Virus record (IMG/VR): IMGVR_UViG_3300018424_000041
Coordinates: 1-46,915 of that record
DNA length: 46,915 nucleotides
Origin: a virus
Direction: 5' to 3' (one strand)
Shown in pieces: positions 1-46,915 of the stretch. A program made the position numbers and the translations under genes. How positions within the stretch are numbered: the stretch's first letter is position 1; every line of letters begins with the position of its first letter. Under the pieces are notes generated by a model that did not search any database, was not told the origin of the DNA, and saw only the letters and a list, made by a program, of their open reading frames with translations.

Positions 1-3000
1 GGAGCGCCGCTAGCGACCGTAGCAAGGTCGTCTCCGGTTGCTCCGATTTCCACCCATTGGCCGGAAGATCCGTCGTCGTAGTAGAGGTAGGTGCGCCCGC
101 TCGTGGTATCGAACCAGATATCTCCGACGTATGGATTTGAGGGGGCAGCGTCGGTAAGACTAGCTGAAATTCCCGAGATGCCACCAACTTCGACCCACTG
201 CTGCGTATCGCCATCATCATAATAGATGAGCATTATTCCCGTGTCAGATTCGTACCAAAGTTGTCCTGCGGTGGGCGATGATGGGGCAGTATCGGATACT
301 GTTATTCCTGCTCCACCCGAGACAAGATTCCACGTACTATTCGACCTGAAGTAGAACCTGTCATTCGTGGTGTCTATTGCAAGAGCACCGTCTGGCAACG
401 CCGCTGTTGGCTCGCCTGTGGTGGTGGTTGTGATTACGCCGCTGGTACCTGTGACAAGATCAAAGCTTGCGCTGGCGCTAGTTGATACATCCTGACCAAT
501 TTCAATAGTAGCAGAGGCGCCTTCTCCGGTTCCTCCATAAATAGTTACACCGGTTCCAGCGGTTAAAGATTCGACGTAATCACCGGCAGTATCGGTTCCG
601 AGATTTATCTCGTCGTTTACCCACGCCGCTCCGTTCCACTTTAGGTATTCTCCGGAAGCTATTGAGGTAATTGTGACATTGCCAATGTCGCTCAAAGAGT
701 TTATTTCTGGGATGGAGGCAGCGATCCAGTTTGTGCCGTCAAACTTCAAGAAGTCATTCGTTGACGGTGGGGTTGTAAAGTCGATGTTTGATATATCACC
801 GAGGGTTGTTACCAATGGGTAATAAGTCGTTCCGTCGTTGGTGAATTCCCAAATATCGTTTGCTTCGTCCCACTGCAACCTTACGTTAGTGCCACTTCCA
901 CGCTCTATTTCTATTCCCGCATCAAGAGATGGTGTTGCTTGGCCGTAGTTGAGAACTATGATGTTGTCTTCAACTTGGAGCGTGTCTGTCTCTAGCGTGG
1001 TTGTGGTGCCCTGAACGGTGAGATTTCCAGTCAGGATCAAATCGTTGAAGGTCACGTTTGCGCTGGTCGCAACGTCCTGACCGATGGCAATTCCCGCAGA
1101 GGCTCCCTCGCCGGTTCCGTTATAAACAGTTACACCTGTTCCTGCCGAGAGTGATTCGATATAGTCTCCCGTGGTGTCAGTACCTAAAGCGACAGAATCG
1201 GCCTGAACGGTTGTTGATATTACCACGTCCCCGCTGCCGTCGAAGGAGACAGAACCTGCTACGTCGCCTGAAAGCTCTATTGTCCTTGCTGTCTGTAGGG
1301 TAGTAGCAGTATCAGCGTTCCCTGTAACATTTCCAGTTAGGTCAGCGTTTACGGTATTGAAGGTAACATTTGCTGTCGTTGAAACGTCTTGGCCTATTTC
1401 AATCGTCGGCGTTGACCCTTCTCCAGTATTGTTGGAAAGAGTTATTCCTGTGCCTGCGACTAGGCTTTCAACATAATCTCCGGAGGTGTCGGAGCCCAAG
1501 TTTATGACATCGCTCGTCCAGCCAGTGCCGTCCCACTTGAGATACTCTCCTGCGGAAGGTGCTGAAGCTGAAACATTTGATATGTCGTAAAGAACGACCG
1601 AGCCCATCGCGACGGAGTGGTCGTGCGCGTCGTGACGGGCATCGGTCAGATATTGTAAGTGGTCATCGTCTGATAGACCGGTAAGCGATCCGTGGTCTGA
1701 GACGGGGAATGCTGGTATATCGCTTGATCCCGACCCGTATCGGCGCAAATCGTATACCCCACGAATTGCGGCGGAGTTGGTGTTGGTGTAAGATGTCTTT
1801 ACCTCGTAAGCAACCTTGAAAAGAGGGCGCATTTCCACTACAGGGAAGTTGTCTAGGTATTGAGCAGACCACTCCGCTGCTTCGGCTTGCCCGATATTGT
1901 TGTACTCTTCTTGGCCCATGATTCCAATGATTGGGGAACCCAAAATGTTGGTTGCAACAATCCATGTAACGCCAAATGTGCCATTCCCCAAGTCTGGAGT
2001 AGACCAAGTTCCGGCTGTATTGAGGTTATAAGTGGGTAAAGCGGACCCAAGCTTTAACGGGAATGTTGTGGCAGAATCAAATGTCCAAGTAGTTCCGGAC
2101 AGATAGATCATGGGTATTTCGGCAGCACCCTGAAGAACTTGCTCAAAGGAATTGGCTGTTGGGCTTGCTGAGTGCGTTATGTTTATTTCTAAATCTTCGT
2201 CAAAGAAAGTTCCGTTAGCAATATCTATTTGCGTATGACTATCGGCTGATCCGTCGCCATCTGTTACGTAATTTGATGCGCCCAAGCCATTTGCAATTAC
2301 TGCCCCACGAGTGCGATGCAAATATTCGTGGGTTGCCCAGTCAAGGGTGATGCCGTGGCGTTCATCGAACAGCAGATAGTCGGTGCCGTTCCAGTACAGG
2401 TAGGCGGTAGGTGTGTCTTCATGCCATGTAAAGTATGAGGTTTGGTATTGTAGAACACCACTCGTGTCGTAGTAGATGTAATACAGCGCTGGGGTGCTGG
2501 GAAGGGTTACCGTCTCTGTAGTTGTCTTTACGAAGCGAATTCCAGCACACCAGACTGTGTGCGAAGCACCAACTGGAGCGATGGAGAATACTCTGGTGCC
2601 TGCATCAAAGGAGATTGTGCTGGCGGTCCGGTCTTCATGGCCCATCGGCTCCGACGTTGGCAAAGAATCATTGACCCATTCTGTACCATCGTATATTAGA
2701 AGTTCACCGTTTTGGGCGTTGGTTACCGTTACATCAGAAAGATTTCCCAGACTAGATGTCTCTGCGGTCAGTGAAGCACTGATCGTTACATTTGATGATC
2801 CATCAAATACGGTAATGCCGGTTACGTCTCCGGTTAGTTCAATCGATCTTCCGGTCTCAAGAGCAGATGCTGTGGTTGCATTGCCGGACAGGGGTCCAGA
2901 GAATTCTGTCGCAGTGGCTGTGCCGTCAACCTCAAGTGCCGTTGAAGGAGTATTGGTGCCAACGCCCAATCTGCTATTTGCGTCGTCCCAGTAAAGATCA

Positions 3001-3704
3001 GGGGAGCTGTCTAGCGAACCCGTGTTGGCAAATTGAATAGATCCATCTGGTCCCTGAGCTGAGAGCGCTGAGGCGGCACCAATCTCAACCCACTGAGCAG
3101 AGGTTCCATCGTCGTATCGAACATACGTCTTGCCGGTGTCTGTCTCAAACCATAGATCACCGTTGTTTGCGCTTGCTGGAGCGGTATCTGAAGTGGTCAT
3201 GGCTACTACAGCCGAACCACCTACCTCAACCCACTGCTGAGTATCCCCATCATCGTAGTAAATGTACATTGAGCCCGTATCGGACTCGTACCATAGGTTT
3301 CCGGCCTCGGGAGCAACTGGCGCATCATCCGAAACAGTCACAGAAGCGCTTCCGCCCCCACCGGTAACTTGCTGCCACGTTGAGTTGGACCTGAAGTAGA
3401 AAGCGTCGTTATCAGTGTCAATAGCAAGAGCGCCGTCTGCCATTGCGGCGGTTGGGGCACCGCTGGTTGTTAAGGTGATTACACCCGCTACAGCGTGGAA
3501 AATATCATCGGTGGTTAGCGTTTCAGCGTCACTTCTGTAAAGATTGACATCACCTGCGGAAGCTCCAGCGCCCCACGTAATCTTGCCACCAGCATCTACC
3601 TGAAGGCGATTGAAGTTTTCACCGTAAAGCTTTATTCCAAGGGCCTGAGATGCGGCGGTAGCAAGCTCCTGAATACTAATAGAAGTCTTGAACTTTTGTG
3701 CCAC
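1..3704 (-). CDS. Large tail fibre protein, C-terminus beyond the window
   Basis: Open without a stop from a GTG at 3704 to the window edge, at least 1234 residues. It starts VAQKFKTSISI, matching the MAQKFLTSIDL start of the neighbouring fibre gene, which supports the GTG; AGAAGGGG lies about 13 bases upstream. The protein is Gly/Ser/Thr/Asp-rich and built of repeats: YYDDGDTQQWVEVGG-type blocks occur near both ends, and GTGVTVYNGTGEGAS-type blocks occur three times. A DDDHLQYL..ARHDAHDHS segment around residues 690-710 resembles the DDDHxQY motif of phage fibres, and LTVQGTTTTLETDTLQVEDN (about residues 880-905) resembles a segment common in T4-like structural proteins. Likely a host-recognition fibre on the baseplate. 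It has its own -10 element and follows tandem hairpins, so it may be an independent transcription unit. Confidence 0.85.
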   Translation of the reverse strand, partial: MAQKFKTSISIQELATAASQALGIKLYGENFNRLQVDAGGKITWGAGASAGDVNLYRSDAETLTTDDIFHAVAGVITLTTSGAPTAAMADGALAIDTDNDAFYFRSNSTWQQVTGGGGSASVTVSDDAPVAPEAGNLWYESDTGSMYIYYDDGDTQQWVEVGGSAVVAMTTSDTAPASANNGDLWFETDTGKTYVRYDDGTSAQWVEIGAASALSAQGPDGSIQFANTGSLDSSPDLYWDDANSRLGVGTNTPSTALEVDGTATATEFSGPLSGNATTASALETGRSIELTGDVTGITVFDGSSNVTISASLTAETSSLGNLSDVTVTNAQNGELLIYDGTEWVNDSLPTSEPMGHEDRTASTISFDAGTRVFSIAPVGASHTVWCAGIRFVKTTTETVTLPSTPALYYIYYDTSGVLQYQTSYFTWHEDTPTAYLYWNGTDYLLFDERHGITLDWATHEYLHRTRGAVIANGLGASNYVTDGDGSADSHTQIDIANGTFFDEDLEINITHSASPTANSFEQVLQGAAEIPMIYLSGTTWTFDSATTFPLKLGSALPTYNLNTAGTWSTPDLGNGTFGVTWIVATNILGSPIIGIMGQEEYNNIGQAEAAEWSAQYLDNFPVVEMRPLFKVAYEVKTSYTNTNSAAIRGVYDLRRYGSGSSDIPAFPVSDHGSLTGLSDDDHLQYLTDARHDAHDHSVAMGSVVLYDISNVSASAPSAGEYLKWDGTGWTSDVINLGSDTSGDYVESLVAGTGITLSNNTGEGSTPTIEIGQDVSTTANVTFNTVNADLTGNVTGNADTATTLQTARTIELSGDVAGSVSFDGSGDVVISTTVQADSVALGTDTTGDYIESLSAGTGVTVYNGTGEGASAGIAIGQDVATSANVTFNDLILTGNLTVQGTTTTLETDTLQVEDNIIVLNYGQATPSLDAGIEIERGSGTNVRLQWDEANDIWEFTNDGTTYYPLVTTLGDISNIDFTTPPSTNDFLKFDGTNWIAASIPEINSLSDIGNVTITSIASGEYLKWNGAAWVNDEINLGTDTAGDYVESLTAGTGVTIYGGTGEGASATIEIGQDVSTSASASFDLVTGTSGVITTTTTGEPTAALPDGALAIDTTNDRFYFRSNSTWNLVSGGAGITVSDTAPSSPTAGQLWYESDTGIMLIYYDDGDTQQWVEVGGISGISASLTDAAPSNPYVGDIWFDTTSGRTYLYYDDGSSGQWVEIGATGDDLATVASGA

Positions 3705-3763
3705 GGCCTCAACCGCCCCTTCTCTGCTTGCCCCTCAGGGCAAAATAAACGATGCTATGTGCT

Positions 3764-3769
3764 ATTATA
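3764..3769 (-). promoter_or_regulatory. TATAAT -10 element before the large fibre gene
   Basis: A perfect TATAAT on the minus strand, 60 bases before the GTG of the fibre gene and directly after the hairpin that ends the previous unit. No TTGACA-like -35 box is found 15-19 bases upstream, where the terminator hairpin sits. It could be a late promoter that does not need a host-type -35. Seen in sequence; activity is inferred. Confidence 0.4.
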
Positions 3770-3778
3770 ACATAACGA

Positions 3779-3885
3779 AGAGGGTGGGCACCTGAGATAC
3801 AGGCACCCACCCCCTCGTCGGGTAAGTCGCCTGTACGGCGTAACTACCAGAAATTCTGGTAGCGTTGCGGATTGGGGTCCGCAAC
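3779..3885 (-). terminator. Tandem hairpins after fibre gene 3892-5730
   Basis: Several stem-loops follow the stop codon within 110 bases. The first has a perfect 8-bp stem (3864-3871 with 3878-3885), the second a 9-base inverted repeat (3844-3852 with 3854-3862), a third is a short CGCC/GGCG stem (3828-3840). The last is a long GC-rich stem of about 15 bp with two G-U pairs and a small bulge (3779-3819). The last is followed by CTTCG rather than a U run, so termination may be weak; a processing or mRNA-stability role is also possible. Confidence 0.5.
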
Positions 3886-3891
3886 ATCTTA

Positions 3892-5730
3892 TCAGCCAGA
3901 GATGACAACTCTGTATGCGTTGCTGGCTGGCGCGGATGCGAACTGAACTGTAATGGCATCGGTGCTTGTGTAGTTGATGTCGGTGTAAACAACATCTCCG
4001 TCGTCTGATCCACCACTTACGTCGTATACTGTGACCGCAAGATCCTTCGTCCCAAGACCGTGGGTGATGGTGAAGGAGGCTGATGATCCGTTTCCGACGG
4101 TCTGGGCTACTCGGCGTGCGAGTACTGGAGCGTCGGTTGTACGGCTACCGCCACTGCTGTCGCCTGTGGCAAGTCCGCTGTTGCTGCGAGCTAGGGCGGC
4201 GGTATTCTGTCCGGTACCGCCATTTGCAATTGGCAGAACACCAGTTACGTCTGTGGTTAGATCGATGGTATCGACGCTAAGTACGCCCGAAGTGAAGGTC
4301 AGTCCGCTTCCGGCGATGGCGCTTGTGAGCGCTAGGCCGCTAGAAGTTGTAGTTAGGCCAGATACCGCTCCATCAATCTTGATCTGAAGATTGTCAGATG
4401 AGATTTCCAAGCCGCCAGTGCTTGCTACGTTGACAGCAAGCGCTGACCCGCTACCACCCGAAAGACCGGCTCCAGCGGCGCCTGAGGCGATTCTGAGCGT
4501 ATCAGCGTTGATCTCAATGGTCGTGGTGTCGACGTTGACGTTGAGTACGTCTCCGGTCTTGCTAAGGCCGTCACCGGCAAGAATTGTTCCAGCAACCGAG
4601 AACAGAGCGAAGTCAAGTCCGGTTGTGTCAACAGTTATTGGAGCATCTGTCGTAAGAACCCAACCAGAGTCGGCGTTCTCAGTACCTTCCTCAACGAAGG
4701 TGAACATTCCGGGCGTGACTTCAGTGTCAGAGTTGGCGTCTTCTGCTCTGGTCCAGCCGCCGGAGTCAACTACGTAAATACCGTTCTCGGAAGCGGTGCT
4801 TTGGTCCTTTACAAGAACTCTATCGCCATCTGAAAGGGAAACACCGTCTAGGGAGGTTACGGTACCATCAAGTGCGATGTTAGATCCATCTGTAGCCGCA
4901 AGCACTGAAGCCTTGACATCAAGGCCTGTTCTTGCAGCGTCTACGTAAGCCTTGTTGGCAGCATCTGTTGGGTCTACTGGAGCACCTAGGTTGGTGATCC
5001 GGTTGCTTCCCATGCCAATATTTGCTGCGGCATCTTGAAGCTCATCAAGGCTGTGGTTTGAGATGTCTGAAACTTGACCGGTTACATTGCCGGTAAGATC
5101 AGCGTTTACAGTGTTGAAGGTGACATTTGCAGTTGTCGAAACGTCCTGACCGATGGCAATTGTTGCTGAAGCACCCTCACCAGTGCCGTTGTAGACGGTA
5201 ACACCAGTTCCGGCACCGACTGCTTCAATGTAGTCGCCCGTGGTGTCGGTGCCAAGTTCAACCGAATCAGCCTGAATAGTTGTGCTGATTGTTACGTTTG
5301 CCGAGCCATCAAAGGAGACGCTTCCGGCAACGTCTCCTGAAAGGGCAATAGTTCTAGCTGTTTGCAGTGCAGATGCCGTATCGGCATTACCGGTAACGTC
5401 ACCACTTAGATCTGCGGTAATTGTACCAGCACTAAAGTTGCCCGACGCATCCCTTAGTACGAGGGTATCGGCGGTATTCGTGGATGCCGCATCAAGGCTA
5501 AGGCTCAGCGAGCCGTCTGCTAGGCTGACATTTAGCTGATCTGTCGTTGATGCGACCTCAAAGATTACAGTTTGCCATGACGTTCCGTCATAGTAGCGAA
5601 GCGTATTTGCGGTGGTATCGTAGTAGAAGCGGCCAGCAATGCCAGTAGGAGCAGTTGAAAGATTGTGTACTACAGCATTCTGAAGCTCATTCGTGGTGAG
5701 ATCAATGCTGGTTAAGAACTTCTGAGCCAT
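3892..5730 (-). CDS. Tail fibre protein (612 aa)
   Basis: 612 residues, ATG at 5730 with GGAGGAAGCC just upstream. The N-terminus (MAQKFLTSIDL, then YYDTTANTLRYYDGTSW) looks like a baseplate-attachment segment shared with the next fibre gene. Residues about 100-215 nearly duplicate part of that larger fibre (see the findings). The middle, around residues 265-385, contains the ANKAYVDAA...LVKDQST.ENGIYVV..GGWTRAEDA fibre module found in many phages. The C-terminus, GLGTKDLAVTVYD...VVYTDINYTSTDAITVQF, resembles the small beta domain at the ends of other phage fibres. Likely a trimeric host-binding fibre. The family is clear; the receptor cannot be predicted. Confidence 0.85.
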   Translation of the reverse strand: MAQKFLTSIDLTTNELQNAVVHNLSTAPTGIAGRFYYDTTANTLRYYDGTSWQTVIFEVASTTDQLNVSLADGSLSLSLDAASTNTADTLVLRDASGNFSAGTITADLSGDVTGNADTASALQTARTIALSGDVAGSVSFDGSANVTISTTIQADSVELGTDTTGDYIEAVGAGTGVTVYNGTGEGASATIAIGQDVSTTANVTFNTVNADLTGNVTGQVSDISNHSLDELQDAAANIGMGSNRITNLGAPVDPTDAANKAYVDAARTGLDVKASVLAATDGSNIALDGTVTSLDGVSLSDGDRVLVKDQSTASENGIYVVDSGGWTRAEDANSDTEVTPGMFTFVEEGTENADSGWVLTTDAPITVDTTGLDFALFSVAGTILAGDGLSKTGDVLNVNVDTTTIEINADTLRIASGAAGAGLSGGSGSALAVNVASTGGLEISSDNLQIKIDGAVSGLTTTSSGLALTSAIAGSGLTFTSGVLSVDTIDLTTDVTGVLPIANGGTGQNTAALARSNSGLATGDSSGGSRTTDAPVLARRVAQTVGNGSSASFTITHGLGTKDLAVTVYDVSGGSDDGDVVYTDINYTSTDAITVQFASAPASNAYRVVISG

Positions 5731-5742
5731 TCAGGCTTCCTC

Positions 5743-6222
5743 CTACGTAAGATATGCTTTTCCGGAAAATGGTGCAGAGAAATTCAGTTGTATTTCGCTA
5801 TCACTACTATATGATACCTCACCGTGGACCACTGTCCCTGCAGAATCGACTACTGTGACAGAAGGTCTTCCCCCTAAATCGTGGACTACGTTCCAAGTGG
5901 TGGCGGGGACGGGCTGATCATGGATATACCGCTTAGTACGCAAATACAGCTCAGCGGAGGGCCATCCATCTGGACCTTTGGGCCCATATAGCTGACCAAG
6001 TGAAATATTGATCCAGAAATCGCCCTCTTCACCGACTGATGGGTCTGGCGAGGTGGTTCCGTAGAATATCTTGGAACTAGCGCCTTGGTCGTTTATGAAC
6101 GTAGCCGCAACGACCGTAACTTCGTTTTCTGTGGTCTCCGCAACGGTTACGGAGTTGATAATGTCATAAGGAGTTACGGTATTAGCTTGTATTTCGCTAA
6201 CTTGAACTGTATTGTCAGCCAT
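5743..6222 (-). CDS. Short tail appendage/fibre protein
   Basis: 159 residues. A central segment, FYGTTSPDPSVGEEGDFWIN, is typical of phage fibre and collagen-like appendage proteins, followed by LYGPKGPDGW, a single collagen-like Gly-X-Y patch. The C-terminal 45 residues (HDLGGRPSVTVVDSAG through FSAPFSGKAYL) form a domain related to the C-terminal domain of the 612-residue fibre upstream of it on the map. It starts two bases after the stop of gene 6225-6563 and ends 12 bases before the fibre start, so it is cotranscribed with them. Probably a minor baseplate appendage or fibre tip. Confidence 0.7.
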   Translation of the reverse strand: MADNTVQVSEIQANTVTPYDIINSVTVAETTENEVTVVAATFINDQGASSKIFYGTTSPDPSVGEEGDFWINISLGQLYGPKGPDGWPSAELYLRTKRYIHDQPVPATTWNVVHDLGGRPSVTVVDSAGTVVHGEVSYSSDSEIQLNFSAPFSGKAYLT

Positions 6223-6224
6223 TA

Positions 6225-6563
6225 TTACTCCGTGAGGTAGAAATTGCCCTGTATTAGCCTAATGACAGCTCCATTAGCGCGATTGACTAACTCCAAGTCG
6301 TAAATGCCATTATCGGCAATTGCGGCAGTCTCTTCGGCGGTCAAACTCACGTAAATTTTGCCATTTTCGGCGTCATGTATTAGTCTACCATTGTCTGAGC
6401 TCAGCTCAATTAGATAATCGGGAGAAGACATCAATCTTCTCACCTGCATTCTTGAATCGTAGATTCGGAGGTTGGCTAGATCGTTGTCGGGATTCTTGAT
6501 CGTTATAGTCACATTTAGGGGCTGAGACTTAACGCAATGAAAGTCGTAAAGTCCTGCAGTCAT
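6225..6563 (-). CDS. Small beta-rich phage structural protein, paralogue of 14086-14430
   Basis: 112 residues. The ATG at 6563 was chosen over an upstream in-frame start because it forms a TAATG overlap with the preceding gene and because MTAGLYDFHC aligns with MSAGQYNFIC, the start of the 114-residue protein at 14086-14430. Shared motifs run in the same order: RMQVRR, ENGR/DNGR, a GIYDLEL/GVYDLEL strand and RLIQGNFYLT/RLLEGSFFLT at the end. This is a widespread small phage protein type predicted to be all-beta (BppU N-terminal-like) and usually encoded near fibre genes. Exact role unknown; an adaptor or Ig-like baseplate component is likely. Confidence 0.65.
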   Translation of the reverse strand: MTAGLYDFHCVKSQPLNVTITIKNPDNDLANLRIYDSRMQVRRLMSSPDYLIELSSDNGRLIHDAENGKIYVSLTAEETAAIADNGIYDLELVNRANGAVIRLIQGNFYLTE

Positions 6564-6871
6564 TAGATGTATCCTGTCAAGTAGTCCTCGGCTACGAGTA
6601 TAAGGCCACGAGCAATCCATTCGGGAACATTGTCAGAAGTCACGACCAGAACGCTTGATTCCCCGTCCGCATCTATTACTTCAGCCGACAATACGAAATT
6701 ACCAACCATCAGAACATCGTCCCCGGCCTTGTCAACAATAGACTTCACCACTTCGCCTATTCCGGCAGGCTGTCCTGTTTTTTCACCTATTGCTTCTGAT
6801 AGCGTGGCAAGCAACTCATCGATATTGTCTTCTCCGGACATTTCGCTGAAATTGTTGTCGCTATCACCCAT
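6563..6871 (-). CDS. Conserved phage protein of unknown function
   Basis: 102 residues, acidic N-terminus. The second half (residues 55-102) has a strand-rich segment with FVLSAEVIDADGESSVLVVT followed by a helix (VPEWIARGLILVAEDYL). That pattern, a short domain with a VxxSDNxPEW step and a final helix, is seen in small proteins of other actinophages that I recognise only as unnamed. Its start overlaps the end of the membrane coiled-coil gene by 8 bases and its stop forms TAATG with the next gene, so expression is coupled. No catalytic motif is visible. Confidence 0.6.
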   Translation of the reverse strand: MGDSDNNFSEMSGEDNIDELLATLSEAIGEKTGQPAGIGEVVKSIVDKAGDDVLMVGNFVLSAEVIDADGESSVLVVTSDNVPEWIARGLILVAEDYLTGYI

Positions 6872-7181
6872 TGTGTAAATCCTTGACTTTCATTCTGAGG
6901 GATACAACCTCATCAAGCAACTCTGAGTTCTTGGTTTCCAGCTCTTGTATTTCAGTCTGGAGATGATGAGTGATATATCGGAGCCTGTTGTTTTCTTTAC
7001 GCTGTAGTTCGTATTCTATCCTGCTTTGCTTCACGATATCCAGCCATACCTTATCTTGCGCTGTCTCCACATCGAACTTTATCCGACTCTTCTTGACCTG
7101 ATTTGTTGTCAGTATTCCCGCGAATGTAAGCACAGACCCAGCAATGGCGGGCAGGGACATATTCATGAATTCTTGCCACAT
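6864..7181 (-). CDS. Membrane-anchored coiled-coil protein
   Basis: 105 residues with one hydrophobic helix at about residues 9-27 (LPAIAGSVLTFAGILTT) and a long charged helix from about 45 to the end with heptad-like Leu/Ile spacing (LRYITHHLQTEIQELETKNS). ATG at 7181 is preceded by CGGAGC. The layout resembles small phage proteins near lysis or tail genes such as spanin-like or accessory holin proteins, but the lysis cassette is 13 kb away and no lipobox is present. Function unknown; a cell-envelope role is an inference from the topology. Confidence 0.6.
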   Translation of the reverse strand: MWQEFMNMSLPAIAGSVLTFAGILTTNQVKKSRIKFDVETAQDKVWLDIVKQSRIEYELQRKENNRLRYITHHLQTEIQELETKNSELLDEVVSLRMKVKDLHNG

Positions 7182-7198
7182 GTGGTGCTCCGTTTTGT

Positions 7199-7204
7199 AG
7201 TATA
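7199..7204 (-). promoter_or_regulatory. TATACT -10 element before 6864-7181
   Basis: TATACT on the minus strand followed about 17 bases later by the ATG, with CGGAGC as ribosome site in between. No -35 box is visible 15-19 bases upstream. The same hexamer is used by the stronger promoter candidates of this phage (sigma, polymerase, reductase, tRNA). Confidence 0.3.
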
Positions 7205-7230
7205 TGTCCCATGGGAACTCCTGAGACTTG

Positions 7231-8316
7231 TTAGGTTACTGGCCCAATGTCTTCAACGACCAACTGCGTTGGATAAGCAAATCCGCCGTTGTTCTGCCAG
7301 CCACGGCATTCTACGGTTGTGGGGCCTGAGGCAACAAAGACGCAGCTTACATTAAGTGAGTCTGCGTGACTAGACTGATAGAACTGAGTGCCCTGACTGC
7401 TAACGCTGCTTCCATTTACGTATACAGCTAAGCGGTACTGTCCGGCTCCAACGCTGCCGTCAAAGGAAGCCTGTGTGGTGGCTTTGTAGTATCTGCCTGC
7501 TTCAGCTTGGAAAGTCCCACCGGTAATTAGTGTCCAGCTTCCGAGTCCGGTATTTGAGGTTTTCTCGGTAAGTAAAACAACACCCTTTGGTAGGCTATTT
7601 ATAAAGGTCTGGTTGATCTTGTCTGTCGTTATCGTGGCGTTTGCGATCTTGTCTGCGGTTATGGCTAGATTGCTTATCTTTGTGGTGGTGACAGCGGAAT
7701 CACTTAACTTAGCCGATGTTACATTCGCATCCGCTATCTTTGTTGTAGTTACCGCTCCAGTAGCAAGCTTTGATTCTTGTACGGAGGATGACGCTAGCTT
7801 TGAGGCGGTTATGGCGTTGTTTGCGATTCGCGCTTCGGGAATTGTTCCCGTGGCAAGCTTGTTGGCGTCAATGTCGTTTCCAAGCTTGGCGTTTGTTACC
7901 GATCCGGCGCCAAGCTTTGCTGTTGTCACTGAAAGATCAGTTAGCTTATCTGTGGTTACTGATGCACTTTGAAGCATTGCCGTTGTTATGGTGGACGGGT
8001 CGATTCCGTGCTTGTGGTCTGCCCGCGCAGTTGAATCAACAGTTCCACTAGATGCGGATCCGTCTAGGTTTACGGACGAGCCAAACTTGCGAACATCATA
8101 CCAGTCAGTCCCATCGCAATACGAAAGAGTCGATCCATCCCAGTGGAAAAAGCCTTCGTACTCTGAGCCCGCTGCTGGTTTGGTCCCAGCTTGCGAATAG
8201 CCAGCAGCGCGAAGATCTAGATTGGAGTGAGAAAGGGTCATCTGGTTGCGGGTGAATGGATCTCCACCATCTCCCCAAACGTATAAACCGAATCTGTTAG
8301 TTGTGCTTACTGCCAT
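7231..8316 (-). CDS. Tail fibre/appendage protein with beta-helical repeats
   Basis: 361 residues. N-terminus MAVSTTNRFGLYVWGDGGDP plus DHKHGIDPSTI (about residue 102) resembles the attachment part of actinophage minor tail proteins. Residues 108-240 hold about 15 imperfect 8-10-residue repeats of the type SVTTAKLGAGSVTNAKLG, i.e. x-I/V-T-x-x-K-I/L, suggesting a triple-stranded beta-helix shaft. The C-terminal 120 residues (SNTGLGSWTLITGG onward) look like a jelly-roll receptor-binding domain. ATG at 8316 has CAGGAG upstream. Likely a trimeric appendage. Confidence 0.75.
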   Translation of the reverse strand: MAVSTTNRFGLYVWGDGGDPFTRNQMTLSHSNLDLRAAGYSQAGTKPAAGSEYEGFFHWDGSTLSYCDGTDWYDVRKFGSSVNLDGSASSGTVDSTARADHKHGIDPSTITTAMLQSASVTTDKLTDLSVTTAKLGAGSVTNAKLGNDIDANKLATGTIPEARIANNAITASKLASSSVQESKLATGAVTTTKIADANVTSAKLSDSAVTTTKISNLAITADKIANATITTDKINQTFINSLPKGVVLLTEKTSNTGLGSWTLITGGTFQAEAGRYYKATTQASFDGSVGAGQYRLAVYVNGSSVSSQGTQFYQSSHADSLNVSCVFVASGPTTVECRGWQNNGGFAYPTQLVVEDIGPVT

Positions 8317-8344
8317 AATTTTCTCCTGAGGTTATATGGATATT

Positions 8345-9325
8345 CTATCCTGAAAGCTGGCTGGTTAGTAGAGCGATTTCGCCTTCGGTCAAATATCTTT
8401 GGTAGTAACTAAATGACGAAAAGCCAAATCTTGGATTCCACTCTGAAGAAGATCCTTCGCCTATTATCATGCTATCCACGGGGTTTGCAAATATTTCGGA
8501 AACTGTAGCTTCTGTCGAATCTACCTGAACACCATCTACCCATAAATCCAACCCATTAGCTACATTTTTTCTAATAACAACTACGTGCCACAGTCCTATT
8601 TCACCAGTCTCGTCCCACGACACTTCCTCACTTGAAGTGCTATTACTAAACGTGGCTACCAAGTTGGTGTGATCGTACTTTACGTTTAATCCGTAACCGT
8701 CAGGATTATTGAAATTCAAGATATCATGCTGCTCATTGTCGTCCCAGTGTCGCCGTATTGCTAGCGAAATTGAAAATGGTTCATAGGTTTCGATCACCGG
8801 TGGATTTGCCATTTCCAAAGATCCTCGGTGCATATGCAAGAACGATCTGTCAATTTCCTGACTTGGCATGTACGCAGCGGAAGCTGGCCAAGACCTACTT
8901 ACCGTCCAAGTTTTGCCAAAGGAGTCTTCGCCACTTGTGGCGCTGGCGGAAATTGTTGACGGAAGGAAATACGCAACAGCATCACCGCCGGGAGACGTTC
9001 CATTTCCTGCGGTGCCGCCGCTGGACATTACCTCTACTGAATTTATTGTACTGTTTCCCCATATTGCAGAATACAGGGTTATTGATGTAACGCTGCTAGT
9101 TGAATTAACAGAACTCGTATTGATTGAACCATCTGATATGTTAGTTGTGTGTACAACCCAATCGTAGTCTCCCAAAGTGAGTCCAGTAACAGATAGGGTT
9201 TCAGCTCCAGTTGCGTCTTCACCGAAGTACCACAAAGACCCATGCGTGCCATGTGGTTTACACACTCTAATGTTCTTATCGTTTGATGCGGGTCTATTCA
9301 AACTTAATGTTACGAACTCAGCCAT
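8345..9325 (-). CDS. Tail-associated LamG/concanavalin-like lectin protein
   Basis: 326 residues. The C-terminal ~165 residues show the laminin-G/concanavalin pattern: FSISLAIRRHWDD, DILNFNNPDGYGLNVKYD, LWHVVVIRKNVANGLDLWVD, then a final strand SFSYYQRYLTEGEIALL. The N-terminal 150 residues are Ser/Thr-rich beta sequence with no domain I can name. It starts two bases after the stop of the tail protein I gene, so it is cotranscribed with the baseplate. Probably a carbohydrate-binding appendage that helps adsorption. No catalytic motif seen, so a depolymerase is not supported. Confidence 0.75.
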   Translation of the reverse strand: MAEFVTLSLNRPASNDKNIRVCKPHGTHGSLWYFGEDATGAETLSVTGLTLGDYDWVVHTTNISDGSINTSSVNSTSSVTSITLYSAIWGNSTINSVEVMSSGGTAGNGTSPGGDAVAYFLPSTISASATSGEDSFGKTWTVSRSWPASAAYMPSQEIDRSFLHMHRGSLEMANPPVIETYEPFSISLAIRRHWDDNEQHDILNFNNPDGYGLNVKYDHTNLVATFSNSTSSEEVSWDETGEIGLWHVVVIRKNVANGLDLWVDGVQVDSTEATVSEIFANPVDSMIIGEGSSSEWNPRFGFSSFSYYQRYLTEGEIALLTSQLSG

Positions 9326-9327
9326 AT

Positions 9328-11775
9328 TTATCCACCAGCCCCAGCGGTTTGATCATTTTGTGGTATATTTTCTGTTCCAATATAAACATCATTTGCCATT
9401 TCCGCCATGCTCATTTGAGAAACTACAGGTTCTGATGAAACTGGACCTTCACCCACTGCGGCGAATAGTCCAGAGGGCTCTAATGCAGGTGATGAGTCAT
9501 CTTCTAATAGAGTTATTCCCGCTGTAGCGTCTTCAACGCCAGTAACTGATTCATCGTAATTGTCTAAGCTCTTAAAGTTTATGAAAAAGTTTGGTGTATA
9601 GTCAAATATCTCATGATCTTTAACTGCTTGACCTTCTACAACCGCAACAGTATTTCCTGACGGTGACATAGACTCTTCAAAGTACAGCGCTCTGGTAAAC
9701 ACCATAACTCTGTAGAACGCCGCCGATACTTGATCGGCGTCTGACCACAAGCCATTGCTTAGCGTTCCGCCAACTTGAATAGCGGGCTGTACGGCTGTTG
9801 TTGAGTTTGGCACTATCGTGTCGGTGCCATATTTGTTTGCTTCCCAGTTTCCGTAGTAGGAGTTCTGTGCGTAGAACGTCACATTGTTGTCTGTGTCTTT
9901 CCTAACCCTGATAATCAGGGGGCGTGTAGAGGATCTGGCGGACAGCTTAATTGGTTCAGACAGTGCGTAGTTTGCTGTTGTCATATTCTTGTAGCCGTCT
10001 ACCAAGAGAAGCCTGCACCCACACTCAAACGATAGAGAAGTTCCGGCAACGATATAGAGAGCCCAGTCATTGCCGTCTGGCTCCGACAGGTCAAACCCAC
10101 ACGCAAGAAGTCTTTTTTCTCTCAGGTAATATCCTGCGGGAACACCGGCTGGATAGAACGTATTGACCTGTTCGGCAAATATTTGATGGACGTTTCCAAG
10201 CTCAACGAATATTTCGTATCCGCTGTCATTGTCGGTTAGATCGACTCCTTGGGTTTCAGCGGAAGTCCAGTAGGCACCGTCACCTGAGAAGTATGAAGTC
10301 CCGAAAGTGAAGTGAGCCTCCCCTACGCCACCACCCAAGTCTGGAGCTTGTGTATCATCAGTGGAGTTTAGAAGAAGGTTCCTGCCATAGCCAGCGGCGT
10401 CGTAAACAAAACCTTGAGTGAAGTCATGGACTCCTACCGCGTCTTCTCCTGCTTCGTATTCAACCAGTAGATCAATCTCGTAATCCGCATCTCCTGACCT
10501 TTCTACTAGGTTTGTCTTCAGAGCTGCCACGCCAACAGGCATACCGTCGTTGGCGAAGCTGGCAAGCAGCGATCCAGACTCATCTGGATCTCCGTCAGGA
10601 CCAACCAGCAACTCACACCTGAAGGGCGTATCTCTGTCTTTGCGCTTAAGGACCACAACTTCTTCGTCAGGGTTTTCTGATGTCAGTGTAGATCTAATAA
10701 ACTCTTCGATAGTGGTTTTCTTGCCGCCGTTGATGCCTGTAAATCCGGTTCTGATGTAATTTCGGAAAACGCTAATGCTGTCGAAGAAGTCGGGGTCTAC
10801 GTCCTCCAGAGAACGCCAATCTGCCAAAAGCTCAAGGTCTTCCCATTCTCCGGATATTGAGTCGCTATCTAAGTCCAGTGCTTCAAGTGCAAGCCATGGA
10901 GTGAATCCTGCGGCGATGGACGTGAGGGTTGTGCCAGTAACTGCGGCAAGCCAAGGAAGATAGCTAACCGGAGCATTGTCTGGGTCAACTAGTAGTGGTT
11001 TGCTTTCTGTGCCCTCAGTGGGTCTTGTGTATTGGAATGAGCTTGCTGTTTCTGCAATCGCAGACATTCGACTGCAGAGAGATTCAACAAACTTCCGTAA
11101 TGGCGATGTTGGCTGCGTGGGATACTTGATTATGTCTGTGATTTGGGCATCGTCTTCAATCATAAAGTCAGGCAGAGACTCGTAAACTCTTCTAGCAAAT
11201 TCTGGTGTTTCGTACTCAGAAATGCTGCTGATTATTGGATCGTAAAGAACGAACTTATCGTTAGATGTAAGCACACCCAAGTCATCCGCATCTGTTAGCC
11301 TAAGTCGCATCTTGGCGAACTTGGCATCTGATGGTGACAGAATAATTGTGTGTGATGTCGCACCAAATGACGCAGAAAGAACATTTGTGGAGTTTCTCAA
11401 CGAGTAAGTATTGGCGTCAGGGAGTGGAGCCAAAGCATCTTCTGCGTCATAAAAATCTACAAATATTCTTCCAATTCTTTGGTCATACTGAGAGGAAAAA
11501 ACACAGTATGCGTTATACAGAGTATCTCTATTTACGGGAAATAGTTCTGAAGACAAGTCTATAGCGCTGGCTCCAGTAGAAGTGACAACCAGCATGTTTC
11601 CGTAGTCGGACGATCCGACATCCAGCCCAGCTGGAACATACTTTCTGTAGTAGCCGATACCATTTATTCTTTTAAGTGTGGCTGATCCGGAAGTAACTTC
11701 CCATCCCCCATAGGCGCTAGTTGACCTATACCCAAACTCTTGAGCTGACTCAGATAAAACATTGGCTGATCTCAT
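9328..11775 (-). CDS. Baseplate tail protein I-like with C-terminal lectin-like extension
   Basis: 815 residues. Residues about 190-370 match P2 protein I/phage tail protein family features: a Y..LP.FM.EDD start, PLRKFVESLCSRM, YLPWLAAVTG and the helix-rich RNYIRTGFTGINGGKKTTIEEFI block. The N-terminal 180 residues and the region after about 440 are extra; the latter has beta-sandwich-like strands (VGEAHFTFGTSYFSGD, PLIIRVRKDTDNNVTFYAQN, SAAFYRVMVFTRALYFEES) like LamG domains. It directly follows baseplate J, the usual J-I order. Likely the baseplate piece that anchors fibres, much longer than P2 I (about 180 residues). Confidence 0.8.
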   Translation of the reverse strand: MRSANVLSESAQEFGYRSTSAYGGWEVTSGSATLKRINGIGYYRKYVPAGLDVGSSDYGNMLVVTSTGASAIDLSSELFPVNRDTLYNAYCVFSSQYDQRIGRIFVDFYDAEDALAPLPDANTYSLRNSTNVLSASFGATSHTIILSPSDAKFAKMRLRLTDADDLGVLTSNDKFVLYDPIISSISEYETPEFARRVYESLPDFMIEDDAQITDIIKYPTQPTSPLRKFVESLCSRMSAIAETASSFQYTRPTEGTESKPLLVDPDNAPVSYLPWLAAVTGTTLTSIAAGFTPWLALEALDLDSDSISGEWEDLELLADWRSLEDVDPDFFDSISVFRNYIRTGFTGINGGKKTTIEEFIRSTLTSENPDEEVVVLKRKDRDTPFRCELLVGPDGDPDESGSLLASFANDGMPVGVAALKTNLVERSGDADYEIDLLVEYEAGEDAVGVHDFTQGFVYDAAGYGRNLLLNSTDDTQAPDLGGGVGEAHFTFGTSYFSGDGAYWTSAETQGVDLTDNDSGYEIFVELGNVHQIFAEQVNTFYPAGVPAGYYLREKRLLACGFDLSEPDGNDWALYIVAGTSLSFECGCRLLLVDGYKNMTTANYALSEPIKLSARSSTRPLIIRVRKDTDNNVTFYAQNSYYGNWEANKYGTDTIVPNSTTAVQPAIQVGGTLSNGLWSDADQVSAAFYRVMVFTRALYFEESMSPSGNTVAVVEGQAVKDHEIFDYTPNFFINFKSLDNYDESVTGVEDATAGITLLEDDSSPALEPSGLFAAVGEGPVSSEPVVSQMSMAEMANDVYIGTENIPQNDQTAGAGG

Positions 11776-11785
11776 AAGACCACCG

Positions 11786-13375
11786 TCACAAGAAAGTTAC
11801 TGTTATTGAGCCGTAGGTTACTAGGGTTCCAAGATTTCTTAGCACCAAAGTACTGGAGACGGCTGACGATAGCGGCATTAATGTGTACCTTACAGAATTG
11901 TCAGTTCCTCCATATACTGAAGTTCCGGAGGTTATGACCGCTTGTCCTGTTCCGGAAGTGCTACCAGTAAATGTGCCTGCGCTGTCAACATTTCCGCCGT
12001 TGGCGGTGTCGTTGTACCCTGATCCAGAAGCAATAGCTACAGCTGACACTCCGTTCACAGCGCCAGTGCCGTCAGCTGAAGCTGAAGCCGTAGTGGTGAA
12101 GGTGTAGACAATTGGATTATCTGCGTCGCCGGTGTAAACAATGTAATACGCACTACCGGCGGGAATTTCGGTAGACGGTGTGGCGGAAGATATGTCTAGG
12201 CTGGCGCTAGCTGCGGTACCACCAGAAGATGCGTAGTATCCGATGTTGTCTTCGCCAACTAAAGCCCTGCCGTTGAACTTGACATCGCTAACATAATCAA
12301 CACCCTCAACGCCGTCGACAAGGGCAACCATTTCACTGCGACGAACGAACTGCTGACTCCAGTCCCAAGTATTTGGGTCTAGGTAATTTTTTATAGCGTT
12401 TTCAATCGCTGTTCTTACCTGCGTTGACACGTAGCCGTCTTTTATGGCGCAGGTGACTTCAACATCAACTTCAGCAAGCTCGGCAGTCATAACATCCACT
12501 GAAACACCGGTTGGGACTCTAGCGTTGATTGAATCGTAAAGATCAGAAAGATTACTGGAGGCAACTTGCACTTCTGTGGCGGCAAGCGCAGGATCTGAAA
12601 CCACGCCAGCAGCAGCAATTAGAGCATAGCCGTCATGGGTTGTGTAGGAGATTCCGGTAACATCTCTATCTCGGTATCTGCGACGATCATACACCGCAAC
12701 TCTATTTGCGTACGACTTTGTTGCTGAAACATACGCTTGTATTTGGTTGGCTGTAGTTAGAGCTGAGGTATAGCTTGCCAACAGCGCCATTCCTCTGTTG
12801 AAATATTGATCGTCTGTTTCTGGGTCCCTGCCGCCACTGGGGCTAACGGAAAACGTCGCACTTTCGAAGTAGGAAGCATTGCTAAGTATGACCAAATTTT
12901 GGTCATCGGCGCTAAAGTTGTAGCCGCTACCGACCCCCTTTGCCGTGACTGCTGCTGTGCCAACTTTGGTGCCGGACAGTGTGAAGTCAGCATCTAGGGT
13001 GAAAGTGTAGGAAACGCTGTTAATGGCAGAGTAGTATAGAAACTCGGTTCCTGCTGGTAATGATCTTGAAACAACATCAGAATCGGAAAATGTTATTTCC
13101 AGTGTTGCTGTCGCCTTTGTTCCATTGCTGCGAGTTACACCAAAAAGTTGCAAAAGCACTTCAGCCGTGGCGTTTGGAAGTCTGTTTATCGCGTTGCTGA
13201 GCTCAGAGCTTCTGTATGCTACTGCTTCCGCCAAAACTGTTTCAATTTGACCTGCTCGGGGAATCCAGCCCGGGAGAAGGCCCTTAGCCTGCGTTAGGAT
13301 GTCGTTTAGAGAGCTTACGGCATCATCGTCGTATATTGTAAGATCTACATATCTTGAGAAGTCTGGAGAGGCCAT
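11786..13375 (-). CDS. Baseplate J-like wedge protein
   Basis: 529 residues. N-terminal helices (IETVLAEAVAYRSSELSNAI, NATAEVLLQLFGVTRSNGTKAT) followed by beta strands, the GGRDPETDDQYFNRGM motif at about residues 180-195 and VPTGVSVDVMTAELAEVDV near 287 are classic for Mu gp47/P2 J (T4 gp6-like) wedge proteins. The last ~130 residues are an added Gly/Ser/Thr-rich beta segment. It lies between a gp25-like protein and protein I, the conserved W-J-I order of contractile tails. ATG at 13375 with AGGA six bases upstream. Confidence 0.88.
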   Translation of the reverse strand: MASPDFSRYVDLTIYDDDAVSSLNDILTQAKGLLPGWIPRAGQIETVLAEAVAYRSSELSNAINRLPNATAEVLLQLFGVTRSNGTKATATLEITFSDSDVVSRSLPAGTEFLYYSAINSVSYTFTLDADFTLSGTKVGTAAVTAKGVGSGYNFSADDQNLVILSNASYFESATFSVSPSGGRDPETDDQYFNRGMALLASYTSALTTANQIQAYVSATKSYANRVAVYDRRRYRDRDVTGISYTTHDGYALIAAAGVVSDPALAATEVQVASSNLSDLYDSINARVPTGVSVDVMTAELAEVDVEVTCAIKDGYVSTQVRTAIENAIKNYLDPNTWDWSQQFVRRSEMVALVDGVEGVDYVSDVKFNGRALVGEDNIGYYASSGGTAASASLDISSATPSTEIPAGSAYYIVYTGDADNPIVYTFTTTASASADGTGAVNGVSAVAIASGSGYNDTANGGNVDSAGTFTGSTSGTGQAVITSGTSVYGGTDNSVRYTLMPLSSAVSSTLVLRNLGTLVTYGSITVTFL

Positions 13376-13382
13376 TATATTC

Positions 13383-13688
13383 CTATTCGAAAGAAACCAC
13401 TATATCGTCTATTTTACCTTCACTCTTGCTAACTGATATTTCATTTATAGAAATAACGCTGGAAGGATAGAAATCGGAGAACGAGTCATAGAATTCACCG
13501 GAATCGAAAGTAAAGAACAATGGGTCATCGATGCCGAATGATGGAAATATGGATCGCTCTGATCTTCGGGTTCTGATAAAAGCGGCTACTTGCTGAGCCT
13601 TGTAGGTGTCTGATTCGTCGTCAATTGTAGAGAAGCCACCACGGCTGTCATCCACTCTAAATGGATAAGATAAAACTTGTACGGCCAC
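13383..13688 (-). CDS. gp25/gpW-like baseplate wedge protein
   Basis: 101 residues beginning with GTG at 13688 behind a strong AGGAGG. The motif RRSERSIFPSFGIDDP at residues 41-56 is the family's conserved R-G/S-E-R-xxxP-xFG signature (T4 gp25/P2 W), a wedge subunit that contacts the sheath. Length is normal for the family. First gene of the second baseplate segment and upstream of baseplate J by 7 bases. Confidence 0.85.
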   Translation of the reverse strand: MAVQVLSYPFRVDDSRGGFSTIDDESDTYKAQQVAAFIRTRRSERSIFPSFGIDDPLFFTFDSGEFYDSFSDFYPSSVISINEISVSKSEGKIDDIVVSFE

Positions 13689-13708
13689 AGTAACCTCCTA
13701 TAGAACCC

Positions 13709-13714
13709 ATCATA
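13709..13714 (-). promoter_or_regulatory. TATGAT -10 element before the gp25-J-I baseplate run
   Basis: TATGAT on the minus strand in the 58-base gap between gene 13747-14082 and the gp25-like gene. It is followed by a short leader ending in the AGGAGG ribosome site. The candidate -35 at 17 bases spacing is TTCTTC, which is poor. A late or sigma-factor-specific promoter is possible. Confidence 0.35.
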
Positions 13715-13746
13715 TACATTCTACCGGAAATGAAGAATGCTGACTA

Positions 13747-14082
13747 CTACTCGTCGCCGGTCTTAGCGTCGTACCAGTCCTTGAACTGGGGATCTTCCGC
13801 TGGAATCATGTAGAAATGAACCAAGTCGATATCCCAGTCTGAGCCTTCGCACGACCAAGCTACTTCCAACTGTGCGCTAGCATCAATTTGGCCTAAATTA
13901 ACCTCCAACCCATATACCTTTACAAAGTGTTTAACAATGCAGCCGTCGATAGCGGCGTGGTAGCACTCGGCGTCTTTTGACTCTCCGTGGGGGCAGGCGA
14001 GGATACTTACCTCTACTTCGGCTTTATTTATCCTGAGCGTCAGGAAATGGCCGTCTTTATGCCAGATTAACTCACGTATCAC
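13747..14082 (-). CDS. Unknown protein
   Basis: 111 residues starting with GTG at 14082, three bases after the stop of gene 14086-14430; no good ribosome site, so probably translationally coupled. Rich in beta strands (HFLTLRINKAEVEVSIL, LEVNLGQIDASAQLEVAW) with four Cys (residues 29, 40, 48, 78) and HxE-type residues but no metal-binding pattern I can defend. The C-terminus FYMIPAEDPQFKDWYDAKTG is amphipathic. I do not recognise the family. Confidence 0.55.
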   Translation of the reverse strand: MIRELIWHKDGHFLTLRINKAEVEVSILACPHGESKDAECYHAAIDGCIVKHFVKVYGLEVNLGQIDASAQLEVAWSCEGSDWDIDLVHFYMIPAEDPQFKDWYDAKTGDE

Positions 14083-14085
14083 GAA

Positions 14086-14430
14086 TTATCGGGTTACTTC
14101 CTTAGTCAGAAAGAATGATCCTTCTAGAAGGCGCTCAACCACACCCGCGTTATCCTCAAGCTCCAAGTCATAAACGCCTTCGTCTGTAATTGCGCTGGTC
14201 TCAGATGCAGATAAAATCAGGTTTATAACGCCATCTGACCCTAGGGTCATTCTTCCGTTTTCCGTAGTAAGCTCTACGAGAACCTCGGTGTCAGAAACCC
14301 GACGCCGCACCTGCATTCGCCCAGTGTAGTTTGTGAAGTCTCTTGCAACATCACTGCTATCCAAAACGGTCATCGTACGAGCGAAGGTAGCTCCTTGCTC
14401 GCAGATGAAGTTATACTGACCAGCGCTCAT
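14086..14430 (-). CDS. Small beta-rich phage structural protein, paralogue of 6225-6563
   Basis: 114 residues. ATG at 14430 with GGGAGG upstream. MSAGQYNFICEQGATFARTM, GRMQVRRRVSDTEVLVEL, TTENGRMTLGSDGVI, SASETSAITDEGVYDLEL and RLLEGSFFLTK form the signature of a common small phage protein (BppU N-terminal-like, Ig-like beta fold) usually found beside baseplate or fibre genes. Its paralogue lies 7.8 kb downstream in the fibre cluster. Starts a unit with its own TATAAT. Confidence 0.7.
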   Translation of the reverse strand: MSAGQYNFICEQGATFARTMTVLDSSDVARDFTNYTGRMQVRRRVSDTEVLVELTTENGRMTLGSDGVINLILSASETSAITDEGVYDLELEDNAGVVERLLEGSFFLTKEVTR

Positions 14431-14437
14431 TATTCCT

Positions 14438-14466
14438 CCCGGTAAGACTTATCTTATTATACCGGG
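14438..14466 (-). promoter_or_regulatory. TATAAT promoter inside a CCCGGTA/TACCGGG inverted repeat
   Basis: The 29 bases are bounded by a perfect 7-bp inverted repeat (14438-14444 with 14460-14466). TATAAT (14456-14461) lies at its upstream edge and the ribosome site GGGAGG for gene 14086-14430 at the other. An inner TAAGA/TCTTA repeat also exists. The -35 position reads AGACCA, a weak match. The repeat could be an operator or, as RNA, could hide the ribosome site. Repeat and -10 are seen; function is inferred. Confidence 0.45.
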
Positions 14467-14473
14467 AAATGGC

Positions 14474-14656
14474 TCACTTGGTCTGATCGGGCATGTCTAC
14501 CTTGCTGTCGGTAATCATTGGTACCGGCTCTGCCGATCCCTGTGACTGCCTGAGGGCAACACGAAGAAGCGTGTTGTCAGCGGTTAGACGGTTTACCTGA
14601 TTCAGTAGATCCTGAATGACCTCATTGGGGTCGATGCTCATATTGTCTGTGCTCAT
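14474..14656 (-). CDS. Small coiled-coil protein of unknown function
   Basis: 60 residues. Its ATG overlaps the stop of the preceding gene as ATGA. Residues 10-40 (VIQDLLNQVNRLTADNTLLRVAL) have a clear heptad pattern of Leu/Val/Ile, so the protein probably oligomerises as a short coiled coil. The tail is polar with several Pro. The family is unknown to me; its neighbour is a conserved phage protein. Confidence 0.55.
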   Translation of the reverse strand: MSTDNMSIDPNEVIQDLLNQVNRLTADNTLLRVALRQSQGSAEPVPMITDSKVDMPDQTK

Positions 14657-15213
14657 GAGATTATGCTACTATCGGCAAAGTCGGATGTCAAGGAATCCCA
14701 CCAATGTGGGGCGTTTCGCCCCTTCTGCCACAAAGCGAACTTAGACTTGTCTAAGACGTAAAATTCACGATAACAGTCAACGGCCTCGTGGATGGGTAAA
14801 TGCGTTGACCCATACTTTTCCTGAAGATCTGGGCCAACGCATATAGCGATAGGCGTCAGATCTCCCGAGGGAACAAAGCCTGCGGATTCCTTGAGCTTGT
14901 CCAACTGCTTTAGGCACGCATGTTCCTTATTGAACCTGTAAGAGAACTCACCGGCAAGCGCCTCTGCGTGTTCCAGCAGCCAATTAAAGTTTTGTCGTGA
15001 TTCTCCCGCCCAAAGCGTGCTTGGATGATTAGCGTACCCTCCCTTGTGAGGCGTTCCCTTTGCCGTAAGCGGAACATCAGCATCCTCTGCGCCGTGTCTA
15101 CGGAGCGCCGAAACAAGCATCTGAACCGATTCTACGGTCATCTTCGGGACATGCTTGTCACACAAAGATAAAGCCGCATCTACTGGGTCTGTGTTTACTA
15201 CAAATATATTCAT
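14653..15213 (-). CDS. Conserved phage protein (MNIFVxxTDPVxAA family)
   Basis: 186 residues. The start at 15213 was chosen because AAAGGAG lies 7 bases upstream; an earlier in-frame start would read through the 3' half of the tRNA. The N-terminus MNIFVVNTDPVDAALSLCDK followed by HVPKMTVESVQML is a hallmark of a family found in many unrelated phages, often near nucleotide or DNA-repair genes; no function is firmly known to me. Conserved His, Cys and Lys in the first 30 residues and HPSTLWAGESRQNFNWLLEH in the middle look like possible active-site positions. Confidence 0.75.
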   Translation of the reverse strand: MNIFVVNTDPVDAALSLCDKHVPKMTVESVQMLVSALRRHGAEDADVPLTAKGTPHKGGYANHPSTLWAGESRQNFNWLLEHAEALAGEFSYRFNKEHACLKQLDKLKESAGFVPSGDLTPIAICVGPDLQEKYGSTHLPIHEAVDCYREFYVLDKSKFALWQKGRNAPHWWDSLTSDFADSSIIS

Positions 15214-15227
15214 CTTATCTCCTTTCG

Positions 15228-15300
15228 TGCCCCCGGCGGGATTCGAACCCACACTGAAAGCATTTTAAGTGCTCTGCCTCTGCCGTTGGGCTACGAGGGC
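15228..15300 (-). tRNA. tRNA with UAA anticodon (Leu, class I shape)
   Basis: A 73-base cloverleaf: acceptor stem GCCCTCG/CGGGGGC (one G-U), D stem GCC/GGC, anticodon stem GAGCA/TGCTT with loop CTTAAAA (U33, anticodon UAA), variable loop TCAGT, T stem GTGGG/CCCGC with TTCGAAT loop, discriminator A. CCA is not encoded. UAA would read UUA leucine codons, yet bacterial tRNA-Leu normally carries a long variable arm and this one has only five bases. It is transcribed between the sigma factor and a conserved phage gene whose ribosome site begins right after the tRNA 3' end. Confidence 0.88.
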
Positions 15301-15304
15301 TGAT

Positions 15305-15340
15305 GCCGACACAGTATATCAGGTGTCGGCCCTATATCAA
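15305..15340 (-). promoter_or_regulatory. Promoter with inverted repeat around its -10, before the tRNA
   Basis: TTGATA (15335-15340, overlapping the sigma stop codon), a 16-base spacer and TATACT (15313-15318). A perfect 8-bp inverted repeat GCCGACAC/GTGTCGGC (15305-15312 and 15323-15330) brackets the -10 exactly, with ten bases between the arms. There is no U run after it, so an operator is more likely than a terminator. It would drive the tRNA and the genes after it. Confidence 0.55.
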
Positions 15341-16260
15341 ACCTCTTGGTTCTCCGGAGAGAACGCCCAAGCGACTCCAGAAGAGGGATGCCGCAATCGG
15401 GCAATCGCCTTGGCCTCAAGCTGTCTCACTCGCTCACGGGTGAGACTCATGTGGTCGCCAATTTCCTGCAGGGTCATGGGCTGGGTGTATTCACCCAAAC
15501 CATGATGCATGGCAAGAACCTTGAACTCCCGCTCAGGGAGAACAGAAAGGGCCTTCATGATAGTTTCAGCGAACATAGTCTCCATGCCATGATCCTCTAC
15601 AGAGATATCGCTATCGGCAATAGTGTCCATATAGGAAAGGCTACCATCCTCAGAAAGAGGGTTATCTAGCGACTCAAGCTTGGTATTCTCCATGTATATC
15701 CAAATCTCGTCAAGCTTGTCATCGTCCCAGCCAAGGTAGTCAGCAATCTCGTATCTCGTATATTCCACAGGACTAGAAGCGTTCTCTTCCAAGAAAGCCA
15801 CAAGCTTACGTACGTCTGCCTCTACGTGCATAGGGAGCCTAATAGCCCTGCCGTAGTTGGCAATAGCCCGCTGGCAGGCCTGACGACACCACCAAGTAGC
15901 ATACGTGGAGAACTTGAATCCTCGCTCTGGGTCAAACTTATCTACAGCACGCATCAAGCCGATGGTCGCCTCTTGGATTAGGTCCTCGTAGGACATTCTG
16001 GACTGCGCTCTGGCGTACTTTGACGCGGTGTCCATTGCGAGTCGCAGGTTGTGGGTAACGAAATCTTCCTTAGCCCGCTTTCCCTCACGGATCTTAGCGG
16101 TCAACTGCCGCCTAGTCACAAAGTCTAGCTCTTCTTCTGCCTCTTTGGCCTCGTCAAGTCGGGCCTGAGCTTTCTGGCCCTCAACAACCGCCCGACCGAG
16201 GACAATCTCTTCCTCTCGGGTCAGAATCTTGTGTTTTGAAGTAGTAACGTATCCGCTCAT
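15337..16260 (-). CDS. RpoD-like RNA polymerase sigma factor
   Basis: 307 residues. A short region 1.2-like start (LTREEEIVLGRAVVEGQKAQ), region 2 at about 65-145 (DFVTHNLRLAMDTASKYA, DLIQEATIGLMRAVDKFDP, GFKFSTYATWWCRQA, the -10 recognition helix), region 3 around 150-200 and region 4 at about 237-297 with the -35 recognition helix (TLQEIGDHMSLTRERVRQLE). This is a nearly complete group 2/3 sigma-70, not an ECF factor, so it probably replaces the host primary sigma factor at phage promoters. The ATG overlaps the preceding 44-residue gene as ATGA, and the pair is preceded by a good promoter. Confidence 0.92.
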   Translation of the reverse strand: MSGYVTTSKHKILTREEEIVLGRAVVEGQKAQARLDEAKEAEEELDFVTRRQLTAKIREGKRAKEDFVTHNLRLAMDTASKYARAQSRMSYEDLIQEATIGLMRAVDKFDPERGFKFSTYATWWCRQACQRAIANYGRAIRLPMHVEADVRKLVAFLEENASSPVEYTRYEIADYLGWDDDKLDEIWIYMENTKLESLDNPLSEDGSLSYMDTIADSDISVEDHGMETMFAETIMKALSVLPEREFKVLAMHHGLGEYTQPMTLQEIGDHMSLTRERVRQLEAKAIARLRHPSSGVAWAFSPENQEV

Positions 16261-16391
16261 GCTGAATTATTCTCCTTGTACCTTCTAATCGTGCGTAAAA
16301 TAATTGAATCCCATAACTCTGAAGTAGTCGTGCGTTCTTCGTCCGCGTCGATCTCTTCATCAAAGTCGTAGTCGTCTGGAATGTCATTCAT
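16257..16391 (-). CDS. Small acidic protein cotranscribed with the sigma factor
   Basis: 44 residues starting at the ATG at 16391 behind GAAAGGAGAACGGT, which decides the start over a longer in-frame reading that would run back through the promoter. The first half is strongly acidic (DDYDFDEEIDADEERT), the second half amphipathic and basic at the end (LWDSIILRTIRRYKENN). Overlaps the sigma gene by ATGA. The acidic/helical design and tight coupling suggest a partner of the sigma factor or RNA polymerase, but this is inference only. Confidence 0.6.
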   Translation of the reverse strand: MNDIPDDYDFDEEIDADEERTTTSELWDSIILRTIRRYKENNSA

Positions 16392-16448
16392 ACCGTTCTC
16401 CTTTCGTCTATACGGGGTTTGTGAGCTTTTCGGCTCTTGACGGGTGCC

Positions 16449-16477
16449 AGTATAGTCGGTGATCGGCATCATGGCAA
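16449..16477 (-). promoter_or_regulatory. Sigma70-type promoter of the sigma-factor operon
   Basis: TTGCCA (16472-16477), 17 bases, TATACT (16449-16454): five of six matches in each box with ideal spacing. The start would be near 16442, giving a leader of about 50 bases that carries the GAAAGGAG ribosome site. It lies in the 156-base gap after the polymerase gene; the gap also holds an AACTTT/AAAGTT inverted repeat upstream of the -35 and no recognisable terminator. Confidence 0.7.
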
Positions 16478-16547
16478 CCCCAACCGGCAACTTTTGCGTT
16501 TAATTCCAAAGTTTTGCAAGTATTGTTGAAGTAATGCGCTTAATTTG

Positions 16548-18491
16548 CTAGAAGAAAGTGTCTTCTTCGCCTACCTCAAGGCACGAAATCAGAGATTCGT
16601 CTCCGTACCGAAGTCTATCTTCTAAAGTTAGTTCGACAACCTCATGTTCGCCATCTGTATATAGCGAGCCCCAAGACCTTCCACCAAGGTCAGGCTCAGT
16701 ATCGATATGTACTCCCTTGAGTGACATTTCCATCAGAACGCCGACCTGTCTGCAAAGTTCCTCTGCTTTTTCCTCGGGGAATGAGAATATAATCTCGTCG
16801 TGTACTGGCAACATGGCTGTTTCCCATAGTCCGCTTTCATTGATCTTTATCATGGCCCTTCCAAGAACATCCCTTGCAGTTGACTGGATGCAGTAGTTGA
16901 GGGCCGCATACGGCCTCTCAGGGTCCACTGGGAGCTTTCTACCGGTATGAGTTATAACGTAGTTTCTCACCCCGCCCTTGATGGGAGAGGCCAACTGATG
17001 GGAGAACTTAGTAACTCCGCTATACGTTGAGTCAAATAGATCACAGACCTGCTGGGCTTCGTCTACCGTAAGACCAGACTGACGGGAAAGCGTCTTGGGT
17101 CCAGCGCCGTAGACCTTACCGAAGTTTACGGTTTTGGCGATCTTTCTAGTTACTCCGGTATTGTCGGCGGTAGTCTGATGTAGATCGCCGCCCTCCTTGA
17201 AGACCTTCAACATAACTGGGTCTTGGGATAAAGCAGCTAAGACTTTTAGCTCAACTCCAGAGAAGTCAATGGACGACATTCTACAACCTTCTTCGCTTAA
17301 GAACATTCGCCTAATAGCGTCACCACCAGACGGCAACTGCTGCAGCGGAGGATCATTTACAGACATTCGTCCGGTCCTTGCCTGAAGGCTGTTGATCTTC
17401 GGGTGAACCCGCTGGTTAGAGTCCATGTTCTTTAGGGATGCCATAACATAGCTTTCCCTCCACTTTGCGTTGTTCTTGGCGGCAATTACGGCAGAAGCAA
17501 GGGTGGCGGCTTTGCCGTCCCCTGATTCTGCTATACCCATAAGAATGGTCTTATCTAGCTTGGTGGCACCTGTCTCGGTAGTCTCTAGGAGAGATACGCC
17601 CATAGACTGCAGCACCGCTGAAACCTCAGCAGTGGAGTTATGATTGCTTACACCAAAAGACTTAACAATGTCGATGTTCTTCTGCTCTTCTTGCTTCATT
17701 TGCTCGCTAAGCTTTTCGGCATAATCAACGTCGATAAGAATTCCGCGTCTTTCCATGTCTGCTGTCAGGTACATCAACTCGTGCTCGTAGGAAACCAAAT
17801 GGTCCATGGTTTGACGCTTGATTTCGTCCCTAAGCTTTGGGAAGAGTCTGGCGGTTAGGATGACATCCATTCCGGCATACTGAACCAAGGTTGGGTGAGA
17901 AGCGGGTATGTTTTTCCATCCCTGCTGATTGTTCCACCCATTCTGCTTGAATAGACTCTTGAGGGCTGTGTCTGAGTCAGGAGCAGACTTATCCACATGA
18001 TAAGCGGCGAGGTTCTTTAGTCCATGACCCACTCCGCCCTCAACACGACTTCGTGGGTCTGCTAAGTGAGCCAAGATTCTCGTGTCGAACGTGCGACGCA
18101 GGATTTCCATGGCTACGACATGGTTATGTCTGTCTAGCCCAAGCGCATCGAAGGATGCGTTGTGGGCCAGTAGGCGGTGATCCGTCTCATTCATGATGAA
18201 GTCGATGGACTTCTGAAACCACGGCTCTTTCCAAATGAAGACAAAGGCCTTATCCTGATCGCCCCACTGAATGCTCTTGATTTCCCACTCAGGGGAGTAG
18301 ATGTTTAGTCCTGTAGCCTCAATGTCGTATGCTATTGGCCTACGGCGTTCCTTCAGCCAATCCATGAAGTCTGAAAACTGATTGTCGCTACGGACTAGCA
18401 CTACGTCGCCAATTTTGCTTTCTGGGGCGTACACGTTTTCGTGCATCCAGTCATCAAACAGGGTAAGGGATGTATCGTTGTAACCAGTCAT
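16548..18491 (-). CDS. DNA polymerase, family A, with 3'-5' exonuclease
   Basis: 647 residues from the ATG at 18491 (an in-frame start further upstream would cross the promoter). Exonuclease motifs: Exo I D56/E58 in YDIEATGL, Exo II N111/D115 in AHNASFD, Exo III Y205/D209 in YAGMD. Polymerase motif A at D409 (DFSGVELKV), motif B R449-K453-F457-Y461 in RKIAKTVNFGKVYG, motif C HDE 564-566 (VHDE). No 5'-3' exonuclease domain, as in T7-like and other phage PolA enzymes. Replicative polymerase of the phage. The promoter places the predicted start of transcription on the ATG, so the mRNA may be leaderless. Confidence 0.95.
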   Translation of the reverse strand: MTGYNDTSLTLFDDWMHENVYAPESKIGDVVLVRSDNQFSDFMDWLKERRRPIAYDIEATGLNIYSPEWEIKSIQWGDQDKAFVFIWKEPWFQKSIDFIMNETDHRLLAHNASFDALGLDRHNHVVAMEILRRTFDTRILAHLADPRSRVEGGVGHGLKNLAAYHVDKSAPDSDTALKSLFKQNGWNNQQGWKNIPASHPTLVQYAGMDVILTARLFPKLRDEIKRQTMDHLVSYEHELMYLTADMERRGILIDVDYAEKLSEQMKQEEQKNIDIVKSFGVSNHNSTAEVSAVLQSMGVSLLETTETGATKLDKTILMGIAESGDGKAATLASAVIAAKNNAKWRESYVMASLKNMDSNQRVHPKINSLQARTGRMSVNDPPLQQLPSGGDAIRRMFLSEEGCRMSSIDFSGVELKVLAALSQDPVMLKVFKEGGDLHQTTADNTGVTRKIAKTVNFGKVYGAGPKTLSRQSGLTVDEAQQVCDLFDSTYSGVTKFSHQLASPIKGGVRNYVITHTGRKLPVDPERPYAALNYCIQSTARDVLGRAMIKINESGLWETAMLPVHDEIIFSFPEEKAEELCRQVGVLMEMSLKGVHIDTEPDLGGRSWGSLYTDGEHEVVELTLEDRLRYGDESLISCLEVGEEDTFF

Positions 18492-18497
18492 GCTTCC

Positions 18498-18526
18498 AGT
18501 ATAACGGGTTCTTTCCCGTTGCGCAA
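18498..18526 (-). promoter_or_regulatory. Leaderless promoter of the DNA polymerase gene, with inverted repeat
   Basis: TTGCGC (18521-18526), 17 bases, TATACT (18498-18503), then six bases and the ATG. The spacer is almost filled by AACGGG/CCCGTT, a 6-bp perfect inverted repeat, which could be a repressor site. No ribosome site precedes the ATG. The repeat is not followed by a U run, so it is not a terminator. Confidence 0.6.
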
Positions 18527-18528
18527 CA

Positions 18529-18765
18529 TCAGTAGGTATCAGCGGCGTACTTCTGCATCTCGCCCGGATAAGTGGATGCAATGTAGCTGCGGATTTCCCG
18601 ATAATCTGTTTTGTTGTCGTAAGTATAGCAAGCTATATCTCCGCTAACATTAGTCAGTATTGACTTGTGATTATCGTAAAAGGCGTACCACACAGAGTTT
18701 TCGCTGAGTAGTAATCTGTCAGGATCTTTCCCATATAGGTAGTCTGACATTTCCTTATTGCTCAT
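18529..18765 (-). CDS. Small protein of unknown function
   Basis: 78 residues from the ATG at 18765, one base after the stop of the exonuclease gene (TGATATG arrangement); the longer reading that starts inside the exonuclease gene is rejected. Sequence MSNKEMSDYLYGKDPDRLLL then NSVWYAFYDNHKSILTNVS. Aromatic-rich beta/alpha mix, with no domain I recognise. Probably translated by coupling since no ribosome site is present. Ends just before the polymerase promoter. Confidence 0.55.
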   Translation of the reverse strand: MSNKEMSDYLYGKDPDRLLLSENSVWYAFYDNHKSILTNVSGDIACYTYDNKTDYREIRSYIASTYPGEMQKYAADTY

Positions 18766-18766
18766 A

Positions 18767-19528
18767 TCAGGGAACGATGTTTGGCTTATCCTGCGTGGAA
18801 TCAGCCAAGCGAGTCCGTGACCAACTCCGGCAATCGTTGCACTGCCACTGCTGATACACGGCAACCTGCGTATAACGCTGTCCGCGCCTCTGCATATTGT
18901 GTGAGCCGCATGTTGGGCATCCATCGCCACCATCGTACACATTGAGATTTGGGTGATTAGTCATCCATGGGCGAAGACGCAAGTAAATCTCTCTGAGTAG
19001 GTCAACGTCCTTCTTTGCGTACCTCACCATCGTCTTCCATGCCTTGGCGTCGCCTCGCATACATCCAGCCCAAGTCTTGAAGCCATTGGTGTCTTCCTTG
19101 GTTCCAATGCCCAAGTGCTTTCCAAGGTCATTGAGTCTATTGCTGTTGAACATGAAGTATCGCTTTGCAATCTTCAGCGTGTCAATTGACTTTACTGGAG
19201 AAACTGGGCCAAGCTGATGGTAGGCAAATCGTGCGTTTGCCTTGCGCATGTCAAACTTGTCTCCATTGTGGGCGATAACGATATCAGCCTCGTCTAGGAG
19301 CTCCCACAGCTTCTGAGCGACATGGATGTCGTTCTCTGGGTCCTTCTTGTAAGTATCGGGGAAGTCGGTCAGGGCGCATACTTTTGTCGTCTTGTCTCCC
19401 TCCCACCGGTAAGAGATACACAGGAGATACCACTCTCTGTTGTGATCAATAACGTCTTGCTCGTAGTGTCCCCAAACATAACTTAGGTTTGGAGCCGTCT
19501 CAATGTCGTAATACAGTACTTTTGCCAT
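18767..19528 (-). CDS. DnaQ/RNase H-like exonuclease with C-terminal zinc ribbon
   Basis: 253 residues. Exonuclease fold with YYDIETAPNLSYVWG (acidic pair D8/E10), DIVIAHNGDKFDMRKANARF (N/D motif) and YAKKDVDLLREIYLRL (final Asp), i.e. the DEDD catalytic set of the RNase_H_2 type. Residues about 208-240 hold CPTCGSHNMQRRG..QCNDC, a two-CxxC zinc ribbon. This architecture is frequent beside phage replication genes and may act in recombination or nucleic-acid processing. AGGA lies upstream of the ATG and the winged-helix gene is 12 bases away. Confidence 0.8.
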   Translation of the reverse strand: MAKVLYYDIETAPNLSYVWGHYEQDVIDHNREWYLLCISYRWEGDKTTKVCALTDFPDTYKKDPENDIHVAQKLWELLDEADIVIAHNGDKFDMRKANARFAYHQLGPVSPVKSIDTLKIAKRYFMFNSNRLNDLGKHLGIGTKEDTNGFKTWAGCMRGDAKAWKTMVRYAKKDVDLLREIYLRLRPWMTNHPNLNVYDGGDGCPTCGSHNMQRRGQRYTQVAVYQQWQCNDCRSWSRTRLADSTQDKPNIVP

Positions 19529-19540
19529 AATTGTTTCCTA

Positions 19541-19798
19541 CTATAGTTCATCCTGTGACTTAATGCAAGCCATTAATCTCTGGATATCTTCTAACTTATG
19601 AAATTCCTTCCCTATTGAGAACTTTGTTCTCCTTTGCACTCTTTCTTTATCTAGTATTCCCAGTTTAACTAAAGCGTCTAGTGATCTCCACACATGCTGA
19701 TAGCGCATGTTGAGGAGCTCACCTATTTCCCTTTGTGTCTTGTCGGGATTTTCGATAACGGCTAACAAAACTCTAGCGTTAGCTGTTAGTATCCTCAC
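19541..19798 (-). CDS. Winged-helix DNA-binding protein
   Basis: 85 residues. Residues 5-50 follow a MarR/ArsR-like winged helix: LLAVIENPDKTQREIGELL, then recognition helix RYQHVWRSLDALVKLGILDKE and a wing with charged residues. Its start lies 20 bases inside the end of the 171-residue gene, so the two are coupled. Likely a small phage transcription regulator of the early/replication region; its operator could be one of the inverted repeats seen in nearby promoters (inference). Confidence 0.7.
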   Translation of the reverse strand: MRILTANARVLLAVIENPDKTQREIGELLNMRYQHVWRSLDALVKLGILDKERVQRRTKFSIGKEFHKLEDIQRLMACIKSQDEL

Positions 19799-20294
19799 CG
19801 TGCACCTGACTCTCTAGGGAGGCTAGACGATATTCAAGATCGTTCACCATGAATGACATATGCGATGCCACTTCTTGTATCGCCTGCATTTCTCCAGATA
19901 GTTCAGCAATCCTGTGGGCAAGGTAAAGAATTTGCTGGTCTACTGAGTTGAAGTGCGAAACGCCCTCAACAACCTGCGAATCCTTAACATTGAAAGCTTC
20001 TCGTTGTGTGGCCAGCCAAGCCCGATACTCCTTTAGTATCTCAATAAACATGCTGTTTAGCTCAACTAAACCAAGAAGCGTATTCTCAAAGTTTTCTCCT
20101 ATAGAGAAAGTTTCGCCTTTTAGATACACTGATTTGTTATTAACGAAGGGGCGCAAAGCGTCGTGAGCCCACCTCTCAGCTGTTGAGAATGTTCCGCCCT
20201 TCGCTACAAGCAATGTCAAAGCCCGAGCAATCGGCTCGTAAGCCGACGGCCCGGGCAATGGCACCACGGAGTTGCTAACCGTTTTTGATTCCAT
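19779..20294 (-). CDS. Unknown alpha-helical protein with leaderless start
   Basis: 171 residues, mostly helical, with TLLVAKGGTFSTAERWAHDA near the N-terminus and a long amphipathic helical tail (AHRIAELSGEMQAIQEVASH) that may form a coiled coil. No family is recognised. It is the first gene of the replication/regulation run after the holin; a TTGACG-17-TAGACT promoter sits six bases before the ATG and no ribosome site is seen. Coupling to the winged-helix gene suggests a shared regulatory role. Confidence 0.6.
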   Translation of the reverse strand: MESKTVSNSVVPLPGPSAYEPIARALTLLVAKGGTFSTAERWAHDALRPFVNNKSVYLKGETFSIGENFENTLLGLVELNSMFIEILKEYRAWLATQREAFNVKDSQVVEGVSHFNSVDQQILYLAHRIAELSGEMQAIQEVASHMSFMVNDLEYRLASLESQVHGEDTNS

Positions 20295-20300
20295 GTAAAT

Positions 20301-20329
20301 AGTCTAAGGCGTGTGCTGACGCTCGTCAA
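20301..20329 (-). promoter_or_regulatory. Leaderless promoter for gene 19779-20294
   Basis: TTGACG (20324-20329), 17 bases, TAGACT (20301-20306), six bases, ATG. Same geometry as the polymerase promoter. The spacer contains a short repeat (GACGAGCGTC spans the -35 end). No ribosome site between the -10 and the ATG. Confidence 0.55.
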
Positions 20330-20333
20330 GCAC

Positions 20334-20552
20334 TCAGTCGTCCTTGGATCCTTTGGCCCCAAAGTAACCGCCAATGATGCCAATGACACCACCTAGCGCA
20401 GTCTGAACTAGAGTCATAACGTCAGAAGAAACATCTACAGGCTCACCAGTAACCCGAGTTTCAATTCCGGCGACAACGTAATCACCGACAATGGCAAAAA
20501 GAATTGCCGCCATGACCCCTAAGGAGAGAACGTACATAATTTTTTCTTTCAT
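20334..20552 (-). CDS. Holin
   Basis: 72 residues from the ATG at 20552, which overlaps the endolysin stop as ATGA with GGGAGG upstream inside the endolysin gene. Two hydrophobic helices: about residues 6-22 (YVLSLGVMAAILFAIVG) and 49-66 (TALGGVIGIIGGYFGA), with an amphiphilic loop (ETRVTGEPVDVSSD) and a charged tail KGSKDD. Size, two-TM topology and position directly after the endolysin fit a class II holin that forms the membrane lesion releasing it. Confidence 0.8.
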   Translation of the reverse strand: MKEKIMYVLSLGVMAAILFAIVGDYVVAGIETRVTGEPVDVSSDVMTLVQTALGGVIGIIGGYFGAKGSKDD

Positions 20553-21535
20553 GATCCGAACATTGCCTCCCAAGTCTTGGGGCCGACAATACCATCGGCA
20601 AGTCTACCGTTAGACTTCTGCCACAGTTTTACTGCGTACTCAGTCTTGGCCCCGAAGTCACCGTCTTGCTTGGTGTTAACCTTCTTCTGAACCAGCTTGA
20701 CCAGATCGCCCTTTGAGCCCTTCTTGAGGGGTGTCCCGGGGTACTTCGGAGCGTCTTCGGTCTCTGCCGTGTCTGGATTAAACGCTTCCGCTGGTGGGTT
20801 CTTCTCGTGATCGCAGTCTGACTTGGCGTGACCTGCTGATCCGGGTCCCCAGATTCCATCAACGTGCTGATCGTGGGTGGCTTGCCATTCACGAACAGCC
20901 TGCTCAGTCTTCGGACCAAAGTCGCCGTCTGCTGGCTCGGCGCCAACAATGCGCTGCATTTCCTTTACCTCGTCGCCCTTTGAGCCCTTGGTCAGCCATG
21001 GCTTCTTGTTGGGTGGAGCGGGGGGAGGGGGAGCGGCAGCTGAAGGCTTTACGGCTACTGGAGGGTCGCCTAGAAGTTCCTTCATCTTATCGATGTAATA
21101 CTGTGGATCGTCTGCCTTGGCGTTTGAAATCTCAAAGTGTACCCAATCTCCTCCGGGAGCGCCACTGAATGCGGGCTTGGAGTATACCTGCCATGCGTCA
21201 CGGTCGCACTTGTAACCACGACCATGTGGTCCGGGATAGTAGTCAAACACTGCCTCAATGTGGAGAGCATCAGCATTCGCAACAAGGAAGTCCATTAATC
21301 GGACAGCCGCCTCGTAGTTGCCGGGCCCTCGGTACGGTGCGCCGCGCCAAGATAGGTCAGCGGCACGACCAGTTGCGTGAACAGAGTAGGAACTTTTACC
21401 TCTCTTTTTTCTTACGCCAAAGCTTCCGTTGTTCCATAGCCCAAAGTGTGCTTCAAGGAGGTCAATGAGCGTTTCCATTCCTCCGCGCTTTCCGGGAGCA
21501 ATAGTGTCAAATCCTGTGTATGGTCTCTTGGCCAT
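20549..21535 (-). CDS. Endolysin: M15-type peptidase with two peptidoglycan-binding domains
   Basis: 328 residues. The catalytic domain (1-150) has the D,D-peptidase M15/VanY-like zinc ligands H53 and D60 in SVHATGRAADL and H133 in WVHFEI. A Pro/Ala-rich linker (about 158-178) leads to two PG_binding_1 domains, residues 180-232 and 270-328, each with the KGSKGDxVKxxQ...DGDFGxKTExAVxxWQ pattern. It cleaves peptide cross-links of the wall. It lies between a secreted transglycosylase and the holin; no signal peptide, consistent with holin-dependent release. Confidence 0.92.
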   Translation of the reverse strand: MAKRPYTGFDTIAPGKRGGMETLIDLLEAHFGLWNNGSFGVRKKRGKSSYSVHATGRAADLSWRGAPYRGPGNYEAAVRLMDFLVANADALHIEAVFDYYPGPHGRGYKCDRDAWQVYSKPAFSGAPGGDWVHFEISNAKADDPQYYIDKMKELLGDPPVAVKPSAAAPPPPAPPNKKPWLTKGSKGDEVKEMQRIVGAEPADGDFGPKTEQAVREWQATHDQHVDGIWGPGSAGHAKSDCDHEKNPPAEAFNPDTAETEDAPKYPGTPLKKGSKGDLVKLVQKKVNTKQDGDFGAKTEYAVKLWQKSNGRLADGIVGPKTWEAMFGS

Positions 21536-21567
21536 TTCAATCCTTTCGGGGTTGGTTACCTGATATT

Positions 21568-21573
21568 AGTATA
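21568..21573 (-). promoter_or_regulatory. TATACT -10 element before the endolysin gene
   Basis: TATACT on the minus strand directly after the transglycosylase stop, 32 bases before the endolysin ATG with GAAAGGATTG between. No clear -35. It might allow endolysin expression separate from the cassette promoter at 22225-22252; weak evidence. Confidence 0.3.
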
Positions 21574-22185
21574 TTACAAATTCCAAGGCGACCATCCAGA
21601 ATTTTCCCAAATAGCCAGAGATGCTTTTAGGGATACTTCTGGAATGTACAACTCATCGCAATGCGATAAGACGCCTTGTGCCTGTAGCCAGCCACCCGGC
21701 CAATATTGGGTAGGCTTGCACCAGAACTGATTTATCTGAGTCAATCCATTTGATCCACCCATTGGATCATCTGGGTTATGCTGATCTGGACGGCAACGGC
21801 TCTCTCGGTAGATAGCATATGATAGCTTGGGAAGCTGATCTTCTGGCCATCCTACCATCCGTGCCAGATCCATCCATTCGTCGCAACGCCAATCTTGAGC
21901 GCTTCTGCGATAGGGCGGGAGAGTCGTTGTTGTTGCTGGAGTAGGCTCCCGCCGCTCATCTCCCCACGAAGTCGGTGGCTTTATTTCTGTAGAACTTACC
22001 GGCAACGGCGGCGGTACTGTGTAGGTCTGAACTGTAGAAATGGGATGATCGCTTCTACTCTGTGAGTAGAAAAAATTATGCGAAACAACTTTTTCTGATG
22101 CTTGCACGTGATCAGCGATTACTGAAATTGGAATTAACATAACAGCCGCCACAACAAGCGACATCAATCTGCTATTCTCTGACAT
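21574..22185 (-). CDS. Secreted lytic transglycosylase-like protein
   Basis: 203 residues from the ATG at 22185, chosen because GGAGG sits six bases upstream and overlaps the alternative GTG. Residues about 7-28 are a signal peptide or anchor (SLVVAAVMLIPISVIA), followed by a Pro/Thr-rich linker ending TTTTLPPYRR. The C-terminal ~100 residues look like a lysozyme-fold transglycosylase: catalytic Glu likely E128 in IYRESRC, then GGSNGLTQINQFWC and LAIWENSGWSPWN. Four or more Cys may form disulfides outside the cell. First gene of the lysis cassette; it could also aid host entry. Confidence 0.78.
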   Translation of the reverse strand: MSENSRLMSLVVAAVMLIPISVIADHVQASEKVVSHNFFYSQSRSDHPISTVQTYTVPPPLPVSSTEIKPPTSWGDERREPTPATTTTLPPYRRSAQDWRCDEWMDLARMVGWPEDQLPKLSYAIYRESRCRPDQHNPDDPMGGSNGLTQINQFWCKPTQYWPGGWLQAQGVLSHCDELYIPEVSLKASLAIWENSGWSPWNL

Positions 22186-22224
22186 GTGTACCTCCACTGT
22201 AATGATTTTGTAACATGTCTTTAT

Positions 22225-22252
22225 ATTGTAGCGCCTATTTGTCGAATGTCAA
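22225..22252 (-). promoter_or_regulatory. Lysis cassette promoter
   Basis: A perfect TTGACA (22247-22252), 16 bases and TACAAT (22225-22230) directly after the spike gene's stop. It would start near 22218 and give a leader of about 33 bases with GTGGAGG before the transglycosylase ATG. Confidence 0.65.
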
Positions 22253-22254
22253 CC

Positions 22255-24237
22255 CTACGGGAAGCCTATACCTCCACCGGAGTCTCCCGTTGGCCATTCC
22301 CACACTTCAGTTGATCCGTAGTTTACTCCTGTTCCTGACTCACCAAGTAGTGCGCACCCGATGACTCTATCGCCATTGCTGTCTGCGGCAACATCGAAAC
22401 CAAACATGTCCTCCTCTACTGGCGGAGTTTGTGCAACTATAGTCTTTCCTCGCTGCTCCCACGTAAATTTTTCAGCGTTCCAGTCGTAAACGTATATTGC
22501 TCCGCTATCAACATATGTGTAATCAGAATATGGGCTACCTACAACAATTGTCGTCCCATCTGAGTTTAGTGTCACAGAATAACCAAAGTGGTCACCCTCT
22601 TCAGCGCCGCTAAGATCGGGGCCAAGTTTATACCAAGCACCGGCAACGGCGTCATATTCAAAGACTCTAACACTTCCGGGCTCTGTCGATGCTCTTTCAT
22701 TCAAAGAGCCAACGACAAGAATGCTTCCATCAGACGATAAATCACAGTCAAAGCCAGCTCTAGCGTCTTCCGTATCGTAGTAAATCTCATCTCTTAGGTT
22801 TAGAGACAAGCTAAGTCTTTCGTATATATTTACTTTACCGGTAAGAATGTATGATAAAAAGGTGTTAGCTGGTGTCCATTCTGCCAAAGGCTCACCAACA
22901 GCAATAACTTCCCCATCGTCAGATATGGCGACAGAAAAACCAAAGCCGGTATATGCTGACGTATAGGTGGTCTGTGTGCTTACAGAAATAGTATCAAATA
23001 AAGACCAAGACCCAGAAGACCATTGATACAGAAACACCTCCCCGGCAACAGTCGTGTCTGTAGATCTTGATTGCGAAGCCACAACCATCCAGTTTCCATC
23101 GCTCGTCATATCAAAAGCGTTGCCAAAAACATTTACTCGTGTTGAGGGATTGCTCAACGTGTGACTTAGTGCGTAGTCAGAACCGTTCCATGTGTAAGTA
23201 GTTATTTCACCGTATGGGGTCTGGTCTGGAGCGGAAACTACTATTTTGGATCCATCTGAACTCATTGCTATTTGCCACCCAAATGTTGGAAATGCGTATG
23301 TGGTTGCAGACGTTATTGTGCTACCACGTTGTGACCAAAATCCATAAGTTTCCTCAAACACTCTTACTTGCCCACGCGAACCCGATGGTTGTGAAACATT
23401 TCTTTCAGCTACTGCGATTATTGTTCCATCGGAAGACATATCGACAGCAGTCGGGATACTCAGAAACGCTGGAGATGTTATTGGAGATCCAACTATTTCC
23501 CAAGCAGTCAAATCTGTTAAGTCTCCAGAAAGATACCATACGTCCTTAGCTTTTCTGAAAAGATCAACTTTGCCATATTTGTCTTTAATTGAAAGATTGC
23601 TGTTTGGTGAATTTAAGGTAACTCCAGAATCTGGATTGAAGGTTACGTTTCCATCGCCACCACGTATCACTGCGACTTGAATATTTTCAGTAAAGTTTGA
23701 TCCGTTATCCTGAGGAATTGAAATTACTGTTTCTGTTGCACTGTCGTAGGTTTCTATTATGTCAGCGTTATCATCGCCTGATATGGCAAATGACGTGGTT
23801 GTCTTGTACTTCCACTCTGGTGCGTCTTCTTCCAGTGCGGTTATTCTGGTATCTAATGCCGGTATAGTAGTTTCTTCGACTGTAGTTAATCTAACGTCTA
23901 TGGCATCAACCGAATCAGATGTCTCACCAAGGTCGATCTGTAACTGTGCTGTGTCGATCTGTAGTTGCGCTACGTCACCCTCTATTCCTGATATGTCAGG
24001 CGATCCAGTTATTGCCAGAAGCTTTCCCGGCTTGCCCTCAATGGGGGTAACCCAAATCTCGTCTCCGGCAGATGGGGTAATGCCTGAATAATAAACTTCA
24101 GTGTAGACGTTTTCACCACCTAGGCGAGGTATCTTTACAGATAAGTGCTTATCATTGTCAACAGATACAACTTTAGCTGCCCAAGCGCCTGTTACGCTAA
24201 CGCCAGAGGTGTAGGAGGAATTATATCCTGATCTCAT
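22255..24237 (-). CDS. Baseplate spike (gpV/gp5-like) fused to a seven-repeat FG-GAP propeller
   Basis: 660 residues; the ATG at 24237 overlaps the hub stop as ATGA. The first ~90 residues have the OB-fold spike pattern (WAAKVVSVDNDKHLSVKIPR, GITPSAGDEIWVTP). Residues about 90-145 are coiled coil with repeated IEGDVAQLQIDTAQLQID-type heptads. From about 265 to the end there are seven repeats with FGxxxxxSSDGxxxxVGxP cores (such as FGYSVTLNSDGTTIVVGSP), the FG-GAP/integrin alpha propeller signature. Seven blades suggest a closed beta-propeller. It may bind a surface carbohydrate or protein at or beside the spike. Confidence 0.75.
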   Translation of the reverse strand: MRSGYNSSYTSGVSVTGAWAAKVVSVDNDKHLSVKIPRLGGENVYTEVYYSGITPSAGDEIWVTPIEGKPGKLLAITGSPDISGIEGDVAQLQIDTAQLQIDLGETSDSVDAIDVRLTTVEETTIPALDTRITALEEDAPEWKYKTTTSFAISGDDNADIIETYDSATETVISIPQDNGSNFTENIQVAVIRGGDGNVTFNPDSGVTLNSPNSNLSIKDKYGKVDLFRKAKDVWYLSGDLTDLTAWEIVGSPITSPAFLSIPTAVDMSSDGTIIAVAERNVSQPSGSRGQVRVFEETYGFWSQRGSTITSATTYAFPTFGWQIAMSSDGSKIVVSAPDQTPYGEITTYTWNGSDYALSHTLSNPSTRVNVFGNAFDMTSDGNWMVVASQSRSTDTTVAGEVFLYQWSSGSWSLFDTISVSTQTTYTSAYTGFGFSVAISDDGEVIAVGEPLAEWTPANTFLSYILTGKVNIYERLSLSLNLRDEIYYDTEDARAGFDCDLSSDGSILVVGSLNERASTEPGSVRVFEYDAVAGAWYKLGPDLSGAEEGDHFGYSVTLNSDGTTIVVGSPYSDYTYVDSGAIYVYDWNAEKFTWEQRGKTIVAQTPPVEEDMFGFDVAADSNGDRVIGCALLGESGTGVNYGSTEVWEWPTGDSGGGIGFP

Positions 24238-25262
24238 AGTCCGATTATCCTCTCCCATGTCGCTGCATCAACCACGCCCGTGGCCGGTAGAGCATACTGC
24301 AGCTGTAGATCCCGAACTGCGGCTTCTGTTCTGCGGCCAAATATTCCATCTACCTTTGCGCCGACAGCCATTTGGATGCGCTTGACACACTCTCCTGAAC
24401 TTCCTATAGCAAAAGTGTTTCTAGAGCAAGCAATTTCTTCTTGGTCTACTACGTCGGTGCCAGCGACAGTGACAAATGTGTTGGGGAATAAATCAAAACC
24501 AACTCGGTCTATCATGAAAACACCATCAAACCCATTTACATTGTTGAACCTTACAGACATTCCCGGAAAGAGCTGTGTTGTAGTATCAGTCTTTAGAAAG
24601 GATGCTTGGAATGTAGCTGCAGTGTCAGCATCTACAGATTTTCTTAGCTTTAAGTCTGATGCGTATAATGTGTCTGTTGTTTCAGAGGGCACGTTGACTT
24701 CTAATGCCGGTTGACTATTTACAATGAATTCCTCAGTAGCAAAGAACAACGTGTTGCGGGCTTCAAAAAATCTAAACTTTAAATCACTGGCAAGTCTAGA
24801 AAGTACATCAAATGTAGACTCATCATTATTCTCATCTTGTACTCTCTGTATGTTTCCATCGATGGGGCTCTGTTGCCCAAAGAAGTTCATTCCAAATCTT
24901 TCTGCCGTGGTTGAAGCGAAGGCCGTTGGAGATATTGCGCCAAAATTTGCGCTTCCTTTCTCTCTTCGCATTCTTTGCATGGGGCGTGATCTTGCGGTAA
25001 CATCAGTTCTGTCTGTGGGACCGTGGTTTAACTTTACGGCAGCTATTTCAAACTCAATACCATTGAATACCACCCGGCGACCAATCATGAAGTAATTATT
25101 ATTGTTCATCCGAAACTCTGGATCGTGTACGACAAACGTAATTTCGCTTACTAGCGACGCAGAAACTTCGTAGTTCAAATTAGTGACGGAATCTCGTATT
25201 TCTACGTTTCGCTCACCAATCTCACCAACGGTAAGTGAGTCTATTGTAATTAAATTCGCCAT
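24234..25262 (-). CDS. Baseplate hub (gpD/gp27-like) with C-terminal peptidoglycan-binding domain
   Basis: 342 residues. Residues 1-280 follow a late control D/hub pattern: an N-terminal beta domain (IEFEIAAVKLNHGPTD), AERFGMNFFGQQSP and LSRLASDLKFRFFEARNTLFF, then MSVRFNNVNGFDGVFMIDRV. Residues about 290-342 are a PG_binding_1 unit (CVKRIQMAVGAKVDGIFG, then AVRDLQLQYALPATGVVDAAT). Located between the tube adaptor and spike as in other contractile tails. The wall-binding unit would touch peptidoglycan as the tube penetrates. Confidence 0.82.
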   Translation of the reverse strand: MANLITIDSLTVGEIGERNVEIRDSVTNLNYEVSASLVSEITFVVHDPEFRMNNNNYFMIGRRVVFNGIEFEIAAVKLNHGPTDRTDVTARSRPMQRMRREKGSANFGAISPTAFASTTAERFGMNFFGQQSPIDGNIQRVQDENNDESTFDVLSRLASDLKFRFFEARNTLFFATEEFIVNSQPALEVNVPSETTDTLYASDLKLRKSVDADTAATFQASFLKTDTTTQLFPGMSVRFNNVNGFDGVFMIDRVGFDLFPNTFVTVAGTDVVDQEEIACSRNTFAIGSSGECVKRIQMAVGAKVDGIFGRRTEAAVRDLQLQYALPATGVVDAATWERIIGL

Positions 25263-25266
25263 AGCC

Positions 25267-26037
25267 TTAGCTTATAGGTAAAGTGGTGCTTGTATCAAAT
25301 CCAGCAGAGGAGAGAATTTTTTGAACATTCCACTCTTCAAGAGCCGCGTTTATTTCATCTTGGGTTCCCAACCCAGATAGATCGACATTGGCGGGAAGTC
25401 GTAAACCAATACCGAAGTCGCCTTCATACTCTCGCTCCGGGTCATCCTCAACTGGCTCGGGTGCGGGCTGAGACGGGATTGTCGGTGCAATGTCTGGCGT
25501 ATGGTATACAACATCTAAGGCAACCAGCTCTGGGTTGTAGGTTGGTGATTCCGTTAGCTGAATTTGTGCTTCTACACGTATTGGTTCTCCATCGGAGTTT
25601 AGCTGCTTTGTCTCAAAGGTCAAACGTGTTATTTTTACGCTGTATGATAGGGCAAGTAGACCGTAAGCGAACTTACAATCGTACCCGTTCGCTGCCATGC
25701 TTTCTAACCCCTCCATGACACTTATAACTGGAGCAGACAAAGCTCCACCACTCTGCTTGTCAGCGATTACCACATTGAAAGTACAAGTTCTTAATTGTGG
25801 ATTTTCTATAGCTAACAATGGTTTTTGATTTGGTCTACGAAGCTCAACAGTCTTTACCGTGACATTATCAAATGTTAACTGTTTCGGAGCAAAGGGAAAT
25901 CTAACCACTACCTGATCTTGAGACGGTAGTGATAGTGTCTTTAGAATGGCTTGTGCGCTGTCCCCAACCGAGCGGAAGGGGCCAATGCTTTTACTTCTTC
26001 CAGATGAGGTTCTGACTGATGTCTTTACTCTTGCCAT
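25267..26037 (-). CDS. Tail tube-hub adaptor protein (CIS_tube/XkdP-like)
   Basis: 256 residues. Residues 40-185 have a strand pattern with VVVRFPFAPKQLTFDNVTV at the start and VKITRLTFETKQLNSDGEPI later, as in contractile injection-system tube adaptor proteins that link the tube end to the baseplate hub. A Pro-rich linker (APTIPSQPAPEPVEDDP) precedes a short C-terminal segment where a LysM would often occur, but LysM is not evident here. Four bases from the hub gene and directly after the tape measure, the normal location. Family assignment is from pattern and order. Confidence 0.68.
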   Translation of the reverse strand: MARVKTSVRTSSGRSKSIGPFRSVGDSAQAILKTLSLPSQDQVVVRFPFAPKQLTFDNVTVKTVELRRPNQKPLLAIENPQLRTCTFNVVIADKQSGGALSAPVISVMEGLESMAANGYDCKFAYGLLALSYSVKITRLTFETKQLNSDGEPIRVEAQIQLTESPTYNPELVALDVVYHTPDIAPTIPSQPAPEPVEDDPEREYEGDFGIGLRLPANVDLSGLGTQDEINAALEEWNVQKILSSAGFDTSTTLPIS

Positions 26038-29000
26038 TATGGAGCTCCACCTTGAGTTGTTCCACCTGTTGTGGACTGAGTTGTTACGGTAACGCCGTTG
26101 CTATTTGGAAGTACCGTGCTTGTTCTTTCCCCAACTGGTATTTCTTCACCATTTATCATAATTGTAGTAGCCTGCTTGGTGTTCTCAGCAATTCTTCTTA
26201 GCTCAACGAGCTGGTCTGCGGCAAGCTGCTCTTGGCCAAGGTTGATGCTTTGAGACTCTGCAAGAAGCGTTGAAATTTCCTTATTTAATACAGCTTCGTC
26301 TACACCAGCAAATGCTCCTCGCTCTATGCCACCAAGCGTAAGCCGCTCTTCTGCAGTCATGCTTGATCCATAGCGTGCCCTCAGAATGTTGATACGCTCT
26401 CGTGGGTCCATGGAGGAGCTATAAGCCAAGGCTGATTCAATTTGATCCATTGCTCGTATCCGACCCTGTACTGCCTCGCCTCCGGTAATTGTCCTAATTC
26501 TTTGACCGAGTTCGTTTTCAAACGCTTTTTGCTCATAGGCCGATGTTAGCTCATCTGCGCTTAATGCTCCACCTGACGCCTCAACAATACTGTCTATCTG
26601 GCTTCTCAACAGGTCTCTGCCGACACGAGATACGTCTTCTCTGCCTTCGCGTGCTCCTAGTCTAAGTAGCTCAGATATTGGACCAAATGCAGCGGCAATT
26701 GGATCGGCACCACGCATTATTTCTAAATTAGTTGCCTGAGTTACAAACGCGCTCACCATATCTGAAGTAAGTGAGTCAGCGTTCATCATCTCGTTTAGGG
26801 CGGCATTGGTTGAAGCCGCAGATTCCGTCCTAAAGAGTGAGGTTGACTCTATGTCGGGCAGTATGCCCATTGTTCTGTCTATGCGGTTTAGATCAGCTGT
26901 GAGCATTACTGTCATGTTTACAGCGTTACTCATGGCGTTCCACAGATCTACACCTATTGCATCAGCGAAACGAAGAAGCTCTTCCCCTGTTTTTCCGGTA
27001 GCGTTCTCTAGTATCATTAAGTTGTCGTGGTAGATTCTTGATGCGCTGGTGACAGCTTCAATGGCCTCCGCTTCAATGCCTCGCTCGCGGATTAATGCCT
27101 CAAGTCTCTCTTGGTCCATGTCATTTATGTCTTTACCGATTAGGTCGCTAAGCATACCACTGTAGGTATCAATAAACTTCTGGAACTCCTTTGTGTCAGC
27201 GCCAGCGGCCATGGCGGTTTGCATATCTTTTTGAAGATTGTATCCTTCAAAGAATTTTTCTGCAGTCATTTTTCCGGCTTCTGCGAACTCTTCAAAGTAC
27301 ATTTCAAGACCATCGGCCATTACGTTAGCAGCGTGATCTTTGTTTCTGACGTTCCATATAGTCATGCCTGTTAGGATAAGACCGCCAACTACTGCACCGA
27401 TTCCTGTTGCGGCCAACGCACTCATTCCACCAAATCCAGCAAGTGCGCTTCCGCCCAAAAGTGCCCCGCCTCCGACTGTTGAAATAGTATTTCCAACACC
27501 AATTCCGTTTTGTTGTGCGCTTATTGCGCCCCCCACAAGAGCAGCGGCACCACCAGCTCCACCGGCGTAACGCAAATTCTTGGACAACATGTATGTTCCA
27601 GCAGCCGCTGAAAGTCCTGCACCTAAACCTCCTCCGGACTGTATCGCTAGTGCATCAACAATTCCGTACCCTATGAGGCCAGCACCTGCGGCCCTAGTTA
27701 AATTCTGAGCATTTACACCGGGAAATTTGCCCAAAGAACCTGCAAAACCTTGATATGCCTTCATTGCCCCGACTGACATTATTAAAACCTTGGTTAATGC
27801 AGATAAAGCAAAAACTGCTGTTAGCAATGGACCGCCCAACACTGAGGCAATTTTAGCTATTGCTGTAGCAAATGCAGCGAGTATTGTCATGAACCCCTTA
27901 AGGACGGGAGCAAACTGAGTAAATGCTTTTGACAAGTCAGCTATTATTCCCGGAAGAGCTTCAAATAGCGGTGTGAAGGAATCAAGTAGCTTGCCAATCA
28001 TTGGAATAAAGTTTGTCGCTATGGAATCAAAGGTTTTGGATATTGAATCAAGTCGATTAAAGAACGCGCTGTTTCCAGACTTGAACAAATCAAATATAGC
28101 TCCAATTACATTGCCAATTGATGTACCAAACTGAATAAATGCATCTTTATTAGCGACAACCAAATCGCTAAAGCCAGCAAATAGTCCTCTACCGCCAGCA
28201 GCATCACCCATGGCCCTAAACATATCAATGACTACATTTGCGGCTGGCTCAAACCTCCTGAGAACATCACCTATGTCGGCAAAGAACTCTCTAACACCTC
28301 TAAAGAAGTCTATAATGCTGTCTGCAAAGGTGTCTAAGCTTTCTATGTTCTCTACTATGTTAGATCTGAAGAATTCGCTAATTGAGTCAACAATTGAAAC
28401 TAGCGTGGGGGCGAATGACTCTGCGCCAGCTTGCTGTATGACTCCAGCAATCGACAGCATGTCTTCTTTGATTATCTTCGATACCTGCATGAACGACTGG
28501 CGGAAAGGCTCTAGGAGCGGATCACCTATGTCAGCAAAAAATGTCTTAAGTGTAGAAAACTCTGTTTTGAGAGTTCCTATGAATGTATTGGCAAGCTCTT
28601 GCCCAATGTTCTGGAATGACTCTTTAACTACAGTATTTCCCTGAAGCGCGGCAAGTAGTCCTTCTACAGTTGTGACTCCAGCCAGAGATCCTTCTTTGAA
28701 CCCCGAGGCACCTTCTATAGCTTTCTTGGTTGCCTTAAAGTCATCCTTATTTATTGCTCCAGCCAAGCCAACTGTAGCAGTTACGTCTCCACCACTTAAG
28801 GCAAATAACGTGCCAGCAATTCTATTGATATTTTGTGGAGCAACTCCAGACCTTATCAAGGAAGAGGTAACCCCCGTGGTGCCCTCGCCGCCCAATAGGC
28901 CCGACAGGGATGGGGAAAGGCCTCTTGTTCCTCTCGCTGCGGCCCGCCTTCCGGCAAGTCCACCACCCAAGTATGGTGATAGGCTGACTTCGTTAAATTG

Positions 29001-29462
29001 ACGTAGGGCTGCTGCTGCGGTTGCCACGGCAGTGGCAACAGATGCTGCGGCGACAGCAACGCCCTTTAGTGCGACGCTATATAAACTAGCTGCTGCTCGT
29101 CCTGTTATTAAAGCAAGCTTTACTGCCACTAATCCTGTGGTAAATAAAGCAATTTCTCCCGCTAAAGCAATAAATCCAAACTTGCCCAAAGCTTTAACAA
29201 ACTTCATAACTGGGCCAGTTACACTCTTTAGGACGCCCTGAAATCTCCTAAGAGAGCGATTTAGCTTTGTTAAAGTTCTGCTATTCTTATTTACAGAATT
29301 ATCTAATTTGTCGCTATTTTCTGTAATGGAACCAAGCCGCTCAGAGAGCTGCATGGCATTTGTGGATATAGCGTTTAGGCTTGTGCGTAGGGCTTGAATC
29401 TGAGCGATGCTCGTAGCTACGCCATTTACGTCAATATCAAGATCTAAGTTTTCCCTAGCCAC
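26037..29462 (-). CDS. Tape measure protein
   Basis: 1141 residues. GTG at 29462 is preceded by TTGGAG at good spacing; an in-frame TTG four codons upstream lacks one. The N-terminus has heptad-rich helices (SIAQIQALRTSLNAISTNA), then hydrophobic membrane-like helices (FGFIALAGEIALFTTGLVAV, GVAVAAASVATAVATAA, FSALTKVLIM and a GAAALVGGAIS region around residue 600-700), and a long helical C-terminus. Length sets the tail length, about 170 nm at 1.5 angstrom per residue (inference). Located downstream of the chaperones and upstream of the hub; no peptidase domain is visible. Confidence 0.88.
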   Translation of the reverse strand: MARENLDLDIDVNGVATSIAQIQALRTSLNAISTNAMQLSERLGSITENSDKLDNSVNKNSRTLTKLNRSLRRFQGVLKSVTGPVMKFVKALGKFGFIALAGEIALFTTGLVAVKLALITGRAAASLYSVALKGVAVAAASVATAVATAAAALRQFNEVSLSPYLGGGLAGRRAAARGTRGLSPSLSGLLGGEGTTGVTSSLIRSGVAPQNINRIAGTLFALSGGDVTATVGLAGAINKDDFKATKKAIEGASGFKEGSLAGVTTVEGLLAALQGNTVVKESFQNIGQELANTFIGTLKTEFSTLKTFFADIGDPLLEPFRQSFMQVSKIIKEDMLSIAGVIQQAGAESFAPTLVSIVDSISEFFRSNIVENIESLDTFADSIIDFFRGVREFFADIGDVLRRFEPAANVVIDMFRAMGDAAGGRGLFAGFSDLVVANKDAFIQFGTSIGNVIGAIFDLFKSGNSAFFNRLDSISKTFDSIATNFIPMIGKLLDSFTPLFEALPGIIADLSKAFTQFAPVLKGFMTILAAFATAIAKIASVLGGPLLTAVFALSALTKVLIMSVGAMKAYQGFAGSLGKFPGVNAQNLTRAAGAGLIGYGIVDALAIQSGGGLGAGLSAAAGTYMLSKNLRYAGGAGGAAALVGGAISAQQNGIGVGNTISTVGGGALLGGSALAGFGGMSALAATGIGAVVGGLILTGMTIWNVRNKDHAANVMADGLEMYFEEFAEAGKMTAEKFFEGYNLQKDMQTAMAAGADTKEFQKFIDTYSGMLSDLIGKDINDMDQERLEALIRERGIEAEAIEAVTSASRIYHDNLMILENATGKTGEELLRFADAIGVDLWNAMSNAVNMTVMLTADLNRIDRTMGILPDIESTSLFRTESAASTNAALNEMMNADSLTSDMVSAFVTQATNLEIMRGADPIAAAFGPISELLRLGAREGREDVSRVGRDLLRSQIDSIVEASGGALSADELTSAYEQKAFENELGQRIRTITGGEAVQGRIRAMDQIESALAYSSSMDPRERINILRARYGSSMTAEERLTLGGIERGAFAGVDEAVLNKEISTLLAESQSINLGQEQLAADQLVELRRIAENTKQATTIMINGEEIPVGERTSTVLPNSNGVTVTTQSTTGGTTQGGAP

Positions 29463-29507
29463 GCACGACTCCAATCAAGACCTAAGGCTCTACATGGTAT
29501 TTTACAG

Positions 29508-29536
29508 CAAAAAGAGGTGGAATCATCCACCTCTTT
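29508..29536 (-). terminator. Intrinsic terminator/attenuator between tail chaperones and tape measure
   Basis: AAAGAGGTGG and CCACCTCTTT form a perfect 10-bp stem (29511-29520 with 29527-29536), six-base loop, followed by TTTTTGC. It overlaps the last codons of the chaperone frame. It could cut down tape measure mRNA relative to upstream genes; no clear promoter lies between it and the tape measure start. Confidence 0.75.
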
Positions 29537-29714
29537 GAGCCTTGGCCTTTCTTTCGGCCTCTTTCTGATCTCTGGACAGAGCGTGAGCAGCGGCCATTCT
29601 CAGGATCCACTCATCGTCTGTACAGTTCAGAATTTGTATTGGGTCAGTATGGAAGGCTTCCCCAAGTCGGGCCGCACTAATGATCCGTGGATCGTGCGAC
29701 AGCCTTTCTACCAA
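29523..29714 (-). CDS. Tail assembly chaperone, frameshifted C-terminal part
   Basis: About 63 residues in the -1 frame relative to gene 29708-30235, overlapping its end by 7 bases. It has no ATG at its beginning and no ribosome site, so it is probably made by a -1 ribosomal frameshift. DPIQILNCTDDEWILRMAAA and the basic tail QKEAERKAKAQRGG fit the T part of lambda-like G/GT chaperones. Located just before the tape measure. The candidate slip region lies between 29714 and about 29730 (CCCT and GGGT runs close to the TAG). Confidence 0.6.
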   Translation of the reverse strand: MVERLSHDPRIISAARLGEAFHTDPIQILNCTDDEWILRMAAAHALSRDQKEAERKAKAQRGG

Positions 29715-30235
29715 CCCTTCGTAGGGTCCTCGGCGTCAATGTCGTCGCCGTACCCAGCGAAGTCCAGAATCTTCAGGGCAACTGCCTCAAGGTGGGGGTC
29801 AATCCCATAAAAGGCGCGGATTGCGTCAGGAAGCGGCTTTGTGGTATTGGTCATCTCCAAAATTGCTGGAGATGCGAAGGTAATGGGAATATCGTTGTCG
29901 TCTGTTACGATTTCACCGTCAAAGTAAATACCGGTTACTGTCTGACCAACCACATAACATGAGAACTTAGTAGAGTCAAGTTCGTCAGTCTTGCGATTTG
30001 TTGCGTTTCTGCGCCAAGACTTGAGCTGCTCGGTAGTGATGTTTGGCGAAAACTTTACAGTGACGCCAGTACGCTCCGGAACGCTGATCTCAACCTCTGG
30101 CCGAGTTACTTCCTTCTCAATTTCTGCCTTGAGCTTATCAAGTACAGAAATGTTCTTAGACGAAGCCTGTGCTGAAGACTTCGGTGTAGCGCCCTGTGCG
30201 GACGGGATGTTGATAATGTCGTCGTTAGTATCCAT
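29708..30235 (-). CDS. Tail assembly chaperone (G-like)
   Basis: 175 residues. N-terminal low-complexity region (AQGATPKSSAQASSKNISVL), then a beta/helix domain with VTVKFSPNITTEQLKSWRRN and FSCYVVGQTVTGIYFDGEIV, ending ALKILDFAGYGDDIDAEDP. Position between the tail tube and tape measure and the overlapping -1 frame mark it as the chaperone that coats the tape measure during assembly. Its ATG lies six bases after a TAGGAT -10 element, though AGGA in the same hexamer could also serve the ribosome. Confidence 0.7.
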   Translation of the reverse strand: MDTNDDIINIPSAQGATPKSSAQASSKNISVLDKLKAEIEKEVTRPEVEISVPERTGVTVKFSPNITTEQLKSWRRNATNRKTDELDSTKFSCYVVGQTVTGIYFDGEIVTDDNDIPITFASPAILEMTNTTKPLPDAIRAFYGIDPHLEAVALKILDFAGYGDDIDAEDPTKGW

Positions 30236-30241
30236 GAGAAT

Positions 30242-30270
30242 ATCCTAATCCAACAAACTGCGCTTGTCAA
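30242..30270 (-). promoter_or_regulatory. Promoter for the chaperone/tape measure unit
   Basis: A perfect TTGACA (30265-30270), 17 bases, TAGGAT (30242-30247), then six bases and ATG. It follows the tail tube terminator directly, which supports a real new start. The mRNA may be leaderless; AGGA inside the -10 is an alternative ribosome site if transcription starts upstream. Confidence 0.6.
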
Positions 30271-30278
30271 GCAGCTTT

Positions 30279-30315
30279 AGAAAAGCACAACGACCCGCCA
30301 TAAAGGCGGGCCGTT
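30279..30315 (-). terminator. Terminator after the tail tube gene
   Basis: AACGGCCCGCC and GGCGGGTCGTT (30305-30315 with 30289-30299) make an 11-bp stem with one G-U pair and a five-base loop, followed by GTGCTTTTCT. Ends the sheath-tube transcript and so separates abundant tube from scarce tape measure. Confidence 0.75.
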
Positions 30316-30335
30316 GCGGTGTGGAGGCGGAGATA

Positions 30336-30782
30336 TCAGGCTACAGTGCTTACCGAGAAGGTAAGCGAGAACTGCGAAGGCGTTCCAGAAGAGGCATCGC
30401 CATCAGGCTCAGTGAGGCCGACGAGGAGCGCCTTTGAATAAACGCGCTCTTCACCGGGTACACGGAGATCACAGTCCAATGTGAAGATGTAAACATCGTA
30501 GTACGTCTGGCCTACGAGCTGACGGAGCTGAGAAAGGCGGGGGCCGTCCTCATCTGGGTCATACATCTTCGTTACAGTGATGTCACCAATCTCAGCAGGA
30601 GCGCAAAGTACCTGAGGGAAGCGGTCGCCGCCATCGTATACCTTCTCTACTGCTGCGCTGATCTCGCCACCGCTGACGGTAGCGAAGTACTTGTTTACTC
30701 CGAACTCTGGACCGGGCGAATGACCGGGGTCATTTCGTGGTGTGATCGAAGCTACAATTTGCCTCTGTGTTGCCTTTGCCAT
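30336..30782 (-). CDS. Tail tube protein
   Basis: 148 residues with ATG after ATAGGAG. Beta-rich with FATVSGGEISAAVEKVYDGG near residue 33, DITVTKMYDPDEDG near 68 and YYDVYIFTLDCDLR near 94, matching contractile tail tube (T4 gp19-like) proteins. Directly after the sheath gene and ends with a terminator, as expected for a highly expressed structural pair. Confidence 0.85.
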   Translation of the reverse strand: MAKATQRQIVASITPRNDPGHSPGPEFGVNKYFATVSGGEISAAVEKVYDGGDRFPQVLCAPAEIGDITVTKMYDPDEDGPRLSQLRQLVGQTYYDVYIFTLDCDLRVPGEERVYSKALLVGLTEPDGDASSGTPSQFSLTFSVSTVA

Positions 30783-30796
30783 TTATTTATCTCCTA

Positions 30797-32284
30797 TCAG
30801 ATGACTGGTGCGGTAAGGTTGCTCTTGGCGATGGTGATCTGAATTTGATCAGCAACGCTTGAGACGCGGACGCCGACCTGAGCCTTAACCAAGCCGGTGG
30901 CCAGCTGAGTGGTGGGGTTGTTGGTGCTATCTACCACAACGCTGAAACCGGGATCGACCAGCTTGCCATCCTCATCGTAGGCCTCGTAGAGACCACCGGC
31001 AAGGCGAATTGGCTCAAGGAAGGCCTTGATGGAGGCTCGCATGTTGCCGAACAGGTTGCCCCTGCCGTCAATTGTCTCAAAGACAAACTGCTCCATGCGC
31101 TCTTCGACGCCGTATACGATGTAGTTGAGAGTGTCTCTCAGGGTGATAAAGCGCCAGTTGGCCTCGTCATTTGAGGCTGAGCGAGCGCCGTACACTCTGA
31201 TTTGACCACTTACTGTCTTGATGGCGTTAACTCTTGCGGCATCAAGGAGGTTTGCCTGAGCTGGCGTAAGGTCAACCTCTAGGCCACGGAGGGTAGCGGC
31301 TGAAGAGATTGCTCCAGCGCCTGCCCGCCATGGACCACCAGCGGCCTGCACTGCCTTTGTGCGGGCGGCTGCTACGTAAGCTTCTGGCGAAATAGTTAGG
31401 GTTGAGCTCGTGATTGCTGAGGTGCCAGCGGCCAGCTCGTCAACTGATGGTGAGTCTACCTTTACGTGTGGGTAGTAGAACGCCATGTGATTTGCTGATG
31501 CATCGGCGGCATAATCAGCAGCCTCAGCCTTTACGGTTGCTTGTGAGGCGCCTGAAGCAAAGCCACAGAGAGCAACTCTGTTGTTTGCGGCGGCGTGATC
31601 CCGAAGACCGTTCCATACCGTTGATCCACTGCGACCCGGGGCAGCAACAGCACCGCTGTTGAGATTCGCCGTAAAGAGGTCCAATGCGTCAACAATCTGG
31701 TCAGTTGTAACCGTAGGCCCGTCTGCTCCACCACTGATTGGCGTGGGGACCAGATTGGCTGGGTAGTCATTTGAAGCGTTTGCGCTTGCTACTTCAACTA
31801 GGTGGTTTACGGAAGAAGCGTTAAGGGTTGCTACTCCGTCCGCAATGCTCGCTAGGTCGCGAGAGGTGTAAATCAAAGCGTCGTTGAGGTAGAACTTGAC
31901 TCGGTAGCCAGCATTGTCGCCGTCAACAACCTCAACCTTGAGGTTCTCGGACCACGCACCGGCGGTCTTGGCGGTCATGACCATTGACGCAGCGTCAGCG
32001 GCATCAAGAAGTGTGAGTGATCCAGCGCTGGCTCCTACGCCAGCTACACGCTGAACGTAGCAGCGGGTGCCGCCCTCGTCAAAGTAGGTCTTAACGTGTG
32101 CGTAGAGGTTCTCGCTCTGGTAGTCGCCGTAGTAAGTGACATAATCAGCGAAGCTGCGAAGTAGAGTTGGGCCGTCTACTGGTCCACGCTCTGTCTCACC
32201 TACAACGAAAAACTGACCAGCAACGATATCTCCGGCGCCTACTGGACCAGTTCTAACCGATGTGGTGATGTTAACTCCGGGCAT
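30797..32284 (-). CDS. Tail sheath protein
   Basis: 495 residues. N-terminus MPGVNITTSVRTGPVGAGDI and FFVVGETERGPVDGPTLLRS is the usual sheath start. The middle contains FYYPHVKVDSPS and the C-terminal part RFITLRDTLNYIVYGVEERM and NNPTTQLATGLVKAQVGVRV, conserved in sheath proteins. Contracts to drive the tube through the host envelope. ATG has GGAGG upstream and a structured leader. Confidence 0.92.
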   Translation of the reverse strand: MPGVNITTSVRTGPVGAGDIVAGQFFVVGETERGPVDGPTLLRSFADYVTYYGDYQSENLYAHVKTYFDEGGTRCYVQRVAGVGASAGSLTLLDAADAASMVMTAKTAGAWSENLKVEVVDGDNAGYRVKFYLNDALIYTSRDLASIADGVATLNASSVNHLVEVASANASNDYPANLVPTPISGGADGPTVTTDQIVDALDLFTANLNSGAVAAPGRSGSTVWNGLRDHAAANNRVALCGFASGASQATVKAEAADYAADASANHMAFYYPHVKVDSPSVDELAAGTSAITSSTLTISPEAYVAAARTKAVQAAGGPWRAGAGAISSAATLRGLEVDLTPAQANLLDAARVNAIKTVSGQIRVYGARSASNDEANWRFITLRDTLNYIVYGVEERMEQFVFETIDGRGNLFGNMRASIKAFLEPIRLAGGLYEAYDEDGKLVDPGFSVVVDSTNNPTTQLATGLVKAQVGVRVSSVADQIQITIAKSNLTAPVI

Positions 32285-32411
32285 TTTCTAGCCTCCAATT
32301 CCTTGTTTTTCAATAATTATTGACATCCGCTTTCGCGGTAGACGTGCATATGCCTTCAGGTATATATTACCACGACAATTCACGATACTCCTGTAACTTC
32401 GGCCTGTGTAA
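32285..32411 (-). promoter_or_regulatory. Leader and possible late promoter of the sheath gene
   Basis: A 127-base gap. GGTAATATATACC (32359-32371) is an AT-rich -10-like element in a GGTA/TACC repeat without a -35 match. Downstream are a CCGC-GAAA-GCGG tetraloop hairpin (32327-32338) and CAATAATTATTG (32311-32322), then GGAGG before the ATG. The GNRA hairpin may protect the 5' end of an abundant mRNA (inference). Confidence 0.4.
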
Positions 32412-32711
32412 TCAGTATATATAGCCTTTAATTCTTCTTCCCGTTACAGACTTTCTGATATCTTCCGACATTTCGACCTTGGGGGCTCGTGTTTTGCGTA
32501 TTGTCCTCAGGTAAAAGTCAGCCAAGTAGTACATATCTACGGGTTCCTTGCTGGCGGTGGTGATCCTTGGGCCCATGGTCGTAACGTCAACCGTTTCAGG
32601 AAGTCCTCTCAGCCAAGTGTTGAACTCGTTGGATAGCCTCCCCCGTAAATGCTTAGTCATGCCTAGCATGAGCTGATCATTTTTATCTAAGAATTTCCAG
32701 TTGAATTCCAT
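32412..32711 (-). CDS. Unknown small protein before the sheath gene
   Basis: 99 residues; the ATG overlaps the stop of the preceding gene as TGATG. Mostly helical with MEFNWKFLDKNDQLMLGMTK at the start and MYYLADFYLRTIRKTRAPKV near residue 60; basic C-terminus (KSVTGRRIKGYIY). The family is not recognised. Position between the giant protein and the sheath suggests a virion or assembly factor. Confidence 0.6.
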   Translation of the reverse strand: MEFNWKFLDKNDQLMLGMTKHLRGRLSNEFNTWLRGLPETVDVTTMGPRITTASKEPVDMYYLADFYLRTIRKTRAPKVEMSEDIRKSVTGRRIKGYIY

Positions 32712-33046
32712 CAGTCCACCAAAGCATCCTCGGGAACTTCACCAAGTTCTTCTGTTATGAGTTCAACCATCTTCTGGTGTGGAGTGTTGTTTTTGCCCAT
32801 TACCGGCGTGCCGTGCAATACGTTTACTATGTAATGAATTGAAGCAAAGTATTGATGAACCGGGTTGGTGGAATCGTAATCTAACCCCCCGTACAAGGAT
32901 AGGGGCAGGTATCCTCCGCGCATACGGAAATACCCATTTCTCTTCAAAGACTCCTGTAGCTGCTCTCTTGTGAGCTTTCGTTTCTCGTTTGAGAAAAGAT
33001 CTTCGTTGCCTGCTACACCAACTGTCCATGTGACATTTTTGCTCAT
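32711..33046 (-). CDS. Unknown small protein with possible leaderless start
   Basis: 111 residues, alpha/beta. RKLTREQLQESLKRNGYFRM is a basic helix, followed by GGYLPLSLYGGLDYDSTNPV and a C-terminal acidic segment. No family recognised. No ribosome site at normal distance; TATAAA is eight bases before the ATG. Coupled with the next gene by TGATG. Confidence 0.6.
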   Translation of the reverse strand: MSKNVTWTVGVAGNEDLFSNEKRKLTREQLQESLKRNGYFRMRGGYLPLSLYGGLDYDSTNPVHQYFASIHYIVNVLHGTPVMGKNNTPHQKMVELITEELGEVPEDALVD

Positions 33047-33054
33047 GATACTAA

Positions 33055-33081
33055 TTTATACCTTTTTCTACTGAGAATCAA
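33055..33081 (-). promoter_or_regulatory. Possible promoter before gene 32711-33046
   Basis: TTGATT (33076-33081), 15 bases, TATAAA (33055-33060), eight bases, ATG. The spacing is short and the element overlaps the end of the giant gene, so this is weaker than the other promoters listed. Confidence 0.35.
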
Positions 33082-36000
33082 GATCAACTCCCGATGATCC
33101 AAGGAGCGTTAGGAAACCTAAAGCAAAGCTTAAAACATCTGGGTTGCTATATTCTGACGAATCTAAAGCAGTAAAGTTTCCGCCAAAAACATACTCCGCA
33201 AGCATTGAGACAACCTCTTGGCTCCCGTTTGGTCTGCGGTCTGCTGGAACTGGCATAGCGCTCGGGTAGGTCTTAAGTAAATAAGACTCTAGGTGTGATG
33301 GGTTTAATGCGGCTGGTATTGCTGTAATTTCGCCGTCATCGTATCTTGACCCGCCAAAAAGATCTGCAAGTTTTGAAGTTTCAAACTTTCCTCCATTGAG
33401 TTCCTTGAGTCTCTCGTGCTCGCTGGCTATGTAGGCGAAAGCCATTTCCTGTCTTTCCTTGATTGCGGGGAATTCCTTCGTGACATCTTTTTGTGACCTG
33501 TTTTCGGATACAGCGTGGCCTATCTCGTGTATTAGAACTTGGAGATACCCTTCAATTGGGGAATTTGCGTATCGCTCAGAAATTTGGATATATCTTTGGG
33601 TTTCGCTATAGTACCCTCGCTTGCCCGCACCCAAGCTCAGTCCTCGCGCATTTACTATATCTACCCACTCTTTAGGTATGGACTCTTGAACTTCTTTTAG
33701 AAGTTTGCGTGTTTCTTCTTCACCAATTACATCGCTGAGTAGTGATGTGTCGACAAAAGCAAATTCGCCAGTTCCAAATGTGGGATCAATCTCCCTCACT
33801 ATTTCTGTTACTGCTTGCCTTCTTGCTCTAGCAATTGTTGCGTTGTATCCCCCACCTAAACTTTCGTTAAAATCTCGCAATTCTGCTATTGCGGCGCCCT
33901 CTCTAGTTGTGCGTGTAACGAAGGTATCATAATTGTGCTGTATGGCACGGTCCATTATCGTTCTCAATGAATTCGCTATATTTTGTGTTGCTTCAGGTCT
34001 GTAGGTTTCGCTATCTATGTAGTTTTGGATTAAGGCTTCAATGTCTTGTTCTAAGTTCTTTCTGTAGTCGATTATGAACTGTGGATTTGAAGTTTTAAAA
34101 TCACTGTGCCTCAAATATCCGTTTACCTGAGTGATTCCCATTGAGTTAAAGTTATTAATTAAATATTCTTTTTCTGCCACCGCAGCGGGGTCATCTATGT
34201 CTCTCCAGATGAAACCAAGTATTTTGTTTAACTCCTCTTGATATATTTGAACTCTTTCTGCTCTAGCGGCTTCTTCAATGTTAAGTCTTAAAACTCTTGC
34301 TCTTTCGTGGTTTTTCGGATCACGCCAAGGGGAAGCTGCAACTATTCTTGCGGCTCTTCCTCCGACTTTTTCTTTAATTTTTCTACCCGCTGCAACGGTT
34401 GAAGCCACCTGAGCCTTGCCGTCCTTGGTAAGAGACCTTTCATAACTGCTTAGCTTGCTGTCACTTAGGAGAGCACCACGAATTCTGCTGTTTCTGCTTC
34501 GCATATCTCGCGCTCTTTGGCGAACCCGTTGAGCTAAAGAAACGTACTCTTCGTCAGCCATGAGGGGAATATCTAGAGATGGGTCATTGACCGCTTGGTC
34601 CATTTTTATAATTTGCTTGGCTAGATCTGTCAAATCTGAAGAGTCTGTATCTACTGGCGCTAGATCAGTAGCGTCGATACCTTCAACTGAAGCAGTATTT
34701 ACGTCTCCGTAAATCCTTATTTCATCAAGTGAACCAGAGCCAACGTCAAAGTTTGTGACCATAGCTCCAGTCTTAAGACTAGACTTTGGTACGTTTACTA
34801 TTCCGATTGAATCAGGATCAATCTCGGCAAATCTTTCAGTAGCATTGTCGGTAAACATGGGATCTTTAGGCTTTGAGCCGACCGACGAGCGCATTACGAA
34901 ATAGGCTCTATATGCTCCAGAAGGATCAGCTTCAATAGCCGATCTGAGTCTATCTTCTTGTTCGGCTGTCATGTCCGCACCGTACTTCTGCATGTCTGTC
35001 TTTGCGAGCCTAACAAACTCATCTGGGTTGTCAACCTGCCGTGATATTTGAGTCATAAGCTTCATATCCGATTCCAGCTGAGCGGCTGTATCTTGTGAAA
35101 CTGTCATTGACACGATAGCGTCTCTTGAGTCTCCACCTAAGCCTCCCGATCCACGAGCTCTCAATGTTCCTTCTCTGCGCACCGCTGGTGCGTTCACTGA
35201 GACGTGGAACAGGGTTTCGGGAATCATTGGATCATCTGGCGATATTGGGACGCCTCTAACGGTTTGATCTCTGTCCTCAGCAAAGCGTGTTAACTCTGAG
35301 AACTTAGGATTGCCAAACCCTCTGGGGTCTGTTGGGGAAACGCCATGATACTCGGGTGAGTCGGGGACGGAGATAGCCAGCGGGTTGTTGTTTGCATCCA
35401 TTACCACTGACTTTGTATCGTCAGTTGCGGATACGCTTGGTGACAAGCGAGGGCTTGGTCGATCTCCCGGCGTCTTGGGGGCGTTTAGATTTGCCCGCCT
35501 TCTGTCGTTCAGTGCGCCCGGTCGGTCTTTGCCTGCTATAGATGCAAGAACGCCAAGAACAACGTCACTGTGCTCTTGGTCGGGAGCGGGTACATCTAGC
35601 TGCGATTCTGCGGGTAGAAATATCCGTTCAAATCCAGTAGTAAATATTTCTGAGTGAATATCATCTCCACCATAAATTACTCCACTGTATGGGTCTGAGA
35701 AGTCGTCGTCAAGCATTAGTGCGGTATTATCGTGCTCTTTTAGCCCGTCAGGGCCAGCGTCTCTCGCCCGCTTGCTAAACAAGGCATCTCGCACAACAGC
35801 AAGTTCGGGTATTGCGTCTTCCATGCTGTGCATGATTTCATGACCAACTACACGACGTAGCGCTCTTCTTTGTACAGGATTCTGTGGGTCCGCTATTTCG
35901 GACGAGACTGCAATTACGTATGTGCCATCGGGCTTCTTGTAAAAGAGTCCGGTGGCACCCTGAAGGCTCGGTGAATCTGGCGAAAATATCTGAACCTGTA

Positions 36001-38200
36001 GATTTTTGCCAGAAATCCCTATCTCATCAATTAGTCTTTGTTGCCATGTCTCGGGCAAGAGGGTCATCGTGTACTTTATTGAGTCCTCTACTGCTGCTTG
36101 CGACCTGAGCTTGACTGCTTCTCTCTCCTCCGGCGGAACGGACTTGGGTAGGTATATTCTGTAAGTCGCTGGAATTTCTAGGTCTTCTCTACCTCGGCGT
36201 ACGTACCCGTCATCTCTGTTGGGTCTTCCGTATAGAGTCTGAACTATGGCCTTTTTCTGCAATGCTCGTATGCGCATTAGGTTTACATACTTCTGCTCCA
36301 TTATGTCGTTATACGCTTCTGTTGCTTCACGTATTTCAACACGAAGCCTTCTGCCCTGTGAGTCAAAGCCAACATCCGTATTCAGCGCAGAAATAAGCAT
36401 GTCACGCTCTGAGTCATCTAGGTCGTCTATATCTAGAATGTCTCTACCAAAAAGACGAGATGCGAAGTCTAGCGTCATTCTGTCTTCTCTTTGCAGAAGA
36501 TCAGACAATGCAGCGCTTCTTCTTCTCTCTTCGCTGTTGAGTGCGTCCTGTAGACGAAGAGCATCTTTGCCCTCCTGCGTCCCCATCCATAAGCGCTGAG
36601 CCCTAGTTCGTATCGATCTACCAACGCTAGACAAGTTGGTCAGGAGCTCTTCTCCCTGCTCGCTGAGTTCAGCCACGTTTCCGTCATCGTCAATGTACAA
36701 AGGAACTTCTACATCGGTTCCGTGGCTATTTACTGTAACTGTCTTCTTGTCCGTTTGGGTAGACACAGAAACACTTCCATCATCTACGCCGGTCATAACT
36801 TCGTCAACCGAGCGTCTGATTGGTCGCATCTTGTCAGGGCCAATAATATCTTCAGTTTCCTCCACCATCTGTGGTGAAGCCGGTCTTGGGTCTACTCCGG
36901 TACGACTTGCTTCTCTCTGTATCCGCTTTCGGTCGTCTATGCTTTTCTTTACAGTGTCGTGGATGCGCATCAGCTCGTCATATCTTGCCTTATCAGCCTC
37001 ATACTTTTGCCGCATTTCTTCATACCGTGGCTCGTTCTTATTTGGCTCAATAAGGTCAACGGGAAGGTCTTGCTCTTCGGCGTAATCCAGTAATGCGTAT
37101 AGGAGCTTGCCAGTGGCTTCTGAGTCAGCGTCTGCTGTGTGTGCCTTGTCTCCCAGCTCAATACCAAAAGCCTCAGCCAGAGCGCCCAACGTATGTCGCT
37201 TCGATATTGCCCCCTCTGCCTTTGTGTCGATTAGATCTCTTGAAATAGACAGGGTGTCTAGCTTTCCGGCTGGATTAAATCCCTCAATTCCTGCGGCGTT
37301 CAACTCAATCTCTTGTAGGCGATCATCGAATGTAAAGGCGTTGTGTCCCATGGTGTAGAACTCACCGCCGCCAATCCATTCAACAAAGCGCTCATGGCCC
37401 TCTTTGGTGGATGGCCAACCGGCTACCATTTCTGGGGTAATCAACTCACCATCAGCGTTCTTGAGATTATCTCTAGAGAAATCACTCCACTTGGAATGGG
37501 GAATGCCCGGGTCCATGTAGATATTTATCCTATCTACAACTTCGCCATCCACTATCTTTACTGCACCGATTTGAACAGCACGACCACCCTCGCTTACAAA
37601 CCCGGTTGTCTCATAGTCATAAGCTATGATGGTCTTACCCTTGAGTGCTTCTCTAACATCTTTCCACGACTTTGCTCCACGTATCAGCTCTTTGGCCTCT
37701 CCCTCGAAACCGTAGACCCTCTCCATTGGGTTGAATGGGCGAATTAAATTCCCATCGCTGTCAAAGATTTCGGGATAAAGTGATCTAAGCTCAGCAAGCT
37801 CGCTATCGCTAAATGTTTGCGCAATTTCAGATACAGGAACATCTATCTTTTTTGCTTTCTTGGGTGGGGCAACAACGCCAGTCAACTGGCCCACTGAGAG
37901 AAGTCCCCGATCCTCAAGTGAGCCAAATCGCTGCCCGATTGATAGCACGCCCTGACTCCACGAAGGACGGTAGTCTACCCTCTTTCCGTCACGGTCTACA
38001 ATCTGCAAGCCGCTAATGTCGGTAAGGTTTGTGCCAGATATCATTTCTGACAGCTCGGTGCCGTCAAGATTTATGAAACGTGTGCCGACTGGCCTCTCAA
38101 AGAGGGTACCTTCCTGAACAATGCCGTCATTGTCTGCGTCAACTGCGTCGGGGTTATACGGATCCGGTCTGAACCCTCCCCATCTTGTTGCTGTAGCCAT
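33068..38200 (-). CDS. Giant multidomain protein: DEDDh exonuclease, two zincin motifs, possible ART-like segment
   Basis: 1710 residues. Residues 14-30 hold a Ca-loop-like DADNDGIVQEG, part of an N-terminal YNPDAVDADNDGxxQEGTxFERP module that I associate with actinophage structural proteins. Residues 188-375 carry a DEDDh exonuclease: D195/E197 (YDYETTG), D292 (GHNAFTFD), H354 and D359 (HTADADSEA). The middle is helical. HEIMH at 787-791 with HSE at 849-851 is one zincin motif; HEIGH at 1558-1562 with E1662/E1669 is a second. Residues 995-1150 (ETLFHVSVNAPAVRREGTLR) resemble ADP-ribosyltransferase-like starts. Encoded between neck and sheath genes, it may be packaged and injected. No ribosome site; TAATAT precedes the ATG by six bases. 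Confidence 0.8.
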   Translation of the reverse strand: MATATRWGGFRPDPYNPDAVDADNDGIVQEGTLFERPVGTRFINLDGTELSEMISGTNLTDISGLQIVDRDGKRVDYRPSWSQGVLSIGQRFGSLEDRGLLSVGQLTGVVAPPKKAKKIDVPVSEIAQTFSDSELAELRSLYPEIFDSDGNLIRPFNPMERVYGFEGEAKELIRGAKSWKDVREALKGKTIIAYDYETTGFVSEGGRAVQIGAVKIVDGEVVDRINIYMDPGIPHSKWSDFSRDNLKNADGELITPEMVAGWPSTKEGHERFVEWIGGGEFYTMGHNAFTFDDRLQEIELNAAGIEGFNPAGKLDTLSISRDLIDTKAEGAISKRHTLGALAEAFGIELGDKAHTADADSEATGKLLYALLDYAEEQDLPVDLIEPNKNEPRYEEMRQKYEADKARYDELMRIHDTVKKSIDDRKRIQREASRTGVDPRPASPQMVEETEDIIGPDKMRPIRRSVDEVMTGVDDGSVSVSTQTDKKTVTVNSHGTDVEVPLYIDDDGNVAELSEQGEELLTNLSSVGRSIRTRAQRLWMGTQEGKDALRLQDALNSEERRRSAALSDLLQREDRMTLDFASRLFGRDILDIDDLDDSERDMLISALNTDVGFDSQGRRLRVEIREATEAYNDIMEQKYVNLMRIRALQKKAIVQTLYGRPNRDDGYVRRGREDLEIPATYRIYLPKSVPPEEREAVKLRSQAAVEDSIKYTMTLLPETWQQRLIDEIGISGKNLQVQIFSPDSPSLQGATGLFYKKPDGTYVIAVSSEIADPQNPVQRRALRRVVGHEIMHSMEDAIPELAVVRDALFSKRARDAGPDGLKEHDNTALMLDDDFSDPYSGVIYGGDDIHSEIFTTGFERIFLPAESQLDVPAPDQEHSDVVLGVLASIAGKDRPGALNDRRRANLNAPKTPGDRPSPRLSPSVSATDDTKSVVMDANNNPLAISVPDSPEYHGVSPTDPRGFGNPKFSELTRFAEDRDQTVRGVPISPDDPMIPETLFHVSVNAPAVRREGTLRARGSGGLGGDSRDAIVSMTVSQDTAAQLESDMKLMTQISRQVDNPDEFVRLAKTDMQKYGADMTAEQEDRLRSAIEADPSGAYRAYFVMRSSVGSKPKDPMFTDNATERFAEIDPDSIGIVNVPKSSLKTGAMVTNFDVGSGSLDEIRIYGDVNTASVEGIDATDLAPVDTDSSDLTDLAKQIIKMDQAVNDPSLDIPLMADEEYVSLAQRVRQRARDMRSRNSRIRGALLSDSKLSSYERSLTKDGKAQVASTVAAGRKIKEKVGGRAARIVAASPWRDPKNHERARVLRLNIEEAARAERVQIYQEELNKILGFIWRDIDDPAAVAEKEYLINNFNSMGITQVNGYLRHSDFKTSNPQFIIDYRKNLEQDIEALIQNYIDSETYRPEATQNIANSLRTIMDRAIQHNYDTFVTRTTREGAAIAELRDFNESLGGGYNATIARARRQAVTEIVREIDPTFGTGEFAFVDTSLLSDVIGEEETRKLLKEVQESIPKEWVDIVNARGLSLGAGKRGYYSETQRYIQISERYANSPIEGYLQVLIHEIGHAVSENRSQKDVTKEFPAIKERQEMAFAYIASEHERLKELNGGKFETSKLADLFGGSRYDDGEITAIPAALNPSHLESYLLKTYPSAMPVPADRRPNGSQEVVSMLAEYVFGGNFTALDSSEYSNPDVLSFALGFLTLLGSSGVDLDSQ

Positions 38201-38209
38201 ATCTATATA

Positions 38210-39085
38210 TTAGTCGCTAGGTGTGGCAGGTAGCGAGGAGCTTGAGAAGGCCCCTACTCCAGCATTGTTTACACCAGCAACTCGGAATCTGTAAGTTTCC
38301 CCATTTGTGAGGCCTGTAACGGTGTAGGTCGGATTTACGGAGCCAGTGTCGGCAATCGTGGTGGTCCAAGTAGATCCACCATCTTCACTCTGCTGCACCT
38401 GATAACCAGACACTTCGTATATTCCACCATTCCATGTTGACTCTTTCCAGCCAAGAGTTACCTGAGTGTCTCCAGCAACCGCAGAAACGCGAGTTGGGGC
38501 GTTCGGGGTAATGGGTAGTTTTTCTACCGTAGCTTCCTTGGAAAGCATTATTCCGGAGGGTTCTCTGATAATTGTCTCCTCTAGCGATAAATCATAGCTA
38601 ACATATGCGCCAGCGAGCAAACGCTCTCCCTTGATTAGGGTGAGGTCTGAGAACTCTTCCTGTATTGTTGATTCATCGATCTTGGGCGAGCATGGGACTG
38701 TACTGTCGTAGCTTGAAAGTGACGGGCCGTCCATTAGTGACTCACGAACAATCATTGTCAGGTTGTCTCGTTGGTCGGTGACAACATCTGCACCGCTTGC
38801 TCTGACCCATACGTATGTTCTCATTTCATAACTCACTCGGTAAACCGGGTCCGCAGAGTAAGTGTAGTCAGACCTCTCCATTCCTGTTGTCGACATGACC
38901 AGAGTGATTATGGTTGGCCACTTGTCTAGCGCAAATGGCTCGTATGAAAGGTAACGAACAGGGTCAGGCAGCTGTGTGCTGCTGAGATTCCATGCGTTCC
39001 TGTAGCCCAATATCCTGCTGGGCATGTCGTTTGCTAGATAGTTCGACACGTAGCTCTTGGCTAGTCTTGCGCCTGACATTTGCAT
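38210..39085 (-). CDS. Neck/tail terminator-like protein with C-terminal fibronectin III domain
   Basis: 291 residues. The first ~190 (YEPFALDKWPTIITLVMST, YRVSYEMRTYVWVRA, LTMIVRESLMDGP) look like a tail terminator/minor tail completion subunit by order and beta pattern. Residues about 195-290 are a clear FN3 domain: PNAPTRVSAVAGDTQVTLGW, YEVSGYQVQQSEDGGSTWT, YTVTGLTNGETYRFRVAGVN. ATG overlaps the previous stop as TAATG. FN3 domains on virions commonly aid weak binding to carbohydrates. Confidence 0.72.
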   Translation of the reverse strand: MQMSGARLAKSYVSNYLANDMPSRILGYRNAWNLSSTQLPDPVRYLSYEPFALDKWPTIITLVMSTTGMERSDYTYSADPVYRVSYEMRTYVWVRASGADVVTDQRDNLTMIVRESLMDGPSLSSYDSTVPCSPKIDESTIQEEFSDLTLIKGERLLAGAYVSYDLSLEETIIREPSGIMLSKEATVEKLPITPNAPTRVSAVAGDTQVTLGWKESTWNGGIYEVSGYQVQQSEDGGSTWTTTIADTGSVNPTYTVTGLTNGETYRFRVAGVNNAGVGAFSSSSLPATPSD

Positions 39086-39588
39086 TAGAAACTTCTCCTT
39101 CTGAACGCCCCAGTGGCTCTATTTACGCCTCTGCCTTCTACAATGTACGTTGCCATTCTGTCCGCTAGGCGAGACTGAAGAACCTCTGGGTTTACGATGG
39201 GTGGGCGCTCAGGCATATTGCGTGTCCCGGTTTGATGGAACCTTGCATATGGAATGCTTGTACCAAAGCGTGCCTTAGTTCTTCTGATCTCTCTGACCGC
39301 TCCACGAGCGTTGTCGAAAGTCAAGCTTCGCTGTAATTCTCCAGTGCGGACAAGTATACCGTTGGCGCCATAATTCTCAAGCTTCCATGCGGCATACTCA
39401 GGGTCTAGAGGTGCCCACACCCGACCACTAACAGCGCCCCTGCTTTGGAAGTTTAACCTGTGGGCAAGCTGAAGCTCCTTGAACGCCCATCGAAATACAG
39501 GCTTGAAATTTGTCATACGGCGAGCCATACCCGACAAACGGCGTTTTGGTTTATCTGCATCTACATTAATTGTTATGCGTAAGGGCAT
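39085..39588 (-). CDS. Phage virion morphogenesis/tail completion protein (gpG/HK97 gp10-like)
   Basis: 167 residues. WAPLDPEYAAWKLENYG, ILVRTGELQRSLTF and YARFHQTGTRNMPERPPI are the conserved blocks of the Mu gpG/P2 S virion morphogenesis family, which joins heads and tails. Basic at both ends. One base from the connector gene and overlapping the next gene as TAATG. Confidence 0.82.
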   Translation of the reverse strand: MPLRITINVDADKPKRRLSGMARRMTNFKPVFRWAFKELQLAHRLNFQSRGAVSGRVWAPLDPEYAAWKLENYGANGILVRTGELQRSLTFDNARGAVREIRRTKARFGTSIPYARFHQTGTRNMPERPPIVNPEVLQSRLADRMATYIVEGRGVNRATGAFRRRSF

Positions 39589-39589
39589 A

Positions 39590-40231
39590 TCACGACACCC
39601 TCACTCTGCGGTGTCGGCGCACGCTTGCAAGCTCTCTGTCGGTAAATCCGGTCTCTAGTGGAGCAATGTTGCGAGTGGTTAAGTCTTTGAGACCAACTGT
39701 ATCATCGTACATGTTCTGCATTTCTCTGGCTGCGGCACGCAGGATAAGTAGTTTGAAGACCTTGATGTTTTCTCCATCAAGTCCAGCAGTGTACGTTATG
39801 TCAATTTGATCGTTGGCGTAGGCGTTGTACATGTCTACTCCATACGTTCTGGGAATGTAGTCTCGCTCTACATTCTGCACAATTGGGGTGGCATTTGGGG
39901 TAGAAGCCGTTACAGTCAGTGACGAAATAGAGACTACCGGACTGTGCTGAAGATACAGCGTAAACGTGGGAACGTAAATGACACCCGGACTTGATACATT
40001 TGTAACGCTATCTGTAGCGTAGTTGTAATAGTAGTTAGTGTCGGAATATCCCCTGCCGACCTCTGGAACTCTGTACGTTTCTGTGTATGTTCCTTGGGTT
40101 ACGGGCCTGTTGAGGTATGCTTCAAGCTCTGACTGAAGGCCGTCAATTATGATTTGAGCAGCATCTTCCTGCTTGTTGGAAAACGATATATCCATGTACG
40201 TTTCGACTTCAGAAACAGTAACAATAGCCAT
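39590..40231 (-). CDS. Head-tail connector (adaptor) protein
   Basis: 213 residues with ATG after AAGGAAA. The start VTVSEVETYMDISFSNKQED, helix AAQIIIDGLQSELEAYLNRP and the long final helices (KVFKLLILRAAAREMQNMYD) fit gp6/gp15-like head completion adaptors that sit under the portal; a beta insert with LYLQHSPVVSISSLTVTAST is typical. Basic C-terminus RRHRRVRVS. The assignment is supported by the following virion morphogenesis gene. Confidence 0.72.
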   Translation of the reverse strand: MAIVTVSEVETYMDISFSNKQEDAAQIIIDGLQSELEAYLNRPVTQGTYTETYRVPEVGRGYSDTNYYYNYATDSVTNVSSPGVIYVPTFTLYLQHSPVVSISSLTVTASTPNATPIVQNVERDYIPRTYGVDMYNAYANDQIDITYTAGLDGENIKVFKLLILRAAAREMQNMYDDTVGLKDLTTRNIAPLETGFTDRELASVRRHRRVRVS

Positions 40232-40267
40232 AGTATTTCCTTACAAGAGATGCTGAATTAGTGATTA

Positions 40268-40414
40268 TTAACGACGGTTACGGCGACGACGCAAGCGGTT
40301 CACAGCTCGGCCAACAGCCCTGCCAGCCCTTCTGGCTGCACGGGAAACCCTGTTGCCACCCTCGTCCTCGTCTGCTGGACGTTCTCTGTCTTCAATGTCA
40401 ACTGGTACTACCAT
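40268..40414 (-). CDS. Arginine-rich 48-residue protein
   Basis: 48 residues, ATG at 40414 with AACAGGAGACGAA upstream, an excellent ribosome site that supports a real gene. The N-terminal half is acidic (DIEDRERPADEDEGG), the C-terminal half is a repetitive Arg/Ala helix (RVSRAARRAGRAVGRAV, then NRLRRRRNRR). About 16 Arg of 48 residues point to nucleic-acid binding. Located before the head-tail connector genes, it may be a packaged DNA-condensing or minor head protein; this is inference. Confidence 0.72.
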   Translation of the reverse strand: MVVPVDIEDRERPADEDEGGNRVSRAARRAGRAVGRAVNRLRRRRNRR

Positions 40415-40483
40415 TTCGTCTCCTGTTTGCGAATAGTGTTCTTATATAGAATACCGCATTTTGAGGTTTGTTGGGGATTACTA

Positions 40484-40960
40484 TCAGGCTTCTCTGAGCG
40501 GCGTCAAGAACTGATTATTCATCCACATTAGCGCAATTGCCGAATACCCGATAATATCAATAAAGGTATCCTGAACTGACTCGTTGTTTGCTCGCTGGCC
40601 TGAACTGATGAGATTCTCAAGACGTGCGATCTTGTCGTGCATCCGGATTATGATCCCGGTGAGGCCGAATCTTGCAATGTTCTCAGGACCGTAGTCCCTC
40701 TGCTTCTTGATCAGAATTGTGGTAACCTCGTTGGAGCTCAATTTCACCATATTTACGGATGCTGACATTGCTGCCATCTTCAGCCAGTATTCCTGATCGG
40801 TCATTTCTTGGCCCGAGATAAAGAAATTGGATATGATCTCGTCCATAAGGTTTCTCATCATCTCCAATGAGGACAAATCTGAATTTACGTTATACGAGAA
40901 GATTCTGTCAACTTGATCTGCGGCGTAATCTTCCCAGTATAGTGCTGGCATCAGCTTCAT
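40484..40960 (-). CDS. Nmad1-like (DUF1599) protein
   Basis: 158 residues from the ATG at 40960, which overlaps the preceding stop as ATGA; an earlier in-frame start lies in the membrane-protein gene and is rejected. The C-terminal 85 residues carry QRDYGPENIARFGLTGIIIR, MHDKIARLENLI and ESVQDTFIDIIGYSAIAL: the conserved DYG..N, R..DK..R and D..D..GYA positions of the nucleotide-modification-associated domain 1. The domain is predicted, not shown, to act in modified-nucleotide metabolism. No base-modifying partner gene is visible in this window. Confidence 0.75.
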   Translation of the reverse strand: MKLMPALYWEDYAADQVDRIFSYNVNSDLSSLEMMRNLMDEIISNFFISGQEMTDQEYWLKMAAMSASVNMVKLSSNEVTTILIKKQRDYGPENIARFGLTGIIIRMHDKIARLENLISSGQRANNESVQDTFIDIIGYSAIALMWMNNQFLTPLREA

Positions 40961-41271
40961 CGGTTTGACCTGCTCATCATGGTGGCGCCAATTGCACCGA
41001 ATATCGCCGCTCTCAGGATTGACCATCCCCAGATAACAAGTGAGATTAGGTATGCATCTCGGTATCCAATTCCGGGGGAAATTGCATCAAACTCAGGCCA
41101 AGCATTAACGGCTATCATGTTGCCAAGCATAAGCATAAGGGCAGTTAAGCCGTTGAACAGCGCCAGCGTGAATACGGCGTTTATAACTGAAATTGAATTT
41201 TGTGTCTTGCTAGATGTCTGTGGATTTGTCATTTTGTTAATAAGATTTTCCCATTCTGTGTTTTTTGACAT
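40957..41271 (-). CDS. Two-helix membrane protein
   Basis: 104 residues. Hydrophobic helices at about 30-55 (VFTLALFNGLTALMLMLGNM) and 73-97 (AYLISLVIWGWSILRAAIFG), with a polar N-terminus. TAATG overlap upstream and ATGA overlap downstream tie it to the HTH gene and the Nmad1-like gene. Topology resembles a small holin or exclusion protein, but nothing identifies its role; the lysis cassette elsewhere already has a holin. Confidence 0.6.
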   Translation of the reverse strand: MSKNTEWENLINKMTNPQTSSKTQNSISVINAVFTLALFNGLTALMLMLGNMIAVNAWPEFDAISPGIGYRDAYLISLVIWGWSILRAAIFGAIGATMMSRSNR

Positions 41272-41651
41272 TACGATAGATCCTTTAGTATTTGATGAAT
41301 TCTTTGCCTACTTACTCCGTACTCTTTTGCTATAAGAGATAAAGATTTACCACTTTGCCTGTCTTGGAGAATTTGAGCATTTCTTTCAGATAGTCGATCT
41401 CTGGACTTTGGTCCGGGCCTAACCGGACCCCAGCTCCATGTCGGAACTTGCTCTAGAAGTAACACCCGATCTGATAGCAACTTATTTTCTCTATACCGTG
41501 TCCGCATGTAGCTTACCCAACTTCCCAAGTTTACCTCTGACCCATCGTCAAGAAACTCAACATGGTTTGTTGGAACCAATGCATCCCCGTACCTTTTTTG
41601 GTACTGTTTCAGCAGGGCGTAGTGGGTATTCCATCTTGCCTCGTGCTTCAT
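41271..41651 (-). CDS. Helicase-associated domain protein with C-terminal HTH
   Basis: 126 residues. Residues 5-72 follow the helicase-associated (HA, PF03457) pattern: WNTHYALLKQYQKRYGDALV, LGSWVSYMRTRYRENKLLSD and LEQVPTWSWGP. The tail, SLIAKEYGVSRQRIHQILKD, is a helix-turn-helix like sigma region 4 or resolvase families. Both modules bind DNA. First gene of a three-gene unit with a leaderless promoter; likely a regulator. Confidence 0.72.
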   Translation of the reverse strand: MKHEARWNTHYALLKQYQKRYGDALVPTNHVEFLDDGSEVNLGSWVSYMRTRYRENKLLSDRVLLLEQVPTWSWGPVRPGPKSRDRLSERNAQILQDRQSGKSLSLIAKEYGVSRQRIHQILKDLS

Positions 41652-41657
41652 TCTACT

Positions 41658-41686
41658 ATTCTAGTCGGGCGTAGAATTCCCGTCAA
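41658..41686 (-). promoter_or_regulatory. Leaderless promoter of the HA-HTH gene
   Basis: TTGACG (41681-41686), 17 bases, TAGAAT (41658-41663), then AGTAGA and the ATG. Both boxes match at five of six positions. No ribosome site exists between -10 and ATG. Confidence 0.65.
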
Positions 41687-41693
41687 GCCGATC

Positions 41694-42056
41694 TTATAAT
41701 ATTTGCGAATGCTCTATCTCGGCTGACATAGATCGAAGTTTGTCAACCACTTCAGTCTCGCTTACGCTTCTTGACCATTCGACTATATCTTGCTGTACCT
41801 CAAGCTCAATAGTGTCCCAGCACAATATAAATCTAGGTACATATGGACCGGGCACGGCTTCAAGAAGATCTTGGAAATCGTCAGAAGCATCACTCTGCTT
41901 TGCGCCGCAGAGCATGGCTAGAGCGAAGGCTAGAGAGACCTTACCATCTGGCTCTTTGGGAAATACAGATGAAATTCCAGCTACTTTTACAAAGTCAGCC
42001 AAGTGCCTTAGATCAACGAATACTTTCCTATGATGGAGTTCGCTTAGGCTCGGCAT
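41694..42056 (-). CDS. Unknown protein with leaderless start
   Basis: 120 residues, helical: ELHHRKVFVDLRHLADFVKV, VSLAFALAMLCGAKQ and VDKLRSMSAEIEHSQIL at the end. No family recognised and no catalytic motif. The ATG follows TATACT by five bases, and the upstream sequence is a terminator, so the gene must begin its own transcript. Downstream lies the HA-HTH promoter. Confidence 0.6.
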   Translation of the reverse strand: MPSLSELHHRKVFVDLRHLADFVKVAGISSVFPKEPDGKVSLAFALAMLCGAKQSDASDDFQDLLEAVPGPYVPRFILCWDTIELEVQQDIVEWSRSVSETEVVDKLRSMSAEIEHSQIL

Positions 42057-42061
42057 ATCTT

Positions 42062-42067
42062 AGTATA
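42062..42067 (-). promoter_or_regulatory. TATACT of the leaderless gene 41694-42056
   Basis: TATACT between the reductase terminator and the ATG, five bases from the ATG. No matching -35; the upstream sequence is the terminator U run and stem. The position alone strongly suggests a promoter. Confidence 0.5.
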
Positions 42068-42079
42068 CAAGGATTCTGT

Positions 42080-42115
42080 AAAAATTGAGTGGGGCCCGGC
42101 ACTCCCGGACCCCAC
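42080..42115 (-). terminator. Intrinsic terminator after the ribonucleotide reductase region
   Basis: GTGGGG/CCCCAC with CCGG/CCGG (42089-42115) forms a 10-bp stem with one mismatch pair and a short loop, followed by TCAATTTTTACAG. Closes the reductase transcript after the structured non-coding stretch. Confidence 0.8.
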
Positions 42116-42256
42116 CCAGATACCTGATTGTTTTATCAGCCACCGGCCCTTTGGCCGATACCTACAATCTTCCTCCTTCGGGGTTAGTCCTGCCGGTACA
42201 AGTAATACCTTAACCCCTAAGTTTGCGACGCAGCGAAACTTGTTGTGCTATAATGC
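42116..42256 (-). ncRNA. Structured non-coding stretch downstream of the reductase gene
   Basis: 141 bases between the reductase stop and the terminator contain no plausible gene but several nested repeats: GGGGTTA/TAACCCC (42180-42186 and 42211-42217) enclosing GGTA/TACC, GATTGT/ACAATC (42126-42131 and 42164-42169) enclosing CGGCC/GGCCG with a four-base loop (42144-42157), and AAGTTT/AAACTT just after the stop codon. An exposed GGAGGAAG lies between two of them. It could be a 3' UTR-derived small RNA or a regulatory tail. I know no family that matches. Confidence 0.4.
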
Positions 42257-44212
42257 TTACCTGATTGGGCAGGCCCCAGTCACGCACTCAGCATCGAAAT
42301 CGTCGTCGCTCATGAGGGTTGAGCCACTCAGACGCTCTCCCAGACGCTGGGTCTTTGAGAGCATGTCCTCGTACTCTTCCTCTGATATCTCACCCATTGG
42401 GGCCTGATCGAAGCCGTGCTCGCTGTGTAGCAGGAAGCTTACTGACTTCATCTCTGCCCAATGCTCGGCAAGGTACGCCTTGATATCCTCAAGCTCTTCC
42501 ATACGGTAGTAGACAGTAACCGAAATGGAGTTGTCTGCCCATACCTTCTGGAGCTTGCGAACGAGGTCCATCTGCTCAATGGCAGACATATCCTCAGCAA
42601 GAATGGTACCCTCTGGGAATGCACATGGGAACTCAACAACCACGGTCCTGTGATCTTCTGAACCGTCGAAGTTGCGGAGCGGCTCCACGTGATAGCCCTT
42701 GCCCTTGCAGTAATCAACAAGAACATCGTGAGCGGACATTCTCATCCGCTTTACGAAGTACTGGCTGAAACCGGGGTGAACGCCGGGCGTTACGCCGGGG
42801 AGCAGGCTGAGCGTGCCCGAGGGCTTGATCGTCGTGAGACGAACTGACTCTGGCCAGTTGTGCTTCTCGGACCACTCGGCGTCAAGCTTGCGAAGCTCTA
42901 CGTAAGCCTCGTCAAGCCAATCAACCTTGTCCATTGCCTGCGCAACTCCGGTAACACCAAGACCCAGCCTCATGTTTGCTGAAGTAATCTTGTCAGATGT
43001 TGGGTCTAGGTATGAGAGGGCTGCTACAGCCTTCTGAACCTTGTAGAGAAGCTGAACAACGTCGATCAGCTCTTCCTTGGACTCAATCATCGGCAGATAT
43101 ACCTCAGAAAGGTTGCAGGACTCTCGGTGCGCCAAGGGAATCTCAGCGCACGGATTTACTCCAACGATTGTTGGGTCTGGGCGATGCTCGCCGGTGCGAC
43201 CAAACTCACGGGATGCCTCAAGGTTGAAGAAACCGTATGGCTCTCCGTTGCCTTTGTACCCCTCCCACACCATTTCTGGCATGTTCTTCATCTGCTCGGC
43301 GTTGACAAATACCGTATTGTTCGACATGGCACGCTCAATTGGGATGTTGCCCAAGTCCCAGCGCTTAGCCATGAGGTAGCCCTCGTCATCGATGGAACCG
43401 ACCGCAATCTCGGCGCTTCTGCGAACATTACCAGCAACCACAATGGAGCCAATGATGTTCATGCAGTCAAGAACCTCAACTGAAGTCATCTCGCGACCAA
43501 CGGCACCGTCAAGAACCTTACAGATCTTTTCGACACCCTCAATGAGAATCTCTGGGCCGGAGGCAGTACCACCAAATGTCTTGATTGGGGTCCCAGCCTT
43601 CCGGACCAGATGCGTGGCGTAGCGCATGACGTTTGACTTATTGTCATCGCCAAGGTAGCACTCAAAAACTCGTCTGATGAGTTCACCCCAGCCCTCGCGC
43701 TTGTCTGGGACTATGTAGTCTGAGTCGTCTGCGTCGATGTGCTCAACCCAAGCTGGTCGGACTACGCCAAGACGCTCTGGCTTGTCACATGAGAAGCCAA
43801 CGCCGCCACCAAGCATGAGTCGCTCAACGGCCCAAGAGAAATCTGATGGCTGATTAATATCAACAAACCAGCAGTTTACGAGGCTGTCGCCGCCAAGACG
43901 CTTGTTGTTAGGAGTGCCTAACTGCCACAACATTCGACCAGCGACATTGCCCTTGAGGTTGAAGATGTAATCATATAGACGGTGGGCCTCTTCTTCGGAA
44001 AGATCGGCACCAATGTCCTGAGCGCCATTGACGACCCGCTGGACCGTCTCGTGCCACTCCTCGGTTCGGATTACATTGTCGTTGTCATCGAAAAATGGAC
44101 GAGCGTAAGTGCGCTTGTACGTAACGTACCCTAGGCCGTTGAAGCCCCACGGGGGCATCTTATCTGCGTATGAGGCAGCCGTCTCGTCACTGATTCGTGG
44201 CATGTTTTCCAT
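42257..44212 (-). CDS. nrdJ: Class II (adenosylcobalamin-dependent) ribonucleoside-triphosphate reductase
   Basis: 651 residues, monomeric type. Catalytic loop N353-P-C355-A-E357 (NPCAEIPL), redox Cys C114 (LVNCWFVDI) and C366 (RESCNLSE), and a C-terminal CVTGAC pair (C643/C648) correspond to the thiyl Cys, active-site pair and swinging-arm pair of the Lactobacillus leichmannii enzyme. Makes deoxynucleotides for phage replication without oxygen but needs B12 from the host. ATG at 44212 has AAGGAG. Preceded by a promoter and a 125-base structured leader, followed by a structured stretch and terminator, so it is a monocistronic unit. Confidence 0.95.
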   Translation of the reverse strand: MENMPRISDETAASYADKMPPWGFNGLGYVTYKRTYARPFFDDNDNVIRTEEWHETVQRVVNGAQDIGADLSEEEAHRLYDYIFNLKGNVAGRMLWQLGTPNNKRLGGDSLVNCWFVDINQPSDFSWAVERLMLGGGVGFSCDKPERLGVVRPAWVEHIDADDSDYIVPDKREGWGELIRRVFECYLGDDNKSNVMRYATHLVRKAGTPIKTFGGTASGPEILIEGVEKICKVLDGAVGREMTSVEVLDCMNIIGSIVVAGNVRRSAEIAVGSIDDEGYLMAKRWDLGNIPIERAMSNNTVFVNAEQMKNMPEMVWEGYKGNGEPYGFFNLEASREFGRTGEHRPDPTIVGVNPCAEIPLAHRESCNLSEVYLPMIESKEELIDVVQLLYKVQKAVAALSYLDPTSDKITSANMRLGLGVTGVAQAMDKVDWLDEAYVELRKLDAEWSEKHNWPESVRLTTIKPSGTLSLLPGVTPGVHPGFSQYFVKRMRMSAHDVLVDYCKGKGYHVEPLRNFDGSEDHRTVVVEFPCAFPEGTILAEDMSAIEQMDLVRKLQKVWADNSISVTVYYRMEELEDIKAYLAEHWAEMKSVSFLLHSEHGFDQAPMGEISEEEYEDMLSKTQRLGERLSGSTLMSDDDFDAECVTGACPIR

Positions 44213-44338
44213 TTGCTTTCTTCTCCTTGCGTCTAAGCGGCGAAGCGTGTCCGCTGGTTTATTGGGGATTTACGTATTCTATGGAAGACCACAACTATAA
44301 AGTTGTTAAGTCTTCTTGAGATCACAATTATTTCGTGT
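44213..44338 (-). promoter_or_regulatory. Structured 5' leader of the reductase gene
   Basis: Contains GAAGAC/GTCTTC (44284-44289 and 44310-44315) enclosing ACAACT/AGTTGT, an upstream TCACA/TGTGA stem (44322-44340) and an AGCGG/CCGCT stem near the ATG. No B12-box-like sequence is visible, so a classical cobalamin riboswitch is not supported. May affect mRNA stability or translation. Confidence 0.4.
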
Positions 44339-44344
44339 GACTTG

Positions 44345-44373
44345 AGTATACCTGAGTACACTCCGGAAATCAA
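44345..44373 (-). promoter_or_regulatory. Promoter of the reductase gene
   Basis: TTGATT (44368-44373), 17 bases, TATACT (44345-44350). It overlaps the stop of the upstream gene. The spacer and -10 carry a GTGTACTC-AG-GTATACTC direct repeat that may be an operator. Confidence 0.6.
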
Positions 44374-45101
44374 CTCGTGATTTCAGAAAGCCTGTAAGCT
44401 TCGTCGTGGTTGCCAGAAAAGACTAGAAAAAATCCTGCCGCTGGTACCTTTAGTCTGACGTATGAAATCCCTTTGCTGCTAACTGTCGTAGTGAGTAGTT
44501 TAGTCTGCCCGAGTATATCTAGCAAGTCCATGAAGGCGATATCCGGTGTGAAACGTGGCTCAGAGTGAGATACGTATGCATGGAGTTCATCTGTTCGTCG
44601 CTCCGTCGTGCCTGTAGCCAATATGCCACGCACGACGGCCACAGCATAGTCTTCCCAGTGACCATACAGCGAAAGAGATGGTAGCGTCTCATTGTTGATA
44701 TAGTTGGCGTCGTTCATATTGCTGAGGGTTATGCTTGAGCTCAGCGTAAGATCGTAGTCATCATATAACAACGCCAGTGCTGGAGAGTGAGAACCAAGCT
44801 CAACCTGTTCGACAGTTTGCTGATCGCTGACGACGGTTAGCAGGAACATTTCGCTCCCCACGGCTAGGACGCGCTCTGCTTCCTCGAAAGTGTAATCAAA
44901 GTCGGAGTTGTTTAATATTGACTGTAGGGCAAGTATGAGATCAAGATCAATGCTTGATATGTTTCCACCGCAGCTTGTCAAGTATCGAATTAGGTAAAGT
45001 AGGCCCTGCGATGTCTTCTCTTCAATGTCTATCAACAGAGAGAAATCTTCTACGTCTATGGTTGAAACTATGGAATTGAACTGCTTCTCCAGATTGTCCA
45101 T
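44370..45101 (-). CDS. Unknown acidic protein
   Basis: 243 residues, acidic, Leu/Ile-rich: DFSLLIDIEEKTSQGLLYLI, a helical first half, then ALALLYDDYDLTLSSSITLS and a final beta segment (YVRLKVPAAGFFLVFSGNHD). I do not recognise it. TATGAT lies five bases before the ATG and no ribosome site is seen, so it is likely leaderless. It follows the capsid terminator. Confidence 0.6.
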   Translation of the reverse strand: MDNLEKQFNSIVSTIDVEDFSLLIDIEEKTSQGLLYLIRYLTSCGGNISSIDLDLILALQSILNNSDFDYTFEEAERVLAVGSEMFLLTVVSDQQTVEQVELGSHSPALALLYDDYDLTLSSSITLSNMNDANYINNETLPSLSLYGHWEDYAVAVVRGILATGTTERRTDELHAYVSHSEPRFTPDIAFMDLLDILGQTKLLTTTVSSKGISYVRLKVPAAGFFLVFSGNHDEAYRLSEITS

Positions 45102-45106
45102 ACTTT

Positions 45107-45112
45107 ATCATA
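45107..45112 (-). promoter_or_regulatory. TATGAT -10 element of gene 44370-45101
   Basis: TATGAT five bases before the ATG and 14 bases after the capsid terminator stem. No -35 match; same leaderless geometry as gene 41694-42056. Confidence 0.45.
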
Positions 45113-45125
45113 GCGTAAAACGGTA

Positions 45126-45153
45126 AGTGCCCCCGGCCTTAGCCGGGGGCACT
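45126..45153 (-). terminator. Terminator after the major capsid gene
   Basis: AGTGCCCCCGGC and GCCGGGGGCACT form a perfect 12-bp stem with a four-base loop. A second perfect 7-bp hairpin (45163-45169 with 45175-45181) lies between it and the capsid stop. The tail is TACCGTTTTACG. The tandem stems may also protect the capsid mRNA 3' end. Confidence 0.8.
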
Positions 45154-45190
45154 CGCCTAGTTGTCGTCTAGTTCAGACGACGCTGCTCTA

Positions 45191-46498
45191 TCAGGAAGGA
45201 GCGGCGTCGAAGGTGACCTTGACGAATGACTCAGGCCGCTTGACGGCGAGAGCGAGACGCTCTTCGGCCAGAACAACGATGGCGTTGCGGACGAAGAAGT
45301 CTGAATGCTGCTCTGAGACGCGGATCGAAGCTGACTCGCGGTCATAGAGCTGGGCACCGGTACCGAACGCACCGATGAGGGCGGTACCCTCAGCGATGGC
45401 GGGGGTGTCGATGACGGGGATCCGCCAGACGCGGGCGTCAGCGCCTGAAGCTACCGACATCGCAAGGAGGTATGTACCCTGCGAGTTCTTGGTGAGCTCA
45501 ATGTCTTCCCAGTCTGATGGGTGGACAATGATGCCGGTTGGCTCGTAGTAGGCGAGGTACGCAAGCGTAGCAGCGCGGCGAAGGGCGTCAGCCTTTGTGT
45601 CGGCAACAGGTGATGTTGAACCTGATGACCATGAGTAGGTCTGGATGCCTGAGGTGTTGAGGATACCGTTGAGGTCCTCACCAGTGCCAGTACCTGAAAG
45701 GATCTGAGCGTCCTCCTGAAGGCGGAGGCCGTAAAGAAGCTCGTTGTCGATGATCGAACGGAGCTGTGGCTCGTCAGCGAGGACGTTCCGGTGGGCGGCT
45801 TCCCAGTGCGCAATGGTGCGGACGGGGGCCTGCTCACCAACGAAGGTCATCGTTGACTGTGGCTTGGCGCCGAACTGACCACCTGAGTACTCTGGGACTA
45901 CTGAAGCGTTGTTGCCGCTCCAGCCGCCGCCTGAGACGAAGCCGGTCTGACGGAAGTACTCAATGACAGCAGCAGTGGTGGTGCGAGCTGGGAACAGGTC
46001 GCGAACACGGCTACGACGCTGAGCGAGTGGGACAATGCCGTCACGCTCAATCCGACCGAACTCACCGGGGGTGCCGGTGGGGAGGCCTGAGTATACGTCC
46101 TTCTGCTCAAGTGACTTCGTGACGAATGGCGATTGCATTGTTGCGCCCGCACGGCCACCCTGAAGTGACTTGAACTCAGCTGAGTTGAGGAAAGCCTCAC
46201 CGATTGAACCGGCCCGAGCAACTTCGCGCTCAACACCAGCAGCAACCTCGGCGGCGACTGACTTGTACTCGGCCTCTGAGGACCATGCTGAAATGTCACG
46301 GAGTGACTTCATGTCGTCAATGAGCCCCTTGAGCTCCTTGATCTCGGTCATGTTGGCTTGGAAAGCAGCCTTCTGACCATCTTCGGCAACGAGAGTGCTG
46401 CCATCCATCTTAATCGAATCAGCGATCTCCTGCTGCTCGGCCATCTTGGCCTTTAGAGCACCTTGGAGCTCGTTAAGTCGACCCTCATCAAAGCTCAT
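45191..46498 (-). CDS. Major capsid protein, HK97 fold, with N-terminal scaffold domain
   Basis: 435 residues. Residues 1-105 form a helical, charged delta/scaffold region (ELQGALKAKMAEQQEIADSI) that would be removed by a protease. The mature part has the HK97 order: VPLAQRRSRVRDLFPARTTT (N-arm and E-loop start), AHWEAAHRNVLADEPQLRSI (spine helix), GLRLQEDAQILSGTGTGEDL and IIVHPSDWEDIELTKNSQGT, and the P-domain ending SDFFVRNAIVVLAEERLALA. GGAG precedes the ATG. No separate protease is visible here. Confidence 0.93.
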   Translation of the reverse strand: MSFDEGRLNELQGALKAKMAEQQEIADSIKMDGSTLVAEDGQKAAFQANMTEIKELKGLIDDMKSLRDISAWSSEAEYKSVAAEVAAGVEREVARAGSIGEAFLNSAEFKSLQGGRAGATMQSPFVTKSLEQKDVYSGLPTGTPGEFGRIERDGIVPLAQRRSRVRDLFPARTTTAAVIEYFRQTGFVSGGGWSGNNASVVPEYSGGQFGAKPQSTMTFVGEQAPVRTIAHWEAAHRNVLADEPQLRSIIDNELLYGLRLQEDAQILSGTGTGEDLNGILNTSGIQTYSWSSGSTSPVADTKADALRRAATLAYLAYYEPTGIIVHPSDWEDIELTKNSQGTYLLAMSVASGADARVWRIPVIDTPAIAEGTALIGAFGTGAQLYDRESASIRVSEQHSDFFVRNAIVVLAEERLALAVKRPESFVKVTFDAAPS

Positions 46499-46672
46499 GT
46501 TTTGCTTCTCCTTAAGTTGTTGAACATATGCTGTAATGACAGGCGACTTAAAATTGGGATCGCCACCAGTCGATATCTATACTAACAACAATGTAAAGCA
46601 AATGACATGAACTACAGGGTATTATTTCATTAAACTCAGAAATTTTTACACCTGTGTATATACCGAGTAATA
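46499..46672 (-). promoter_or_regulatory. Leader and possible late promoter of the capsid gene
   Basis: 174 AT-rich bases without a gene. GGTATATAC (46656-46664) resembles the sheath leader element. TATAGA lies further downstream near 46580, with poor -35 matches for both. TAAGGAGAAGC precedes the capsid ATG. No terminator for the upstream gene is evident. Confidence 0.3.
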
Positions 46673-46915
46673 CTACCCAGTTATTTCGTGCTTAGCCAGA
46701 ATGCACCGTTTTAGAACTGCGATTGCGTTAGAGAAGCATCCGCTATATGGATCGTAAGATGCCGCTAAGACAATGTAGTCTTCGTCTTCACTTACAACGT
46801 ACCCAGAACTATTGATTAACCGAGCTGGTATATCTACTCCAGTCTCTGTCCAATCGTCCTCCATTGAGAAAGAGTCTATCCACACCACTTGCGCAATTGG
46901 CGGCACGCTTTCCAC
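46673..46915 (-). CDS. Small conserved phage protein, N-terminus uncertain at window edge
   Basis: At least 80 residues, open to the window edge. IAQVVWIDSFSMEDDWTETG followed by SSGYVVSEDEDYIVLAASYD and a final IAVLKRCILAK fits a small family of phage proteins with a VVWxDS start, an SGY/VGY turn and an I(P)K(R)xxI end; function unknown. The GTG at the edge could be the start but no ribosome site can be checked. Confidence 0.6.
   Translation of the reverse strand: MESVPPIAQVVWIDSFSMEDDWTETGVDIPARLINSSGYVVSEDEDYIVLAASYDPYSGCFSNAIAVLKRCILAKHEITG

Follow-up and report, generated by a model that had tools for sequence, protein, structure and literature searches.

A giant phage protein with a reused N-terminal module and exchangeable enzymatic cargo: a candidate virion-packaged effector

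The 1710-residue gene and its neighbourhood

The DNA analysed was the whole of IMG/VR virus record IMGVR_UViG_3300018424_000041 (46,915 bases; hereafter the window). A giant multi-domain gene of 1710 amino acids, with an ATG start and without an internal stop, was found on the minus strand at 33068..38200, as an earlier sequence-only reading had described; a 100% identical copy is carried by IMGVR_UViG_3300023180_000202, a second record of the same phage. The position between neck and sheath genes given by that reading was also borne out. On the minus strand, the order is Neck1/tail completion protein (39085..39588; phrog_26, 8e-19), a 291-amino acid neck/tail protein with a C-terminal FN3 domain (38210..39085), the 1710-residue gene, two open reading frames (ORFs) of approximately 100 amino acids and the tail sheath protein (30797..32284; phrog_23, 2e-42). 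The genes form a tight run, in which the TAA of the FN3 gene ends 9 nt ahead of the ATG of the giant gene. The two small downstream ORFs were without annotation; neither an immunity nor a chaperone gene was recognised. Elsewhere in the window, a B12-dependent (class II) ribonucleotide reductase gene (42257-44212) lies in the stretch from the capsid to the neck genes; with 81-83% identity across the lineage, it is better conserved than the neck proteins. At 14653-15300, a pyrimidine dimer glycosylase ORF (14653-15252) has its start within a tRNA-Leu (15227-15300).

The Neck-FN3-giant gene-sheath order is kept in loci L011-L015, L017 and L018. Across five distinct relatives at this locus (L011, L013, L014, L015 and L017) the neighbours are conserved, with 57-71% identity between the FN3 protein of the window and those of distinct relatives, and the proteins encoded in between range from 958 to 2411 amino acids, including a 1177-amino acid homologue in L011. 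The capsid protein of the window is 47-50% identical to the capsids of Gordonia and Brevibacterium myoviruses, a similarity which suggests Actinobacteria as hosts, and the sheath is at most 37% identical to the sheaths of these phages. Gene order was compared with that of other phages, as had been proposed: the locus is kept in uncultivated relatives, and the cultured Gordonia/Brevibacterium cousins have a neck gene, a 203-231 amino acid protein, a protein of approximately 100 amino acids and the sheath, with no giant gene between. The gene therefore represents either an insertion relative to these cousins or a loss in them.

Enzymatic domains of the protein

Residues 188-378 (37067..37639, minus strand) encode a DEDDh (DnaQ-like) 3'-5' exonuclease domain, the identity of which is certain from sequence comparison. 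Pfam RNase_T matched residues 192-367 above its cut-off (E = 1.2e-11), phrog_192 (DNA polymerase exonuclease subunit) matched at 8e-30, and the region was also matched by PolC/DnaQ-type NCBIfam models. The catalytic residues read from the sequence beforehand (D195, E197, D292, H354 and D359) are all present and are kept in 6/6 aligned sequences, an alignment which includes L011, L015, L017, L023 and the neighbouring ORF of L016.

The protein also contains two HExxH motifs, HEIMH at residues 787-791 and HEIGH at residues 1558-1562. The first lies in a domain designated zincin 1 (residues 686-890; 35531..36145, minus strand; HEIMH at 35828-35842), for which E851 is the predicted third ligand. 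This domain is similar to the C-terminus of gp68 of Bacillus phage vB_BboS-125, annotated as a head morphogenesis protein (3e-4). A profile which combined the sequences of the window and L011 with two from phages matched 26 loci in viral contigs, and the domain forms the terminal or near-terminal part of the relatives' proteins. A MuF domain scored above the Pfam cut-off in 13 of the 16 zincin 1 records checked, and in 12 of those 13 the MuF-bearing ORF equals the zincin-bearing ORF in length; zincin 1 thus recurs as a domain attached to a head protein. Pfam did not recognise zincin 1, and its profile gave chance-level matches only against PDB sequences. The HExxH motif together with E794, D832, Y838, G840, E851 and D874 is identical in 17/17 distinct sequences, and the assignment of zincin 1 as a real metallopeptidase family is solid at the level of sequence.

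The second motif (HEIGH at 33515-33529) falls within putative zincin 2 (residues 1490-1700; 33101..33733, minus strand), which follows a predicted helical region (residues 1180-1470; 33791..34663, minus strand; low-confidence model). Residues 1499-1590 gave weak Pfam matches to MPTase-PolyVal (8e-4), SprT-like (1e-3) and M78 (0.2), and the region also weakly matches oligoendopeptidase F. These matches lend weak support to a putative metalloprotease. The 1177-residue orthologue in L011 ends ahead of this region and has no zincin 2, and repeated searches for homologues recovered none beyond one identical contig. Both motifs named in the sequence-only reading are present; the first belongs to a conserved family, the second to a putative protease.

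It is highly improbable that the exonuclease alone works and that the HExxH motifs arose by chance or are inactive. Such a reading draws on the lack of zincin 2 homologues, on the sub-threshold Pfam matches and on the low confidence at which both regions were modelled; against it, residue shuffling gave a mean of 0.018 HExxH motifs per shuffle, with at least two in only 1/20,000 shuffles, and zincin 1 keeps both the motif and the third ligand throughout its family. Structure models of the zincin and ADP-ribosyltransferase (ART)-like regions were poor. Prediction across the HExxH segments, suggested earlier as a check, placed three strands and then the HExxH helix at zincin 1, but at low confidence (pLDDT 39 for residues 590-1710), and the model of this region and its PDB search were uninformative.

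Between the two zincin regions, residues 919-1175 (34676..35446, minus strand) form a probable ART-like domain, an assignment made on its likeness to the C-terminal domain of a protein of L022, a phage with a different neighbourhood. The two are 67% identical, compared with 50% identity between the domain of the window and that of its own-locus orthologue in L011. They share the stretches LFHVS, GTL, IVSMT and LDEIRIYGDV, which resemble ART motifs and are suggestive. The two domains ahead of the last one in L022 weakly match KptA-type and Arr-type transferases, but pairwise HMM comparison of residues 919-1175 with the first ART-like domain of L022 gave only P = 0.04. No Pfam match to residues 919-1175 was obtained, their profile gave chance-level matches only against PDB sequences, and further relatives of the domain were sought but not found. 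L022 (7977-10208) seemingly carries three consecutive ART-like domains (KptA-like, Arr-like and the 919-1175 type) in one module protein.

A reused N-terminal module with variable cargo

Residues 5-110 (37871..38188, minus strand) form a reused N-terminal module with the core PYxPDAxDADNDGIVQEGTxxERPxGT; like the ART-like domain, this is new beyond the first reading. A search with residues 1-130 identified 57 viral loci, one of which is the second record of the window phage. The other loci hold 57 non-identical module ORFs, several of them truncated or near-identical to one another, and the underlying IMG/VR records are mostly fragments. The module is N-terminal in 36 of the 57 ORFs and internal in 21, and beyond the first ~100 residues most module proteins differ. 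D21, D23, N24, D25, G26, I27, V28, Q29, E30, T32, E35, R36 and P37 are invariant in 20 aligned copies. The L022 copy was modelled at pLDDT 83-97 over residues ~10-80; this model had no PDB match, and viral fold searches gave nothing trustworthy.

No Pfam model covers the module in the window protein or in the module proteins of relatives. Among PHROGs, one small unknown family (phrog_7924) matches the motif (best 9e-4), and tblastn of module versions against 50,697 cultured-phage records gave no convincing match. Low-complexity filtering was considered as a cause of missed matches and rejected, as local BLAST with the filter on still recovered motif-only copies. The whole 1710-residue protein had no relative among genome contigs. 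A motif scan returned only three contigs from metagenome-assembled genomes (MAGs), and a further, weak match came from 395 genomes belonging to the same class as the third MAG; such scans catch copies near DNDGIVQEGT and undercount variants, and these matches indicate no firm host.

The motif resembles two known elements. In Excalibur-type calcium loops the pattern is DxDxDGxxCE; the module has the same D-x-D-x-D-G-x-x-x-E spacing but has Q where Excalibur has Cys, and no Excalibur Pfam match was found in the window protein. In phage T4, with Alt and the capsid-targeting sequence, a short N-terminal element directs an enzyme into the head. The VQE/GT of the module appears similar to a prohead-protease cleavage site, but unlike the T4 sequence the module is a predicted fold of ~75 residues with a DxDxDG loop. 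VQE/GT as a prohead-protease site is a tentative lead, since D replaces E (VQD) in some copies.

Pfam annotation of the module proteins revealed a varied set of enzymes. Zeta toxin follows the module in L026, L033, L049, L058, L064 and L158, an ADP-ribosyltransferase exoenzyme (ADPrib_exo_Tox) occurs in L026 and L033, an Arr-type ART (Arr-ms) in L022, and RNase_T in the window, L015 and L023. Other cargo comprises UvrD helicase (L055), ArdC-N with MPTase-PolyVal (L063), NUDIX (L156) and KTSC (L058). A DUF3721 domain (PF12518) opens several module proteins (L049, L058, L064, L154 and L158). The module occurs twice within a single polypeptide in L033 (7977-12020) and L020 (6916-8580), an arrangement resembling a fusion of two module genes, and small Lys/Pro-rich proteins bearing only the module motif were seen in L151 (4284-4619), L152 (4536-4922) and L153 (4337-4741).

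In six records (L055, L056, L063, L157, L160 and G017, the last by record search) the module is fused in the same ORF behind a Peptidase_S78 prohead protease. By raw count, only 28/57 module ORFs have a detected structural gene no more than 2.5 kb away or as part of the same ORF; neighbours were found by BLAST with structural proteins from the window and five cultured phages as references, which misses distant structural genes. One lineage instead has its module gene behind a DNA primase/helicase gene. This last arrangement, and the roughly half of module ORFs with no adjacent detected structural gene, would suit a moron in the late run which encodes an unpackaged intracellular enzyme for late host takeover or superinfection blocking, with the module as a stability or interaction domain. 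We consider this unlikely, as module and cargo are connected with the head through the in-frame S78 fusions and through the association of zincin 1 with MuF.

Close relatives show how the cargo varies. The DNA of L013 and L014 is colinear at 80% identity over a stretch that begins 7.9 kb upstream and breaks off near codon 489 of the module gene; colinearity resumes downstream, at 81-84% over 4.5 kb. Up to residue 494 their module proteins share 80% identity, and beyond it they are unrelated. For L015 and L017, the FN3 neighbour is 99.7% identical and the DNA is 97-100% identical at the module and exonuclease end, followed by patches of 44-95% up to the sheath. As the whole proteins of this pair are still 65% identical, this is mosaic divergence and not clean replacement. 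By sequence comparison, then, the enzymatic cargo has been replaced (L013/L014) or has strongly diverged (L015/L017) behind a constant front, the constant-front, exchanged-tip pattern of polymorphic toxins. The closer match of the window's ART-like domain to that of L022 than to that of its own-locus orthologue points the same way.

These exchanges also bear on the possibility that the protein is a neck/tail structural or assembly factor which stays in the particle without being injected, its zincins processing virion proteins or itself. The gene adjoins neck genes, other phages have the module joined to their prohead maturation protease, and in L153 the motif is the C-terminal tail of a short protein just ahead of the sheath gene. 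However, an assembly role sits poorly with the lack of the gene at the locus of cultured relatives, with cargo such as Zeta toxin and ADP-ribosyltransferase, which has no evident assembly role, and with the change of cargo between L013 and L014 while their sheath and FN3 proteins stay 87-92% identical. This explanation is accordingly judged improbable.

Proposed role and comparison with known systems

A nuclease, one or more proteases and a probable modifying enzyme behind a module which is reused with different enzymes point to a toolkit that is probably carried in the virion. The favoured reading, which we hold to be fairly likely, is of a polyvalent effector with a constant front and exchangeable cargo that is packaged in the virion, ejected and active at infection onset. 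The protein would be made late, alongside virion proteins, enter the particle by means of its N-terminal module and pass with the DNA into the next host on ejection, where the exonuclease, the zincin(s) and the ART-like domain would attack host nucleic acids and proteins as infection begins. A zincin might also cut the polyprotein into working pieces. Cargo would be exchanged through recombination within the gene while the front module stays constant. Packaging, ejection, targets (host DNA or defence proteins in the sequence-only reading) and self-cleavage are what we infer here, as is a docking role of the module, towards which three indirect lines converge: the S78 fusions, the occurrence of zincin 1 on MuF proteins and the place of the gene in the late run. 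The limited structural proximity of module ORFs, the primase/helicase-adjacent lineage and the absence of the gene from the cultured cousins' locus count against the packaged-effector reading, as do the poor structure models of the zincin and ART-like regions and the failure to identify an immunity or chaperone gene.

Phage polyvalent proteins have been argued to reach the host by virion delivery (Iyer et al. 2017, PMC5512222), and self-cutting by a zincin was proposed there for P1 DdrB. The resemblance seen in the sequence-only reading stands in several respects: unrelated enzymatic domains share one polypeptide (at least two disparate activities, exonuclease and zincin 1), the gene lies in a late virion run, zincin 1 is common to MuF head proteins, and relatives carry polyvalent cargo. 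Zincins are the commonest domain of polyvalent proteins, and their ART and ArdC partners also occur in the wider set of module proteins. That reading missed the reused module, and it is here that the family departs from polyvalent proteins, which are said not to follow the constant-N/variable-C organisation of secreted toxins (PMC5512222). Neither a DnaQ/DEDD exonuclease domain nor Zeta toxin is mentioned in the main text of that paper.

Such an organisation has been described for the MuF toxins of temperate phages, in which a constant virion-linked N-terminal domain precedes variable C-terminal toxins; a metallopeptidase is present in 20% of these (Jamet et al. 2017, PMC5576092). The module family is similar in its constant N-terminus and exchanged C-terminal effector (clearly in L013/L014, as a mosaic in L015/L017), and the zincin 1 family itself sits C-terminally on MuF proteins. 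It differs in its front module, in having several enzymatic domains per protein and in its occurrence, which is confined in these searches to uncultivated phages plus a small number of MAG contigs; the window protein gave no match to the MuF domain (PF04233), even with E values as high as 1 allowed.

Whether the DNDGIVQEGT-ERP module is an undescribed virion-cargo docking domain, with polymorphic-toxin-like swapping and several loaded proteins per phage, seems evenly poised. The G018 record alone has five ORFs with the module, of which four are large and one is small. If the module does carry cargo, it would be a short genetic tag marking virion-delivered effectors in uncultured phages, which could be listed by one profile search; it would hint at how phages exchange early-infection weapons, and it might serve as a tag with which to load proteins into phage particles. 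Gordonia phage DalanDe (L007, 5425-10326) encodes a 1633-amino acid "capsid maturation protease" which far exceeds the length of its counterparts and may carry fused cargo without the N-terminal module.
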